Source of the DNA: Purpureocillium takamizusanense
Lineage: Eukaryota; Ascomycota; Sordariomycetes; Hypocreales; Ophiocordycipitaceae
NCBI RefSeq assembly: GCF_022605165.1
Contig: NC_063069.1
Span: 2,604,001-2,668,000, forward strand
Direction: 5' to 3'
Length of the DNA: 64,000 nt
Both the position numbers and the translations under genes were made by a program. Below are positions 1 through 64,000 of the stretch, piece by piece. Every line of letters begins with the position of its first letter. Positions within the stretch are counted from its first letter, which is position 1. The notes under the pieces are model-generated. The model worked only from the letters and a program-made list of their open reading frames with translations. It was not told the origin of the DNA and searched no databases.

Positions 1-2
1 AC

Positions 3-1049
3 ATGGACCTGCCCCTGCAGCAGATGGGGCTGGATTCATTGACGGCCGTCTTGACGCGCAACGAGTTGGCTGCCCTGACGGGGCTCGCGCTGCCGGCAAA
101 CACCACATTGGGCTACCAGAGCGTCAGGGCACTCGCCGAGCTCCTCCTCTCCCTGATCCCACGCGGAGCCCGTGCAAGCCCAACGTCCAGCGCGACGGAG
201 ACGACAGGCGCGTCAACCCCTCCGCCCACTCCCGCTCCCACATGTAGCGACAACAGCCAAGATGTCCCGAGTGATTCTTCTCCATCGACAACTGCCCCCA
301 ACAGCCGCCTTCTCTGTCCTGCGCTCGGCCTTGTGCCGCCGCATTCCCCTCCTCAGCTCTTTGCCTCGAGCTGGAGCTACTTCGAAACCCTTGCCTGGTG
401 CTCGCGCCTCCTGCAAGAATCCTCGCCCACGACTGGCCTGTTGCCCGGCCACGGCCAAGCCATCGGCTTCGTCTTGCCTGGCTTCAACCCTTCCAGCCCG
501 GAACGAGACCAGTTCATCGGGGGCACGCTGTCCCACCGAAGCGAGAACGGAAAACATGGCAACAACAAGGCATGTTCCAGCACCATGAACAAGAACACAC
601 CGCCCCCGCTCCGCCACATGCTCTGCCTCTTCCGCCCCTCTGACGCCGCCCACCTAGCGGACGCCTCTCGGCCCATCCAACGCGTCGTGACACTGTTCGC
701 CCTCGGCGACGGCACATCCGGCTTCCCGGGCATGGTGCACGGCGGCCTCATCGCCACGCTCCTCGATGAGAGCCTCGGCGCCGTCAACGAGCTCAACGCC
801 GCGCTCGGCAAGCGCCAGCAGGGCGGCGGCACCAGCACCAACATCAACGTCACCGCATCCCTCAGCATCGAGTACCTCGCTCCGCTGACCACGATGGAGG
901 AGGTGGTGTGCGTGACGGCGTGGCTGGCGGGCGTGCGAGGGCAGAAGACGATTGTCAAAGCCGAGGTGTCCGATTCTCGAGGGGGAATCCTCGCCGCGGC
1001 GGAGAGCACGTGGGCGACAGTCGCGGTGCCGTCAGCAACGCTGGCCTAG
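3..1049 (+). CDS. Polyketide synthase C-terminus (partial): acyl carrier domain fused to hotdog thioesterase
   Basis: The gene enters from the left edge, so only its 3' part is visible. The first 50 codons form an acyl carrier domain: the GLDSL motif (in-window residues 9-13) holds the serine that carries the phosphopantetheine arm, followed by the usual helical tail. A Ser/Thr/Pro-rich linker follows (about 55-118), then a 4HBT/PaaI-like hotdog thioesterase (about 120-345) with the GMVHGGL...DES segment (HGG 246-248, Asp255) of this fold. The part before HGG resembles the N-terminus of stand-alone fungal hotdog thioesterases, but has no in-frame ATG of its own and no stop between it and the carrier domain, which supports a true fusion. 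The likely role is release or editing of an acyl chain from the carrier. The alternative is an unrecognised intron joining two genes; an out-of-frame ATG at 262 begins a presequence-like peptide. It ends in TAG at 1047-1049. Confidence 0.7.
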   Translation: MDLPLQQMGLDSLTAVLTRNELAALTGLALPANTTLGYQSVRALAELLLSLIPRGARASPTSSATETTGASTPPPTPAPTCSDNSQDVPSDSSPSTTAPNSRLLCPALGLVPPHSPPQLFASSWSYFETLAWCSRLLQESSPTTGLLPGHGQAIGFVLPGFNPSSPERDQFIGGTLSHRSENGKHGNNKACSSTMNKNTPPPLRHMLCLFRPSDAAHLADASRPIQRVVTLFALGDGTSGFPGMVHGGLIATLLDESLGAVNELNAALGKRQQGGGTSTNINVTASLSIEYLAPLTTMEEVVCVTAWLAGVRGQKTIVKAEVSDSRGGILAAAESTWATVAVPSATLA

Positions 1050-1832
1050 AGTTAAGCTAGGAGCCCGTGGACGACGCAATGCCGTCATATTGGTGCCTGA
1101 AGCAAATAGGAGGAGCGTCAGAGAAGTGCAGGCGTTAGTATTGCCACTAGAGTGTGGGACGCAGGTTGTTGTTGTTGGAGGGGGGGCGGTAGGGAAAAAG
1201 GGGTTGAGACAGCATCGTGCGTACAACGCAACGAGACGCCCAGGGATCACGAGTGCTGTGACAGCAGCAACCTTTGCTCGCTTGTTCGCATCTCCTCACG
1301 GGATACTTCATGGTGGGGCGTCCGCCGTCAAAAAAAAAAAGCTAAGCATGTCGTATTCGCACAAAGTATCCTTGGCTCTATTGTAGTTCCGACGTAATCT
1401 CTCATGGACTGGTGACAGACAGTTTACATCAAACTTGCTCTTCCCTCCCCGACCCTTTAAACGCCGAACCAAATGTGACGCCGCTTTTGAAAGGAAAAAA
1501 CATGAGCCATACCGGACAAGACAATCGAGGCGTCCCCGTCGTTCGTCCGCGCGACGCCAAAACAGAACCATCATCAGAGGGCTTCAACACCCCGGCCACC
1601 CCATTGCCGCCCGCTGCGCGTGACCATGGCTCCAAGGGAATGAGAGCTTCGCGATGCCATAAATGCAGTTTGCGAGACATGAAAAAAAAAAGATGCCGGC
1701 TCCTCGGAGGAGGCGGAGAGCGACGAGCGTCGTCGGTGCATGCGCAGAATCGTGGTTTCAAACGGAGAGACACTGCGCCAGGCCGTGTCCGGATCCTGCG
1801 ACTCCACTGTCTCGCGCAAGTAAATCGCCAGC
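1050..1832. other. Convergent intergenic region, polyketide synthase-like gene / kinase
   Basis: This stretch lies between the stop codons of two converging genes and should hold both 3' UTRs. It contains short A-tracts near 1330 and 1681 and a few GC-rich open frames that do not resemble proteins. I see no gene in it. Confidence 0.6.
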
Positions 1833-3978
1833 CTATGACGAGGCGCTGATGTGCCGGGGATTGATGTGCTGATGGTGGTGGTGGTGGTCATCGCCGTCGT
1901 GGTGGAGCGTCACGCTGTTGAAGTCGACAAACGGGTCTTCGATTTCGGCTCCGGGAGTCGCCAAACCGCTGTCCAGCGGCACTCCCTTGAGCTTGGAGCC
2001 ACTAATGTCCACGCTCTCGCTTTCCTTGACGTTGCGGAAGTTGACGGTGTCGATGCCTCGGCCAGGGTGGGGGACGATTGGCGGCTTCATGTGGCGGATC
2101 AGCGCCCACTGCGTAGAGCGAAAGAACGCGTGCGCCTTGATGTCGGAGGCGCCCGCTCGCGCGCCCAGCCGGCGGTTCTCGTCCTTGATCAGCAGCTTCC
2201 TAATCAATGCTTTGCAGAGACTGAATCAGGAGTCGTCAGCGGCTTGTCTCAGGGGCCCGCAAAATGGAGGATCAACCTACTTGGAAATCTGGGGTGCCCC
2301 AGCGTGATCGGGGAAGGGAATGTCCTCGCGCAGGATGTTTGCAAACGTCGCATTCCTATTCTTGCCCTTGAAAGGGGTGGTGCCGTAAAGCATCTCGTAA
2401 ATGAGAATGCCCAGCGTCCACCAGTCGACAGCGCTCGTGTGTCCGCTGCCCTTGATAACCTCGGGGGCAATGTATTCTTCGGTACCAACGAAGGAGTTGG
2501 TCCTGAAATTGGCAATGCAGGACCGCGTGTCGACCTGGGGCAGGGCGTCCGCTCTCGAGCCGTTTTTGCCGATAATCATGGTCGGCTTGCCGCCTGGGTC
2601 CGACTGCTTCGAGAGATCAAAGTCCGAAAGCATGATGTGGCCGGACTGGTGAAGTAAGATGTCTAAACAATCAATTAGTCACCAGCAGTCAGTCGTGCGT
2701 TTGGCGGGGGAGACCAACTCTCGGGCTTGAGGTCCCTGTAGATGAAGCCCATAAGGTGGAGATATTCGAGCGCCGCGGTCACCTCGGCGGCGTAAAATCG
2801 GGCGTCATCCTCGGGGATACACTTTCCCGGACGGGTCTGGAGAGCTCTAAAGAACTCCCCGCCGCTGCAGTATTCCATACATAGGTAAAGATGGTCCTCG
2901 GACTGGAAGGAGTGGTATAGGGTGACGATGAACGGGTGGTTGCTCGTGGCCAGGATCTCCTGCTCGGCGAGGGCTCGCTTGATCTTGTTGCGCTTGATCA
3001 TTTCCTTCTTGCTCAAAACTAATCGGCAACACATTAGCACCTCTGGGGGCATGGTCATGCGAAAATGGGGTGGCAATCACCCTTCATGGCATATAGCCTG
3101 CTGCTCTTCTTCTCCCTCACCAAGTAGACCTTGCCGACGTCGCCCTTGCCGATGAGCTTAATCTTGTCGAAGCTCGACGGCCCAACCTCGACGTTGCGGA
3201 CCTTGATGGAGTTGGAGCTGTAGGTCCTGCGGAAGGCCAGGGCCGTGTGGGGGGCCGGGAGGGCGGCCAGGATGTCCTCGGTGGGAAGGCCGAGGGACTT
3301 GGCCTTGGCTGCCTCAACCTTTTGCTCCATGAGACCGACAGAGCCCGACTCGGCGTTCTGGACCAGAGGGTCCTTGCCCAGCTCCGCGGTGGCCGGGCGG
3401 TGGCCGTCGGCACCGTCGGCGGCGGCCTTGGCCTCGTCCTTTGCGAAGAGGCCCTGGGCATTGGGGGCACTAGCAACTCTGCGTAACCGGCGGGCCAGCT
3501 CCTCCTTGGTCTCGTTGGTGGCCTGCTCGTTGGCGGCGGCGGCTCCATCCGGGCCGGAGATCTTCAATTGCGGCGTGTCGGGGGGGCTCGGGGGCACGGA
3601 GCCGTCGTTGTGGTGTCGCAGGCCGGGCTGGCCCTGGTGAGCGAAGTAGGGGTTCGCGTGGGCCGTGGGGCTCAGGGCCTCCTCGATCTGATTGCCCTCG
3701 CTGGCGACGGTGTGGGCGCGCAGGCGGCCGACGGTGTTGCTGAAGAACTTTGTGTGACGGAAGGGCTTGGGGCCGGGTAGCTCGCCACCACCGCCAGCGG
3801 TGCTGCCCGTATTGAGAGAGAGCCCATTGCCCGTCGAGGAGCTGCTGGCCTTATCCTTTTCCTTGTCCTTGTCGCTGCTTCCACTGCTGGCGGTGCTGCT
3901 TATGCGGAAGAAGTTGCGCAGCCTGTGGCTCACCTGGCCGCCGCCCGAGGAGGAGCCGTTGGCCGTTTTGGACGGCAT
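1833..3978 (-). CDS. nrc-2: AGC serine/threonine kinase of the NRC-2 / Fpk1-Kin82 family
   Basis: Four exons join without a frame break: 3978-3081, 3018-2719, 2662-2281 and 2220-1833, giving 655 residues. The first 270 or so residues are a low-complexity Ser/Gly-rich tail. The kinase domain has the glycine loop [10 protein letters not shown], the lysine of YAMKVL, catalytic YRDLKPEN, the DFD (not DFG) metal motif in LSDFDLSKQ, an inserted basic segment before [10 protein letters not shown], and a C-terminal FRNVKE tail, the signature of the AGC subgroup containing Neurospora NRC-2 and yeast Fpk1/Kin82. In yeast these kinases activate phospholipid flippases; NRC-2 affects conidiation. All introns have GT...AG ends, and each junction restores a conserved residue (V-L-S, E-N-I, S-N-L). 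The C-terminus carries a His-rich run of unknown meaning. The ATG chosen is the first in the long exon 1. Confidence 0.93.
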
Positions 3979-5888
3979 GGTTCGTGGTGGTGGGATGACG
4001 ATGATGTCTGTCGCTCGATGCAGGGAGAAGCGATCAAGCAGCCGGTGCCATGGTCCGTCCGTCGCAGCAGCACGAGGGATAGTCAGGGATGGGATGAGCG
4101 AGCGCTCGCTTCTAGGCGGATGATGGATTGAGGTCGCAGAGTCGCGGCTGGGGGGGAGGATGGCGGGGATGGCTGAACGGGCGGGCGAGAGTTGAGTGGT
4201 GAGGAAGCGTCAGCTGGTTGCTTGCCAGGCCGATCAGGTCAGCCTCTCGTGGCGGGCGGAAGGGTGGAGGGTGGAGGAGGAGGAGGCGGGCGATGGCGGA
4301 CTGCCTGACGACAACGTGGAGCCCGGGGGGCGTGGGCTTGTGGACTGTTCCAACGGGACAAAGTACTCCATACCTCAGGTACCTGTGCTGCCGTCAATCC
4401 ACTGATGCGGTAGCCCGAATGCTGTGCTTCTTGGGCGGGTGTCGTCGCTGCCTGGAGGCAGGTTCACAAGTACCTTGCCTAAGATGGTACCTCGCCCTGC
4501 TTAGACTGTCCCGCCAGGGGGGGCTGGGCGGGTGGCGGTCGAGCGCAGCACGCAGGGAACACGGGTTCCAGTTGATGGGGGCCCACCTAAGTTTAGTAGT
4601 ACCTCGTAGTACCCTTAGCCAGGAGGCACAGTGGGTGTAGGTACCTGAGAACAGCGGGCACGGTGGACGGTTCGGGCGCTAGGACATCCGTGAGGTGCCC
4701 GAACGGGGCTGAGGCGCCTGGACATTGTCAAGCCGCGCGCACCCTGGGTGTAGACCGCAACACGTTCCAGTCTCAATGGAGCCCGTAGCCTAGCAGTGGA
4801 GGAGGCCTAGACGACGACGGGTTCAGTGCGGCGACCGCTGGAACTCAAACGCTCAGAACCCCCTCCGCTGGGACCTCAGCTCCCGTCCGATGCGGCCGAG
4901 GCACACATGCTGCCGCCGCAGGCTTGCACTTGCTTGTCTGATGCCAAACGAATCCTTCGAGAAAACATGTATGTGCTAGGTATATTGCCTCACCTGCCTA
5001 AACAATTCAGGCCAACAAACCGTTTCGGTTGTGGCCGGCCGTGGTCAAACGAATGGAGAGCGGCGACGGCACCCGGCCGTTGTTGGTTCGCTTCCCCGCC
5101 TCTTCCTCCCCCGCTTGGCGTTCCGCTCGTGGGCCGCGCGAGGACGGGCGTCGATGGCGCACAGCGAGGAGGACCCCCCAGCAGCACTCTAGTCTCTCTG
5201 GATGGGACGGCAAGCCCGCTGCAGACGGGGGGTTTTTCTGCCTCGTGCAGAGCACGCAGACCTCTCTGAAGTGCTCATCACACATGGGACCGCCGCGCGC
5301 GAGACAGGGCCCCGAGCCCGTCCCGTTCAGCGGATAACCCGCTGCACGTAACCCGTTGCACGTACACCGTTGGTGGGGTAAGAAAGACAAGAGGGAGGAC
5401 TCAGGATTCCAATGAGCCCATCGACGCACCAGCAGCACAATAGGTTCCCCAGTGGCTGCGCGCTAACCCTTGAGCAGCGAAAATAACTTACTAAACCCCA
5501 GGCCTAGAAGGGGGGACCGGCTAACGACGTACTAAGGTAGTTAAGGTAGGCGGCTTCCACGGCGCCGGGGGCAGCAGCCCCTCCCCCACGCCACATTTAT
5601 CGACAGTGAGGTTCAGGCGGTCGCCGCTGCGGGCGCGCCAACACCTGCTCGCCCCGGCTGCGCGAAGAATAGAGGCGCACAAATAAAGTGCGTACGGCCT
5701 GCAACAGGGTGCCTGCATGCATCATGCCATGCATATATAGGCGTGGAGGTGTGGTGGTGGTGGTTGCAAGAGGGTTGTTGATACGTGGGGGATTGTAAAT
5801 GTTTCTTTGGGTGGTGAGGGTCCAACGCCGGCTGACAGGGCCGATGCAAGACAAGACAGAAGGACGGGCAGGGCTGGGATGGGCAGGG

Positions 5889-5912
5889 CAGACAGACAGA
5901 CAGACAGACAGA
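5889..5912. repeat. (CAGA)6 microsatellite
   Basis: Six uninterrupted CAGA units lie in the intergenic region upstream of the kinase gene. Confidence 0.9.
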
Positions 5913-7364
5913 TACGGAGACTTCTCGTTCCACCAGCAGGAAGCAGACCGGTCGAGTGCGATGGCCACGCGGACGGGCACATACATGACTCGAGCCCTCG
6001 TGGGTGATGGAGGACTCAGGAGCGGGAGGAGAAAGGCCACCTCACTTCTTACCGTACACCACGGACGGGCATGGCCGCTGCTGCTGTTGCCTGCGATGCG
6101 ATGCGATGCGACGAAATACAATGCGCTGCGACCGCGCGACGAAACCGGGGTCGTGTGCACGGCGGTCTTTTTTTTTGTAGCGACCGGCCTCGGTGCCTGG
6201 GGAGACGAGTAGTTGCATTCCAGCGAGCCGCATCGTCCTGTTAGTTCTGGATGTGCATCGATGGAGCGAGCGGTGGCGGATGTGCCCGGGCAGCCAGCAC
6301 GCACTGGGTACCTTGGCAGGACTCCACTAACAGGTGCGCTGTCTTCTACCTCTAGCAGCGTCCATGGAACGTCCATCGAGGGTCCTTGGCTTCCCTAGTA
6401 GTAATAACAGTAGCACTACACCTACGAAGTAGTCGAGGTTTCTCTCTCTCTCTGGGACTCTTCAGCGTGCTGTTTCTCGAGCACCCCCCAGCAGCCAGAG
6501 GGCACGCCCCGGGCCGGAAGGAGCGGCTGAGCTGAGCCGCCAAAAGGAATGAACAAGCCAAGATACGGACTTGACACCGCGCCATCACCACTCCTTCCTC
6601 TCCTCATCATCATCACCGGCGCGAACAAACAACAGGCCTGGCCAGCTTGCCTGCTCGGGTGTCTTTATGCTTGGTAATCCCACGTCGTACAAAAAGTCCA
6701 GCCCCACCCGCCCTCTCCCTCGTCCGTCAAGTATAGTACGAAGTACAGTACTGTTCGTAGCGAAGGATGGTAGAATAAGACACGATCGTATCGTACTGTA
6801 CAGTATCAAGTTAGCGCCAGAAGGGGGGGCTGAAGCCGTCTGTGCAAAGGAGAACTCGTCGAGGTTACGTCGAGACGTTAGGTCATGCGCACGTACGGCG
6901 TGGGGGAGGCATGAGAAAGAACCATGCATTTTTCTTCTTTGCAACGCGGCAAGAGTTTATCCAGAGTTCCACATCAACAGCAAGCACGCACGGCGGCATC
7001 ATTCGTCTTTCCCACTGCCGCCACAAACACCACACTCAAAACCACCGTCGACGCCCGTCCCTCTACGAAGTACACATTTTACACTCGCCCATGTTTCTTG
7101 ATCGTGTCTCAAAGGGGGCGGGATATGCACATATGTCTGCCTATGAAAATCCGAACTGTGGTAGAGGATAGATAGATGTGGTGCACTTATAGAGTTGCTT
7201 GTCTTAATGATGTGTATGCTTTTGCTTTGTGCTTTCTGCCGGCTTGTGGGTGTTGTGATGATCGGAGGAGGAATTGCGGCCGTGGCCCAGGACGTCTGAT
7301 AAGGAACTTATACCCGCCTACAAATTAATATCTAACGTAGTTAATACAGAATCTTATGCCGGTG

Positions 7365-7393
7365 TACGAAGTAGCATCTAATACTACTTCGTA
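7365..7393. repeat. Inverted repeat made of two TACGAAGTA motifs
   Basis: TACGAAGTAG at 7365-7374 and CTACTTCGTA at 7384-7393 are perfect 10-base inverted arms around a 9-base loop. They lie in the AT-richer middle of an intergenic region. Both arms are copies of the dispersed 9-mer seen elsewhere in the window. Confidence 0.75.
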
Positions 7394-8410
7394 TCTCCAA
7401 CTCGGCACCATCACCAACCACCCCCTCATCCATCCGTCCATTCACCTTGTCCCCCCATCCATCCAGTACAGTCGGAGGGGCCATGCACGTAGTTGCCCCT
7501 TGTCACAGAGGCAAGTCCAGAGAGCAGCCATTGGCATTCGCTCCAGAAGCAGCCCAGAACGCATCTTGGCTTCCCTCCCTTCCTCGCACACGAACCATTG
7601 CTTGCCTTGACCTAGGCCGTTTCCCCTAGATGCCGGACAAGGGCAATGCAGGAATGCGTGGAAGAGCATACTAAGTTAGTGCAGGAGACATACGTATGTA
7701 CAGGACAGTACGGTGTGAGTTACAGTATACGTGCACCCACTCTGCCCTGCGTGATCATGGGTCGTCCGTGAACAGATGCGGCGCCACGGGTCAGGGGGGG
7801 CCATGGATCCTAACGACGACCGCATGGCCACACACCACCTTCTACAGACGAGCCATTCGCTCACGTTCATGAGCGTCTGCTTCACTTTGTAATGAATATA
7901 CATCCGTCGCGCGAGGCAGCGGGCTTTGACAAATGATGTCACTTGCTGTCGTCACAGCCCCCCTGTCCCTCCCCCGCTTGCCACGGAGGAGAAGAAGCTA
8001 GGGGGGTTTGCAACGCTCGGGGCAGCACGATCCGAGCACGCGCAGGGGGCAAAGGCGAGAGCCCCGCCGGCGTCCGCCACCTCGTGGTGGCTTATTACGG
8101 ACATTACGCACGTACTTCCGGCGATGACTCCACTTGAGATTTATCAACAAAATCGGTGGACCCGCCGTCGGCACTTGGGGACAAATCGTGGTCGGCATGC
8201 GGGCGGGCTTGACAAGGCCATTGATGGACAGGATGACGGGTAAGGCAAGTACAAAAGCCCCCGTGGGAGGTGCAACGCACCCGGGGGGGCCGGAGTCTTG
8301 ACGTTTTATGGGGAATCCTGCAACGGGTTGGGGACGCGTTGCACCATCTGCCGGCATGCTTCTATATATATAACATATACATCTAATACGCAGCCCCATC
8401 GGAGCCATGC

Positions 8411-9634
8411 TCAGCCGTCCCCATCGTCTCCCGGCTCATCCGACGAGTCTTCGTCCGGCAGCGCATCGTTCCTCCTTATCAGCAGGTCCTTGAGCTTGCG
8501 GCGGTTGATCCTCCACGTAGTCAGGTCCTCCGTCTGCTGCCCCTGTACCGATGGCGTGACTTGGTTCCCATCGCGGTCTAGCAGAAAAGTTGGCACCCGC
8601 CCGTGGTCATCGTCGTTTTCGCTGCCGCGACGCCCCTTTCTTTCCCGACTTGCCAGGCAGTTCTGCGGCCCGTCACCAATGTGCCACGCAAATGGCACCA
8701 GGTGGGCCTCGTCGACGTGTCGACGGAGCTCGTCCCCGGTGGCGAGTGTCGCCGGGGGATCCCGGGCCGCACACTTGGCCCACCGGCAGGTTTCGCTGCG
8801 GCCGTGGACGGCCCAGACGTGCCGCCGCAGGGTCTCGAGGTTGTGCAGCTCGGCACGGCAGCCGGCCCACTCGCAGAGGAAGTCGACAAACTGCGGCCGG
8901 AGGCTGCGGTAGACGGCGTCCGGGGGCGGCGAGGGGGCCTTGGGCGGCCGCCCGCGGCGCCTAATGACGGTCCCTGGTGGCAGCGACGAATGGTGCCCCG
9001 GACCGACCCTAGGCTTAGCCGACCGGGGACGGCCCGCGGAGCCGTGCGGCTCGTTGCCGCGCATGACCGAGTACGACATGCCGGGCTTCCAGCCTTTGGG
9101 CCTGCCGCGGCCGCCAACGCTGGCTGGAGGAGCACCACGCAGCACGGGCGCGGACGTGGACGCGGCGGGGTTCAAGTTGGGCATCCGGGGCAGCGGCACG
9201 GGGGTCTCCTTCTTGACGGCGGAGGGGTGGCCGCCGTGGGGGCGGGGACGCGGCACGAGGTCCGACACGACGGGTCGTCCTGGCGAGAGGGCCCTAGCGG
9301 CGGACGGGGCTGGAAGCATGACGGCGATGCGCGACGTCGCTGAAGACGCGGGTGGCGCGAGCCTGAAGGCGCCTCGCGCGGAGCCCCCTGACAGCGGGTC
9401 CTCGTCGTCGGAGCTGCCCGTGGGCGACGAGCGCTTCGTGGGCGTGCGCGATCTGGGCCACGGGTGGTGTTGGTGGTGGTAGTGGTCATGGTCTTGGTCC
9501 TGCATCGGTAACTGTGATGGTGGCGGCGGTGGTTGCTGTGAAGGTTGTTGTGGCCGCAATGTGAAAAAGGACCGGATATCGCGAGGAGGAGGCGGCGGCG
9601 GCGGCGCGTCGGTGCCGCTGGGCGTTGTTGACAT
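8411..9634 (-). CDS. C2H2 zinc-finger protein with two AT-hooks
   Basis: A single exon encodes 407 residues. The N-terminus is Pro/Gln/His-rich and looks disordered. Two AT-hook-like motifs follow, GGRGRPKGWKPG (about 174-185) and RRRGRPPK (about 225-232), which bind the minor groove of AT-rich DNA. Two C2H2-type fingers come next: C254-x4-C259-x12-H272-x4-H277, and C283-x4-C288 with H306-x4-H311, the second having a long finger loop. A basic segment and an acidic Asp/Glu/Ser-rich C-terminus close the protein. The layout fits a nuclear DNA-binding or chromatin-associated protein conserved in Sordariomycetes; no specific target can be inferred. The start is the first ATG of the frame (9634), followed at once by a Pro-rich stretch. 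The 3' UTR faces the long intergenic region on its left. Confidence 0.85.
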   Translation of the reverse strand: MSTTPSGTDAPPPPPPPRDIRSFFTLRPQQPSQQPPPPPSQLPMQDQDHDHYHHQHHPWPRSRTPTKRSSPTGSSDDEDPLSGGSARGAFRLAPPASSATSRIAVMLPAPSAARALSPGRPVVSDLVPRPRPHGGHPSAVKKETPVPLPRMPNLNPAASTSAPVLRGAPPASVGGRGRPKGWKPGMSYSVMRGNEPHGSAGRPRSAKPRVGPGHHSSLPPGTVIRRRGRPPKAPSPPPDAVYRSLRPQFVDFLCEWAGCRAELHNLETLRRHVWAVHGRSETCRWAKCAARDPPATLATGDELRRHVDEAHLVPFAWHIGDGPQNCLASRERKGRRGSENDDDHGRVPTFLLDRDGNQVTPSVQGQQTEDLTTWRINRRKLKDLLIRRNDALPDEDSSDEPGDDGDG

Positions 9635-11200
9635 GGTGAGGGCAGATGATGGGCCGAGCCGGCCGCAACAGCTCGGGGGTAGACAAGGTGCGGCCGCACG
9701 ATGAAGCGCGTGTGTTTGTGTGTGCGTGTGTGCGCGCGGCGGTTAGTGGCCACGATGGCGATGAGAGGTGACGTTCGTGAATGGTGGTGGTGGTGGTGGA
9801 TGAGGTCTGAACTTGAAAGGTTGGCGTTTGACGTTGCTGGCCGCTCCAAGCAGAAAGTGGGGCCATTCGTACATAACCTGAAATATGGTACCTAGCTTGG
9901 GTGGACAGAGCACAGCAGTGACAGCACCACCACCACCAGCTGCTGCGTAATAAGAGATCCATTTGAACTGGTCGTCATGGCTCCAGAAGACTGCATTGAA
10001 TTGCATAGTTGCCAAGCTTCCCCCTACCCTCCCATCTACCAGGCGCATGATGAGGGCGTGCATGTACCAACTTACGAAGAAGCACCTGCTTAGGTACGGA
10101 TACTGTACTTGCTGCCTGTACAGACTAGTAGGTACCTACCAGGTAGGCAAGAAACTCGAGTGGGATGAAAGAGCGCCATCATGCACACGAGATTTTCTCC
10201 CAAACATGAGCCGCTCAACAAAATTAGCCCGTCACCTCCTATTCCCATCGAAACAGGCTGTCGATTAACCTACGAAGTACGCATCGACTACGGCCGCAGT
10301 GGGGCGGCTCTCCCTCCCACTCACTCCTCCGGCCCCGGCGGGGCGGCATATAGGACCCTCAACGCCCGCCTCAGCGGCCCCGCACACCGTCCGGCGCGGG
10401 CAGTGAAGTGACCTTCGTACAGCAGGAGCAGCAGCAACTCGTGCACTCATCACCCTCACTCGTCTCGCGGCTCCAAGCTTTCCAAGATGCAAGTGGGTAG
10501 TACCTGCGCATGAAGACCCATCATGCACATGTCCACCACGCCGCGAGAAAAATGACAAGACAGCATCTACTTACCGTGATGGCCCTCCCTGTCAGGCACA
10601 TCTACTACCTGTCTCACGCACCTACAGAGCAAGTCGCCATGGCGCACGCACACACCCACCATCTATGGCGCCATCCGGGACACACACACACACACACATA
10701 CACACACACACAACGTGTATACTGCATTCTGTAGATAGCCGCAACGCTGCCCAGAGACGCGCCGCCATGCTTGCTTTATAAGCCCCGCCCCGTCATCGCT
10801 GCCGTGGATCCCGGGACGAGAGCGCGTCCCGATGATGGCGTCAACGCACCCCAATCTTTTGTGACATCAAAATGGCACCTCCTCCGGGATGTGATTACAA
10901 TTCATCATCATCCATCCGTAGATCCCCGCGTTGTCTTTTCTTTCTTGTACCACGTCGTTGCTCAGTTGCGTGATTGATTGATAAATAACCCAACGCCCTC
11001 CGCCGCAGTTTTCAATCACACCGTCAAAGTCCGTCCATCATCATCCGCGCTCTCACGCCCAAACCCAGAACCTCATCCACCATCAAGCCTCCGGCACCGC
11101 GGGATACGTAACAAGGAAAAGTAACAAAAAACAAAAAACAAAATCACCCTTATACCCAACCGCACGCTATAATACAGAACCACACGACACGTCTACTACC
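9635..11200. other. Divergent intergenic region, zinc-finger / dehydrogenase promoters
   Basis: This region separates two divergently transcribed genes and should hold both promoters. It contains a GTGGTG run (9781-9800), a 12-base palindrome GTAGGTACCTAC at 10128-10139, a TACGAAGTA copy at 10271 and a CA microsatellite at 10681-10713. I see no coding sequence of its own. Confidence 0.6.
10681..10713. repeat. CA-rich microsatellite
   Basis: An imperfect (CA)n tract, interrupted once by ATA, lies upstream of the short-chain dehydrogenase gene. Confidence 0.85.
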
Positions 11201-11600
11201 ATGTCCGCCGCCCCTTCCGCCGCCTTCTACGCCCTCATCGCCGGCACCGGCTCCGGCACCGGCGCCGCCGCCGCCCTCCGCTTCGCCCGGTCCTACCCCG
11301 TCGTCCTCCTCGCCCGCTCCCCCGCCTCCTATCAGCCCGTCGTCGACCAGATCCGCGCCGCCGGCGGCGTCGCCCACGGACTCTCCGCCGACGTCGCCGA
11401 CCCGGCCGCCCTCGACGCAGCCCTCGCCTCCGTCGAGTCCGACCTCCTCCCCGGCGCGCGCCTCGCCGCCGCCGTCTACAACGCCAACGCCGGCTTCGCC
11501 GTCAAGCCGTTCCTCGATCTCACCGTCGGGGACCTCGATGCCAGCCTCGGCACCGGCGCGTGAGTTGCGCCCTTGGCTCTCTGTCTCTCTCTCACTATCC

Positions 11601-11680
<80 letters not shown>

Positions 11681-12260
11681 TTGTCACTCGAGCTTGTCCC
11701 TTCTCTCCAATATTCCATCTGTACGTCCGTCACTTACTCACAAACTCTCTTACCACAGCTACGGCCTCTTCCACTTCGCCCAACGCACCATCCCCCTCCT
11801 CCTCGCCGCCGTCCCCTCCTCCCCGCACCCGCCCTCCCTCATCGTCACCGGCGCCACCGCCTCCGTCCGCGGCAGCGCCCGCTTCGCCTCCTTCGCCGCC
11901 GCCAAGTTCGCCCAGCGCGCCCTCGCCCAGTCCCTCGCCCGCGAGTTCGGCCCCCGCGGCGTCCACGTCGCCCTCGCCATCGTCGACGGCAGCATCGACA
12001 CCCCCTGGGGCAAGGACCGCGTCGCCAACGGGGGCGTCGACGACGGCAAGATCAAGCCCGAAGCTGTAAGCCTTGCGCGCGCACGCACACTGCTCTCTCT
12101 CTCTCACTCTCCCTTTCCCTTTCCCTTTGCCCTCGACGTTGCGCGCGGATGCTGACACAGGTTTACTTAGATTGCTGAAAGCTACTGGCATCTGCACACC
12201 CAGCATAGATCTGCCTTTACACAGGAGCTGGACCTCCGCCCCTACGTTGAAAAGTTCTAA
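11201..12260 (+). CDS. Short-chain dehydrogenase/reductase-like protein, FxxxK variant
   Basis: Three exons (11201-11559, 11759-12065, 12171-12260) give 251 residues. The N-terminal Rossmann nucleotide-binding motif is AGTGSGTGAAAA (residues 14-25). The active-site region reads VTGATASVRGS...FAAAK: the usual catalytic tyrosine of YxxxK is a phenylalanine (Phe165), with Lys169 kept. A subfamily of SDRs with FxxxK is known in fungi and bacteria and its chemistry is unclear, so a classical oxidoreductase reaction should not be assumed. The C-terminus, ending in RPYVEKF, is conserved-looking and supplied by a small third exon. Intron 1 (199 nt) carries a perfect CA repeat; donors are GTGAGT and GTAAGC, acceptors CACAG and CTTAG. 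Coding sequence is extremely GC-rich at third positions. It converges on the Mug190 gene with about 150 bases between stop codons. Confidence 0.85.
11605..11678 (+). repeat. (CA)37 microsatellite inside an intron
   Basis: About 37 uninterrupted CA units lie wholly inside intron 1 (11560-11758) of the dehydrogenase gene, between the donor GTGAGT and the acceptor at 11758. Confidence 0.95.
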
Positions 12261-12413
12261 GTTACAAACACTCAATAAACACGTGTCAAGCAATGACGTA
12301 TCGTCATGTCTCGAACCTGAAATTGTGAATATGTGGCAAACTGTTTCAGTCTCCGGCTATACAAACAAACACCAAGTATCGTACCTCATCGACCGAATCC
12401 ATCACATCCTTGC

Positions 12414-15400
12414 TTAGACCTCCGTCTCAACATCCGGCTGGCGCCCGTCCAGAGCTCCCAGCTTCGTCACCTTTCTCACGGCGTACTTGGCCTCGTCCTT
12501 GGCAAACTGCGCGTTGCGCATCGGCCGCCACTGCATCAACCCCCTGTGCTTGCGATGCAGGTCGCGGCTGCGCGTCTTGTAGTCCTTGTAAGCTTTGATG
12601 GGGTTCTTGCTGCTGCTGCTTTGAGTTGACGAGCTTGTGCCCCCCGTCCCTTGCGTGTCCATCGACCGCCGCCCAGCGTCACTGCTCTGATCCGAGTAAC
12701 CATCCTGGAGGCCGAGATCGGGATTGCTGCTGCTGTCTTCATCCTCGTCGACGTCGTCTTGGTCAAACTCATCGTACTCTTCGCTATCGGGATTGGCATT
12801 ATTTGCAGACATGAGCTCCCGTGGGTCTTTGCCGAACGCGCCGCTCCAGTCCGTGCCGTCCTTGGCCAGCCACTTCTCCTTGTCCTTTTCGTCTGCCTGG
12901 GCGAGCACGTCGCGGCCGTGCGTCAACGACTCGTCATGCAGCTTCTGGACCAAAGGCGGCACCTCTGCATGGACCTCTTGCTCGCGCACTCCCTCGGCGT
13001 AGCAAGCCTCCCAAGCCTCAATCGTCTCCCGGGAGTCGTTGTCGCTGACGAAGCGGATGTGGTCGGTGTCGGTGCCAGCAGAGAAGCGGCCCCGGAACCT
13101 GATGCGGCCAACCTCCTCAATGTCCATATCAGGAATCTCTTTGTAATTGTCCTGGGTGATGTAGTTTTGCGAAAGTCGCAGCCTGTTGTCGCATTTGAAG
13201 ATGGGAAGATCAAAGTCGCGCTCCTCGCCGTCGGTGAGTTCCAGGAGCCAGGCCGCGGCGTATGCGTCGGGATTGCGACTCCCTCCAGAGTACAGCTCGA
13301 AGAAAACCGGCGATCGGTACCTGTGGCGGACAGGCAGCCGCATTCGGTGCTGTCCGTCTTCGCCCGTAATGTTAATCTCCATGCCATTTTCTGTCTTCTT
13401 CGAAAAGTGCTTCTTAACCGAAGCTGAAGATCCGCCGGTGCGCAGCCTCAACTTGACATGATTGCCGGGTGCGTAGTTGGTCAGGGCAATGGTGTCGGAT
13501 ATGAACTCAAACGTGCCAATGTCCCAGCCCAATTGAGGCGGGGGCAGCTTCAGCTCGACAGAACGGAAGAGCAGAGAGATGCGGACGCGGCCGAAGCCGA
13601 TGCCGCCGTCGAGAGGATACCACCTGGTGGACTCGCTGCTCGTCTGCAGCACATCGGACAGCTTCAGGGGCACAACGCCGATAATGGGATCATGCTGCCG
13701 ATTGCGCGAGTCGCGCACAGCAACAGTGACCACGCAGGACCGCCAGTCGCGGACAAACTTTTCGGTACCGGCGTTGAAGATGGGCTGCGAGGAGACGACC
13801 TTGGTCCTCGTCTTGTAAACGAGGTCGTCGTTGACAAGAATCGTACAGTACGAGCTCGGCAGCTTGCGTCCTTGCTCCTCCTTGACTTCACCTGCTTCTG
13901 GCCGGGCCGGTTCGTACTCCTTACCCTTTCGCTTTCCATCGGACCCCTTGACATTGGCAAGTTCCAGGCCGACAATCTGATGGACGACGACGCTGAGGAC
14001 GCCCGAGGGCCACAGAGGATCAGGCGGTGTGTGCACGACGGCATCCTCCTCCGTCGACTCAATGGTGCCCTTGTCTTCCTGGAACTCAGGTTTATCGGCC
14101 AGCTCCTTGGGCAGCTTAATGTCCTGACCCTGAGTACGAAGCGCCTTGCGGAACTGCGTCTTGCCGAAGAAGCCGACCTCCCAGTGGAGCTCACCGGGCA
14201 TGCTGCTGTCAGATTTGACGCCACGGAGTTTCGATACCTGTGGGAACATCTTTCCAGGGTGCTGGATGAGCTTCTGGATGCTGAGCTCAACCTTGCCCAC
14301 GACATCGTCGGCGGACGAGCGGTCGCTGTCCCACAGTTCCATGGAGAGCTGCTCGTCGGCGATGATGAGGTCGCTGGTGACCAAAAGGCCACAGGTCTCC
14401 TCGAAGACAGGGTTGAGGTCATCTTGAATGACGCGGGTGCAGAACTGCGGCTTTCCAAACTTGCTCCAGCTGATGGTAATGTATGGATCCGAACCGCCGC
14501 CCTTGCTTCCCCTCTGGTCTTGCTTGCTGAGGCCAGTCGCCTTGTGGATGCGAATGAACATGACGCCCATTGCCAGCGTCTCCTTCTTGATGTCGTCGCC
14601 CTGGAGCATCTTGCTCATGTCAATGGTCATGCTCTTTGGCGCCACGTACATGGACGCGGCCGCACCGATGGCCCAGTTGACAAAGTTGGAAATCAGGGGC
14701 AGATTGAGGATGTTGACGCCCTTTTCGACCATGGGCGTGCATCCGGCTTGAACCTTGGGGATGCCCATAAGAGTGAACGTCACGGCTTTGAGGAAAGGTG
14801 GATCAGGGGTGAGCTGGAGTCGCACTCGTGCTGTCGCAACGAGACCGATCAGCTCTACCCAGATTGGCAAGGGAACGCCAAAGAGTCCTTTGATGCCCAG
14901 ATAAAAGACGAGCTGCATGCCCATGTTTCGGGCTTTGGAGGCGACGTCCTCGCCGGATGGTTTTGCGTGATAGGCCACAGAGACTTCCATGTTGTAAAAC
15001 GAGCCGGCTTGCTCGGCGGCGGCGAGCTCGTTGGGGTCCATTGTTCTCTCATTTTCTTTGTGAATTTCGTCCTTGATGTCCTGCACGTGCGAGTCGGGCA
15101 GGGCTCTCATGTTAAGGATGCGGATGGGGTTGTTTCCCTGCTGAATGTTGGCGACTCGGACGTGCTCGATGATTCCGGGGACAGATGCGGCCATGACGTC
15201 TTCCAGCCTGCGAACGTTAGCAACTGTCGATCAATCATGTTTTGGGATGACCTCACGTATCGGCCACGGAAGCAAACATCTCGGGGTTAATGAGGCCCCA
15301 GACAATGCCAATGGCCGTGTTCATCCACTCGACAGACTCGGGGATGAGATTGACCGTGGCCGTCTCGCCGCGCTCTTGCTCGCTGGACCACTCGACGTCG

Positions 15401-16128
15401 CGACCCTGGCGGATCACGTCCTTGACCCAGAGAAAGACGCCGGAAGCAACGCAAAAGCCGAGGGGAACAAGTCCCAGGAGCCTGCCGCCGAAGAACTTGC
15501 CGATGAAGACAATGGCAATGAAGATGCCGAGGCAGAGGATATTTGCCTTGCGCTCGAGAGAGGCAAACATGGGCTCGTAGCTGACCGAGGGCGTCTTGTA
15601 AAAGAGCACCGACGTCTTTTCGCTGCGGATGGGCACGTCTGATGTGGCGCCCTCCTGGACGGGGTCTGGAGGCGCCAGAATGTCTTGGGCACGGCGGTAC
15701 TCTTCTCCAGACTGGTTCGAGGAGACCTTGGCGGTCGTTTGCTTGCCGAGGTTCTCGTTTGGAATTGACATCTGCGAGGGCGTCAGCGCGCTTCCACCTC
15801 TTGGCTTCAGGAGCTGGGGGGGGGGTTCCATTCATACCTGCGGGTTGTCGGCCGCCTCCTTAAAGTCCATCTGGGCGTCGCGAATGTCCACATCCTTACC
15901 GGTGACGGGGTCGCGGACGGTCCGCAGGTCCTTGCGCGTGGGCTTCTCCGTGTTCTTGTGGTCCTTGACCTCCTTGCTCTGCTTGTTCTTGCCGAGGTCG
16001 GCGTCGATTGCGGCGTCGCGCTCCTTCTTCTCCTTGTCGAGCTGCTCCATGAACTGCTGGATGTTGGGCACGCGGTTGCGCCCGCTGTAGTGCTGCCCCG
16101 AGGGCACCACATGCTCGTTGACGTTCAT
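12414..16128 (-). CDS. Mug190-like tricalbin/E-Syt-type SMP and C2 domain protein
   Basis: Three exons (16128-15838, 15771-15257, 15207-12414) join in frame to 1199 residues. The N-terminus is charged; a hydrophobic hairpin (about 174-213) would anchor the protein in the ER membrane. Next comes a region resembling an SMP lipid-transfer domain (about 235-440), then at least two C2-like domains, one starting near the FIRIHKATGLS segment and one near the VVVHQIVGLELANVKG segment. The C-terminus has acidic and Ser-rich stretches. This matches Mug190 and extended synaptotagmins, which tether the ER to the plasma membrane and move lipids between them. Both introns have GT...AG ends, the second with a perfect TGCTAAC branch site. 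The start ATG begins MNVNEHVV; an in-frame extension upstream uses no ATG, so this start is preferred, although an additional 5' exon is possible. Confidence 0.88.
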
Positions 16129-17363
16129 CGTGCCGGGAGCTCCGTCGCCTTCTGGGACGGGGAACAACGTGCGATTGCAGCGGCGGCGGTGGTGGTGGTT
16201 GTAGGGTATCTGTCACTCACTCAATCGCCACTCTCTCACTCACTTACACGAGGCGGGCCCAGGTTGCGAAGCGCGGTGGAGGAACGAGGGTGCGCCTGGC
16301 TCGGACACGCCTGTGAATGGGCATGCAGAGGAGGAAAGGGGGAGGGAAAGAAAAGATGGCAAGATCTGACCTGAGGGCCCGCCCGATTCAAGAAATATCG
16401 ACGGCGTTTGTAGGCAGGCAGGCGCCCAAGCAGAACGACATCATTCCTTCCCGTCTTGCTTGCGCCAGTGGGAGCTATCCAAGACGTGCGAGCTCGATGA
16501 CGTAGTAGGTACCTAGCTGTGGTGCCAGGCTCGCAGGGCCGGGGCCCGGGGGATACAAGCCGCTGCGGGCCTAACGGCATGGCAGACGAGGTACCAGCCG
16601 GGCTCCAAAAGCTCCGGAGGGGGACCAACGGTTGGCCATCTTGTAACACAGGCGACGCTTGAGGCAACAGAATGTCGCTGCTGGAGCCCACTAATAACGG
16701 GCCCTGGTACAGCTGGGTTCCCGGCGATCCGTTTCGAGCCTCGTCTTGGCCTCAATGCCTTTGTCTCTCTCTCTACCTAGTGCTTGCCCTCCTCCTCTGT
16801 GTCGGTTGCCTTGCGGTTCGACAGCTATACTGCACTCCCAGCCAGCCAGTCAGTCGTCCGTCCGTTGCGCGTGTCATTCGTTCTCCTACGCCCATCTTCC
16901 CCATGAGCTCTACAGAACTGTTACGGGCAGCAGCACGCCTTCGCAAAAAGTCAAGGCGAAAGGGCAGCACATTTTGGGTTTGACGATCGCCCGTGATTGC
17001 GTACATGGCTGCCCCGCCGCGCCGTCTCTCCACCAGATCGCGATCCACGTAACTACCAAGTACCCTTGGTACTCCCCATCCCCCATCGGCAGTTTCCCTG
17101 CATGGCCGGTGCGACCCAAGCTGCCAGCCACACCACCATCGCCACCACCACCCACCGTCGTCGTCGTCGTCGTCTGCTTAAATGTCTGAGCAAGGACCGA
17201 CCAAGATGCCTGCATCATATAGTAGTAGCTAGGAGCAGCAGCCATCGCCCCTTCGGCTGAGCCGCGCGTACAAGATCCTATTACTGCTGGTGGTAGTACC
17301 ACCGACACGCCCGCGTCGAGGCCATCGGCATCACTACTACTGCTGCTGCTGCTGCTGCTGCTA
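16129..17363. other. Intergenic region upstream of the Mug190-like gene
   Basis: This stretch holds the promoter and leader of the Mug190-like gene on its left and the 3' flank of the GFA-fold gene on its right. A TAGGTACCTA palindrome lies at 16506-16515 and a GCT trinucleotide run at 17338-17361, just beyond the GFA stop codon. I see no gene. Confidence 0.55.
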
Positions 17364-18227
17364 CTACTGGCTCTTATATTCCTGGCCCGACAGGTCCCCC
17401 GCGGGACCGACTTTGTTGACGCCGTCGAGCTTGCGGTAGTTGAGCCTGTCCAGGTCGATGCCGTTGATGGCCCGTGCCTGTGTCCATTCTCGTCAATTGA
17501 CGTCCCGTACAGAGCCAATGTGGCCTCCTTCTTGTTCTGTTCGGGGAGTGAGGAGAGAGAGAAAAAAGGTGGTGATACGCACGCTGATTCCGTAGGTCTT
17601 GGGGTCGCGCTCGCGAAAGTCGATGCAGATGCTCGCCCCGCACTTGGGGCAGAAGAGCTGGCCCTTGGTTTTTGTGTTGAACTGCGTAGGAGAGAAGACA
17701 AACGTGAGCAATCATGGCGCTCCTCGTCCTCGTCAAGTGTCCCAAAACATCCCGGCGGGTTCCTCCTCGGCGCCACCACCACAGCAGCATACTCGTCCTG
17801 GTCCGTCCTCTAGACCTGACTGACTGACTGACTGAGAGCGAGGGTGCCGCAAACTCACCTCATACACCGAGCAGCGCTCCTTGGATCCATTGTGCCACGT
17901 GACGTCCTCGTACGGCGGGTCTACAACCATTTCGAACGCCAACAGCGATCAGCGAAGAGTACCCCCCACTGGAAGGGGGAGGGACTTTTCATTGGAGGCA
18001 GCTCGGGTCGTCGGGCAAGAGAAGGAGGAGGAGGAGGAGACGAGGCAAAACGCACAGATGAGGAGATAGCCCAGGCGCCGGCAGATGGAGCAGCTGCAGT
18101 TGAGCACCGTGTACTCGTCGAGCGGCGGCGACAGCTTGAACGAGAAGCTGATGTAGCCGCAGTGGCAACCCCCGTCGTACTCCCCGTAGCGCTTCTCTTC
18201 AGCTGTCGTTGTCGTCTTCGTCGTCAT
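17364..18227 (-). CDS. GFA/CENP-V-fold zinc protein (glutathione-dependent formaldehyde-activating family)
   Basis: Four small exons (18227-18056, 17920-17859, 17681-17583, 17477-17364) give 148 residues, the normal size for the family. Zinc ligands are visible in order: CHC near residue 21, the NCSCSIC cluster, and CPKC near residue 92, followed by the family's C-terminal GIDLDRLNYRKLDG-like segment. Members have a Mss4-like beta fold; some bacterial ones capture S-hydroxymethyl-glutathione, but most fungal paralogues have no proven reaction. All junctions follow GT...AG (donors GTGCGT, GTGAGT, GTGCGT) and restore the conserved stretches YLLIYPPYEDV, CSVYEFNTKTKGQ and YGISARAING. Intron 1 uses a distal acceptor (TTGTAG) because nearer options hit an in-frame stop; this choice is the least certain part of the model. 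Confidence 0.85.
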
Positions 18228-19322
18228 TTTGCGGGAAAGAAGGGGGTTCCACGTGTGTGTTCTTGGTCTTGTTGTTGGTGGTGGTGTTGTTATCACGCGT
18301 TGCGCTTCATCAGATCAAAGACACGGGAGTGATGATGTCGTTGTTGCTTTAATAGCAATTCGTTACTCATTAGGTAGGGCTTACATATGTACACATGTCA
18401 TTCTCCCCCGCGCAGGACACAGGGATCCAGCCATTCTCCGCAAAGTTGTCATCCGTCGAGGCTTAGCAGCTGTCCAGCCGGCAGCATCCGCCTCACGCGT
18501 ACTCCGTCCCCATGTCCCGTACGTAGCATTACCTGCCACCACTACGTACTAACTTACTACTACTACTACCACTTCTGCCATACCACTGCACGACCGTTAA
18601 TAACTTTAGTGGTTAGTACATACACAGACGCTGACCCCATTTCCCACTCATCAGATGACAAATGCACACCGCATCCGAGAATGAGGCTCAGCCGTCGAGC
18701 GATCGGCCGAGAGCCCACACTCATCAGGGGTTCTTCTCCCCCTCAAACGGATCGCGGCACTTCGTACATCCACCATAGTAGCTAACTTAGTAGCCTCCAG
18801 CGGCGGTCCAAGTCCGATGTCTCCCTCTTCCTCTGCCGAACTCGCCGCCCAGCCAATGGGCTCGTCGCGGTTGTCGCACGACGATCGGAACTTTTGTCAC
18901 TGGCTGGGGTTCATGTTGACGATGATGCACGGGACTCGATTGAAGGGCGCAGAGCTTCACATGGCGCTGACGAGCGTCTGCGCCTCCTTGCGTCTTCGTT
19001 GTCAAATTTATCTCTGCATTAAGATTGATTATGTTTTGTTATGTGCTCCAGATCGCCCCTCTGTACGGGGAATATCCACGACCCGGCAGTCACAGTCAGC
19101 TTACCGCCTCCCTCCAAGGGTATCATCATCAATCAAACACCCAAAAATGCATCCCCTTTTGACATTGTCCCGGAACCTCATCGCAATCTCGCTCGAGTAA
19201 AGCAAATGCTACCACCGACGGACGCACCCATGCCAGATCACAAAAACGCCGTGCTCTCCGCCACTGCCGCAAAACTATGCTCCTCCTTGCACCGTTGAAT
19301 GCAACACCCGAAGAGCTCCCCT
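18228..19322. other. Intergenic region between GFA and MFS genes
   Basis: This stretch holds the GFA promoter (left) and the MFS 3' flank (right). Repeated TAC/ACT trinucleotides occur at 18540-18570. No protein-like frame is present. Confidence 0.55.
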
Positions 19323-21272
19323 TCACGCAGTCTGGGCCGGACCGTCCTCGTCGCTCGCCCTCCTGGGCGCGTTGGCCATTGCAGCCGGGTTCTCGCCCTG
19401 CTTCTCGGCGTTGCTCTCCTCCGACTCATCCTCCACCGGGTCGGCCGGCGCGGCAAATGTCGGGGCGTAGGCGCTCTTCTGGCGGATGCGGGCGCCGTAG
19501 TAGTAGAAGATGAATGGGATAGGGGCGAGAACGAGCGCCACGCAGCCCAGCAGCGTCGAGGCCCATTGGATGCCCAAGCCCTCAAACATCTGGCGCGCGA
19601 AGAGGGGGAACCCGGCACCGCACAGCGACCGCATGAACGTGTTGCCGGCAATGGCCGAGGCGGCAAACATGAGGTACGCGTCGACGAGGTAGTTGAGCGC
19701 CTGGAGGAAGATGGACATGAGACCGAAGCCGGTGCAGAGGCCGCTGAGGGTGGGGACGATCCAGTGGATGTCGGCGCGGTAGCCAGTCCTGATTGTTTGT
19801 TAGCAAAGGACTCTGGCGTGCAGACTCTTTGTCTGAAGCGTGACGGCGACTCACCATCCAAACCAGAAGATGCCAATGGCAAAGGAAATACCTCCCGCCA
19901 TGACGTTGGGCAGACGCCATTCAGGGATGGGAATGCCGTTGTTGGCGGCCAACTTTCGCATGTACCACGGCTGCTGCGCAATGACAGACGCGCCAGCCAG
20001 GAGCTGTCCGCAGATCATGCCGAAGAACGTCAGACCCGACTGGCCCGCGCTGAAGCCATGGACGCCGACAAAGACGATGGGGTATGCTGTCAGGAAGAGG
20101 TACAGGAGCCCGTAAATGAAGCTCATGTAGATGGAAAGCAGCAGGATAATGGGCTCCGTAAAGAGCAGGCGGAGAGGGCGAGAAAAGTTCTTCGTGACCA
20201 GCTCGCCAAAGTCGACCTCGATTTCCTCCTGCTTGGCGTGGATGCCCCAGTTCTTGGTGCGGCGACGCAGCTCGGCGGCCTTGCTGATGAGGATGACAGG
20301 CGGGTACGTCTCCTCGAGGAAGACGAGGTCGAGGATGAAGGCAGCGAAGCCCATGATGGAGGCAAGGTACTCGGTCCAGCGCCAGCCGAGGTGCGAGTAG
20401 GTGATGAAGCCGCCGATGAAGGGGGCCAGCAGGGGGCCGGTGAAGACGGCCATGGAGAAGAGGGTGACGGCGATGCCGCGGGTCCGGTTGTCGAACATGT
20501 CGGAGAAGACGGCGGCGACGACGGCGAGGGGGCAGGCGCCGAAGAAGCCGCTGAAGAAGCGGCAGAGGAGAATGGTCTGGATGTCCTTGGCGGTGGCGCA
20601 GGCGATGGAGAAGAGAGAGAAGCCAAACATGGCGACGACGATGGGCAGCCGTCTGCCGCGCAGTTCGGACAGGGGAGCCCACAGGGTCGGACCAAAGGCG
20701 AAGCCCATGACGTAGAAGGTAGTGCCCAGCAGGCCAACCTCGGAGCCGACATTGTACTGGGCCGCGACAACGCTCGTGGCGGACGAGAAGATGGACGAGG
20801 TAAAGGCCGACGTCATGGTCGTGTAGCCCAGCATGGCGGCCGTGAGGATCTTCTTGCGCAGTGGCCAGTTCTGCGAGTGCAAGGGGTCGTGCGGCCCGTC
20901 AAACTCGACCACGTACTCTTCGCGCTCCGGGAGCGGCGGGGGGTAGGCCTTGCCGGCGCCAAAGGGCGGCAGCGGCTTGGAGGCGACAGATCTCCTGCTG
21001 ATGCGACCCTCGGAGCCGACGGTGGCGCCGTGCTGGGTGCGCTGGGTCGCGATGCGGCTCAGGGCCGTGGGGTGTCGCTCGAGGTCGTTGGCCGTCGAGA
21101 CGCGGCTCATGTGTCGGCGCGAGAGGCTGCCGCGGCGGCTCTCCGACTCGGTCGACGCCGACGAGGCCGACAGGACGCGCTCGATCTCGTTGCTGGCGCG
21201 GCGACGGTACCGCTGGGGCGAGGCCGCCTCGGCCGCGGAGCTCAGCTCCTGGTCCACAACGTCCATGGGCAT
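19323..21272 (-). CDS. MFS drug:proton antiporter (DHA1; polyamine/multidrug type)
   Basis: Two exons (21272-19855 and 19788-19323) join in frame to 627 residues. About 130 residues of Ser/Arg-rich cytoplasmic tail precede the transporter, which opens with the HSQNWPLRKK segment typical of the TPO/FLR-like family. Roughly twelve hydrophobic segments follow; motif A appears as LSELRGRRLPI after TM2, and the RGIAVTLFSMAVFTGPLLAP stretch corresponds to the motif C region. A central charged loop precedes TM7. The C-terminal tail is acidic and probably cytoplasmic. The family exports polyamines, azoles and other toxic compounds; the substrate cannot be predicted here. The intron (donor GTGAGT, acceptor ATCAG) restores FGWTGYRADIHW. 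The first ATG (MPMDVV) is chosen, with a second two codons later. No biosynthetic cluster surrounds it. Confidence 0.9.
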
Positions 21273-23841
21273 TGTGGCGGTAGGTCGCTAAGGGGTGCTC
21301 CTAGTCTTGATGCTCTGTTGATGATGTTGTTGTTGTTATGGGGCGTCGATGATGATGATGCGATGAATCCGATGATGCCCGCTTCAATATCCCAGTCGTC
21401 GCGGTCGCCGCAACCGCTTGTTGTTGTTATTGTTGTTGTGCCTGCCCACGAGACAGCCGTCCTGAGAGGCAAGAGGTCGATGTGTGTGAAGCAGAAGGCA
21501 AAAAAGTCTAAAATGTGAAAGGGGGATGGATGAGGGGATCCGAGAAAAGAACTTGTACTAGGCAGGAACCGAGCAAGCCTCTTTTTTTTTTCTCTCTTCC
21601 TCTTCACACTCTCTGGTGCTGTAGTATTGCAGTTGTCTTTCTGCACCGATGGAAGCTCGGGGTGCGGCTTATGGATGGTGCTAAACAAGAGGCTTGCAGC
21701 GCTAGGCGTGCCTACGCACCCAATCGCGGCTGAATTTGCCGACCGAGCCGGGGCGGGTCTGTTTTGAGCCTCGGCGTGCGGCGGTCGGTGGTTCGGAATG
21801 TGGGATAAAAGTGTACAGGATGATGCTGCGTCTTGTCTTTGTCGTCGGGCGTTTATATCCAAGATTGAAGTACTATACAGATTGTCGGGTTGTGGCTCTC
21901 CAAGGAACAAGCAAGCAAGCAACGAGGGGCCTCGGCCTGCGTGTCACTGGGGTGGAAAGGCGAGACGACTCCAATCTGAGACAACAACAACACAAAAGGG
22001 CCCGTCGGTAGACTAGCCGGATCCAAGAAAGTGTCAGTAATAACTCGTACTATGGGGAATTGAGTTTGACATTGTAGGTGGGCATTCGCTTGCTCTTTTA
22101 TTATGCATGCTGAACTGCGTTACTACGTATGTGCGTACGACCAAAGGGGGGAAAGTGTTCTCCCGCAATCGTGCGTGGAGAGTCCGCGGACAGTATCATC
22201 ACTGCTGCTGCTGCTGCTCGGACTTCTGGAAGCCTCTCAACCCCGTTACTGTGCTCAGCCCTGGCAGCTTGTCATCATGCATGCGCTCGTTCGCGTCGTT
22301 GCTCTGCAATCGCGCGAGCAGGGGGGGCCAGGGGGGGTGGGTGTCCATTACGGGCGCCCCGCCTGATTGACGGGACTCATGGCCAACATCCGGCCGAGTC
22401 GCTCGCTCTGATGCCGAAACTAGCATTGGTAGAAAAAAAAATCAACCACCGAAAAAAAAATGATGCTGCTACGCGTCCCAGTTCCGGTGGCTTTTTCATT
22501 AGTCAGTGAGAGGGGTGGGCCTGCTGCGCCTGTGTGCTGCAGGGCGTGTGTGCGGGCGGGCCGTTGGTAGTGTCGGCATTGAGGCGTTGTCGCGACACGC
22601 GAGCGAGAGGGAGCCGCGAAAATCTACGTACCAGGTGTTACCATGAACGATGATAGAATCTGCAACAGTGACAAACCCGTGGGGGATGACAAAGATCGCC
22701 CACGGGGGCCCCGGCAGAGTCTGCGACAGGGCTCATCCCGTATTGTCGGCACCATCATCGTCATACTACGCACGCTGTGGCCTCTAGACGGGGAGCCGCC
22801 TTTCCCATACCTTACTATGTCCGTCTACGTATCGCCTCAAATACGTCCAAGGCTCGGTTGCGTTTTCAAAGCTCGGCAGCGTCGGGCCATGCTTGATTGT
22901 TCGAAGTCATCCCTACCTAGGGTACGGAGTGCTACTACGTCCCAGAGAGTGGTGCAGACGTTCCGCGGCGAGCAGCGTGAAACACCACTCCTCGTTGTAG
23001 GCATACTAACGTTGGGTTTTGCACGACGTGGTGGGAAATTCTTCGTAGTTGGAAGCGAACTGCATCGGGTTCTCAGCGGCGTCCGTCACCGCGATCCCGT
23101 TCCTGAGTAGCCCCGGTTCTTCACAGGCAGGCGGGTCCAGGCTAGTGTGCAACAACCAGGAGAAAACGGCCCTGCGTCAAGCTTGTCAGGTTCCCGCTAC
23201 GAGTTAAACACGGCCCGGAGTGGCAGCACGACACAGAAGCTCCGACCAGCCGCAAAACCGCCCTCTCTTTACCCTCTCTCCCTTGGCCTCCGCGGCGGTT
23301 GCTGTTGGGCGGCGGGGCGTGTGCTCGGAACCGCGAGCTGAGGTATCACATTTGTTGGGTGCCTGCAGCGGTGCAGGCTTCGGCAGGGGATGGGGACGGG
23401 AAGCAACGATGGAGCTGACGAAATGGTAACTTAGTGAGTGGGATGGTGGGCTCGGTGCTGCTGCCGCTGCTGCTGCTGCACGACGACGTAATGCCCCCGT
23501 CAGGCCATCGGCGTGGGCGAACAGGGGTCTGAGTCCTGGAACTGACTCTGCTGTCTTTGCTGTTCCCCCACCCCTGCCTGGGGCGACCGTCACGGGCCGG
23601 CAGGGGGGGCCACCGGACCCGAAGACGCACCGGAATGATGGAGCGACGACTTCCATCAATGGAACCCCGCCAAAACATGCTTTCGTCAGGGGTCTCACTG
23701 ATTCCTCATTGCGAGCCCCCTTCACTCATCGACGCCATTGCCCAGGAAATGACATCAATTCATGGCCGCGATGCGAACACTTGCATTCAGCTTCGACACG
23801 CTCGTCCCAAACGCCTCGCATCAGAATCGCTCCGCCGTCAC
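21273..23841. other. Intergenic region upstream of the MFS gene
   Basis: These 2.6 kb hold the MFS promoter on the left and the sugar-transporter 3' flank on the right. TG- and T-rich tracts (21310-21440, 21583-21592) lie near the MFS start, and G-runs cluster at 22321-22340. Frames such as 22643-23110 on the plus strand have no recognisable domain or gene structure. I see no gene. Confidence 0.5.
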
Positions 23842-25542
23842 CTACACTCCCCAGCCGTGCTCCAGCAGCGCCGTCGCCTCCTCCAGGCTCAGCCCTGCCG
23901 TCTCCGGGTATATCCTCCACACGAGCCAGTACCCCGCCGCGCAGACGCCCGCGTACACGACAAACGTCCACGACGGCGTCAGCGCCTCCATCATGGGTAG
24001 GAACGTCAGCCCTACCGCAAAGTTGGCCCCCCAGTTGGTCGCCGTCGCCGCCCCGCTGCCCAGCGACCGCACTGCCAGCGGGAACAGTTCGCTCTGCATC
24101 CACGGCACGTTGCCCAGCCCCAGCGCGAACGCCGCCACGTACACCATGATGCTCACCAGCACGAGGCTCGCCGGACCGGCGTGCCCCGAGTCCGCGTCGT
24201 TCTCGGCCATCATCGCCGTGCCCGTCTGATGCAGCGAGAGAAACGAGAATCCAAACGCCGCCAAGAGTAGCCCCATAATCATAAAGGGAATCGAGCAGAG
24301 CAGGATGCGCCTGCGCCCGACGCGGTCTATCAGCCCCAGCGCCGCGAGCGTGAACAAAAAGTTGGTCACGGCCACGACCAACGACGTAAGCGTCGGGCTC
24401 TCGAAGCCGAGAAGCATGAAAATAGTAGCCGAAAAATACATGAGCGAGTTCTAGGCGCATAAGCGACCGTCCGTAGAGCCAAGGGAGGGGGATTGAGGGA
24501 ACACTCACGAATCCGCACAGCTGCTGCAGGCCCTGCAGCAGACAGGCAATAGCCAGCGCTCTGCGATTCTTGCCCTCGCTCAACAGCGCTTGCCAGGCCC
24601 CGAGCCACTTCCAGGGCCCAGCCCGTTGATGATGCCGCAGCCGGCGCGCCTCCTGCTCCTGCTGGGCTTCCATCTCGATCTCTCTGATGATTGTGTCTGT
24701 GTGCTGTCCAGAAGCCGTGTCTCCGCCGTTGACCCTCTGTATGACGAGCCTCGCGGCCGGCGCTCGGCCAACCTTGACGAGCCAGCGCGGTGTCTCTGGC
24801 ATGAAGATGACTACGGAAGCTTGTAAAACGGCCGGCAGCGCCCCCAGCCCAACCATCCAGCGCCAGCCCGCGCCCTCATCCGCGTACGTCGACAGCAGCC
24901 ACCCGACAACGTAGGCGACCATCTGCCCCATGGTGATGAATAGCACGTTCATGGTGACGAGCCGCCCGCGGTGCGACGCAGGTGCCACCTCGGCAATGTA
25001 CAGCGGCACCACGAAGCTGGCGGCGCCGACGCCCGCGCCGACGATGCACCGGCCGGCCACCATGACGGGCACGGACGAGCAGAAGGCCTGCAGCAGGGCC
25101 CCGGCGACGAAGAGGACGTCGGCGTAGAGTATGACGCGCTTGCGGCCGAGGCGGTCGGCCAGGACCGAGGATAGCGGCGAGGCGAGCAGCGCAAAGAGGG
25201 AGGTGGACGACGTGATGATGGACTTGTCGAGCGACGTGAGGGCGCGACCCGAGAGGCCGGTCCCGATGGACACGAGCGTGGCCGAGATGACGCCAGTGTC
25301 GTCTGCGTCGACAATGATTAGTCGCGCTCCATCATTCAAAACGGTGGGATATACTTGCATCCGAAGAGAAGCCCGCTGATGCCCGCGGCAAACGTCAAAG
25401 CGAGGACGAAGAGGCCGTAGCCCGCCTCGGGTGCCTTGTCTTCTTCGTCCTGCCGTGAGGCGCCGCGGTCGGTCTCGTAGTCGAGGTCGTCATCATCGTC
25501 CCGCGGCTCGCCAGCCATGAGCGGTGCCTGAGACGCGTCCAT
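23842..25542 (-). CDS. Myo-inositol/sugar:proton symporter (ITR-like MFS)
   Basis: Three exons (25542-25359, 25302-24509, 24450-23842) give 528 residues, normal for sugar porters. After an acidic tail come the hallmarks: the GISGLLFGYDTGVISATL segment across the first junction, DRLGRKR after TM2, GAGVGAASFVVPLYIAE, PETPRWLV before the central loop, QGLQQLCGFNSLMYFSATIF in TM7, DRVGRRR, the GNVPWMQSELFP segment in TM10, and PETAGLSLEE at the end. The closest match is the yeast Itr1/Itr2 inositol transporter group. Intron 1 has a GC donor (T|GCAAGT...GACGCAG) with an ACTAAT branch site; no GT donor in the area restores the conserved Tyr-Asp. Intron 2 is ordinary (GTGAGT...CCTAG). The ATG at 25542 starts the family-like acidic tail; an in-frame ATG 76 codons upstream is considered less likely. 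Confidence 0.9.
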
Positions 25543-26200
25543 GGTGGAGCGGCCACCGGGCTTGTGCGTCGATGCGTGGTCCGCCGGTCCCGGAGTCGCA
25601 TAGAGTGCGTGTGGTTTTGGGGTTTCTCGGAGACGGGACGGCAGACGTTGGGAGTTGTAGGTAGCGACGGAAGCCGGGCGGCGGTTGGAGTGGGACGCTG
25701 TGGGGGCCTTCGAGGTGTGGTCCGCTCCCGTCCCCGTACCCACCGATCCAGGCCCCCGCCCCTTCATCATTGAATAGAGGCCCGTTTTGGGCTGTCGCCT
25801 AGGCGCCCGGTGTTGCCTCTGGGCATGTGGCCCGGGTCACACGAGGTCATCGTCAAGCTGTGACATCAAGCCAGCTTGGCTACACGAGCAACGTTGTATC
25901 GCAGCTGCGGTACACAAGCATCGTAGACACGTACTATTTGCCAAAGGTCTTTTCATTCTAGAGTGTTTCGGGTCTCACTTGTGTTGTGTTTCGACGTGAG
26001 ACGTGAATCCCGAATTCGTCATCATCACGGGTTGCAACTCGTGCGCTCGTAAATATCTAGCCACATAGTCTCATTGAAAGCGTCTTCCGTACATATGCAT
26101 ACGGCTCCTGTCCCTGGAAGTCGGGCTTGGACGATCGTTCATGCCGTACAACCCCATCTCCCATCCGCATGCAAGCCGCCGCGAGCAGTCTCATCATGAT
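25543..26200. other. Intergenic region between inositol transporter and UCH genes
   Basis: This short region holds the transporter promoter and leader and the 3' flank of the UCH gene. The frame of the transporter stays open upstream to 25770, so part of it could be coding if translation starts earlier. No other signal is seen. Confidence 0.5.
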
Positions 26201-26983
26201 TCATTCCTTGGCCAGCGCCACGATGCTAAACTGCAGGTTCCCGTTGGCGTGCTTCAAGAACCTCCGGACGCCCAGCTCCAGCGCGCGGTCGCCGAGCAGG
26301 TCCTCGCCCTCGCCCAGCGCGCCGCGATCAATGGGCCCGTCCACGCCGCCCTCGAGCTCCCACAGGTGGCCGTCCTCGCCCTTGACGAACGCGAGAAAGT
26401 GCAAGCTCGCGTGCTCCTCGGCCGGGGGCGGCGCCGAGCTGCCCATCCTCGCGGCCCGCATGTGCGCCCTCTCGAGCTCCTCGTCGTCGTACAGCGCCGC
26501 CGCGCGCGCCACCGGCTTCAGGGGCGCGGCCCGCCGGATGATGCGGTCCAGCAGCGAGCCGCTCTGGACAAACTTCTTGGCCCCGCCGTTGGACACGGCG
26601 TGCAGCAGGGCGATGAGGCCGCACGCGTTGCCGATGGTCTGCTGGAACCACATGACAGGCTCGTCGTCGCCGCTCTTGTCGTACGTCAGGCCGTCGCGCG
26701 CAGGGGGCTCTGCGATGCCGTCGCCCGCGGGGGGGTCTGCGATGCCGTCTTCGCGACGCACGGCGTAGTACATGTCGGGAGGCGTGATGAAGATGAGTGC
26801 GAGCGCGGGCCGAGGGACCAACGACAGGAGGTCCGGCTCGTCGAGGTTGTAGATGTCGAAGAAGCCCAGCTCCTCCGAGACGCCCAAGTCGTGCACCAGC
26901 GACGTGAACACTTCGGGGTTGTTCTCGAGCGGGATGAAGCTCTTCTTCCCCGAGGGCAGGATCTTGACTCCTTCAGTCGGCAT
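26201..26983 (-). CDS. Ubiquitin C-terminal hydrolase, UCH family (peptidase C12)
   Basis: A single exon encodes 260 residues, in the range of UCH-L3/Yuh1. The N-terminal LENNPEVFTSLVHDLGV segment and the oxyanion glutamine plus nucleophile in QQTIGNACGLIALLHAV (Cys121) are typical, as is the general-base histidine in LHFLAFV (His195). The third catalytic position, normally Asp in the ELDG motif, is Glu211 (HLWELEGG), a conservative change that may be common in fungi. The enzyme removes small adducts from the ubiquitin C-terminus in the cytosol. The stretch before the catalytic Cys carries a tandem duplication, DGIADPPAG/DGIAEPPAR (residues 79-97), that lengthens a surface loop. Only one protein-like frame exists here; the long plus-strand frame at 26141-27025 is its shadow. 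Confidence 0.92.
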   Translation of the reverse strand: MPTEGVKILPSGKKSFIPLENNPEVFTSLVHDLGVSEELGFFDIYNLDEPDLLSLVPRPALALIFITPPDMYYAVRREDGIADPPAGDGIAEPPARDGLTYDKSGDDEPVMWFQQTIGNACGLIALLHAVSNGGAKKFVQSGSLLDRIIRRAAPLKPVARAAALYDDEELERAHMRAARMGSSAPPPAEEHASLHFLAFVKGEDGHLWELEGGVDGPIDRGALGEGEDLLGDRALELGVRRFLKHANGNLQFSIVALAKE

Positions 26984-27831
26984 TGTGTCGGTTTGGACGG
27001 CCCCCTTGATGCTGATTTTGAGTAGTTGCTGGGAGTGTGGTTGATTTGTTGATGTCGGGGAGGTCTGTCTCCGGCGTCGACGCGGGGCAGCAGCTTCTTG
27101 TTGGTGTTCTTACTAACGTTAGTCTGACTCTCTGACAGCAGCTGCGCGTCGCTCTGGTGCCTGGCCTGGCCGGCCTGCTGTCGACATATGCACACGCAAA
27201 GTCTACCATGAGAAGGCGCCCATCGCAGCCCTCGACGCTTGTCAAGAAACGACAAAGCGGCCGGTTTTGGCCTCTGCAGCCAACGTGCCAGGTCGAAACG
27301 ATCGGGGCTTATCGGGGGAGCCAAGCGGTCACCTGGTCAATCGCTCACCAGCTACGGTGCCGCTTCGAGAATCAAGCTCGCACTGAACTGTGCTTGATAC
27401 ATCCATTGCATGTCGCAGTGGCCATACATACGCCTGGTAACGGACCAAATACCCTGGATGTGTATATCTATTTCATGATCAAGACGCAAACGCCGCCCTC
27501 GTGGTCAACGGGCCAACCTGACCAGAAGAAGTCATCGCATTCATGGCTGGTCGGGTCTTCACGGCCACAGCAGGTACTTGAAGAAATAATAAGCATGCAC
27601 TCCCGCGACGAACAGAGGCTGAACCTCTACCAAATATGATAGTATTAAGCGGCCGCCATGTTCCATCCCGAGATGAATGCGTCCTCCATACGCACACACT
27701 GACCATCCAAGATTTGATGAGAGAGTCCGCCGACCGACTGTCCTCCAAGGCCTGAGGGGTCATCCCGACATCGTTCAGCACCCGCAGCTCACGCTAGCCG
27801 GCCATATGTGCCCCTCCGATCGGCGTGCCGA
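26984..27831. other. Intergenic region upstream of UCH
   Basis: This region holds the UCH promoter on the left and the 3' flank of the small secreted protein gene on the right. A 100-residue minus-strand frame at 27479-27781 shows no signal peptide, domain or start context, so I do not call it. Base composition starts to shift toward AT beyond 27400. Confidence 0.5.
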
Positions 27832-28314
27832 CTACCAGCAATGTACCCTCCATCTACCCGAGCGCTGGTTTTTTCGCCAGGCATAACACGATCCCGTAGT
27901 GCATGGCTAGGATGCATATTCAGCATTCACGTTGATAGGTAGTTGGACTCGTTGACCTACTGCAGTACGGAGGCACGTTTCATTGTGACGGCGGAGATAG
28001 ACCTCCCAAAACCTACCTGCCAGATTGTCTGAGTCCTTATTGTACCAGGGGCGGGTTGCCCAGTCGAAATAACATTTCTGATCCGATGTGTCGCAATGCT
28101 ATACACAAATATGTTAAAAATGTATACCCCCTTGCTGTTAAAGAGTAGAGTATCTACATACTCCATAGATGGACTGCTCAACCCCAGTCCGCTCTCGTTC
28201 AGCGACCTCGGCGTCGGCTAGGCAATGAAATGCTCCCAACAGCACATCATCTTCCCTCGGGCGACGCCCTGCAGACAGCGCTACGGGCAACAAGGAGAGG
28301 AAGAGAAGCTTCAT
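27832..28314 (-). CDS. Small secreted seven-cysteine protein, copy 2 (uncharacterised family)
   Basis: I do not recognise this protein. Three exons (28314-28162, 28098-27961, 27906-27832) give 121 residues. Exon 1 starts with a clear signal peptide (MKLLFLSLLPVALSAG) and holds one mature Cys. Exon 2 begins HCDTSDQKC and ends shortly after the fourth Cys; exon 3 supplies three more Cys and a C-terminal Cys-Trp. Both introns are phase 0, with donors GTATGT and GTAGGT and acceptors TATAG and CCTAG. A TATA box lies 87 bases upstream of the ATG. The model was fixed partly by comparison with the gene at 60286-60949, which has the same intron phases, cysteine count and core residues. If intron 2 is retained, a 114-residue product with four mature Cys results. 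The gene sits at the edge of an AT-rich island. A role outside the cell (effector, antimicrobial or surface protein) is only inference. Confidence 0.62.
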
Positions 28315-29212
28315 AGTCGTCGACTGATGTCTCGAGAGTTTAAGGGCTTGGTGGCGGTTCTTAAACCAACTAATACGGAATCTGGGGGACAACAGGTGTC
28401 TTTATAGGCCATTGCATTGGCGTTAATGGAAATGATATACATGCGTAATATTAGTGGCAAATCAGCCTCAGTGATAGCCATATATTAGTTATCCCTTAGG
28501 TACGATCTAGGTGGGAGCCTGATATTGAGACGTACGGATGCCTATAGTTGGTACCTGCTGAATGCACGGAGCCATTTTGGCTCTACCCGGGCGAGTTGCA
28601 TTTTTAAGGGTATCACTATTTATATCGTAGCAGTACTAACTATACACAGAATGCCACGACTTTTACGTATAGGCTCTAGAAGTGTGCGATAGGAGAATGC
28701 GCTACTATGAAAGCGACGTCGAGAGAGTGAATCGTAGACTACTCGTAGTTAATACGTTACGTAAAAGGGGTCTTTCGCATCACGAGAAGAAGGGGAAGGA
28801 AGATATAAGGACGTAAGACTTATAATATAGATATAATATAACACCTTATCTATGTGTTTAAAGCGCGGTGACGATATCAGGCCAGGTTGCTCCGATAGGC
28901 AGGCCTTTTTAAAAAGGAACCCCACCCCCCTTGATAGCTCTCGATATCCCCGAGCCCTCCTAAAGATAGAGTCTTCGTTATCGTAATGCCCTACGAGCCA
29001 TCCTTATAGGCAGCCGCCCTACGTAACCCTCCATGGCTCTAGATACGTCCCTTTATACGATATCATTACTGTTTGCTAGCGACGGCAGTCGGCACGTTAG
29101 GATAGCAGCTATGGTTAAAGTATACTCGGAACTCCGGTGGCGTTTATAATCTTCATGTCCTCTCTAGCCCTTTGACCCCAGTATACATCATTAAACTCTC
29201 AAGTCATCGAAA
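28315..29212. other. AT-rich decayed island
   Basis: Base composition drops sharply here, with TA-rich words throughout (for example 28800-28860), against clearly GC-rich flanks. All six frames are broken by stops. The texture suggests an old transposon or duplicated DNA eroded by C-to-T mutation, possibly repeat-induced point mutation, but no terminal repeats, transposase or reverse-transcriptase motif can be read, so the source is unknown. Confidence 0.55.
28401..28406 (-). promoter_or_regulatory. TATA box of the small secreted protein gene (copy 2)
   Basis: TATAAA on the minus strand lies 87 bases before the ATG at 28314, leaving room for a leader of about 55 bases. The spacing supports a real, tightly initiated promoter. 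Confidence 0.55.
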
Positions 29213-29834
29213 TCAAATAGATTTGAGCACTACAAATGTCAGTGTGTCAAATCCAAATCTCCTTACGAGATGACTGGACTCGGTCTCCGTCAACCCTACT
29301 CCAAGCCCCGCCGCCCCGACTACGACGTCGTATCCCGAGAGGCTCGTATTGCAAAAGACGAGCGTCTTGCCCTCGATGGCCTTGAGCCGGTGGCCCCATC
29401 GAAGCATGCCCTCGGGGAGCGATGCGATCAGAATCTCCCTGAGCCTCGCGCGGTCGATGTCGAGACGCTCGCCCAGTGACCTGTCCTCGGCGCCGCGCAC
29501 CATGTGGTAGTTGAGGTCTTTGTCGACGATGGCGGCGTACTGGCCGTCGTAGCAGGCGTGCTATTCGAACTCGTCGAACAGACCGGCCGCTCTCATGGCG
29601 GCCATGCCCGTCTTTGTGTGCAGGTCCAGCGTTCCTCCCTGGCCGAGAAAGTCGGGCGACGCCTCGCCCTCAAACACAGTGACATGCACACCCCCGCGAT
29701 GTAGCATCCTGGCCAGCATGCACCCTGTCATTCATGTTGAGCACGGCTGTCCATGAGATGGATGACGGGGTGCCGTGACATGCGAACCTACCTGCGGGCC
29801 CGGCACCGATGACAGCGACCGACGTCGCTCCCAT
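29213..29834 (-). pseudogene. Truncated FAD-dependent monooxygenase (TetX/salicylate hydroxylase-like), broken
   Basis: The frame starts with VAVIGAGPAG, the GxGxxG dinucleotide motif of class A flavoprotein monooxygenases, and an intron (donor GTAGGT at 29791, acceptor GACAG at 29725) restores GCMLARML. A family-typical GGTLDLHTKTGMAAMRAAGLFDEF segment follows, then an in-frame TAG at about 29562-29564, after which homology resumes (YDGQYAAIVDKDL, the DIDRARLREIL segment). The GAD motif reads GAAG and homology stops near 29290, where the AT-rich island begins; a normal enzyme would need 200 or more further residues. Premature stop plus 3' loss make this a pseudogene. A CAG-to-TAG change would fit C-to-T decay of the neighbouring island. 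The original enzyme would have hydroxylated an aromatic or polyketide-like substrate using NAD(P)H. Confidence 0.75.
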
Positions 29835-31735
29835 CGTAGTCAACGAGGTGTCTGGACATGTGGCTTTGAAACAGTGTCGAGTTCATAGGGTCACGTTTCC
29901 GTTCGTGGAGCGAGGTGGTAGGTAGTACGTACGCAGTGCCTCTGAACTGCCGGGCTATTTCGGGAGGAATGGCGGCAGCCGGCTTTCCGGATCGCGAGCT
30001 GAGAGGCCCGTCGACGCCGCGCCGCATCATGACGAACACGACAGACACCCTTTTTTGGAGCCAGTCATGCAGGGCGCTCCACCGTCGCGCGTTCGACAGC
30101 CGCAGACACCGGACTCTGCAACAAGCCAGTAGCTGCGAGCCATGGCTATGGTGCCCAAAAAGCCAAGTGAAGGGATGCGAGGTTAGCTGAGACGTAGGGT
30201 AACTAGTTAAGCCGCTGTCGAGGCTGGATGGGTGGATGGATGGCTCGAAACAACACTGGTGCACGAGCGACAAGTCTCGGACACGGTGTTTAGGTCCCTA
30301 AAGGTCCTAAAAGGATGGTAGTAGATGGGTGGTACAAACACGAGTTTCTTCGGGCGTTGCAGCCCTCAAGCAGGATGGGTCCCCCCTGCATATATGCCAC
30401 TCTACTCCGTACTCTATGCGAGAGATCTTCGCAAAAGTCGAATCGCAGGAGTCGAGTCGAGCCTGCATGCATGCATGCATGTGTCACCCACACACAGCGG
30501 ATCACGACCCTGGCAGCATGAGCTGGAACCCAGTGGCCGTGCCAGTCCCGTCTTCCTGCTCCTGCTTCCGCCGCTTGGACGCGCGCCCTCGAGGGCTGGA
30601 CAGTTTCGTGAAACGACGCCTCACACACACTCACATGCGCACACGCGCCCACCGAAGCCGACAATGGTGGTGTGCTGTGGTGTGCTGTGGTGTGCTGGGC
30701 TGGTGCCGAGAAACATGGATCCGAGACATGACAAAGAGACAGTCCATCGAACACGAAGAGGAAGCGTAAGGTAAGTTAGCCGGCAGGTAAAAAAGCAACC
30801 TGGAACAACATGGTTGGGGAAGCACAGGCCGGCGGCGGCGGCGCGCAACAGACAGACAGCCAGCCAGCCAGCCAGCCAGCCGGGTTGGAGCTGCCCTGGA
30901 AAGGCAGGGCGCTCCACTCACTGCACGTGCCGGGGCGCGTTTGCAGGGCATCCCGTCTCTCTCCCCCCCCCCTGGAGCTGGAGCTGGAGCTGGAGACTGA
31001 CAGTCCCGTCCCTGTGGCTCCAGCATCCATTGATCCTTCGGGCGTTCAGTGGCCGCGTGCAGGCGGTGCGGTGGGACAGAGGGAGGCCGGGCCCCCCACT
31101 GACACCGTCCGGCACAGCGCACATCTCACTGTTGCCAAGCCAAGGTACTAATTTAGTACCAAAGCAAGGTTGGCTGCCCTGCCTCCTCGAGTCCTTGAGG
31201 GGGCAGCCCGCCTCCGCTACACGCGTCCGGTCCCTGGTGCCACCCAAAGCTGCAACGTAGGTACTCTGTAGGTACTGCCCTTGTTCCTTCTCCTGCAGGC
31301 CCAACAACTGCGAAAGAAAGGCACAGCACGCCAACGGATCCAAGCCAGAGCCGGACTGGGTTGGTGCTCGCTCTCTCCTCTTGATCGACAATCACCACCA
31401 CCACCACCACCACCACCACGGCTCTGCCGCCTGTTGTCGTCTACAAACAACACACCTCGACCTGTTCGACCCTCGTTCGCTTCGCCGCCGCCGCAGACGC
31501 TCGCCGCCCCGTCTGCCCGTTCTTGTCGCCGCTCGTTGTTGGGCCATGTTATTTCGATGCCGTGCCGGCCACCGTCGTCCGTCAATGCGTAATTCTTCGC
31601 CGGCTCCTCCATATTGTCGCTCATAACCCGGCTCCTCGCCCTTCAGCTCCGCGTCCAGACCGGCCCCCTGAACGCCGTCGAGCCTTCCAACAACCGTCGA
31701 ACCGCATCGTCGCCGGCCCAAAACACGCCCGCATC
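29835..31735. other. Intergenic region upstream of BUD6
   Basis: This stretch holds the 5' flank of the monooxygenase pseudogene and the promoter and leader of BUD6. It includes an ATGC tetranucleotide run (30465-30480), a CCAG run (30859-30882), and a (CAC)9 tract in the presumed leader. No recognisable gene is present. Confidence 0.55.
31393..31419. repeat. (CAC)9 microsatellite in the BUD6 leader region
   Basis: Nine CAC units lie about 320 bases upstream of the BUD6 start codon. Confidence 0.9.
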
Positions 31736-34700
31736 ATGCAGCCCGCGTCCGCATCGCAGCGAAGCTACGCGCAACGGCGCTCCCCCGGCGCAGACCCTGG
31801 GCCGCCGCCCAACGTGCGGCCCAACTCGCCCGGAGTCGCCATGCAGCCACGCTCCTCCACAGCTTCGTCGAGGTCTGGCCAGAGCAGCGGCTCCCGGCGG
31901 ACGACCCGAGATGTGAGCAGCCCTGCCCTCCTGCTGGCCGCGCGCTTCCCTTCTGGCTGGCGCCGCGCGCTCGACCTGCGTCGCCGCAAGAAGCACAAGA
32001 CTAACCTTGACCTGCTCCGAATCCTACAGGGCTCGGGTGGCAGCGGCAGCGGCAGCTCCAGCTCCAGCGTGCCCTTGTCCCAAATCGAGAAGAGCGTCAC
32101 CCACCTGCTCGTCGCGACCAAGCAACTGCTGGAGACGCTGACGCAGTGGTCGCGCGGCCAGGCTACTGACTCCCAGGTATCTGACGTCTACGTTCGGCTC
32201 GGTTACGAATTCAACATGGCGTGCCGCGCCTTCACCGCCATCAACGTCGACACCTCCGATCTGGGCAACGTCCCCGACCTGCTCAGACACATCCTCGAGG
32301 CCACCCTGAGCCAGGAAGCGAGCGCCGAAAGCCTGGAGAAGTACCTACCGAGAATACGAGACATAATCATCAACCTGCTGCACGGGCTGAAGCGCAAGCA
32401 GCAGAGGTTGCGGCAGAAACAGCAGGGCAAGGACCGCGACGGCAACCCCCTACCGGAGAGGACGACGAGCGTAAGCACGGTAGGCAGCGGCACCAGCGGC
32501 CTCACGAACCTGTTGGAGGAGGGTCTGGAGAACGGCTATCGACCGGATTCGCAGCGCAGTGAGCGTCCACAACCACCGGCCGTCAATTCGTCGCCCAGTC
32601 GTCGCTTCAACGCACAAAGAGACCAGTCCCGCGGCTCGCTTGCCTCCGAGCAGTCGTCGCTCTCCAGCACTACGATGCAAAACATCCCCGTCTTGCCCCC
32701 GTACCCGCCCGAAGACTCGACAATGCCGTCCGCGTCCTCGATAGGCGACCTCGGTGCCTTTCCTCCGCCGCCGCCGCCGCCTCCCGACAGTCAGTCGAGC
32801 GCCTTGGCTGCTCTGCAAAAGGGAGGAGATCTCGAGCGCCGCGCCTCGCGACGATACTCTCAGTACCAAATATCGAAGCATCTCGGCGGCGTCAACGGGG
32901 TGCCCATGCTGCCCCCACAGACTACACCAATACCAAATAGAGGCCAGAAGGAGGCGCGAGAGTCGTTGCGTGCCGTGCAGTCGCGAGAATCTGTTCGCCA
33001 CAGCCGAACCATTTCGACGCAATCGAGAAATGCCGGCCTCGACTCATCTCCAGCCAGAATTCCGAGCCGCGTGTCCGAGGAGCCCCCGACTCCAGTGGCA
33101 GAGCCCTCCAAGGCTTTGCCGGAAAGCCCGGCGGTACGAAGCCCCGACGACAAATACGCCCCAAGTGCCACGATCAGCGGTCCGCTACAGGAGCCGTCAT
33201 CGTTTGCGCCCGAGACGAAACGCGGCGGCGACGATGAGCCGACAAAGAAGGAGCAGATCAAGTCGGAGGATGTTCCCACTGCCCCTCAGCCCCCCGAACC
33301 GAAGCACAACGAGTCTTTCTTTCAGGTATCGCCCCCGCCTACGCCCACCAAGGACCTCACGCTGTTCCTGCAGTACAAGTCCAAGGTCAAGAAGATTGTG
33401 CTTCCGGAAGGACGCGACGAGCTTTCCATCGGGCGGCTCCAGCTTGCCTTTATTGAAAAGTTCTCTTGGAACACACAGCAGAACGGCGCAGACCTCCCCG
33501 AGATATATATTCAGGATCCCGTCTCTGGCGTGCGCCACGAGCTCGAGGACTTGTCTGACGTAAAGGACCGGACCGTCCTGGTGCTCAACGTGGAGGCCCT
33601 GGACGAGGTCAAGAGACACATTGACGACGGCATGTCTGCGCTGACCAAGATTGTCCGCGAAGTGAAGCAACACGTCGACGACCAGGGCGTCACCCTCCAA
33701 AGAGTGTCCGATCGGCAACGTGAGACTGCGACTGAGCTGGCGCGACTGGCCGCGGCGCCTTCGCCGACACCGCCCGTGGACGGCTCGAAGCCGGTTATTG
33801 GTGCTGGCAAGAAGCTCGGGGCGGGACAGCTTGGCGAGTTGCGAAGCTTACGCCGCGACCTTGCGGTCATGCGGCAGACATACTCTACTTTCCAGACCGA
33901 AGTCGAGAACTCCATGTCTGCAATCCGCAGCAAGGCCGCCAACGTCAAGACGGTAGCGGCCAAGGCGGCGATCCCGGACATCGAGGGCGATGCCGGGTAT
34001 TCTTATGTTACCAACGGACGAAAGCAGCTCAACGCGGATTCAGACCGACTTGTCGCAAAGGTGGACGATCTCCAGGATCTGGTGGAAGATTTGCGCAAGG
34101 ACGTGGTGCACCGCGGTGTTCGTCCTCTGCCGCGCCAGCTGGAAGGTGTGGCCAAGGACATTGGGTGTCTGAGCAAGGAGCTCAAGAGGATGGACGAGTA
34201 CATGACGTCCGAGAAGCCGATCTGGACCAAGATCTGGGAGAAGGAGCTCGAGGACGTGTGCCAGGGCCGCGACGAGCTCCGCCTTATGGAGGACCTGCTC
34301 GTCGACCTGCGCGACGACCTGGAAAAGGCCAACGAGACCTTTACGCTCGTAGAACAGGCGACCAAAGAGCAGATGAAGGACAACGGGACCGGGGCGAGCG
34401 CCGGCACCGCGCGCCAGTTCTCCAAGGGCCTCAACAACCTCGGCAACAGTCTAGACCAGAACGCGGCCAAGGAAGACGTGCTCGGCGAAGTCAGAGCGCT
34501 GCAGCCAAACCACGAGGACAGGCTAGAGGCCATCGAGCGGGCGGAGAAGCTGCGGCAGAAGGAGCTCGAGGGCCGGCGGGGCAACGCCCTGCAGAGGGAG
34601 ATTGCCAATTTCGTCGAAGAGGGCAAGCTGAAGAAGTCTGGCGGCTTCGAGGAGGTGGAGCGTTCCAGGAAGGCCAAGGACGACAGGATACGGCGGGAGG

Positions 34701-34819
34701 TGTGGGAGCGCCAGAACGGCATGATCCCCGAGAACCCCGTCGGCGAGGAGGAGGTGACGTTTGAGGACGCGCCCGAGGAGGCGCCAGACGAGGCCGAGGC
34801 GCCGACAGAGGCGTCTTGA
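31736..34819 (+). CDS. BUD6: Bud6/AIP3 actin-interacting polarity protein
   Basis: Two exons (31736-31912, 32030-34819) give 988 residues. After a Ser/Pro-rich N-terminus comes the first conserved AIP3 block (about 75-160), with PLSQIEKSVTHLLVATKQLL and the LTQWSRGQATDSQVSDVYVR segment, then a long disordered Ser/Pro region, and the conserved C-terminal AIP3 core from about residue 535 (TLFLQYKSKVKKIVLPEG) with extended coiled coils to the end. Bud6 binds actin monomers and activates formins at the hyphal tip and septum, as a polarisome component. The 117-nt intron has a good donor (GTGAGC), an ACTAAC branch site and CTACAG acceptor, but is a multiple of three without stops, so an unspliced form would add 39 Arg-rich residues. 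The ATG chosen (MQPASAS) follows a long leader; the frame stays open further upstream without a better start. Confidence 0.92.
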   Translation: MQPASASQRSYAQRRSPGADPGPPPNVRPNSPGVAMQPRSSTASSRSGQSSGSRRTTRDVSSPALLLAARFPSGWRRALDLRRRKKHKTNLDLLRILQGSGGSGSGSSSSSVPLSQIEKSVTHLLVATKQLLETLTQWSRGQATDSQVSDVYVRLGYEFNMACRAFTAINVDTSDLGNVPDLLRHILEATLSQEASAESLEKYLPRIRDIIINLLHGLKRKQQRLRQKQQGKDRDGNPLPERTTSVSTVGSGTSGLTNLLEEGLENGYRPDSQRSERPQPPAVNSSPSRRFNAQRDQSRGSLASEQSSLSSTTMQNIPVLPPYPPEDSTMPSASSIGDLGAFPPPPPPPPDSQSSALAALQKGGDLERRASRRYSQYQISKHLGGVNGVPMLPPQTTPIPNRGQKEARESLRAVQSRESVRHSRTISTQSRNAGLDSSPARIPSRVSEEPPTPVAEPSKALPESPAVRSPDDKYAPSATISGPLQEPSSFAPETKRGGDDEPTKKEQIKSEDVPTAPQPPEPKHNESFFQVSPPPTPTKDLTLFLQYKSKVKKIVLPEGRDELSIGRLQLAFIEKFSWNTQQNGADLPEIYIQDPVSGVRHELEDLSDVKDRTVLVLNVEALDEVKRHIDDGMSALTKIVREVKQHVDDQGVTLQRVSDRQRETATELARLAAAPSPTPPVDGSKPVIGAGKKLGAGQLGELRSLRRDLAVMRQTYSTFQTEVENSMSAIRSKAANVKTVAAKAAIPDIEGDAGYSYVTNGRKQLNADSDRLVAKVDDLQDLVEDLRKDVVHRGVRPLPRQLEGVAKDIGCLSKELKRMDEYMTSEKPIWTKIWEKELEDVCQGRDELRLMEDLLVDLRDDLEKANETFTLVEQATKEQMKDNGTGASAGTARQFSKGLNNLGNSLDQNAAKEDVLGEVRALQPNHEDRLEAIERAEKLRQKELEGRRGNALQREIANFVEEGKLKKSGGFEEVERSRKAKDDRIRREVWERQNGMIPENPVGEEEVTFEDAPEEAPDEAEAPTEAS

Positions 34820-35654
34820 ATGAGCAAGCGAAGCGGCAGCACGGGTTCGAATGATTGCCCCCCCCCTTTTTCTTATTTATACTACTAGGCCGTCTCGTCG
34901 ACGGGTCGTTTGACACGCAGTTCGGATGAGAACTCGCCGGCCGGCCGCCCCATTTCTCTCCCTCTCTCCCCGCGGCGCACTGTCAAGGCGACACCCCGAG
35001 AGTACCACATATATATATCATGGATGCATCCGACGAATCTGATAGGTATAACGAGATTGTATCATAAGTAACACTACGCTATGCTACACTACACTACACT
35101 ACGCTACAACATCCGCCGCCCGCCCGGCCCTGTTATACAAAGGGGTTTACTTTTTTTTATAACTTCGACCTTGATTCATCGGTGTTTTTCCCCCCTGTTG
35201 CTTGTGTGGCGAGGATTTTCTGGCTTTCAGCTTTTGGTGCGGTGGCGCTGCCGTGTGTTTGTGTTTTTCGTCTCTGTTGCTTGCTTTTTTTTTTCCCTCG
35301 TCATAGCGGGAGCGGTCCGGTCTCTTGTTACTGCTTGACGTGGGCAAGAATTCAACAAAGATGACTGTTTATATCTGCCGTGCCGCGCCGTGCCGCGCCT
35401 TGTGATGCCTCGCTTTGCCATGCCATGTCATACCATGCCTTCCTTGCCTTGCCTTGCTGTGTCCGTCTGTCCCTTGGTCATGGTGCTCACCACTCAGGGG
35501 GCTTGCTTCCATGCACGCTGGGTGGGAGGGACCTTTTTCTATGTGTCGTTGAAAATATATATATATCTTCTATTTTTCTGGTATTCAACTGTTCCCTTCA
35601 TAGTGGGAGAAGGAGGCAAGACGCCGGCTGCGTGATCTAACTACTTTCACGGCA
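34820..35654. other. Convergent 3' region between BUD6 and ELP1
   Basis: The stop codons of two converging genes flank this T-rich region, which should hold both 3' UTRs. It includes T-runs (35150-35160, 35286-35295), CTACA repeats at 35080-35105 and CCGTG/CCTTG repeats near 35378-35457. No gene is seen. Confidence 0.6.
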
Positions 35655-38600
35655 TCATCCGAGCAGGGCCAGCTTCTTCATGGCCGGCAGCACGGGCGGC
35701 TCCAGCCTCTTGCTCCGGCCGGCCATCCAGTCCTGCAGCACGGCGTCGCCGCCCGTCGCTTTCCACGCGGGCGCCTCCTCGGCGGCGGCCCCCCGGCCCG
35801 CGTCCTGGCCGTCGCTGCCGCTGCCGCCACCGCTCTCCGCCGTCGCCGGGCCTGCAAACACCTCGGCGACGGCGCGGTCGCAGGCCTCCACCACGTCGGC
35901 CATGAGGGCCTCTGCGGCGCGGGCGCGCTCCGCCATGCCCCTACGCACGAGGGCGAAGACGAGGCGCTCGACCTCTGCGCCGGTGGCGGCGACGCGCTCG
36001 ACGAGGCGGCGCACGCTGTTGACGAGGTACTCCTCCTCGTAGACGGTGCCCTTGCGGCCCCGGGCGCGCTTCTTCTCCTCGCGGCGGCGGTTCTTGCTCG
36101 TGGCGCGGCTGACTCCCGTGCCGACCGTGCCCACGCTACCGGCGCCGCCCTTGCCCGTGTAGCGCGTGAACAGGCTGGCGCTGGTGCTGATGCGCGAGCT
36201 CGCCGCCACCGACACGTCGTCGGGTATGTCTGCGCCGCCGGCGCGCTCGCCCTCGTAGAACGCCAGCGGGTCTTCGGCCGCCTTGCGGCGCAGCTCGGCG
36301 ATGCGCGGCACCTGCGCCAGGAGCTGGCCCTTGCAGTCAGCGAGAAACTCGGTCGTGCTGCCGAGCGCCTCGGCGAGCCCCGCATCGACGCTCGTCTCGA
36401 GCAGGTCGGCGCGGGACCTGAGCACCACGAGCCGGATCGCCTCGGCGAAGTGGTAGCCCTTGCAGAGGCACTTGACTGCCGTCTCGAGCGAGGACAGGTA
36501 GTCGGCGTGGATCGTGGCCGCCGCGCTGTAGTCCTTGGCCTCCCACAGCGCATCGGCCAGGCTCGTCGCCAGGTCCGCCATGGCGCCGGCCGACAGGGGT
36601 GGCCGCTGCTGCTGCGCTGTGTAGAGGCACTCCTGCCAGCAGGTGGCGCCCGAGGCACGGTAGCAATTGGTCGCCTTGGTGTAGTTCTGCAGGGACTCGT
36701 ACGCCAGGCCGGCCTCGCGAAAGGCCGACGTGGCCTCGAGGTGTGCGGCGTACAGCTCGGTAAGTGCGTTCAGGCGCGGCTGGTCGTACCGGTAGAGCTT
36801 CAGGGCATCCTGGTATAGAGCGTGCCGCGTGGTGTAGTCGCATAGCTCGTCGAAGCCATCCAAAGCCTGCAGATGCAGGAGTGCCTTGGTCCGCCGCGCG
36901 AGGTGGTCGTCAATCTCGAATTTGCGGCGGAGCTCAGGGAGCGCATGGAGGTTCTGAATGAAGGGGAGGTATTCTCGGGGGTCGCGCTGCGACTGCTGGG
37001 CAACTAGAAGTGCGAGTTCTAGGTTGTACAGGCCAAGGGCGTGTTCGTACACGCGATTGACATCGACGAGGAAGCAGATGTGCTCGACAGCCTTTTCGGC
37101 CACCTTCCCGTCTTCCCGCATCAAGTCGGCCACGAGGGTGAGGCCGTCGTCCAGTGCCGGTGGGGCTTTGCAAACGTGGGCGGTGATGATGTTTTGGAGG
37201 TTGGTAGTTTTGCGAGAAAGGAGGCTCTTGAGCAGAGCGTCGCAAATGGTATTTACTTTCGAGGCAGGCAGCTTCGCGACGCCTGTAGAAGGGTCTGTCT
37301 CTGCTGTGCCACCAAGCGGTCCAGCTCGCGCCCGCTTGGTATCTTGGTACATGGTCTGCGTGACGTCCTCCTCCCTGCTAGAGTGTCAGTGCATGAGCCC
37401 GATCAGAATTCTTGGAGATTGTATACCTGAGAGACGAGAGGAAGAGATCAGTGTACGTCACGTCCTTGAGCTGGTCCAGGAAGAGGCCAACGCTAGCCAA
37501 AAACTGTGTCGGGTGATGGTCGTACAAGATATTCATGTCGACACGCTGGGTGCGGCAGTAGGAGAAGGCCCTGGCGTAGTTCTTTTCGTCGATGAGGCTG
37601 CGTATGCCAGCGACAACCATGGCCCGTGGGAAGATGGTCTCGACGTTGCCTCTCGGCATCTGAAGGACGATGCTCATATTGGTGGGGATGGCCGTTACGA
37701 GGCGGGACCCTCGCTCGACGCTGCGACACCTCTCGTCCCTTTCAGGATCGTCTGCCGGGACTTGAAGAGCTGTGTGGCTGTCAGCGACCTTGACTTCTTA
37801 CAGCACTACTGGATGAACATGCCTTCGACGTCAGATGTCAAATGGACGTATTTGACAAGATGGTTGCTGGTTGTGAAGATGAGATGGCTCGGTGTGATGA
37901 TAAAGGAGGTGCAGCTCTTCGCAAGAAGCCGCGAATTGGCATAGATGTGGCCGCTCCGTGAGAGACCAAAGGCGGTGGCGATGCCCTCGGGCTTGCTCAT
38001 CTCAAACCATGGCAGATGGGTCGGGAATCGAACGGGCAGGAGATCGGAGTCGGGACTAGATAGGTTGTAGAGGTTTCCGGAGAGGTCCTGGCCGTACCCC
38101 TCGATGGACTCGTCGTCCTCGAATGTGGATATAGACACCAACCGTTGCTTGTCTTCCGCAATGCCACCAAATCTGCCACTGGAGCCATCGATTCGGGCTT
38201 GAACAACGCTGTTGCCGTCGGAGAATGAGGTCCGGAAGACATTCCCCGAGACGCACGATATCCTCAGCGGTATGGCGCTGGCGCTTGGCAGAGGCGCCTG
38301 TGTTCTCAATTGGGGTTTGGTAGATCGCCCGTTCTTCATGGGCATATCGTAGACATCCACGCCAAGTCGATGCAGAACCGCAAAGGAGGTGTTCTGGTGG
38401 CCAAAAGCAACATCGACCACGGCAGACTGGCATGCAACGTCGAACAGGGACATGGGCGGCGGCACGTTTGCCGTCCGAAAGGGTGTCAGTTTGACGGTCT
38501 CGCCATCGATGACGGAAACGACGCCGTTGTCGTAAGGGGGTAGACATGACCCGCGCGTAGTGTGGAGGATATACTCGGTCAGGAGGGCTTGGGTGGAGGT

Positions 38601-39748
38601 GGCGACGGCGAAGCGTAGTGCCTTCTCAGGGTGCCATGAAAGCTGTGGGCAACCCGAAGCCAAAGGAATTTCTTGTTTGAGGTACCAGTGGTAGTTGCCC
38701 ATGGTCCAGAACTGAACCAAGCCGTCCAGGGCGACAGCAAGTACCGTCGAGTCCGAGTTCCATTGAAGGCGGATCTTGGAGTGATCAACGACAGAGCCCT
38801 GAGGCGAGCGGAGCGTGAACTGTCCATGGCGCAAGCCGTTTCTCTCAAAGAAGACGACGTCGATACTATCGGAGCGTCGCTGGATACCCGCCATGAGGTT
38901 GCCTGCGGGTCGCCAGCTCAGAGTCCCCTCGAGGCCATCGACAGGCTCGCTCGCGCTGTCCAGCTCGCCCTCGCGGGAATAGACGCGGATGACGCGCCGA
39001 CTGTCCTCTTGAAGCGAGTTTACGGCAACGAAGGCGCCGTCACCACGCCAGCTGATTGTCGTCGAGCTATCCTCATAGCTGCTCGGGAGACCCTCGTCAA
39101 CCTTTTCGGGAATGGTGGGGTCGCGAAGTGCCTTTGCGCCTCTGCCCTGGAACTGCGTCTCCTTCTTTCCCCATCCGACGGATACGTGCTTGGACGCTTT
39201 GAGATCCTCGGTGGTCATGGCCACCTCGACGACGGGGTCGAATGTGCTGCCCATGAAGATGAGGTTGTGGTCCTTGGTGACGATGGCCAGGAGCTCCTCA
39301 TCGGGCGACCAGCGTGCGGCGGCGATGCCGGCGTCGATGGAGCCCATGATCTCGATATGAGCGCCCTCGTCGGAGGAATGGTCCTCTTGAACCGTGACAA
39401 TGTCTCCACCTTGGAAAACAAGACATGTCGTCCCAGAGCCACTCAGATACTGACTGCTCACGATGGTGTCGACGGGCAGGTCAGGATGAGGACTGGGGGC
39501 ATCCCAGGTGGCGACACTCTTGTGCGAGGTGCTGGAGGGTTCGTTCAATCAGTATTTCGATTCGATGCCCAAAGAAAAGGATGAACGCACGTGAGATTCT
39601 TCTCCGACACCCTCACCAGCTCAATGGCTGAGCTGTGCGTCGAGGGCCCGACAGTGCAGAGCACCTCATCCTTCTCAGGGTCCCAGCAGGCCGAGGTGAT
39701 GTCGGCATGGCTCCAGCGGCCGAGGCGGACATTGCGAAGGTTGCGCAT
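35655..39748 (-). CDS. ELP1: Elongator complex subunit 1 (Elp1/Iki3)
   Basis: Four exons (39748-39591, 39531-37823, 37769-37427, 37374-35655) join in frame to 1309 residues, normal for Elp1. The N-terminal half is WD40-like (ACWDPEKDEVLCTVG, AARWSPDEELLAIVTKD, WGKKETQFQGRGAKA, RLQWNSDSTVLAV). Then follow DERCRSVERG, the PRGNLETI-like IVLQMPRGNVETIFPRAMV, the REEDVTQTMY segment and a TPR-type helical C-terminal half. The basic KNRRREEKKRARGRKGTVYEEEYL segment matches the conserved tRNA-binding region. Elp1 scaffolds Elongator, which modifies wobble uridines of tRNA. Intron 2 appears to use a GC donor (AAG|GCATGT...CACAG): this restores the conserved LQVPADDPE stretch and removes an in-frame TAG, whereas no GT donor in the correct phase lies before that stop. 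Introns 1 and 3 are normal; intron 3 is only 52 nt. Confidence 0.93.
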
Positions 39749-41610
39749 CGTGGCCGCTTCTCAGGGAAGAACGCATGCGGAGGCGCCTTTGAGGGTCGTC
39801 GTCGTCGTCGTGTCGATATTTTGTGGTCTTGATTCTTGAAGGATATCAATCATGAAAATGGGTCTTGGCCAACCAGAGCTTGTGCAATGCGCAAGTTGAC
39901 CAAATTTTTGTTCGTTGGGCGCGGATGGACCCCTGCACAAATCCGGCATAGCATATATGCACAGTACACAAGTGGTGGTCTGGTAGTGAATTGGTACCCA
40001 CTTGCTGCGACTTCCGCCAACAGGGATTGCGGGCCGGTTTGGTGCACGCCGACCTGCGCGCCTGCACAACTGCCGCATTACTACAGGCACTTTTATGCAC
40101 GCCTTGGGCCAACAAGCCGTAGATGAACGAGACTTGACCTAGTAAAGATAAGTTTAGTATATAATGACATTCATGTGTAATGTGATGTGATGTGATGACA
40201 GCAGTCGTGGTCGGGGGGCGACGGCGTTTCTGGAAAAGCAATACGAAGTATAGTCGCACAGGGGGCTTGATCAAGGGTTCATGATGGCGACATCGTTTAC
40301 TCTGCTGCCTTTCTGTGTGAACGCCGACAGCGCTCGGATGGCATGGCAACACAAATAACACGACATATGGATGACAGTCGCAGCTCAAAGCAAGGATGTG
40401 CCGCGATCCGAGTTGCTGGGATGCCGGCCTTGCTTGCAGTCTTGGTTACGACGCCCTGCCATCTTATGTTATTAGGCTCCTTTGCCCCAACAAGGTCAAC
40501 AAATCGCACAGACGTCATGCCATATCATGCGCAAGCCCGCCAAAGCGCTGCAGCCAGAATCTTTCTGGATCAGCAAGAACCTGTGTTACCTCCCATGCGT
40601 ATATGCGTCTTGTCAATGCTTCTGCAGCGAGCATCGAGTTGTCCATGCCGGAACGTACCAAGTGCGTAGTACAACAAGCATGTCGTTCGCCACGCGTTGG
40701 TTCTTCTCTCACGGCCGCTTGGCAGACGGGAATACCAGGAACAAGTCATCCCTGCCAAGGCTGTGGGACCGCATGTGGTCCCGCGAGGCTTCCGGGCAGG
40801 GGGGGCCGCCGCGGGGCAGGGGATGGACCCTGTTGCTATGCAGGCGTGAATCGCGACTCCGTCAGGCCCTCGTAGCGTTGCCTCGTCCTCCCAGGCCCAA
40901 ACGGGGAGACGCCGACGGTCTGGATGCGCTTTCGTCTGGTCTGTTCGTCCTTTTCTTGTTCTCTCGCTCTTCTTGGCGATGTCCTGACGCTACGTATGAC
41001 CTCGTGATGTCAAGGAGAAGAGGGAGAGAAAATCAACGAGCTTCGGCTGAACTGGATCCATGGGTAAAGAACAGACAATAAGCCGACGACCACAAGAGCG
41101 AAATCTTCACTGCCAAAAGTGCAAACCCCGGCACAGCTGTACATAGGTAACATGAACGTCGTGATCGAACCTGAACAGGCAATTGGACACAGTTCCACCG
41201 AGCTTGGGCCTCGAGAACAGCCCTGTTGATGATGCCTGTTGTCGGCCAGCTTCCTGCCCCTGGCGGGCGGGCCGATCAGACCAGGCCGGCCCTTGAAGAT
41301 TCACCAACGTCCGCCCCGTTGGCCGCTGGTGGTGGGGGGGCAGGCCTCCGCGATGGTGGAGTCAAACTACTACTGGCAAGGCGGCTCTGCCTCTGCTCCA
41401 ACTCCCTCACCATGCAACTAGTTCCTCTCCAAAATCGGGTGTCTGCATGGCCAGGCGCCCATCCTCCCCAGCTCCAGTTCTTCTTATTAAGAAGGGGTCG
41501 TGGCCTGCCATGGCCTCCTGCGAGAGCTACCATGTCATTCTCGCCGCCGCCGCCGCCGCCGCCGCCGTCGTTGTCGCACAACAATCTGTAGCGCCTCGCC
41601 CGAGCCCTCC
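39749..41610. other. Divergent promoter region, ELP1 / SGNH hydrolase
   Basis: The two flanking genes are transcribed away from each other, so both promoters lie here. A GTC/GTG trinucleotide run (39790-39815) falls in the ELP1 leader, a TGTGA repeat lies at 40178-40198, a TACGAAGTA copy at 40242, and a CCG run (41540-41570) just before the hydrolase start. No gene is supported. Confidence 0.55.
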
Positions 41611-42793
41611 ATGAGAGCGCTGCCCTCTCCCGCCGCGCTCACGGCCGTCGTCGCCTGCTGCCTGGTCGGTTTCCCAGCTGGCGCTGCCGCTGCCGCCGTC
41701 GGCCCTAGCAAGCAAGTCGTCATCGCCGGCCATGTCAACAAAATCGAGAGGAACGCGACGCCCAGCGTCCTCAACCCGTCATCGTCCAAGGACATCGACG
41801 CCGGCGCCCGTCCGGCCATCAAGGCGGGCACCGAGCTGCGCATCCTCTGCGCCGGCGACTCCATCACCCTCGGCACCCTGAGCGACACGGACGGCGGCGA
41901 CGGCAACGGCTACCGCCGCCAGCTGCAGGCGGACCTGTCGAGTGAGTTTGGACCGGACCCCGGCATGAATGAGACAAGGGGGGCTTGCGACATGCCGCGT
42001 GGCTGACATGGTCCCGTGTCTCAGAGGACGACGTCGTCTTTGCTGGTAGCACGACAACACCCGGCGGCACCATGCACGATGGCTATTTTGTGCGTCTCCC
42101 AAGTTCCCCCTGCCTCCATCCCCGTTGACAGAAAAACACGTGTGAAGAGGGATGGGGGAGATGGGGATGTGTTTCCTGGCTGACCTGTCTTGGGGGCGAA
42201 TGACGCAGGCGGCGTGGCCCGGCAAGACCATCCAGTACATATCGGACGAGATCGGCCCATCGCTGAAGCAGCGGCCCAACATGGTCCTCCTGCACGCCGG
42301 GACAAACGACATGAACGAGAACCCCTCGACGTCGACCGAGGGCAACGACCCCGAGGCGGCCGCCCGGCGCCTGGGCGCGCTGGTCGACAAGATCGTCGTC
42401 GCATGCCCCGACGCCGTGGTGCTCGTGGCCATCATCATCGACACGTGTCGCCCAGAGCAGTCGCCGCGCACACGGCAGTTCCAGTCCCTGATCCCGGACG
42501 TCGTGACACGGCCGCGGCTCGAGGCCGGGCACAAGGTGCTCGCCGCCAACATGACCTCGCTGCCCGTCTCGGAGCTGCGAGATTGCATCCACCCGACCAA
42601 CAGGGGCTACCGCCTGCTTGGCGACTTTTGGTACGACGTGATGGCTCAGGTCCCGCGCGACTGGATCCAGGCGCCCGTGGGACCGGACCCGGAGCGCTCA
42701 TCCGACGGCAGGGTTGTCGCTCCCGCCGCGGGCGCAGGCGCGCTCGCAGTTGCGGCAGCTGCCGTGGCCGTGTTGGTGGCGACGTGCGTCTGA
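41611..42793 (+). CDS. Secreted SGNH/GDSL hydrolase, possibly GPI-anchored
   Basis: Three exons (41611-41941, 42025-42089, 42209-42793) give 326 residues. A signal peptide (about 1-29, Ala/Val-rich) leads to a catalytic domain with block I AGDSITLG (nucleophile Ser84), block III HAGTNDMN (Asn of the oxyanion hole) and block V DCIHP (Asp and His of the triad); the intervening AWPGKTIQYISDEIG segment is typical of SGNH esterases acting on polysaccharide acetyl groups or lipids. The last 20 residues are hydrophobic and preceded by a small-residue linker, consistent with a GPI-anchoring signal or C-terminal membrane segment. Introns (donors GTGAGT, GTGCGT; acceptors TCTCAG, GACGCAG) keep the frame. 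The first ATG of exon 1 is directly followed by the signal peptide. The natural substrate is unknown; action at the cell wall is inferred. Confidence 0.87.
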
Positions 42794-45306
42794 CCAGCCA
42801 GCGGGAGTGAGTGCCCTGTCCTGGGGACGTCCCTTTTTTTCTTTCTTTCTTTCTTCTTGTCTCTGTCGAGGAAGAAGTGGCCAACTTGGTCTCGGCAGTC
42901 ACGGCATGGCAAAGCTGGGCGGCTGCATTTTTTCTGCTCGTGCATAATAGTGATTTTCCATTGTGTTTGGCATAGCTGCGGCGCAATGGCATACCTAAGG
43001 TAGGTAGGATACAGGGTCTGGCGTGCATGTATGACTACCTACCTACATACTTATACTGTAGTTAGTACATGTCTGTAAAGCGCGGCTTCGGGAGGGAAGG
43101 GGGTGTGCATGGCATGGGCGGAGAAGAGATGGGACACGGCGTTGGTGTGCAATCTACCTTTGGAACCCCATCATAAGAGACTTGAAACCAAATCTCAACA
43201 TCAGTTCTGGTGTCGATTTATTTGGTGCATGGAGTCATGTTACTATCTTGGTCCTGGACGAGGCCTGGTATACGGGAAAGACAAAAGACCCCAGGGGTCC
43301 GTCCGTCCGGCTTCGTCAAATGCGACCACCAAAACCCGCAGGCTGCCTCCCAGCAACGCCTTCGATAGGCGCAGCACCCAGGTGCCTCTTTACAAGTCGG
43401 GACGAGTCGGGGAAACATTAGTAGCCTTCTCCGACCAGACCAGACGTCCGTCCGGGACGAAGTATTCGTAGTTGTAGGAAAGAATCGGACACGGCCCCTC
43501 CCCCGGCGGCCGCGCCAATTGATACGCAGCAGATCCCGCACGACCTGACGCCACCACAACCCCAAGAAAAGGTGTCAGTTTGAAACATTGAACTTGACGG
43601 TGGCGGTGGCTGCTCTCGGCCGAAAGATGGCCTCGACCTCTTATCACGGAAGTACCTAGCAGTAGTAACGTACTGTAGACGCAAAAGAGCGCCGTCGTTG
43701 CAGCCCGTGCCGCGTCCGGGTGGGCCAGCGCGGGCAGAGTCGGGAGAGATTCTTTCTTCCAACGGGCGCCCGGCGTGCGCACCAAACGGGCTGGTTGGGC
43801 GTTGTTCGCGTCCGCTACTCTTTTAGCAGCGCGCCATTCGGATCATAGGTGCATTACGAACGAACGAGCCGAGGGGCAATAAGGTAGCTAGGATGAGGCA
43901 AAGAAAAATTCTAGGATTAAGAACGTGAGTCAACCCATCAGTTTTGCCACCTGCAACAGTGTGGGCTGTAGCTAAGGACGTTTGACACGATAGGCACTAA
44001 TGCAGCTTGAAAAAAAAAGTTGGCCCTGCATTGGCGGGTGGGATGGCACGCCCGCCGAGCTTTTTGTTTGTTTTTAGTGTATGGACGGACTGGCTGAACT
44101 GTCACTAGGAGGCAACGACCTGGCAGTTGGCCGTGCTCGTGATCGAGCCGTCAGGCCGAGGTGGAAAAAAAGCATGTCACCGGCGCGGAGCGACGATACG
44201 ATGGCGACTGCATAGGAGTAAGCTGCCATGACGAGGATTTTTTTTTCTCCCTCCATTGCGTGATTAGAGCATGAAAGGCCCCGGTATGACTACTGTATGC
44301 GCTGCTGCACACGCAGCATTGGATGCCGACTGTTTAGTGTAGGTAGACAAAACGCAGGTAAACAAAACGCAGGTAATCAACCACTTACACGGGACGATGG
44401 CGGGCAGCTACAATCAGGTCCTCCCACAGCAGGGCTATCATAAGAGTAGCGGTGGGGAGCAAGGGGAGCTTCATCAGCTGTCGCCCCCTCGCCCTATGGC
44501 GTGACCCATCGCCTGTTCAGTGAGAATGGAATGTTCAGCCGTGCACCCAGACGCCTTCTCTCTCACCACGCGGCGACACTCCCACGTCGTATGCTACCCT
44601 GTGACGGCGAGATCTCACGACGATGAGACGCCCGGGATCCCCGATACGAGAAGGGGGACGAGAAGAAGGGAAAAGAGCCTCATGCCGTGATGATGCTGAT
44701 CCTGGTCTCATGGAACCTCGGCCTCGGCCCCCTGGCGCGCGCGGGTGAGGTGGTCCACAGGCGGTTCGTAGGGGCTGAGGTGCTAGCAGTAGTAAGGTAC
44801 CCACTGTAGGCTAACTAAGCGCTGTATAGCGAGCCGCCTCCCGGACCACCCCGGGCCTTTCGTAGCTAGCAGCACCCCCCGGCCATTCTATTTAGCCTCG
44901 TTGGGAGGCGCTTGCGACCCGTGCCGACGACCAACCGACCGATGCCGCGAGCTTCTCTCTTCTCACGTCTCTCGCAGCTCTCCTTGAGCGAACAAACTCA
45001 GTCTCCATCCTTGTGACCGACTGGCTTCAGCATCGACGCTCGCTCTCGTCGCGCCTCCGCCATCTCGCAACCGAGCACGGCTTCACGACATTGTCTCACA
45101 GACGCGTCGACAGGCCAAGCAAGATACATACAGAGGCACCACCACTCACCGCAATCGGGGGGCCATCACACCTCCTCGACCTCCTCCTTCCCCCGCGCCT
45201 TCGCCCCCCCGCCGTCTCGTACTGGCCCCAGCCAGCACCGTGTGATATCGATCCATCGGGCGCTTCACTTCCTCTTCCTCCATTCCCCCATCAATCATAG
45301 CTCATC
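42794..45306. other. Intergenic region downstream of the SGNH hydrolase
   Basis: These 2.5 kb hold the hydrolase 3' UTR (a T/C-rich tract near 42833-42858), a CCTA/GGTA-rich patch at 42990-43070 and the pyrimidine-rich leader of the next gene (44940-45300). Open frames are short and have no recognisable features. I see no gene. Confidence 0.5.
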
Positions 45307-46602
45307 ATGGACGTCGCCTACAATCAGCACGCGGACCGCGCCCGTCGCAAGAACCGCTCCTCCACAAACATCAACCACCTCACGCTCGCGCCCCTCACAG
45401 TCAAGCTCCCGCTCGGCAGCGACGCCGACGACTTCCCCGACGCGCTCCTGCTGCAGCACCACCAGCAGCACTGGCAATGGCATCACCAGCAGCCGCAGCC
45501 CCCGCGCGGCGGCACCACCACCACTACGTCCTACCTCGAGGGCAAGTCGGCTCCGACGACGCCCCGCCTCCTTTCCCGCTCCGCCACGCCCTCGCGCTCG
45601 CGCTCCCACGCACGCATGCCCTCCGCCCCGAGCGAGCTCATGGCCAAGAGCAGGTCGTCGACCTTCCTCGTCGGCGCCGGCAGCATCACGAGCGCCGCGG
45701 CAGCGCGCCGACCCGCGACGTCGGGCGCCACCACGCCGCGCGGTAGCGGCCGCCGGAGGGGTGGTGGCGAGGACGGCCTCGGCCCGCGCGACCGCAACGA
45801 CAGCGACTGGGTGCTGCGCGCGGGCGCCCTCATGACCTCGGAGGCGCGCGAGTACAAGGGCCAGACGTGGCTCGTCTCCCGCCAGAGCTCCACCAGCCTG
45901 ACGGCCATGCGCGACGACGACGAGGAGGCCTTTGAACAGGAGCTCGAGCGCGAGCGCTCCGTTGCCGCTTCCGCCAGCCGCAGGGGTAGCTCCGCCTTCG
46001 GCACCGACGACGGCTACGCGACGCCCGGCGGCAACGGCAGCCGCGTGCCCAGCCGCTTCAATAGTCGCTCTCACAGCCTGGGCGAGCACCACCGGGGCGC
46101 CAGCCACGCAGGCACGCCCCTTGACCAGCAGCACCATCGCACCGAGGGCTTATCCTCCTCGTCCTACTTCCCCAGCCAGTCGCCGCACCCGGACTCGGCG
46201 GCGGCGGGGGGCATCTCCGGACCGGACTTTGTCAATCTCGACGAGAAGCTCGAGGAGCTGGAGCGTGACACCTCGGTCGAGGACGAGGACGCGGTGCGCA
46301 GGCTCGTCCGTCGCGGGCACACGGGCAAGGGCGGCTCATGGATCGCAAACGTCATCGGCTGGTCGCTCTTCTCAGTGGATGAGAACGACGAGGAAGAGGA
46401 CGAGGAGGACGACGACGACGACGGGTCCATCGTGGACGAGGACGAGGAGCGACCACGGACCGGACGCGCAGGCTGGTCGGACCGCCACTTCGAGGGCGTA
46501 TCCAACGTGCCTCTGGAAAGGATACCGCCGCCCGCCAGCGACGAGGGCGGGTGGAAGGACGCCGCCTGGCTGCTGAGCGTGGCGAGCAAGGTAGTATTTT
46601 AG
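45307..46602 (+). CDS. Fungal-specific disordered protein resembling DUF3984
   Basis: A single exon encodes 431 residues. I recognise only an overall likeness to the fungal DUF3984 family, from memory, and no function is known. The protein is mostly disordered: His/Gln-rich near 50-65, then Ser/Arg/Thr-rich with many SRS-like and TP sites that could be phosphorylated. Short better-conserved-looking islands are MDVAYNQHADRARRKNRSS at the start, DSDWVLRAGALMTSEAREYK followed by WLVSRQSSTSL near 165-200, the DEKLEELERDTSVEDEDAVRRL helix near 310, and GGSWIANVIGWSLFSVDE near 345. An acidic Asp/Glu tract follows. The C-terminus WKDAAWLLSVASKVVF is amphipathic. The ATG follows a long pyrimidine-rich leader. 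The near full-length minus-strand frame is a shadow of GC-biased codons. Confidence 0.75.
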   Translation: MDVAYNQHADRARRKNRSSTNINHLTLAPLTVKLPLGSDADDFPDALLLQHHQQHWQWHHQQPQPPRGGTTTTTSYLEGKSAPTTPRLLSRSATPSRSRSHARMPSAPSELMAKSRSSTFLVGAGSITSAAAARRPATSGATTPRGSGRRRGGGEDGLGPRDRNDSDWVLRAGALMTSEAREYKGQTWLVSRQSSTSLTAMRDDDEEAFEQELERERSVAASASRRGSSAFGTDDGYATPGGNGSRVPSRFNSRSHSLGEHHRGASHAGTPLDQQHHRTEGLSSSSYFPSQSPHPDSAAAGGISGPDFVNLDEKLEELERDTSVEDEDAVRRLVRRGHTGKGGSWIANVIGWSLFSVDENDEEEDEEDDDDDGSIVDEDEERPRTGRAGWSDRHFEGVSNVPLERIPPPASDEGGWKDAAWLLSVASKVVF

Positions 46603-47972
46603 CCGCACTGCTGCATTCCCTTCCTGGGACCAGCAGCAGCAGGAGGAGGATATATATGTATTACCCCGTCCTCGTTTCGTAGGACGGCCTAGCGGGGGGC
46701 CTACGGACTGAATGACCAACAGAGGGCATATAAATATGAGCAGCCGGCGAGGTGGGCCGGAGTTGGAGTTATGGAATCGTAATGACATCTTCAAATCGTA
46801 GTAATGACAGCCCCTTTCCCCCCAAGCACGTGAGACGACAATCCAGGGCCCTTCCCCGCCCCTCGAGGAGAATGATCCGAGGGTGGCTCACTGCCCCCCG
46901 GACAGGGTTCGCTCCCCCGGGTCGGCCGGATTGCACGAGCCGGCTTACTGCAGATTTCGGACCCGAAGTCCAGTAGTGAGACGAGTGTGGGGAGGGGATC
47001 GCAGACGAGGGCGTGAAATGGGCTTCGCGCGGGAAACAAGTCAGAGACAAACGCACACCACCGCCAGGTCACGCACAGCGAGCCGTGTGCCCCAGCCACG
47101 TATCAACGCGCTTGTGTCTACGCGCCCCAGTCCCGCAGCAAACGTAACATCGAAATGGCTGGCGTGGCTACGAGCCCACAAGGCACCAAGACAGACAAGA
47201 AAGGTCGCTCAGTGGCACCGTTGAATGAGCACGGCACAGCGGTGAGCAAAATTTCCCGGGACAACGAACCCCGAGCCCCTCTTGCAGCTTGTGCCGCTTA
47301 CACGGCCACCACCTTGGTGCACGAGGTAACTGCGTCCCTGAAAGACGCTAACCCTGGCTGATGGCTGGCAGTGGGGAAACCTAAGTACGTACTTCATACT
47401 GTAGAATTTTATACTTGGTCTGTACAGGGCCAGGAAGCCAGAGGCGGGATTGGAGACCGTCAATCGCCGATGTCCAGGTGATGAGCCCTCACACTGTCAT
47501 CGTCGCCGACTTCAACGGCGACCCGTTTTCGCCGAGTCTAGGTACGTATTCCCTTTGACATGACTTGTTGGGCCGCAAAGTGGGGGACGCGGGGAAAACG
47601 CTAGTACTTGGTACGTACTTGCGTATCGTGGCCCGGAAGGCGGCATGGCGGTTCCGTGCAGTTTCAACGAGACGCTGGTCGAGGCAAACCTCGACTTTTG
47701 CACAAGATGGGGAAGGGGCTGGTCAATGCTCGACATCTGCTGTTTCGCTCCGGCAGAGCAACTTTGCTTGGCCTGCCGCAGGATTCCGTTGCAAGACGTG
47801 GTCTAGAACGCACGCGAAGCTCCTGATGACGCGCGAAGTGGCCCTCCAGAAGTACGATGACGTCCTTGTGCTTCTTGACACTGACACTCGGAAGCACGGT
47901 CAACCCATCATCGTTCAAGGGAATCCCACCACAGATTTTGCGGGCAGCGTCGGGACTCCCTGCGAATATCTT

Positions 47973-47994
47973 TCTCTCTCTCTCTCTCTCTCTC
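47973..47994. repeat. (TC)11 microsatellite
   Basis: Eleven TC units lie in the gene-poor region between the DUF3984-like gene and YPD1. Confidence 0.9.
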
Positions 47995-50900
47995 GAAGCG
48001 ATGCGGTCCCCAGTTTCATGCGACGTCTGTGCGCCGGGCAATCAGCCGGTCTAGGGTCCGTGATCCAATATCGGACCCTGCATCCGAATGGGCGTGGATT
48101 GCGAAGTGGAACGCCGCCGTGAGAACTGCCGCCGCCGTTCGTTTCGCCGTGGATCGGCATCTGAACAGGGCGGGCCCTTATGCGTGCCACTGGCAAATGT
48201 CCGGCCAGCCCGCCGCCGGAAACGACACGGTGCAGAGGTCGAGTGGCTTCGTTGACTGTACCCTGTCATTTTCACGGCAAACAGCAGCACACACCAAGCT
48301 TGAGCTGCCAGCCAACGACCGTGAGGTATGCTTCAGGGGTTTTGGAACCGGTGAGTGTCGATCAACAGGGAGCGCTGATGATGCTCCGCTGTCCCGTATT
48401 TTGCAATGTTCGACAAAAGCCGCCAAAGCAGCGAAGCCCTGCCTCCGCGCATGATGGCAAATCAAATTTGGCGACGCTTGAAGTCGACCGGTTTATGCTC
48501 TGGAACCGTGACACGGAGCTCTCGGTGCCTTGGCTGACACTTGGCGGAGGGCAAACGCAGACAGCGGCCTGCGTACGCAGCACGCAGTGCGGTGCCGTAC
48601 TTCGTACAGCTTTCGACGCCGAAGAGGGACAAAGATCCGTGGGCCCAGCCGAGGATAGGGCCGCTGCAGAAAGGACTGGGGGGGCTCGACCAACAACACT
48701 GCGTACCCCGGACGGACAACCATCGGCAACTTTCCAGAGTGCTACATGTACTATCAGGCCGCCATGACTTGATCAAGGCAACGCGAGATCTTCAGGCTCG
48801 TCGACCCTGCCCGCCCACCTACGACGAGCTCCGCTGCCGGACAGCAGTGGAGACGTCTGCCCCTGTCAAGGTTTCCAGCACATCACGGCCAATCTTGTGC
48901 AAAGCGACCAAGGCAGTTGGCGAGGTGGATGATGGCAGGACAGGGTGCGCGCAAGCGTTGTGGTGTCGGTCAACCATGGCGTGGTGACCGCCTGACTTTG
49001 GCGGCAAGTGACCAATTCTCCGTGATCCGATAGGACGAAGGGAGCCCGTTGCCAGCTCACCGGCTGCAGTCGAAGCAAGGCCTAGATAGGATCAGAGTTC
49101 TGTGTGAGGCTCGCAACAGTGTTGGAGCGAACGGAGCTCTCCAACAGAAGGGTGGACAGACAACTGGGCGCGAGGCATGGAGGGGAGGAAGAGGTCCTGG
49201 TGTGTGCGCAAGCACGGGCAGCGTCGCAGCAACAGCGCAGCGCCCCTTTGGGTACGTATAGAGTACAGAAGAGCGTTTTGGTGCGCGAGGCCATGTGTGT
49301 GTGTGTGTGGTGCGTGAGGTTGGTGCTTGTGGCGTCAACGATGGATGGGCGGGTCAAAACGATGCAGGCGCCCCCGGTGGGAGGGGTCCAATGATGTAAC
49401 CGGTGGCCCTACCCCTGCGCGGGCAGCGGGGATTGCTTTGCTTTGGTGGCAGGTGCGAGGATTGGAGCCCACAAGTGCAAAGCACGCAAGGTACACATAC
49501 GGATTCGTCAAGCACAGTGCTCGAGTGCTCGAGTGCCTTACGCACAAGGTACCGTATCTACTGACTGCGTGGGACTTGGGAAACGAAGCAGGTGAAGGCA
49601 TGGCCCAGGTAGAGCAGAGAAGAGCAGGGCAGGCGCGACGATGTTGGGATTGGGTCGTCCTCGACCTTGGCTGCCAACCCCGTTGTTACCGTCTCCGTCG
49701 TTGCCAGTGTCGCCGTCAAATTCACTGCGCCCCGACCGTGCTAAAGGTCGCCCGCCCGGTGTTGGGTCTGACTTAAGTTACCTTCGAAGACGTCCCTAAA
49801 AGCGACTAGCCTCTGGACCACTGCCTCTGGTATCGTTTAGTTCGGACCCGGAAAGGCGGGAAAGGAGGGGGGGGGACTTGGCCAGAGAGCCAGACCAAGC
49901 GGGCATGGATGGGAGGAGGCATGGAGGGAAGGCGCGATGGCGTGGTGGGAGGCACCCTGGTGCACCTCCGTGGCAAGCGTGGCTCCAGCCTCATGTCATG
50001 ATAAAAGCATCTCCGGATGAGGATGGGCATGGCAGCCGACGGCAGGAGAGGGCCCGTTTCCCAGCCCGACCGTGTGGTTTGAGCGAGGTGCCAGGCAGGG
50101 GCAGCCGGCCCTGTCGTGGGTCTGGTCGGCAACAGCAACCGCCCCATCAGCGAGCACATCGGGCCTCCCTGCCATCTTAGTACCTCACCCACTATATGTA
50201 CACCCGCCGCCGGCGCGCGTGCCCCTGGCCACTGGGCTGTCGCTGACACGAACTCCAGCAGTCTGTCACTGACACTGACAGCGACAGCAACACCCACTTG
50301 GACACCCAACAAACACCACCTGCATCCACCGTGCCACTTTCTCGCGCTGCATCTGCACCTCCCACCTCGGGGTAGCTCGAAATGCGAAATACGTTAGTAG
50401 CTTAGTGCAGGCGGCTGCTTGGTGGAGTGTTCAATAGTTAGCACAGGAAAGGCCGGGAGGCAGGCACGCCTGCCAGTGCTTGCCGGCCCAGCAACTCACA
50501 GGAAGGTGAGAGGCGACGAGGGAGCTACCACCTCCCTCTCCTCCATCACCACCACCGGAGTCAAGCTGTCTCTAAGCATGGGGCCTCTGTTCATCGTTAG
50601 CCGGGGCATCACATCATTGAGTTGCTCGCAGAGGCTCACCTCACAGCTTGGGGACTGGACACGACACCCTGTACCTCCATACTGCCAGGTTTCGCTGCAC
50701 AAACCAAGTCACGACGACGACCGCGGCGCCTTTGTTTGCTGCATGTAATGGGGTCCTGGATAACCTACTGTACCTGTATGTCAGCCTTCCTTCACATTCC
50801 CAGGTACTCAGGTTTACCTTGGCGTATCCATGTTGACCTTTCTCACCAGCCTGAGGCCCTTGCATTATGAAGTATCTGCCTGCCCCTGTGCGGTACTCTT

Positions 50901-51923
50901 CTGTTCTTGATCCGTGCCGTGCCCGTGCTTCTGCGTGTGTCCGTGCCGTAATACCTGTATGGCCCTCAACCAGCGTCCAGGTTCTTATTTCAGCATTCAT
51001 ATGTATGAGCGAATCGCTGCCGCATTCCTCGCCGCCCTCATTCTCCATCTGGCTCTTGCCGCCGCCTCTCGTTCGGCCCTCGGACAGTGCAGCGACTCGC
51101 CTTGATTGCCGCTCCGCCGCCGCCTCGACTTTCGTTTTGAACATCATATCCCACGCCTGGTGGGTGTTTCATGAAGCGCTAGTACTGTATGCATGGACTT
51201 GCTCTTTCTCGTTGCAGCAGCTGCCCTCGAGCCTCGTCTGATCTACCGTCTCTCGTCCGACCGCATCCCTGTCGATCCTGAAGAGGCGACAATCCATGCC
51301 CTGTGCCCGCCATCCGCTGCCCACATGCTGCCACCGTCTGCTTGCGATCCCTCCAACTCCCCAAAACCCCCCCTGCTCACGATGCCCGCCTTCCCATACA
51401 ATCCCTGCAGAAGCCATGAAGGGCATCCGCCTAGCCAGCACGACGCCAGGCCAAAAGGAATCGCCGGTGGTCTCGCGCTCAGCTTCAGCACCGGGTGCAT
51501 TACCCCAAGGTCATGCCTTCTCTCCTGCGCGGGCCGTCGCCAGTCCAGCCGGCCGTTAGTTAGGCCACGGTCGGAACTCTGGCCCACCCGACCCTCGCTC
51601 CTCGTCCCGCGGGGCGCTCGCTGGCGGCACGAGCACAGGGCCGCCGCACCGCAGCCTCGCCCTTTCTGGCCCATGTCTGATCGTCGCCGTCCGAGCTGCT
51701 GGGCTGGCACGCGCTCGCTGGCACGTCGTCCCGGATGGAGCTGGATGGGGAGCACTCGCGTGAAATGCCTCTCACTTGAGCCTGTCTGTCTTCGCAGGGA
51801 CCATGACAGCTTCGCAATCTTCGACGGCCTCGACAAGCAACGCCAGCTTCTCCGGCAGCGAGCGCGCCGACTTGGCAGGCGGCTTTGTTTCCCAATAGTG
51901 TCACCACTTCTTTTGATCCGCTG

Positions 51924-51942
51924 CCCCCCCCCCCCCCCCCCC
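51924..51942. repeat. Homopolymer of 19 cytosines
   Basis: An uninterrupted C19 run lies about 900 bases upstream of YPD1. It could form G-quadruplex or i-motif structures, or be a sequencing artefact in length. Confidence 0.8.
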
Positions 51943-52850
51943 GAATCACCGTCCAACCGCCACGCAACTGCAGCGTCATTCTTGACCCCACCAAGCGGCC
52001 CGCTGAGGCCGCTTCTCGAAGCTCATCATCCACTGACGTTTGCTCTTCATAGACGGTGCTCCTCCTCTCCTCTAGCCTCTACCCACACCATTCTCGCCTT
52101 ACCCACCCAGAAGTCTCCGTCTCGGCGCTGCGCTGGCCAAAAGTCAGGCACAGGGGGGAGGGGACTACCTAGCAAGCAATATTAGAAGCGCTGGCCCTGC
52201 CTGCCCTCGAGCCCCAACGGAAGCCGCTCCTCCAACATCCTCCCGCCATCCTGCAAGCTTTCCCGACCACCACCGTCCCGCCGCCATAATAGACACACCA
52301 GGCGCGGCACCACCGCTTTTGACATTGTCGCCGACAGACGAGCAGTGCATTGCTAGCATCGCCTAATCTACTAATATCGCTTTGCACCCAAACTTGCTTC
52401 TTACGCCTTCTGAAAGTGTCGCTTCGCTGCGAGCCGCGACCGGTCACGGCAGCACCACCTCTCTCACACTCACGCCACACCCCGTCTTCGCGAGCCGCCT
52501 CGCACCGCCGCCCCCATCTCGACCAACGTCACGACCCCGGCCTTGACCCTGCGATACCTGACATCTTACGCTGTGCTGTAGGGCCGCACACGACTTGCCC
52601 ACGACTGTTCACGCCCTCCCTCACTGCTCATCACCATTGTTTACTTTTGTCCTCTCGCTCAGGCGGACTGCAAGATCCAGTCGCCATTTTGCGCTCTCTC
52701 CACCCGCGACCCGCTTTGAGCAGTTGCTGGTGTGGCTTCGGGCCCTCACAACGCAACCCCTCTCTCACTCCGACTGTCACTATCAGCCTCACTCGACCTC
52801 ATCCCTTCCCGGCGTCGACGTCGCGAGGCAAACGGCATCACACCTCTAGC

Positions 52851-53535
52851 ATGGCGCCAACTGAGGACAAGGTGCGCAGCAGGCTAAGGGCCACTAGGGG
52901 CTGGTGCTTTGACTGACGATAGCTTGATTAGGTTGCGCCCGAGGAGAGCGAGCACAATTTTGGTGACGGCGTGGACAGAAACACCTTTGACCAGATTCTC
53001 GAGATGGACGAGGAAGGGGATCACGACTTTAGCTCCTCGATCGTTTTTGGATTCTTTGAACAGGCTCAAGAGACGTTCAAGTCTATGGACGAGGCGCTGT
53101 GAGTCTTATCGCGCTTTACCCCCTCCTGGTACGCCGTGTGGCACACGCGCGGCCTGGGCCGCTCAGCTGCGTTTGGCCGCCCCGGCGCAAGTGGTCGGGG
53201 CGGCTTCGGCCTGCAAAGGGACGGAAATGGCTAACCGCGCGTCATTTTGGTCATGTTGCAGGGAGGAAGAGGAACTCGAGAAGCTGTCTCAACTAGGTCA
53301 CTTCCTCAAAGGGTCGTCGGCGACGCTGGGCTTGGTCAAGGTGCGCGACGGATGCGAAAAGATTCAACGGTACGGCAAGAACGAGAACGAGGACGGAACC
53401 GCGGAGCCCGACTCAAAAGTATGTCTGAAGCGCATCACTCAGGCGCTGGAGGTGGTCAAGGCGGACTACAAGGTTGTCGAGAAGGCTCTTAGGGAGTTTT
53501 ACGAGGGCAAAAAGGACAAGAGCGACGAGGCCTAG
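52851..53535 (+). CDS. YPD1: Ypd1-type histidine phosphotransfer protein
   Basis: Three exons (52851-52871, 52932-53098, 53262-53535) give 153 residues. The HPt motif LGHFLKGSSATLGL places the phosphorylated histidine at residue 76, with the Lys, Gly and Ser that surround it in Ypd1. N-terminal helices (TFDQILEMD, HDFSSSIVFGFFEQAQETF) and the C-terminal AlEVVKADYK-like helix match the four-helix HPt bundle. The protein shuttles phosphate from hybrid sensor kinases to the response regulators Ssk1 and Skn7 in osmotic and oxidative stress signalling. Exon 1 holds only seven codons (MAPTEDK), a small first exon known in fungal YPD1 genes. Intron donors are GTGCGC and GTGAGT, acceptors GATTAG and TTGCAG. 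The upstream region is pyrimidine-rich and may give a long leader. Confidence 0.93.
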
Positions 53536-54768
53536 ATACCCCCCACTGCTGGGCATCCTGTCGTCCCTCGGCATACGCTCAACGGGCATTTGTGTGTACT
53601 TTTGTTGAGCGGGTCTACTCTCCCCAGAACGGGCTGGGGCTGGACGTCTGAGAAGTAAAGGACAATGGATGCCTATGCCTCTGCCCCAGGTTTTCAGGAC
53701 ACCCTCTCGGAGTTCGGAAGCGAATTAATCAAAGTGCGCACCCGACTGGCCCCTCGAGAGCGGCTGATGACATGGGGGCCCAGCTGCACCCCGACACGTC
53801 GAAACTGCTGTGGCCAGAGAGTCGTCGCTTTGCATTGGCCGGGGACACTGCTTGGACGCGGGAGTGTGGATATGTGGCTCGCTGCAGGAGCAAGGATGGG
53901 CCCCGGACCAGACCACCGGCAGTGCTCGACACGTGCCGGGCAGGCGCCTGGGCAGAGAAGGCTGGCCGTTTTGCTCGAACAGCACCAGCAGCCAGCGGGC
54001 GGTCGGTTGGAGGAGAGGAGACGGGGGTGTTTTGACTGGGTCGCCTCAAGCAGGTACGCGTACGATACGATACGCCCGCAGCGGGGCTAGGACGGTAAAT
54101 GCCTAGCATTGCCGGGCAGCTCGTTGAATACAACGTCGAGCCGACTGGGCTGGCGCGTGTGCCAAGAAGGAGTCCCCGGGCTGATGGTGGCTGGCGTATT
54201 GCGTGCCTGCATCGCGGAATGGATTCAGGGCGATGCTGTGAAGCGCTCGTGGCTATTCATGGTAGGTAGTACTAGGTAGTGGGCGACCGCGCGGGCTATT
54301 TCACGTTGTAGCCTGAAAAACTTTGGTACCTTTAGTAGTTGAGCAGGGGACGCGGCAATGGAATCCTGCCAAGTGCCTGAGGGACGTACAGTAACTTAGT
54401 ACTGTACCTACCTGTATAGACTGCCCAGGCAGGCGGTCGATGACGGGACGGTGCACACCTACGAAAGTAGCAGCTTATCGTTACGCTGCCTGTCGCGCAA
54501 CCCACTGACACTTGCCTGCACCACCACCGGCGCTGAAGAAACCAAACACCACTCACTCCCTCACGGTCCAGTCTGTGTTGACTACTAACCTAGTACCATC
54601 CCTTGCCCCAGTGGCGGCCAACATAATACGCTCTAGCTCGCCTGAAGAGACACGCACCGAGGCAGACAGGCATATCTACGACTTGGCTGTTCGTGACAGC
54701 CAAGCCAATCCCGGGGGTCTTTTCAAACACATCCGTCTCTACGACTCGGCGCACGCCAACATCAGATC
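53536..54768. other. Intergenic region between YPD1 and the 2H phosphoesterase
   Basis: This region holds the YPD1 3' UTR and the promoter of the next gene. TACGATACGATACG repeats occur near 54060 and several GTAC/CCTA-rich words near 54260-54420. Frames on both strands (53665-54133) show no domain. Confidence 0.5.
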
Positions 54769-55521
54769 ATGCCGCCCAAAGCCGCAACGTCGCCGACGCA
54801 CTTTCTGTGCATCCCACTGGCCTCGCCGCAGCTCGCCCGCGCCTGGGCGTCGTTCCGCGCCGACGTAACGAGCCCGCACAGCTTCGCGCTGCCCGAGGAC
54901 GCCGTGCGGCCGCTGGGGACGCTGCACCTGACGCTCGGCGTCATGAGCCTGGGGCAGCAGGACGGCGGCGGCGTGGACAGGGCGGCCGAGGTGCTGGCGG
55001 GTCTGCGGCCGCGGGAGCTCCTGGCCGAGCTCAGGAGGGCGTCTAACGAAAATACTACAAAGGCGAAGACGGCGGCGGCGGCGGCGGCGGCGGCGGGTGG
55101 CACGACAGGCGAGGGCATCTCCATCACGCTCCGTGGGCTGCGCGCCATGCACGCCCCGAGCAAGACGTCGGTGCTGTACGCGCCGCCGACGGACGAGGAG
55201 GGCCTGCTGCAGCGGTTCTGCGAGGGCTTGCGGGCGCCGTTCCGCGAGGCGGGGCTGATGAAGGAGGAGGAGGGGCGGCCGATGCTGCTGCACGCGACGC
55301 TGATCAACACCATCTACGTCAAGGGCGGGAGCAGGGGGAGGGGCAGAGAGCGCATGATGCTCGACGCGCGCGACGTGCTCGCCCGGTACGGCGGCGACGA
55401 CTACGTTTGGGCCGAGGGCCTGGCCGTGACGCGCATCGCGGTGTGCAGGATGGGGGCGAAGCCGGTGGAAGGGAGCGAGGGTGACCAGGCCTACGAGGTG
55501 GAAGCCGAGGTCGAGGTATAG
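54769..55521 (+). CDS. 2H phosphoesterase, AKAP7/2'-5' RNA ligase-like
   Basis: A single exon encodes 250 residues. The two HxT motifs of the 2H fold are LHLTLG (His53, Thr55) and LHATLINT (His175, Thr177), each at the end of a beta-strand in the expected order. The spacing and the RPLGTLHLTLGVM context match the fungal AKAP7-NLS-like/ASCC1-like branch. Members of this superfamily open 2',3'-cyclic nucleotides or trim RNA ends; the substrate here is not known. Between the two motifs a GCG repeat encodes an Ala8 run (about 102-109), probably a surface loop of variable length. The start ATG (MPPKAAT) lies at the 5' end of the only protein-like frame. Confidence 0.85.
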   Translation: MPPKAATSPTHFLCIPLASPQLARAWASFRADVTSPHSFALPEDAVRPLGTLHLTLGVMSLGQQDGGGVDRAAEVLAGLRPRELLAELRRASNENTTKAKTAAAAAAAAGGTTGEGISITLRGLRAMHAPSKTSVLYAPPTDEEGLLQRFCEGLRAPFREAGLMKEEEGRPMLLHATLINTIYVKGGSRGRGRERMMLDARDVLARYGGDDYVWAEGLAVTRIAVCRMGAKPVEGSEGDQAYEVEAEVEV

Positions 55522-56411
55522 ACAGACAGAAACATAATCATGTTTGATTAAGTCTGCGCTCAACGGGCGAGTGAGTGGGTGGCCGCGGGCTGTGGCTGGC
55601 TGGCGGCGCCTTCGCCGCGACGACGATATACAACGTATGCCTGTGTGTCGTTGGCTTGTTGCCGTGCTGGGTGTCGGATGCCTTCTCACGACAGGGAGGC
55701 TACACAGGTTCATATCATTAGCACCGGATCTTGGGACACGGTGATATGGATACGATGATGGGCCGGCGTGTTGGCGGCTTCGAAGCTGCCTTCTGAGAGG
55801 CGTTGTAGGCAGCAACATGAACTCTCGAGAGCATTCCACCTGCTGCCCTAGGAGAGCGCGGCAACTAGAGTCGGGCTTTTCGTACTTCGTACAATATAAC
55901 ACGCGCAGCAATAAACGGCTGCACGCCACGTCTATCTTATTACGGACGCGATCAATCAGCGGTACAGCAGCCCGCCTCAGCGCCCGTGCAGCAGCCCGGG
56001 AGACCCCTGGGCTGCCCCACGGCCCCGAGCTACAACTATACCTATGGGGCCCGGCTGGGGCTGCAGGTAGTGCCTGGGCGGGCAGCGCTCCCAGGTCAGC
56101 TCTCGTCTCCCCACGGCACCTCACTCAATGCCCGCACTAAAGTTGCATTCCATCCCGCAAGCTGGGCTGCCTGGAATGGAATCTGACGTGAACACCACCG
56201 CCTCGACTGACCTCATCCGCTTCCAAAACACCACGCGCACGCCCATCACCTCCACTCCAACCAAACCCCCAGTACACGCCCGCTTATCTGCAGCTCCGCG
56301 CCTGCTTTGGCGTTCTTCTGCATGGGTGTCCTATAGCTTCGACGCAGCAGGTTGCTTCCGCTGCAATCATGCTGATCCAGCCTCAGCGGAGCTGCGACGA
56401 CGGACGAGACC
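55522..56411. other. Intergenic region between phosphoesterase and coiled-coil genes
   Basis: This region holds a 3' UTR on the left and a promoter and leader on the right. A TACTTCGTA motif lies at 55883. No gene is seen; the frame of the next gene does not extend upstream in a protein-like way. Confidence 0.5.
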
Positions 56412-58257
56412 TTGCCACGCCTTGACGACACGACCACGACGACAGACATACAAACTTTGCACAGCATGCACACTCCCGAGAAACGACGCGGCGGGAGCCA
56501 TGTCCTGCGCACCGGCCCGTCGCACGCTTCTGTGAGACACAGCACCGGCGGCAGCAGCACCAACAGCACGAGCAGCGGCAGCGGCAACCTGCCGGCCCTG
56601 CCGCCACGAGCGGCAATGGTCAACAACAACGTTGCCACGGCCGACGATGCGCAGGAAGTGCCCAATAACGGAGGCGGGCTCCCCGGAGCCAACAGCGGCT
56701 CCGGAGGTGGTGCAGCTCTGGTCGACCGCCGCGACAAGGACAGGGACACCAAGGACAAAGACGGCGGCCGCCCCAACTCGAGCACCGGGCACTACGGCGG
56801 TCGGGGGGCCGACAAGCACGCGCGCGAGGCGGCGAGCCTCCTCCGCGAGCAGCTGCGGGAGCGCGACGAGCGCATCGCGGCGCTCGAGGCGGAGATGGCG
56901 CTCATGGAGAGCGAGTTCCACCGCGAGCTGGACAAGCTGTCGCAAAACGAGAGCGAGACGGCGACGTTCTGGCAGGCCAAGCACAGCGCGCTGAACCAGC
57001 AGTTCCTACGGACCGACACGGAGCTGCGGCTGCTGCGCGCCGAGGTGGACGTGCGCGAGGCGGAGCGCGCGGAGCTGCGACAGGGCTGGGAGGTGCTACG
57101 CCGCGAGCTGCGGGAGCGCGACGACGAAGTGCGCGGCCTGCGCGGCCAGGTGCGCGGCCTCAAGGAGTTTGTGAGCACGAGCACCCGCACCGGGTCGCAG
57201 ACGAGCGATGAGGTCTTTGGCGACGGCATGGCGCGCCTCGGCAACGGGCTGCAGAACTGGGTCATAATGCACTTTCGCAAGGCCAAGCTGGGTGAGCAGC
57301 CAACACACACATTCAGAAACACCGAGTTCTCTCTCTTCCCCATCTGTATCTATACCGGGTGCTAACCGTGGCCAGACTTGACCAGGGTGGACGAGGCGAC
57401 GCTGGCCGAGCTGAGCGAGCTGGTGCCCATGTACGAGGACCTGGTGCTCGCCTCCAAGGTTCACCTCCTGCAGTCCCTCGTGTCGAGGATCCTCGTCGAC
57501 ATGGTCTTCGATGCCTACTTTGTGGGGCTATCGACGGAGCAGACGCGGCACTTTCGCCAGATGGAGGACTTGCTCTGCTCGTTTTGTACGTCGACTCGGT
57601 TTGTTTTCTGCCCTTCTTCTTCTTCCCGCTAACGTGTGCCCGTTTGTCGCATCAGCCGCCTCCGACGAGGCCGTCAACCACTGGCGCTCGTCCACGCTCG
57701 CCCTGCTCCGCCGCGAGGCGCCCCAGATGCTGCACGATGAGACGAGCCGCTTCGTCGAGGCCGTCATCGCCCGCGTGAACCGCCTGCTGGACGCCATCGC
57801 CCCCGGTAGTCCTGCGACGGAAACGTCCAACCCGTCTTCTTCTTCCTCCTCCTCCGCTACCAATGTCACCAACAGCTCACCACCCACATCCGGCGCCGCC
57901 GGCCACAGCAGTAGTAGTAGTAATAACAGCAGCAGCAAGCCGCCATCGTCGTCCTCGGCCCGCGACTCGGCCCTCCGCGTGCTCGTCAACAACTCGGTCG
58001 AGCTCGCGCGGCTGCTCGTGGTGCAAAAGGCGGTGCTGCGCGTACACATGCCCGTGGTGCTGCCGCACCAGCGCGTCCTGTTCGAGCCCGAGACCATGGA
58101 GGACGTGGGCGGCGAGGACGAGGACGCGCTCGCCCGCAGGGAGATTTGGTGCGTCGTCTTCCCCGGCGTCATCAAGCACGGCGACGAGAACGGCGGGCAG
58201 ATGCAGTTCCGCAACGTCATTGCCAAGGCGAGGGTGCTGTGCAGCCCTGAGGAATGA
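56412..58257 (+). CDS. Conserved fungal coiled-coil protein of unknown function
   Basis: Three exons (56412-57291, 57376-57585, 57656-58257) give 563 residues from the first ATG; an in-frame ATG at 56466 (MHTPEKRRGG) would give 545. I do not recognise a named domain. A disordered Ser/Gly/Asn-rich N-terminus (1-130) is followed by a strong coiled coil (about 135-260) with heptads such as LREQLRERDERIAALEAEM and LLRAEVDVREAERAEL. The second half looks globular and helical: the DLTRVDEATLAELSELVPMYED segment, VSRILVDMVFDAYFVGLS, EAVNHWRSSTLALL, a Ser/Asn-rich insert (about 395-440) and a C-terminal REIWCVVFPGVIKHGDENG. The order coiled coil plus helical domain suggests a scaffold or cytoskeleton-associated protein. 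Introns are canonical (donors GTGAGC, GTACGT; acceptors GCCAG, ATCAG) and their splicing keeps the frame. Confidence 0.8.
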
Positions 58258-59006
58258 AGAGCCGGGACGAGTGGTATCGGCAAGTCCAAACGTGGGTTTT
58301 CCGGGCCGAGGGGTCCAACGGATCCCGTCAGCAGCTCATTACAAGACTTGGAGGCGGGTTGGACAGGCAGCGGCGCAGGTTGCGTCGTTTCAGCATCATG
58401 TACGCCACAAGGCACTCGTCGAAATCGGCGCTAATGACAAGCACCTTTGCTTGACGTTGCAATGTGCCGGTCCTCAAGAGCCACTTACAGATGAATATTA
58501 TCAAGTAAATTCAGACACAGCTGCCCCCAAAGTTCCCCGCGTGTTTGTGCTGTGCGCGGACCATGTGCAGCGCCATGCCGTTCTTCACCTGGCTCTCGTC
58601 TCTTTCTCACCGACTTAGTAACAGCAACAACAACGACAACAACGATGAAGATGATGATTGACGATGATCGTTTCTGCCTATTCTGTCATGCATTGCCCGG
58701 CGGAGTGGTTGAAATCGATGGTTGGTGGCGGGTCGCCCTTCCGTAACATCATCTCATTACACCCCTTTGATGGAGTAAGAGAGGAAGGAGTAGTAGACCG
58801 TGCCCATGATGGTAGAGGGGAGTGGCGATCACCAATCAAAGACCAAACCGAGAGAGAGAGAAAACATCATCGCAGTCTGGTAGATGAAGATGGGGCACGC
58901 ATAACGGGGGGGGGGGGCTGCTCGCTTACTACGAAGTACTCCACGCTCACTCGGTCCGGATCAAACAGTCGGCCACTTGACGCTCTCCCTTCATAGTCGA
59001 TATGAC

Positions 59007-59028
59007 ATATATTTATATATAAATATAT
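59007..59028. repeat. 22-bp perfect AT palindrome
   Basis: A/T-only bases 59007-59028 read the same on both strands (two 11-base arms without a loop). It lies about 750 bases downstream of the coiled-coil gene, in an AT-richer patch. Confidence 0.85.
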
Positions 59029-60026
59029 ATAGATGTGTGTGGGTGTACTTATCCTTGATATAAAACATGTTCTTGCCTCGATAACGAGTGAGTGAGGTCT
59101 TCACTACCTCTCCTGGCTTGCCTTCTCTTTCATTACTTACTACGCTCTTTAAGAGAACAACCTAGTACAAAAAAAAAAGGCTCTACATGTATATGGAAAT
59201 ACGATTTATAATGAAACGGAGAGGTCATATCAATGCCCAAGTCACTGTGGCGTTCTAACGAGGTCCCTCCGAAAGAGACTTCGGAGTTCCTATTGAGGAG
59301 TTTCCACCACGTCACGAATAGCAGACTCTTTCCGTCGAGCGCACGGTACTCGTATAACGTCCCAGTTCACCTTCCTGCTCCCCTCCCCCCACCTCGGTCT
59401 TTGGTTTTCCGTACGTACGCTTCCGGAATCCAACCTGCTGGCCCTTCCTCGGCTGAGTGGGCCCGCACGCTCGCTCGTATGAGTTAGCATACTGTGCACT
59501 GGCGTAACTATCTATATATTTGTGTCCGGGGACCTGGACAAGATGTAAATCATTAGCAGCGCTTATTAGGCAAGTACTTAGTAACGTTAACTTTTTCCAA
59601 CTTCATTACTCTGCTATTTGGTGATTTTTTCGGGCCGTTTCAACCCCCCCCCGGTGACTGACTAGTAGTTAATAACCCAACCCATCCAACTTACGTATTT
59701 ATTGAAAGACGTTTCGTTTGTCTCCCGCCTGCCGCCTGCCGCACAGGGCTTGCTCGGACTTGCAACTCCAACAATTTTGTTACTTAGTTTTTGAGAGGGG
59801 TATCAATGCGGGAGACGTTCACCGGTGATGAATGAACGAGTAGCCGAGTTTGTTGGGCGGAAAAGCCGCGGGGGAGTTGACGCGCGCACGTACGCACTAC
59901 GTGGTGTTTCTAGTATTCTGATCATGTCATTGCTGCGCACGTTTTGTTTTGATACATCACCAGGTATCGCTCGCCGCCATCTCCCCTTGCCCCCCCCCCC
60001 TCGAGGACGTGACGAGGTCCCGCGAC

Positions 60027-60034
60027 TATAAAAA
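60027..60034 (+). promoter_or_regulatory. TATA box of the small secreted protein gene (copy 1)
   Basis: TATAAAAA lies 259 bases before the start codon at 60286 and just before a CT-rich stretch typical of fungal transcription starts, implying a leader of roughly 220 bases. Confidence 0.5.
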
Positions 60035-60126
60035 GCCAGCCTCTCCGTGTCCGTTTTTGTCATTCTTCCGACTCTCTCCATCTCACCCTGCAACGCTCCC
60101 TCATCGTCGTCGTCATCGTCGTCTTC

Positions 60127-60182
60127 TTTTTTTTTTTTAAAAAAAAAAAAAGAAGAAGAAGAAGAAGAAGAAGAAGAAGAAG
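60127..60182 (+). repeat. T12-A13-(GAA)10 palindromic tract in the leader
   Basis: T12 (60127-60138) and A13 (60139-60151) are followed by about ten GAA units (60152-60182). With the preceding TCTTC, the centre forms an inverted repeat of at least 15 bases per arm. It sits between the TATA box and the start codon of the secreted protein gene, so it should be transcribed. Confidence 0.85.
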
Positions 60183-60285
60183 CTTTTTCGTAGCTCACCC
60201 CGTCTCAGCGCGCCCAAGCCCTCTCACTTCACGACCCCCTCTCACGCTGCAGAGTTGGAAACGGGCCTCAGAGAGCCAGCCAACC

Positions 60286-60949
60286 ATGAGAGCGTCGCTG
60301 AGCATTTGCGTACTCGTCCTCTGCGTCGCCGCCTCCGGCACCAATTTCGTCTCGGACGACGATGATGTCTGCAACACCTGGTACGACGACTGGACGAAGG
60401 CCTCCAATGCCGCCCAAGGGCTCAACTCGCAACCAAGGTATATGACGGGCGTGAGTTCACTCTCGTTCCCCCTTGAACCCCAGCCCTCGCTCCCACTCTC
60501 CACCCACCCCCTTGGCCTACGACTCAAACTCCTTTTCTTCTCTTGTCTTCTCCTTTTATTTTTATTTTTATTTTTTATTTTTGGGCAAAGATGCTGACGA
60601 TGGGCATTTCGTGTGCACGTGTGCATGCGTGCAGCAATGTTCAGTCGAGACCCAAGAATGCGTGCGCGACCACTTCAAGCCAACCTATCAAGTGAAACAT
60701 CAGAATGAAAAGCCTCCAGAGTTATGGTACAAAGTAGTGAGGCAATCAGGGGCTTGGCCATGTCCAACGCATGCACCGGTAAGTTTTTTTTTTTCTTTCT
60801 TGCGCCTCCGGGAAAGGCGAGACGTGGAGAGCCGTGCATGTCTGTCGTGTGCTAACCGCCGCGCTCTTCGACTTACTTATTAGTGTCGCGCGGACAACAC
60901 GCAGTGCATGCACAGCATTGCTCAGGATTCCACGATTTGCAGTCTTTGA
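60286..60949 (+). CDS. Small secreted seven-cysteine protein, copy 1 (uncharacterised family)
   Basis: I do not recognise this protein. Three exons (60286-60450, 60635-60778, 60884-60949) give 124 residues. A signal peptide (about 1-18, hydrophobic core VLVLCVAA) is followed by an Asp-rich stretch and one mature Cys in exon 1. Exon 2 starts QCSVETQEC, carries the PELWYKVVRQ segment and ends shortly after the fourth Cys; exon 3 starts CRADNTQC and ends ICSL. Both introns are phase 0 with donors GTGAGT and GTAAGT; intron 2 has a GCTAAC branch site and TATTAG acceptor, and intron 1 ends GTGCAG. A nearer acceptor (GCAAAG at 60590) would keep another frame and is less likely. The gene at 27832-28314 has the same architecture, cysteine number and core residues. 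A role in the extracellular space is likely from the signal peptide; anything more precise is guesswork. Confidence 0.72.
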
Positions 60950-63171
60950 CCTGCAGGTAATGCGGATGAGGAGCTTGGGTACGCCTAGGTCTATCAAGGC
61001 AGTGAGGGGTACTGCTGGGGGAATGAGAAGCTACGTCCAGGGGTCTGATCTCGGCAATCAAGTCGGTCTTGTCGACTTCGTACTATCAGACAGACTTCAC
61101 ATCAATCAACGGCCATGATCAAGGGGTGTCTTGTCGTTATCGTGGTCATGTCCACCATTCCGTGCTGCCATGGATGACGAGTTCCGGGCACGGTCCTTGT
61201 GGTCCTACTCTTACGTGCTTGCGCATCATGGCATCATCGAGAGCCGTACAGACTCTAGAGTCTGAGGTCCGCGAGTTAACTTGATGTCTCCTCCACCTTG
61301 TGTATACTGTATATTTGTCTCCAACCCCCGTCTCGAGAACGGCGGTCAACTGGCCAAATTAAACTGTCTAGCTGCTGTTACCAGATTCCACGATGAAACC
61401 CCGTGGCCGATACACATCCAGCGCTTGCAAGTCATGAACCTGTCTGTCTGCGGCGGGTTGGGACATATCGTGGGGGCCATTTCGTGGCCTGCCCCGCGCT
61501 CCACGTCGTGTCAACCGGGAACACCCTGGCCATTGATGTGCTCGACACGCGCACATGTGGTGCATCGCCTTTGTCCCTCCCATTCCCGCGGGCAACACGA
61601 AACAATAATGCAATGGGCCAGCTGGGCTGATGCCACCACACCCAAGGCTGACGTTGCCACGACAGACAGACGGACAGGCGCTGGTTGACCGACGGCATGG
61701 GCTGCACCGCTTGCACTGAGCCTACGTCACACTGCTCCTCATGATTGTCCCGGCGTTGGGCGATCGACGGCGGCAGCCTTGGAGGGTGTAATTGGGTTCG
61801 CATTGGCTTGATGACTCAATGCGACACGGGGTCCCCTCGTTGAGCCTCAACTCTTCAGGGTGTCAGCGGTTCCCCCGCCGAGCGCTGTCGTGCATAGGAG
61901 ACGATCCCGTTCCCGGCCCCCACTAAGCCTGGCCCAGCCAGGCCCCCGCTCGCTCTCTTATTTACTGTACTTCGTATGTATGTAGGCATGTTTCTGTCTT
62001 TGGCGATTGTCGAGTCTCAAAGTGAGGCAGCCCAATTCGGCCTGCTGGACAGCTTCGAGTTCGCCGTATCCCGCTTGGCGCATCGACTCAAGTCTCATGG
62101 TCCAGCGCGGCTTCAAAACCCCTCCATTGCTTCTTGACGGAATCCCAAGGTCCCCCAACGCTCGTATCCTATCCACGCTAAAAGACGTGGACAGCTGCTG
62201 AGCAAATCGACGTAGTCACGGGGTTCGTCACCTTCAAGAGCCCGTGCAACATCCTGTCAATCTCGGTGAAGGTGTGTCTTTGCTATTCGTCCCTCGGGCA
62301 CGCTTTCGTGATTCATCAGCATCAGACGGTACCACGATTGGACGGGCGGTACGCGTGCCGACCGCGGCCCGTCGACACGGCTCTGACGCAGGCGAGGGTG
62401 TGGGCTCGCTCCCCATCTTGGCCGCCTGTAACAATCTTCACTCTCAGCCGGCCAACATCCGCGGCCAAGCCAGGAAGGACGGGGAGCCGCCCACGGCCTT
62501 GGGGGGCGCCTCGAAGCCTATGCTGGAGCTGAGTCGGGCATGTGCTGGGAGACTCGCCATCCCTCGGATGATTGGCGAGCTGACCAAGCCGTGGTAATAG
62601 AATACCGTACTGTCGCACGCATTCTTGCCCTGGGACGCTATCGCTCGCGACGATTTGCGCTGGATAACCATCGACAAACAAGACGTGCCCGCACTGGCAG
62701 CCGCGGCGCATTCTTCGCACTCGCGTAGTGAGGGGTCGTTGTGAGGTAGGCAGTCCGTCGCGGTAGGCGGAGACATGTCGCTCCCTGTTGCATCCTCCCA
62801 ACATCTGCCTTTTGGGTCAGCGGTCGACGCCCAAGACACACTGCATTCTCTGGCGTTCGGGCAGGCTACAGCCGCAACACTCCTGTCCACGTCCTACTGC
62901 TGCCTTTTCAACCTCGTGCCGCCCGTGCCAGACTTCACCGCCCCTAGTGATCCGTCGTCCATGGTCCGACCAAGAACCTCCTCATCGGCAGGCCATCACC
63001 TTTCCCCGCCGCCCGGTTCTAGCCGCTGGCGACCGCCATCGTGACCCGGCTTGTTCGTGACTTGGAGAGGGCCGCTGCTCCCCCGCTTGCTGGGCCCTTG
63101 CCGATTCTTGGTCAAGTATACCCATACCTCCGGCGGTCGCCGTCGTTGTCGCTGCCGTCTGCGGAGTCGTC
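60950..63171. other. Intergenic region between the secreted protein and C2H2-like genes
   Basis: These 2.2 kb contain a TACTTCGTA motif (61968) and several 80-150 codon frames without recognisable features. A plus-strand frame at 62775-63044 (Ser/Pro-rich, 89 codons) could be a 5' exon of the next gene, but no convincing splice pair decides this. I see no separate gene. Confidence 0.45.
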
Positions 63172-64000
63172 ATGGCCCGCCTCACTCGCGAAAGGCCGTG
63201 CCGCAATCCGGCCAGCGGTTCGGCATCCCCCGCATCAGCCATGGAGCCGCCTGGGCTGGCCGACGTCGCCATCATCATCAACGACGCCCATCAGCTTCGA
63301 AACGGGGTGGTGTCCCAGCCCCTAGCTGTCGGTGGTCTCTATTATGCCAGGCAGATAATGCCCATAGATCTGTCGGACATGCCAGCGCAACCGCAAGTTG
63401 GCAAACGCAGGTCGGATTGGGCAAGCAGTGCCACGGGGTGCTCGACTTCCTTTGACAACTTCGATGATCGAACGGTATATTCCATGTCGACCGCGCCTCC
63501 TCGGCGAGGGCCCGTGGGGCAATACCAATATCAGCAGCGTCCAGACATCCCTGTGCCTGCCTATGCGTGGCCCCAATCGTGGCCGGAGCTGGATGCGGCG
63601 GCGCCGGAGCCTGGCGGTGACATGATCCTCATGGGCCTCCCCTGCGAATTCCATAATTTCTCGGACTGTTTCATTGAGTACGCCTTTGACCAAGTTGAGC
63701 AGTGGATACAACACATCGCGGACGACCACCTGGGCCATCGATTTCCGAGAGAAAGTCGATGTTGGTTCTGCGACGCGAAATTCGTCGCCGCAACAAACCA
63801 CCGTACTGAAAAGTCGTATGTCTTCCGTGAGCGCATGCTTCATATTGCGGAGCACCTTGAAAAGGGCGTGACGGCCGCGAGTATCCGGCCAGACTTTCCA
63901 TTGCTAGACCACCTTTGGGAATACCGCATAATCGACAGGGCGACATTTCAGTGGGCCAAGGGACAAAGCGAGCCGATCCCGATGCCCCGGGACATGACAT
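63172..64000 (+). CDS. C2H2-like zinc-finger protein, partial (3' end outside the window)
   Basis: The frame is open from 63061 to the window edge with no stop, so only the N-terminal part (276 codons from 63172) is visible. Two finger-like motifs can be read: LPCEFHNFSDC with a later IQHIADDHLGH (C-x6-C and H-x4-H), and RCWFCDAKF with MLHIAEHLEKG (C-x2-C and H-x3-H). This pattern, followed by IRPDFPLLDHLWEYRII, occurs in a Sordariomycete family of degenerate C2H2 proteins whose role is unknown. The start is uncertain: ATGs at 63172, 63241 and 63358 are all in frame; the longest is given. An upstream exon in the Ser/Pro-rich frame near 62775-63044 is also possible. Confidence 0.6.
   Translation, partial: MARLTRERPCRNPASGSASPASAMEPPGLADVAIIINDAHQLRNGVVSQPLAVGGLYYARQIMPIDLSDMPAQPQVGKRRSDWASSATGCSTSFDNFDDRTVYSMSTAPPRRGPVGQYQYQQRPDIPVPAYAWPQSWPELDAAAPEPGGDMILMGLPCEFHNFSDCFIEYAFDQVEQWIQHIADDHLGHRFPRESRCWFCDAKFVAATNHRTEKSYVFRERMLHIAEHLEKGVTAASIRPDFPLLDHLWEYRIIDRATFQWAKGQSEPIPMPRDMT

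Follow-up and report, generated by a model that had tools for sequence, protein, structure and literature searches.

The window analysed here, 64,000 nucleotides of Purpureocillium takamizusanense DNA (contig NC_063069.1, positions 2,604,001 to 2,668,000), carries two short genes, A and B, that an earlier note described as an apparently undescribed, two-member family of seven-cysteine secreted proteins sharing common descent. The locus raises the question of whether these genes are in fact a pair, what family either of them belongs to, and what such proteins might do in a fungus whose strain PT3 is termed entomopathogenic (PMC9302088).

Gene models and the relatives of gene B

Rebuilding the two proteins by splicing gave, as described in the earlier note, 124 residues for gene A and 121 for gene B, each from three exons with both introns in phase 0; all four introns are bounded by GT..AG (Table 1). 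Both begin with a hydrophobic leader, which was judged by hydrophobicity in A and in the B-family proteins. Seven mature cysteines are present in A (29, 57, 64, 98, 104, 111, and 122, with leader cysteines at 8 and 13) and in B (31, 53, 60, 93, 99, 104, and 120). The exon 2 pattern proposed for the pair, C-x6-C-x2-D-x8-K-x8-[LF]-W-x4-R-x5,6-C, occurs literally in both proteins, and in each the last cysteine is followed by just one or two residues.

Table 1. Coordinates of genes A and B in the window and of the relatives of gene B on contigs C1, C4, and C5 of the same genome.
Feature	Position	Strand	Content and evidence
Gene A exon 1	60286..60450	+	Codons 1-55, hydrophobic leader and acidic segment; open reading frame, strong GTGAGT donor, coding-like codon usage
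Gene A intron 1, 184 nt	60451..60634	+	GTGAGT..GCAG
Gene A exon 2	60635..60778	+	C-x6-C ... W-x4-R-x6-C; phase-0 open frame, CAG acceptor to GTAAGT donor
Gene A intron 2, 105 nt	60779..60883	+	GTAAGT..TTAG; contains GCTAACC, branch-point-like
Gene A exon 3	60884..60949	+	C-x6-C-x10-C-x2-stop; phase-0 open frame past TTAG acceptor
Gene B exon 1	28162..28314	-	Hydrophobic leader and acidic segment, no conserved Cys; paralogues keep start, leader, and exon end ...G|GT
Gene B intron 1, 63 nt	28099..28161	-	Identity 73-78% to P11/P12/P20 introns, 49% to P10
Gene B exon 2	27961..28098	-	Cys 1-3 of six-Cys core; 43.2 bits, E 2.7e-12 with B excluded from the model
Gene B intron 2, 54 nt	27907..27960	-	Identity 80-87% to P11/P12/P20 introns, 68% to P10
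Gene B exon 3	27832..27906	-	C-x-T-G-x-C ... W-x3-C-x-stop, Cys 4-6; exon 3 genome pattern search
Gene B upstream 100 bp	28315..28414	-	Identity 66-72% to P11/P12/P20, 63% to P10
P10	C5:582237 onward	+	B relative, tandem array
P20	C5:583633 onward (8133-8665 of C5:575501-585500)	+	B relative, tandem array
P11	C5:584722	+	B relative, tandem array
P12	C1:5154928	-	B relative
P25	C4:2557481 and below	-	B relative, decayed copy by its sequence

Alternative one- and two-intron models were enumerated for gene A. When only strong donors were allowed, 39 models resulted; three of them have at least seven mature cysteines, and the model of the earlier note is the sole one of these three with 100-150 residues. 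Allowing loose donors gave 377 models, of which 169 reach at least seven mature cysteines, so the cysteine count by itself is weak evidence for gene A and the quality of the splice sites is the better support for the model. Codon usage favours exon 1 and does not favour exons 2 and 3, a test that is non-discriminating because the score exceeds zero in just one of 15 B-family exons. Genome searches gave no convincing second copy of gene A. Matches on contig C6 (E 0.0015 with the whole protein and 0.073 with exon 2) and contig C7 (E 0.037) were rejected as contiguous frames without the cysteine pattern. Simple repeats lie upstream of the gene at window positions 60125-60185, where T and A runs are followed by a GAA tract.

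Gene B belongs to a larger group. Searches of the 35,574,015-base, 14-contig assembly with B and then with three relatives found in this way gave at least five relatives, and hence at least six loci with B, as lower bounds: three in tandem on C5, one on C1, and a broken one on C4. The two-member family of the earlier note is accordingly too small. P10, P11, and P12 splice at the places used by B into proteins of 117-119 residues that are 32%, 41%, and 38% identical to B, respectively, and all four genes have three exons, introns in phases 0/0, and an exon 2 that starts x-C-x6-C. The predicted splicing of gene B is supported by these exon and intron boundaries conserved in its paralogues. A DNA pattern for the end of exon 3 (T-G-x-C ... 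W-x3-C-x-TAG) matched B, P10, P11, P12, and P25 only in a search of the genome, and the reversed pattern, used as a control on the same genome, had no match. P20 escaped this pattern because it reads 20 residues beyond the last cysteine where the others read one; its introns are those of the B family, it is without both Cys1 and Cys3, and it may be losing or changing its function. P25 is, by its sequence, a decayed copy with GTG in place of the ATG of the others and exon 2 split over two frames, and its exon 3 is still readable. The B-family proteins have 117-138 residues with a hydrophobic leader, and masses of 10.9-13.9 kDa with 18 residues removed.

The four sound copies (B, P10, P11, and P12) have six conserved cysteines in common, rather than the seven of the earlier note, with the spacing C-x6-C-x30..32-C-x4..5-C-x4-C-x13..17-C-x. 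The extra cysteine is C31 in B, lies at 19 in P12 and at 77 in P10, and is absent from P11. The odd number had been taken as a hint of dimers, which fails for the B family because the seventh cysteine is not conserved and the core has an even six. Invariant columns in the four sound copies include the six cysteines and F62, W64, A65, P68, W82, R87, T101, G102, and W116 of B; the cysteines, W, and R of the originally proposed exon 2 pattern are invariant, whereas its D, K, and [LF] are absent from the invariant columns. The cysteine core begins at exon 2, and exon 1 encodes the leader and a segment without conserved cysteine. This post-leader segment is acidic in A, B, P10, P12, and P20 and has a net charge of 0 in P11. 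The net charge of the core is +5 in B, +8 in P20 (tail included), +2 in P11, +1 in P12, and 0 in P10. P20, a single sequence, has lost Cys1 and Cys3 together, as would be expected if the two were bonded, which suggests a Cys1-Cys3 bond in the B family.

Other loci of note lie near these genes. A RiPP locus that we take to be ustiloxin-type and dikaritin-like adjoins the P10-P20-P11 array (C5:575501-585500; local 342-1007, minus; 2016-2600, minus; 4236-4682, plus). Two of its open reading frames match Pfam UstYa (E 2.7e-38 and 1.8e-35), and a precursor-like frame encodes a leader and six SEAQSPD[IV]LYNNQAGWGK repeats with KR-type sites between them; Pfam had no match for this precursor or for a third nearby frame (local 4872-5726, minus). 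Near P12 (C1:5150001-5160000; local 6020-6394 and 8016-8408, both plus) are two mutually similar leader-like starts, MRPYLVVSLLLSVAQAG... and MRPYLVLAILFRHVLAV..., perhaps another small secreted pair. At the left edge of the window (3-1049, plus), carrier-protein (PP-binding) and 4HBT-type thioesterase domains may mark where a polyketide synthase-like gene ends.

Relation of gene A to the B family and to known proteins

Whether A and B diverged within a single family is a separate matter from the question of function. We lean slightly towards distant common descent of the two genes, as the earlier note had proposed. Intron 1 is located at the same residue and in the same phase in both, one residue ahead of C-x6-C. 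Exon 1 of A, anchored on the gene structure and compared with the family, outscores all 6000 shuffles and all but one of 4993 natural decoys. None of 500 shuffles with fixed cysteines reached the score of the whole mature chain of A, and the 11.7 bits given by the full-length family HMM were reached by 6 of 3000 cysteine-fixed and 1 of 3000 full shuffles. Alignment of A with the B family by hhalign had P 0.0014; all of these P values are uncorrected, with several segments and tests tried.

Other results argue against a single family. The hhalign probability is just 17%. With the cysteines fixed, the exon 2 score was reached by 26 of 500 shuffles, which is marginal, and the exon 3 score by 183 of 500, no better than chance. 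Profile scans of the window fail to single out A: its exon 2 frame ranks just 1065 among the 1417 matches listed for the family exon 2 HMM, its exon 1 frame ranks 45 among the 1840 listed for a family exon 1+2 model, and its exon 1 frame is not among the matches listed for local scans with exon 1 models of the B family. Exon 3 of A, C-x6-C-x10-C-x2, is without the C-x-T-G-x-C and W-x3-C-x-stop hallmarks of the B family. The equivalence claimed for both introns holds for intron 1, and intron 2 lies one codon out of register with the cysteine that follows it. Gene A looks like the gene of an orphan, secreted, cysteine-rich protein, which may be related to the B family at a great distance.

The earlier note could match the pattern to no known family, and library searches agree with it. 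Pfam-A gave sub-threshold matches only (best E 0.045 for B and 0.098 for A), a PDB search gave nothing above threshold and no significant sequence relation of the B family to a solved structure, and NCBIfam, a prokaryotic library, had no match for any of the five members scanned (P20 left out). A word-based search of 5.8 billion proteins, which needs shared words, has low sensitivity for such fast proteins, and may leave out near relatives, found no candidate with three shared 5-residue words for gene A; the alignment of four B-family sequences drew 903 candidates, none of them at E<=10. A neighbouring ubiquitin hydrolase, used as the positive control, matched Tolypocladium, Hirsutella, Trichoderma, and other fungi, so the protein database contains fungi, with many Hypocreales among them; Purpureocillium lilacinum is absent among the names in the best 120 of 618 control matches. 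In a phage collection, searched with gene A alone, none of the seven records returned was better than E 0.7. No description of the B family was found in the literature, as far as titles and the beginnings of abstracts show.

Divergence of exons, introns, and scaffold

The close copies of the B family differ more in their exons than in their introns. Segment alignments of the six pairs among B, P11, P12, and P20 show higher identity in both introns (73-93%) than in all three exons (57-80%); this fails in the four P10 pairs (introns 49-72%, exons 50-71%). Whole-unit alignments covered P11, P12, and P20, with B left out. Identities in P11-P20 are 86/78% in the upstream 100-bp blocks, 83/87% in the introns, 58/55/58% in the exons, and 74% in the first 100 bp downstream. 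The corresponding values are 78/83% upstream, 87/89% in introns, and 62/56/48% in exons for P12-P20, and 85/84%, 93/91%, and 80/72/64% for P11-P12; the first 100 bp downstream is unalignable in both P12 pairs (31-36%). P11 and P12 differ at 9 of 96 positions in the intron cores, 25 of 103 third codon positions, and 36 of 103 second codon positions (p=1.6e-5 for second positions versus intron cores). Third positions exceed introns in all four P10 pairs (p 0.045 or less), and second positions do so only in the pair with P20 (p 0.013; p 0.059-0.67 in the others). Duplicates mutated by RIP differ nearly exclusively by C-to-T/G-to-A transitions. Transitions are just 34-45% of the exon differences across the 10 pairs of the B family, which excludes RIP as the main source of divergence.

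A comparable pattern is known from animal venom multigene families, such as crotaline phospholipase A2, in which exon evolution is accelerated. The close B-family paralogues resemble them in having introns and upstream DNA more alike than exons and in keeping a cysteine scaffold; unlike the venom genes, to which they have no homology in what is a comparison of workings, their synonymous sites outrun introns too and omega=1 is not rejected. A report on the variable AGL proteins of arbuscular mycorrhizal fungi describes introns more conserved than the mature coding sequence, so the pattern is already in print and not new to fungi (PMC8786786). As presented there, the AGL surface proteins are GPI-anchored, repeat-bearing orthologues of Glomeromycotina with one intron, after the ER signal, unlike the B family with its two introns.

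The mature-part dN/dS by the counting method is 1.17 for P11-P12 (bootstrap 0.69-2.11), 1.14 for P12-P20, 1.03 for B-P12, 0.74 for both P11-P20 and B-P11, 0.53 for B-P20, 0.44 for B-P10, and 0.31 for P12-P10, and is saturated for P11-P10 and P10-P20. Bootstraps of six pairs placed B-P20 below 1 in 97% of replicates, and the intervals of the other five span 1. Fixing omega at 1 in a codon model gives no worse a fit than leaving it free (lnL -1354.491 versus -1354.489; with P10, -1653.89 versus -1653.20), so positive selection is not shown by the formal test. The ratio of dN to intron distance is 2.8-5.7 in the six non-P10 pairs and 1.4-2.6 with P10. Four-fold sites in codons that keep their amino acid differ at 3/21 (P11-P12), 4/16 (P11-P20), 5/15 (P12-P20), 7/19 (B-P11), 4/12 (B-P12), and 8/14 (B-P20). 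These sites differ more than introns in the non-P10 pairs, clearly in five of the six (25-57%). Since synonymous sites also outrun introns, the introns and the upstream DNA are probably under some constraint themselves, and the ratio to intron distance exaggerates selection. The possibility that the counted dS is inflated merely by multiply hit codons holds on these four-fold sites for P11-P12 alone.

Scaffold and other residues change at very different rates. Four of the ten pairs were tested, with scaffold columns picked from the remaining three sequences in each case. Scaffold positions changed at 1/18 versus 49/85 elsewhere in P11-P12, 1/17 versus 66/84 in B-P12, 4/20 versus 62/82 in P12-P20, and 4/20 versus 58/82 in P11-P20. 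The non-scaffold columns have dN > dS in three of the four pairs. We read the B family as a conserved scaffold on which the other residues appear to be rapidly replaced. Positive selection on the family is suggested and, in our judgement, likely, and is not proven.

Candidate roles of the B family

The B family is tentatively interpreted as a secreted, disulfide-bonded, effector- or toxin-like domain with a surface that may track a changing partner, probably the invertebrate host. The proteins would be exported, and the 67-70-residue core encoded by exons 2 and 3 is expected to be held by three disulfides. The six cysteines together with F-x-W-A, P, W-x4-R, T-G, and W would form the scaffold that is kept while the rest is replaced fast. 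The compact domain would then bind an ever-changing target, most likely an invertebrate-host molecule, and each duplicate may explore a new surface. The view of the earlier note that these are secreted, effector-like proteins would hold for B and its paralogues, which combine fast protein change with the conserved six-cysteine scaffold. They share with the effector-like small secreted cysteine-rich proteins of fungi, which are grouped by features rather than by homology, a short chain, a hydrophobic leader, the absence of a Pfam domain, paralogy, fast change, and six or seven cysteines in the core of the sound copies; unlike the typical members of that class, they come from an apparent invertebrate pathogen and not from a plant pathogen. 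This reading has to accommodate whole-protein dN/dS values of about 1 or less, a broken copy and a copy minus two cysteines that are expected also under relaxed selection, and an intron contrast that is weak or absent in the P10 pairs.

A more specific version, possible but rather doubtful, is that the B family would be an undescribed, venom-like diversifying family in which the six-cysteine scaffold, tandem duplication, and exon-focused positive selection, with introns and promoters almost unaltered, would reflect an arms race with an invertebrate host; A would then share the fold as an ancient outlier. It is somewhat unlikely that the B proteins are a relaxed or decaying orphan family in near-neutral drift, with short introns and promoters that look conserved only through constraint. 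A dN/dS of about 1 with omega=1 not rejected is consistent with drift, as are four-fold sites that exceed introns in the non-P10 pairs (clearly in five of six), the broken copy on C4, and P20 with its two missing cysteines and its 20 residues beyond the last cysteine; against drift, four copies keep the six cysteines, three W, T-G, and the reading frame while over half of the residues differ in most pairs, and changes are few in the scaffold and many elsewhere in P11-P12 and B-P12 and also in the two P20 pairs tested. A role in guarding the cadaver against other microbes, as antibacterial, antifungal, or killer-type proteins on the same disulfide scaffold whose diversification competitors would drive, is improbable: such proteins typically have small disulfide-rich domains and the cores of B and P20 are basic, but those of P10, P12, and P11 are not clearly so, and neither Pfam nor the solved structures gave a match above threshold.

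Effector and toxin families seem to be far less characterised in insect-pathogenic than in plant-pathogenic fungi. Under the preferred effector- or toxin-like reading, interest shifts from the A-B pair to the family of gene B, which is compact, has a clear scaffold and tandem copies, and has exons that outpace introns. These properties make it a testable candidate for host-driven diversification, in which the residues that vary, perhaps the contact surface, are separated from those that hold the fold.
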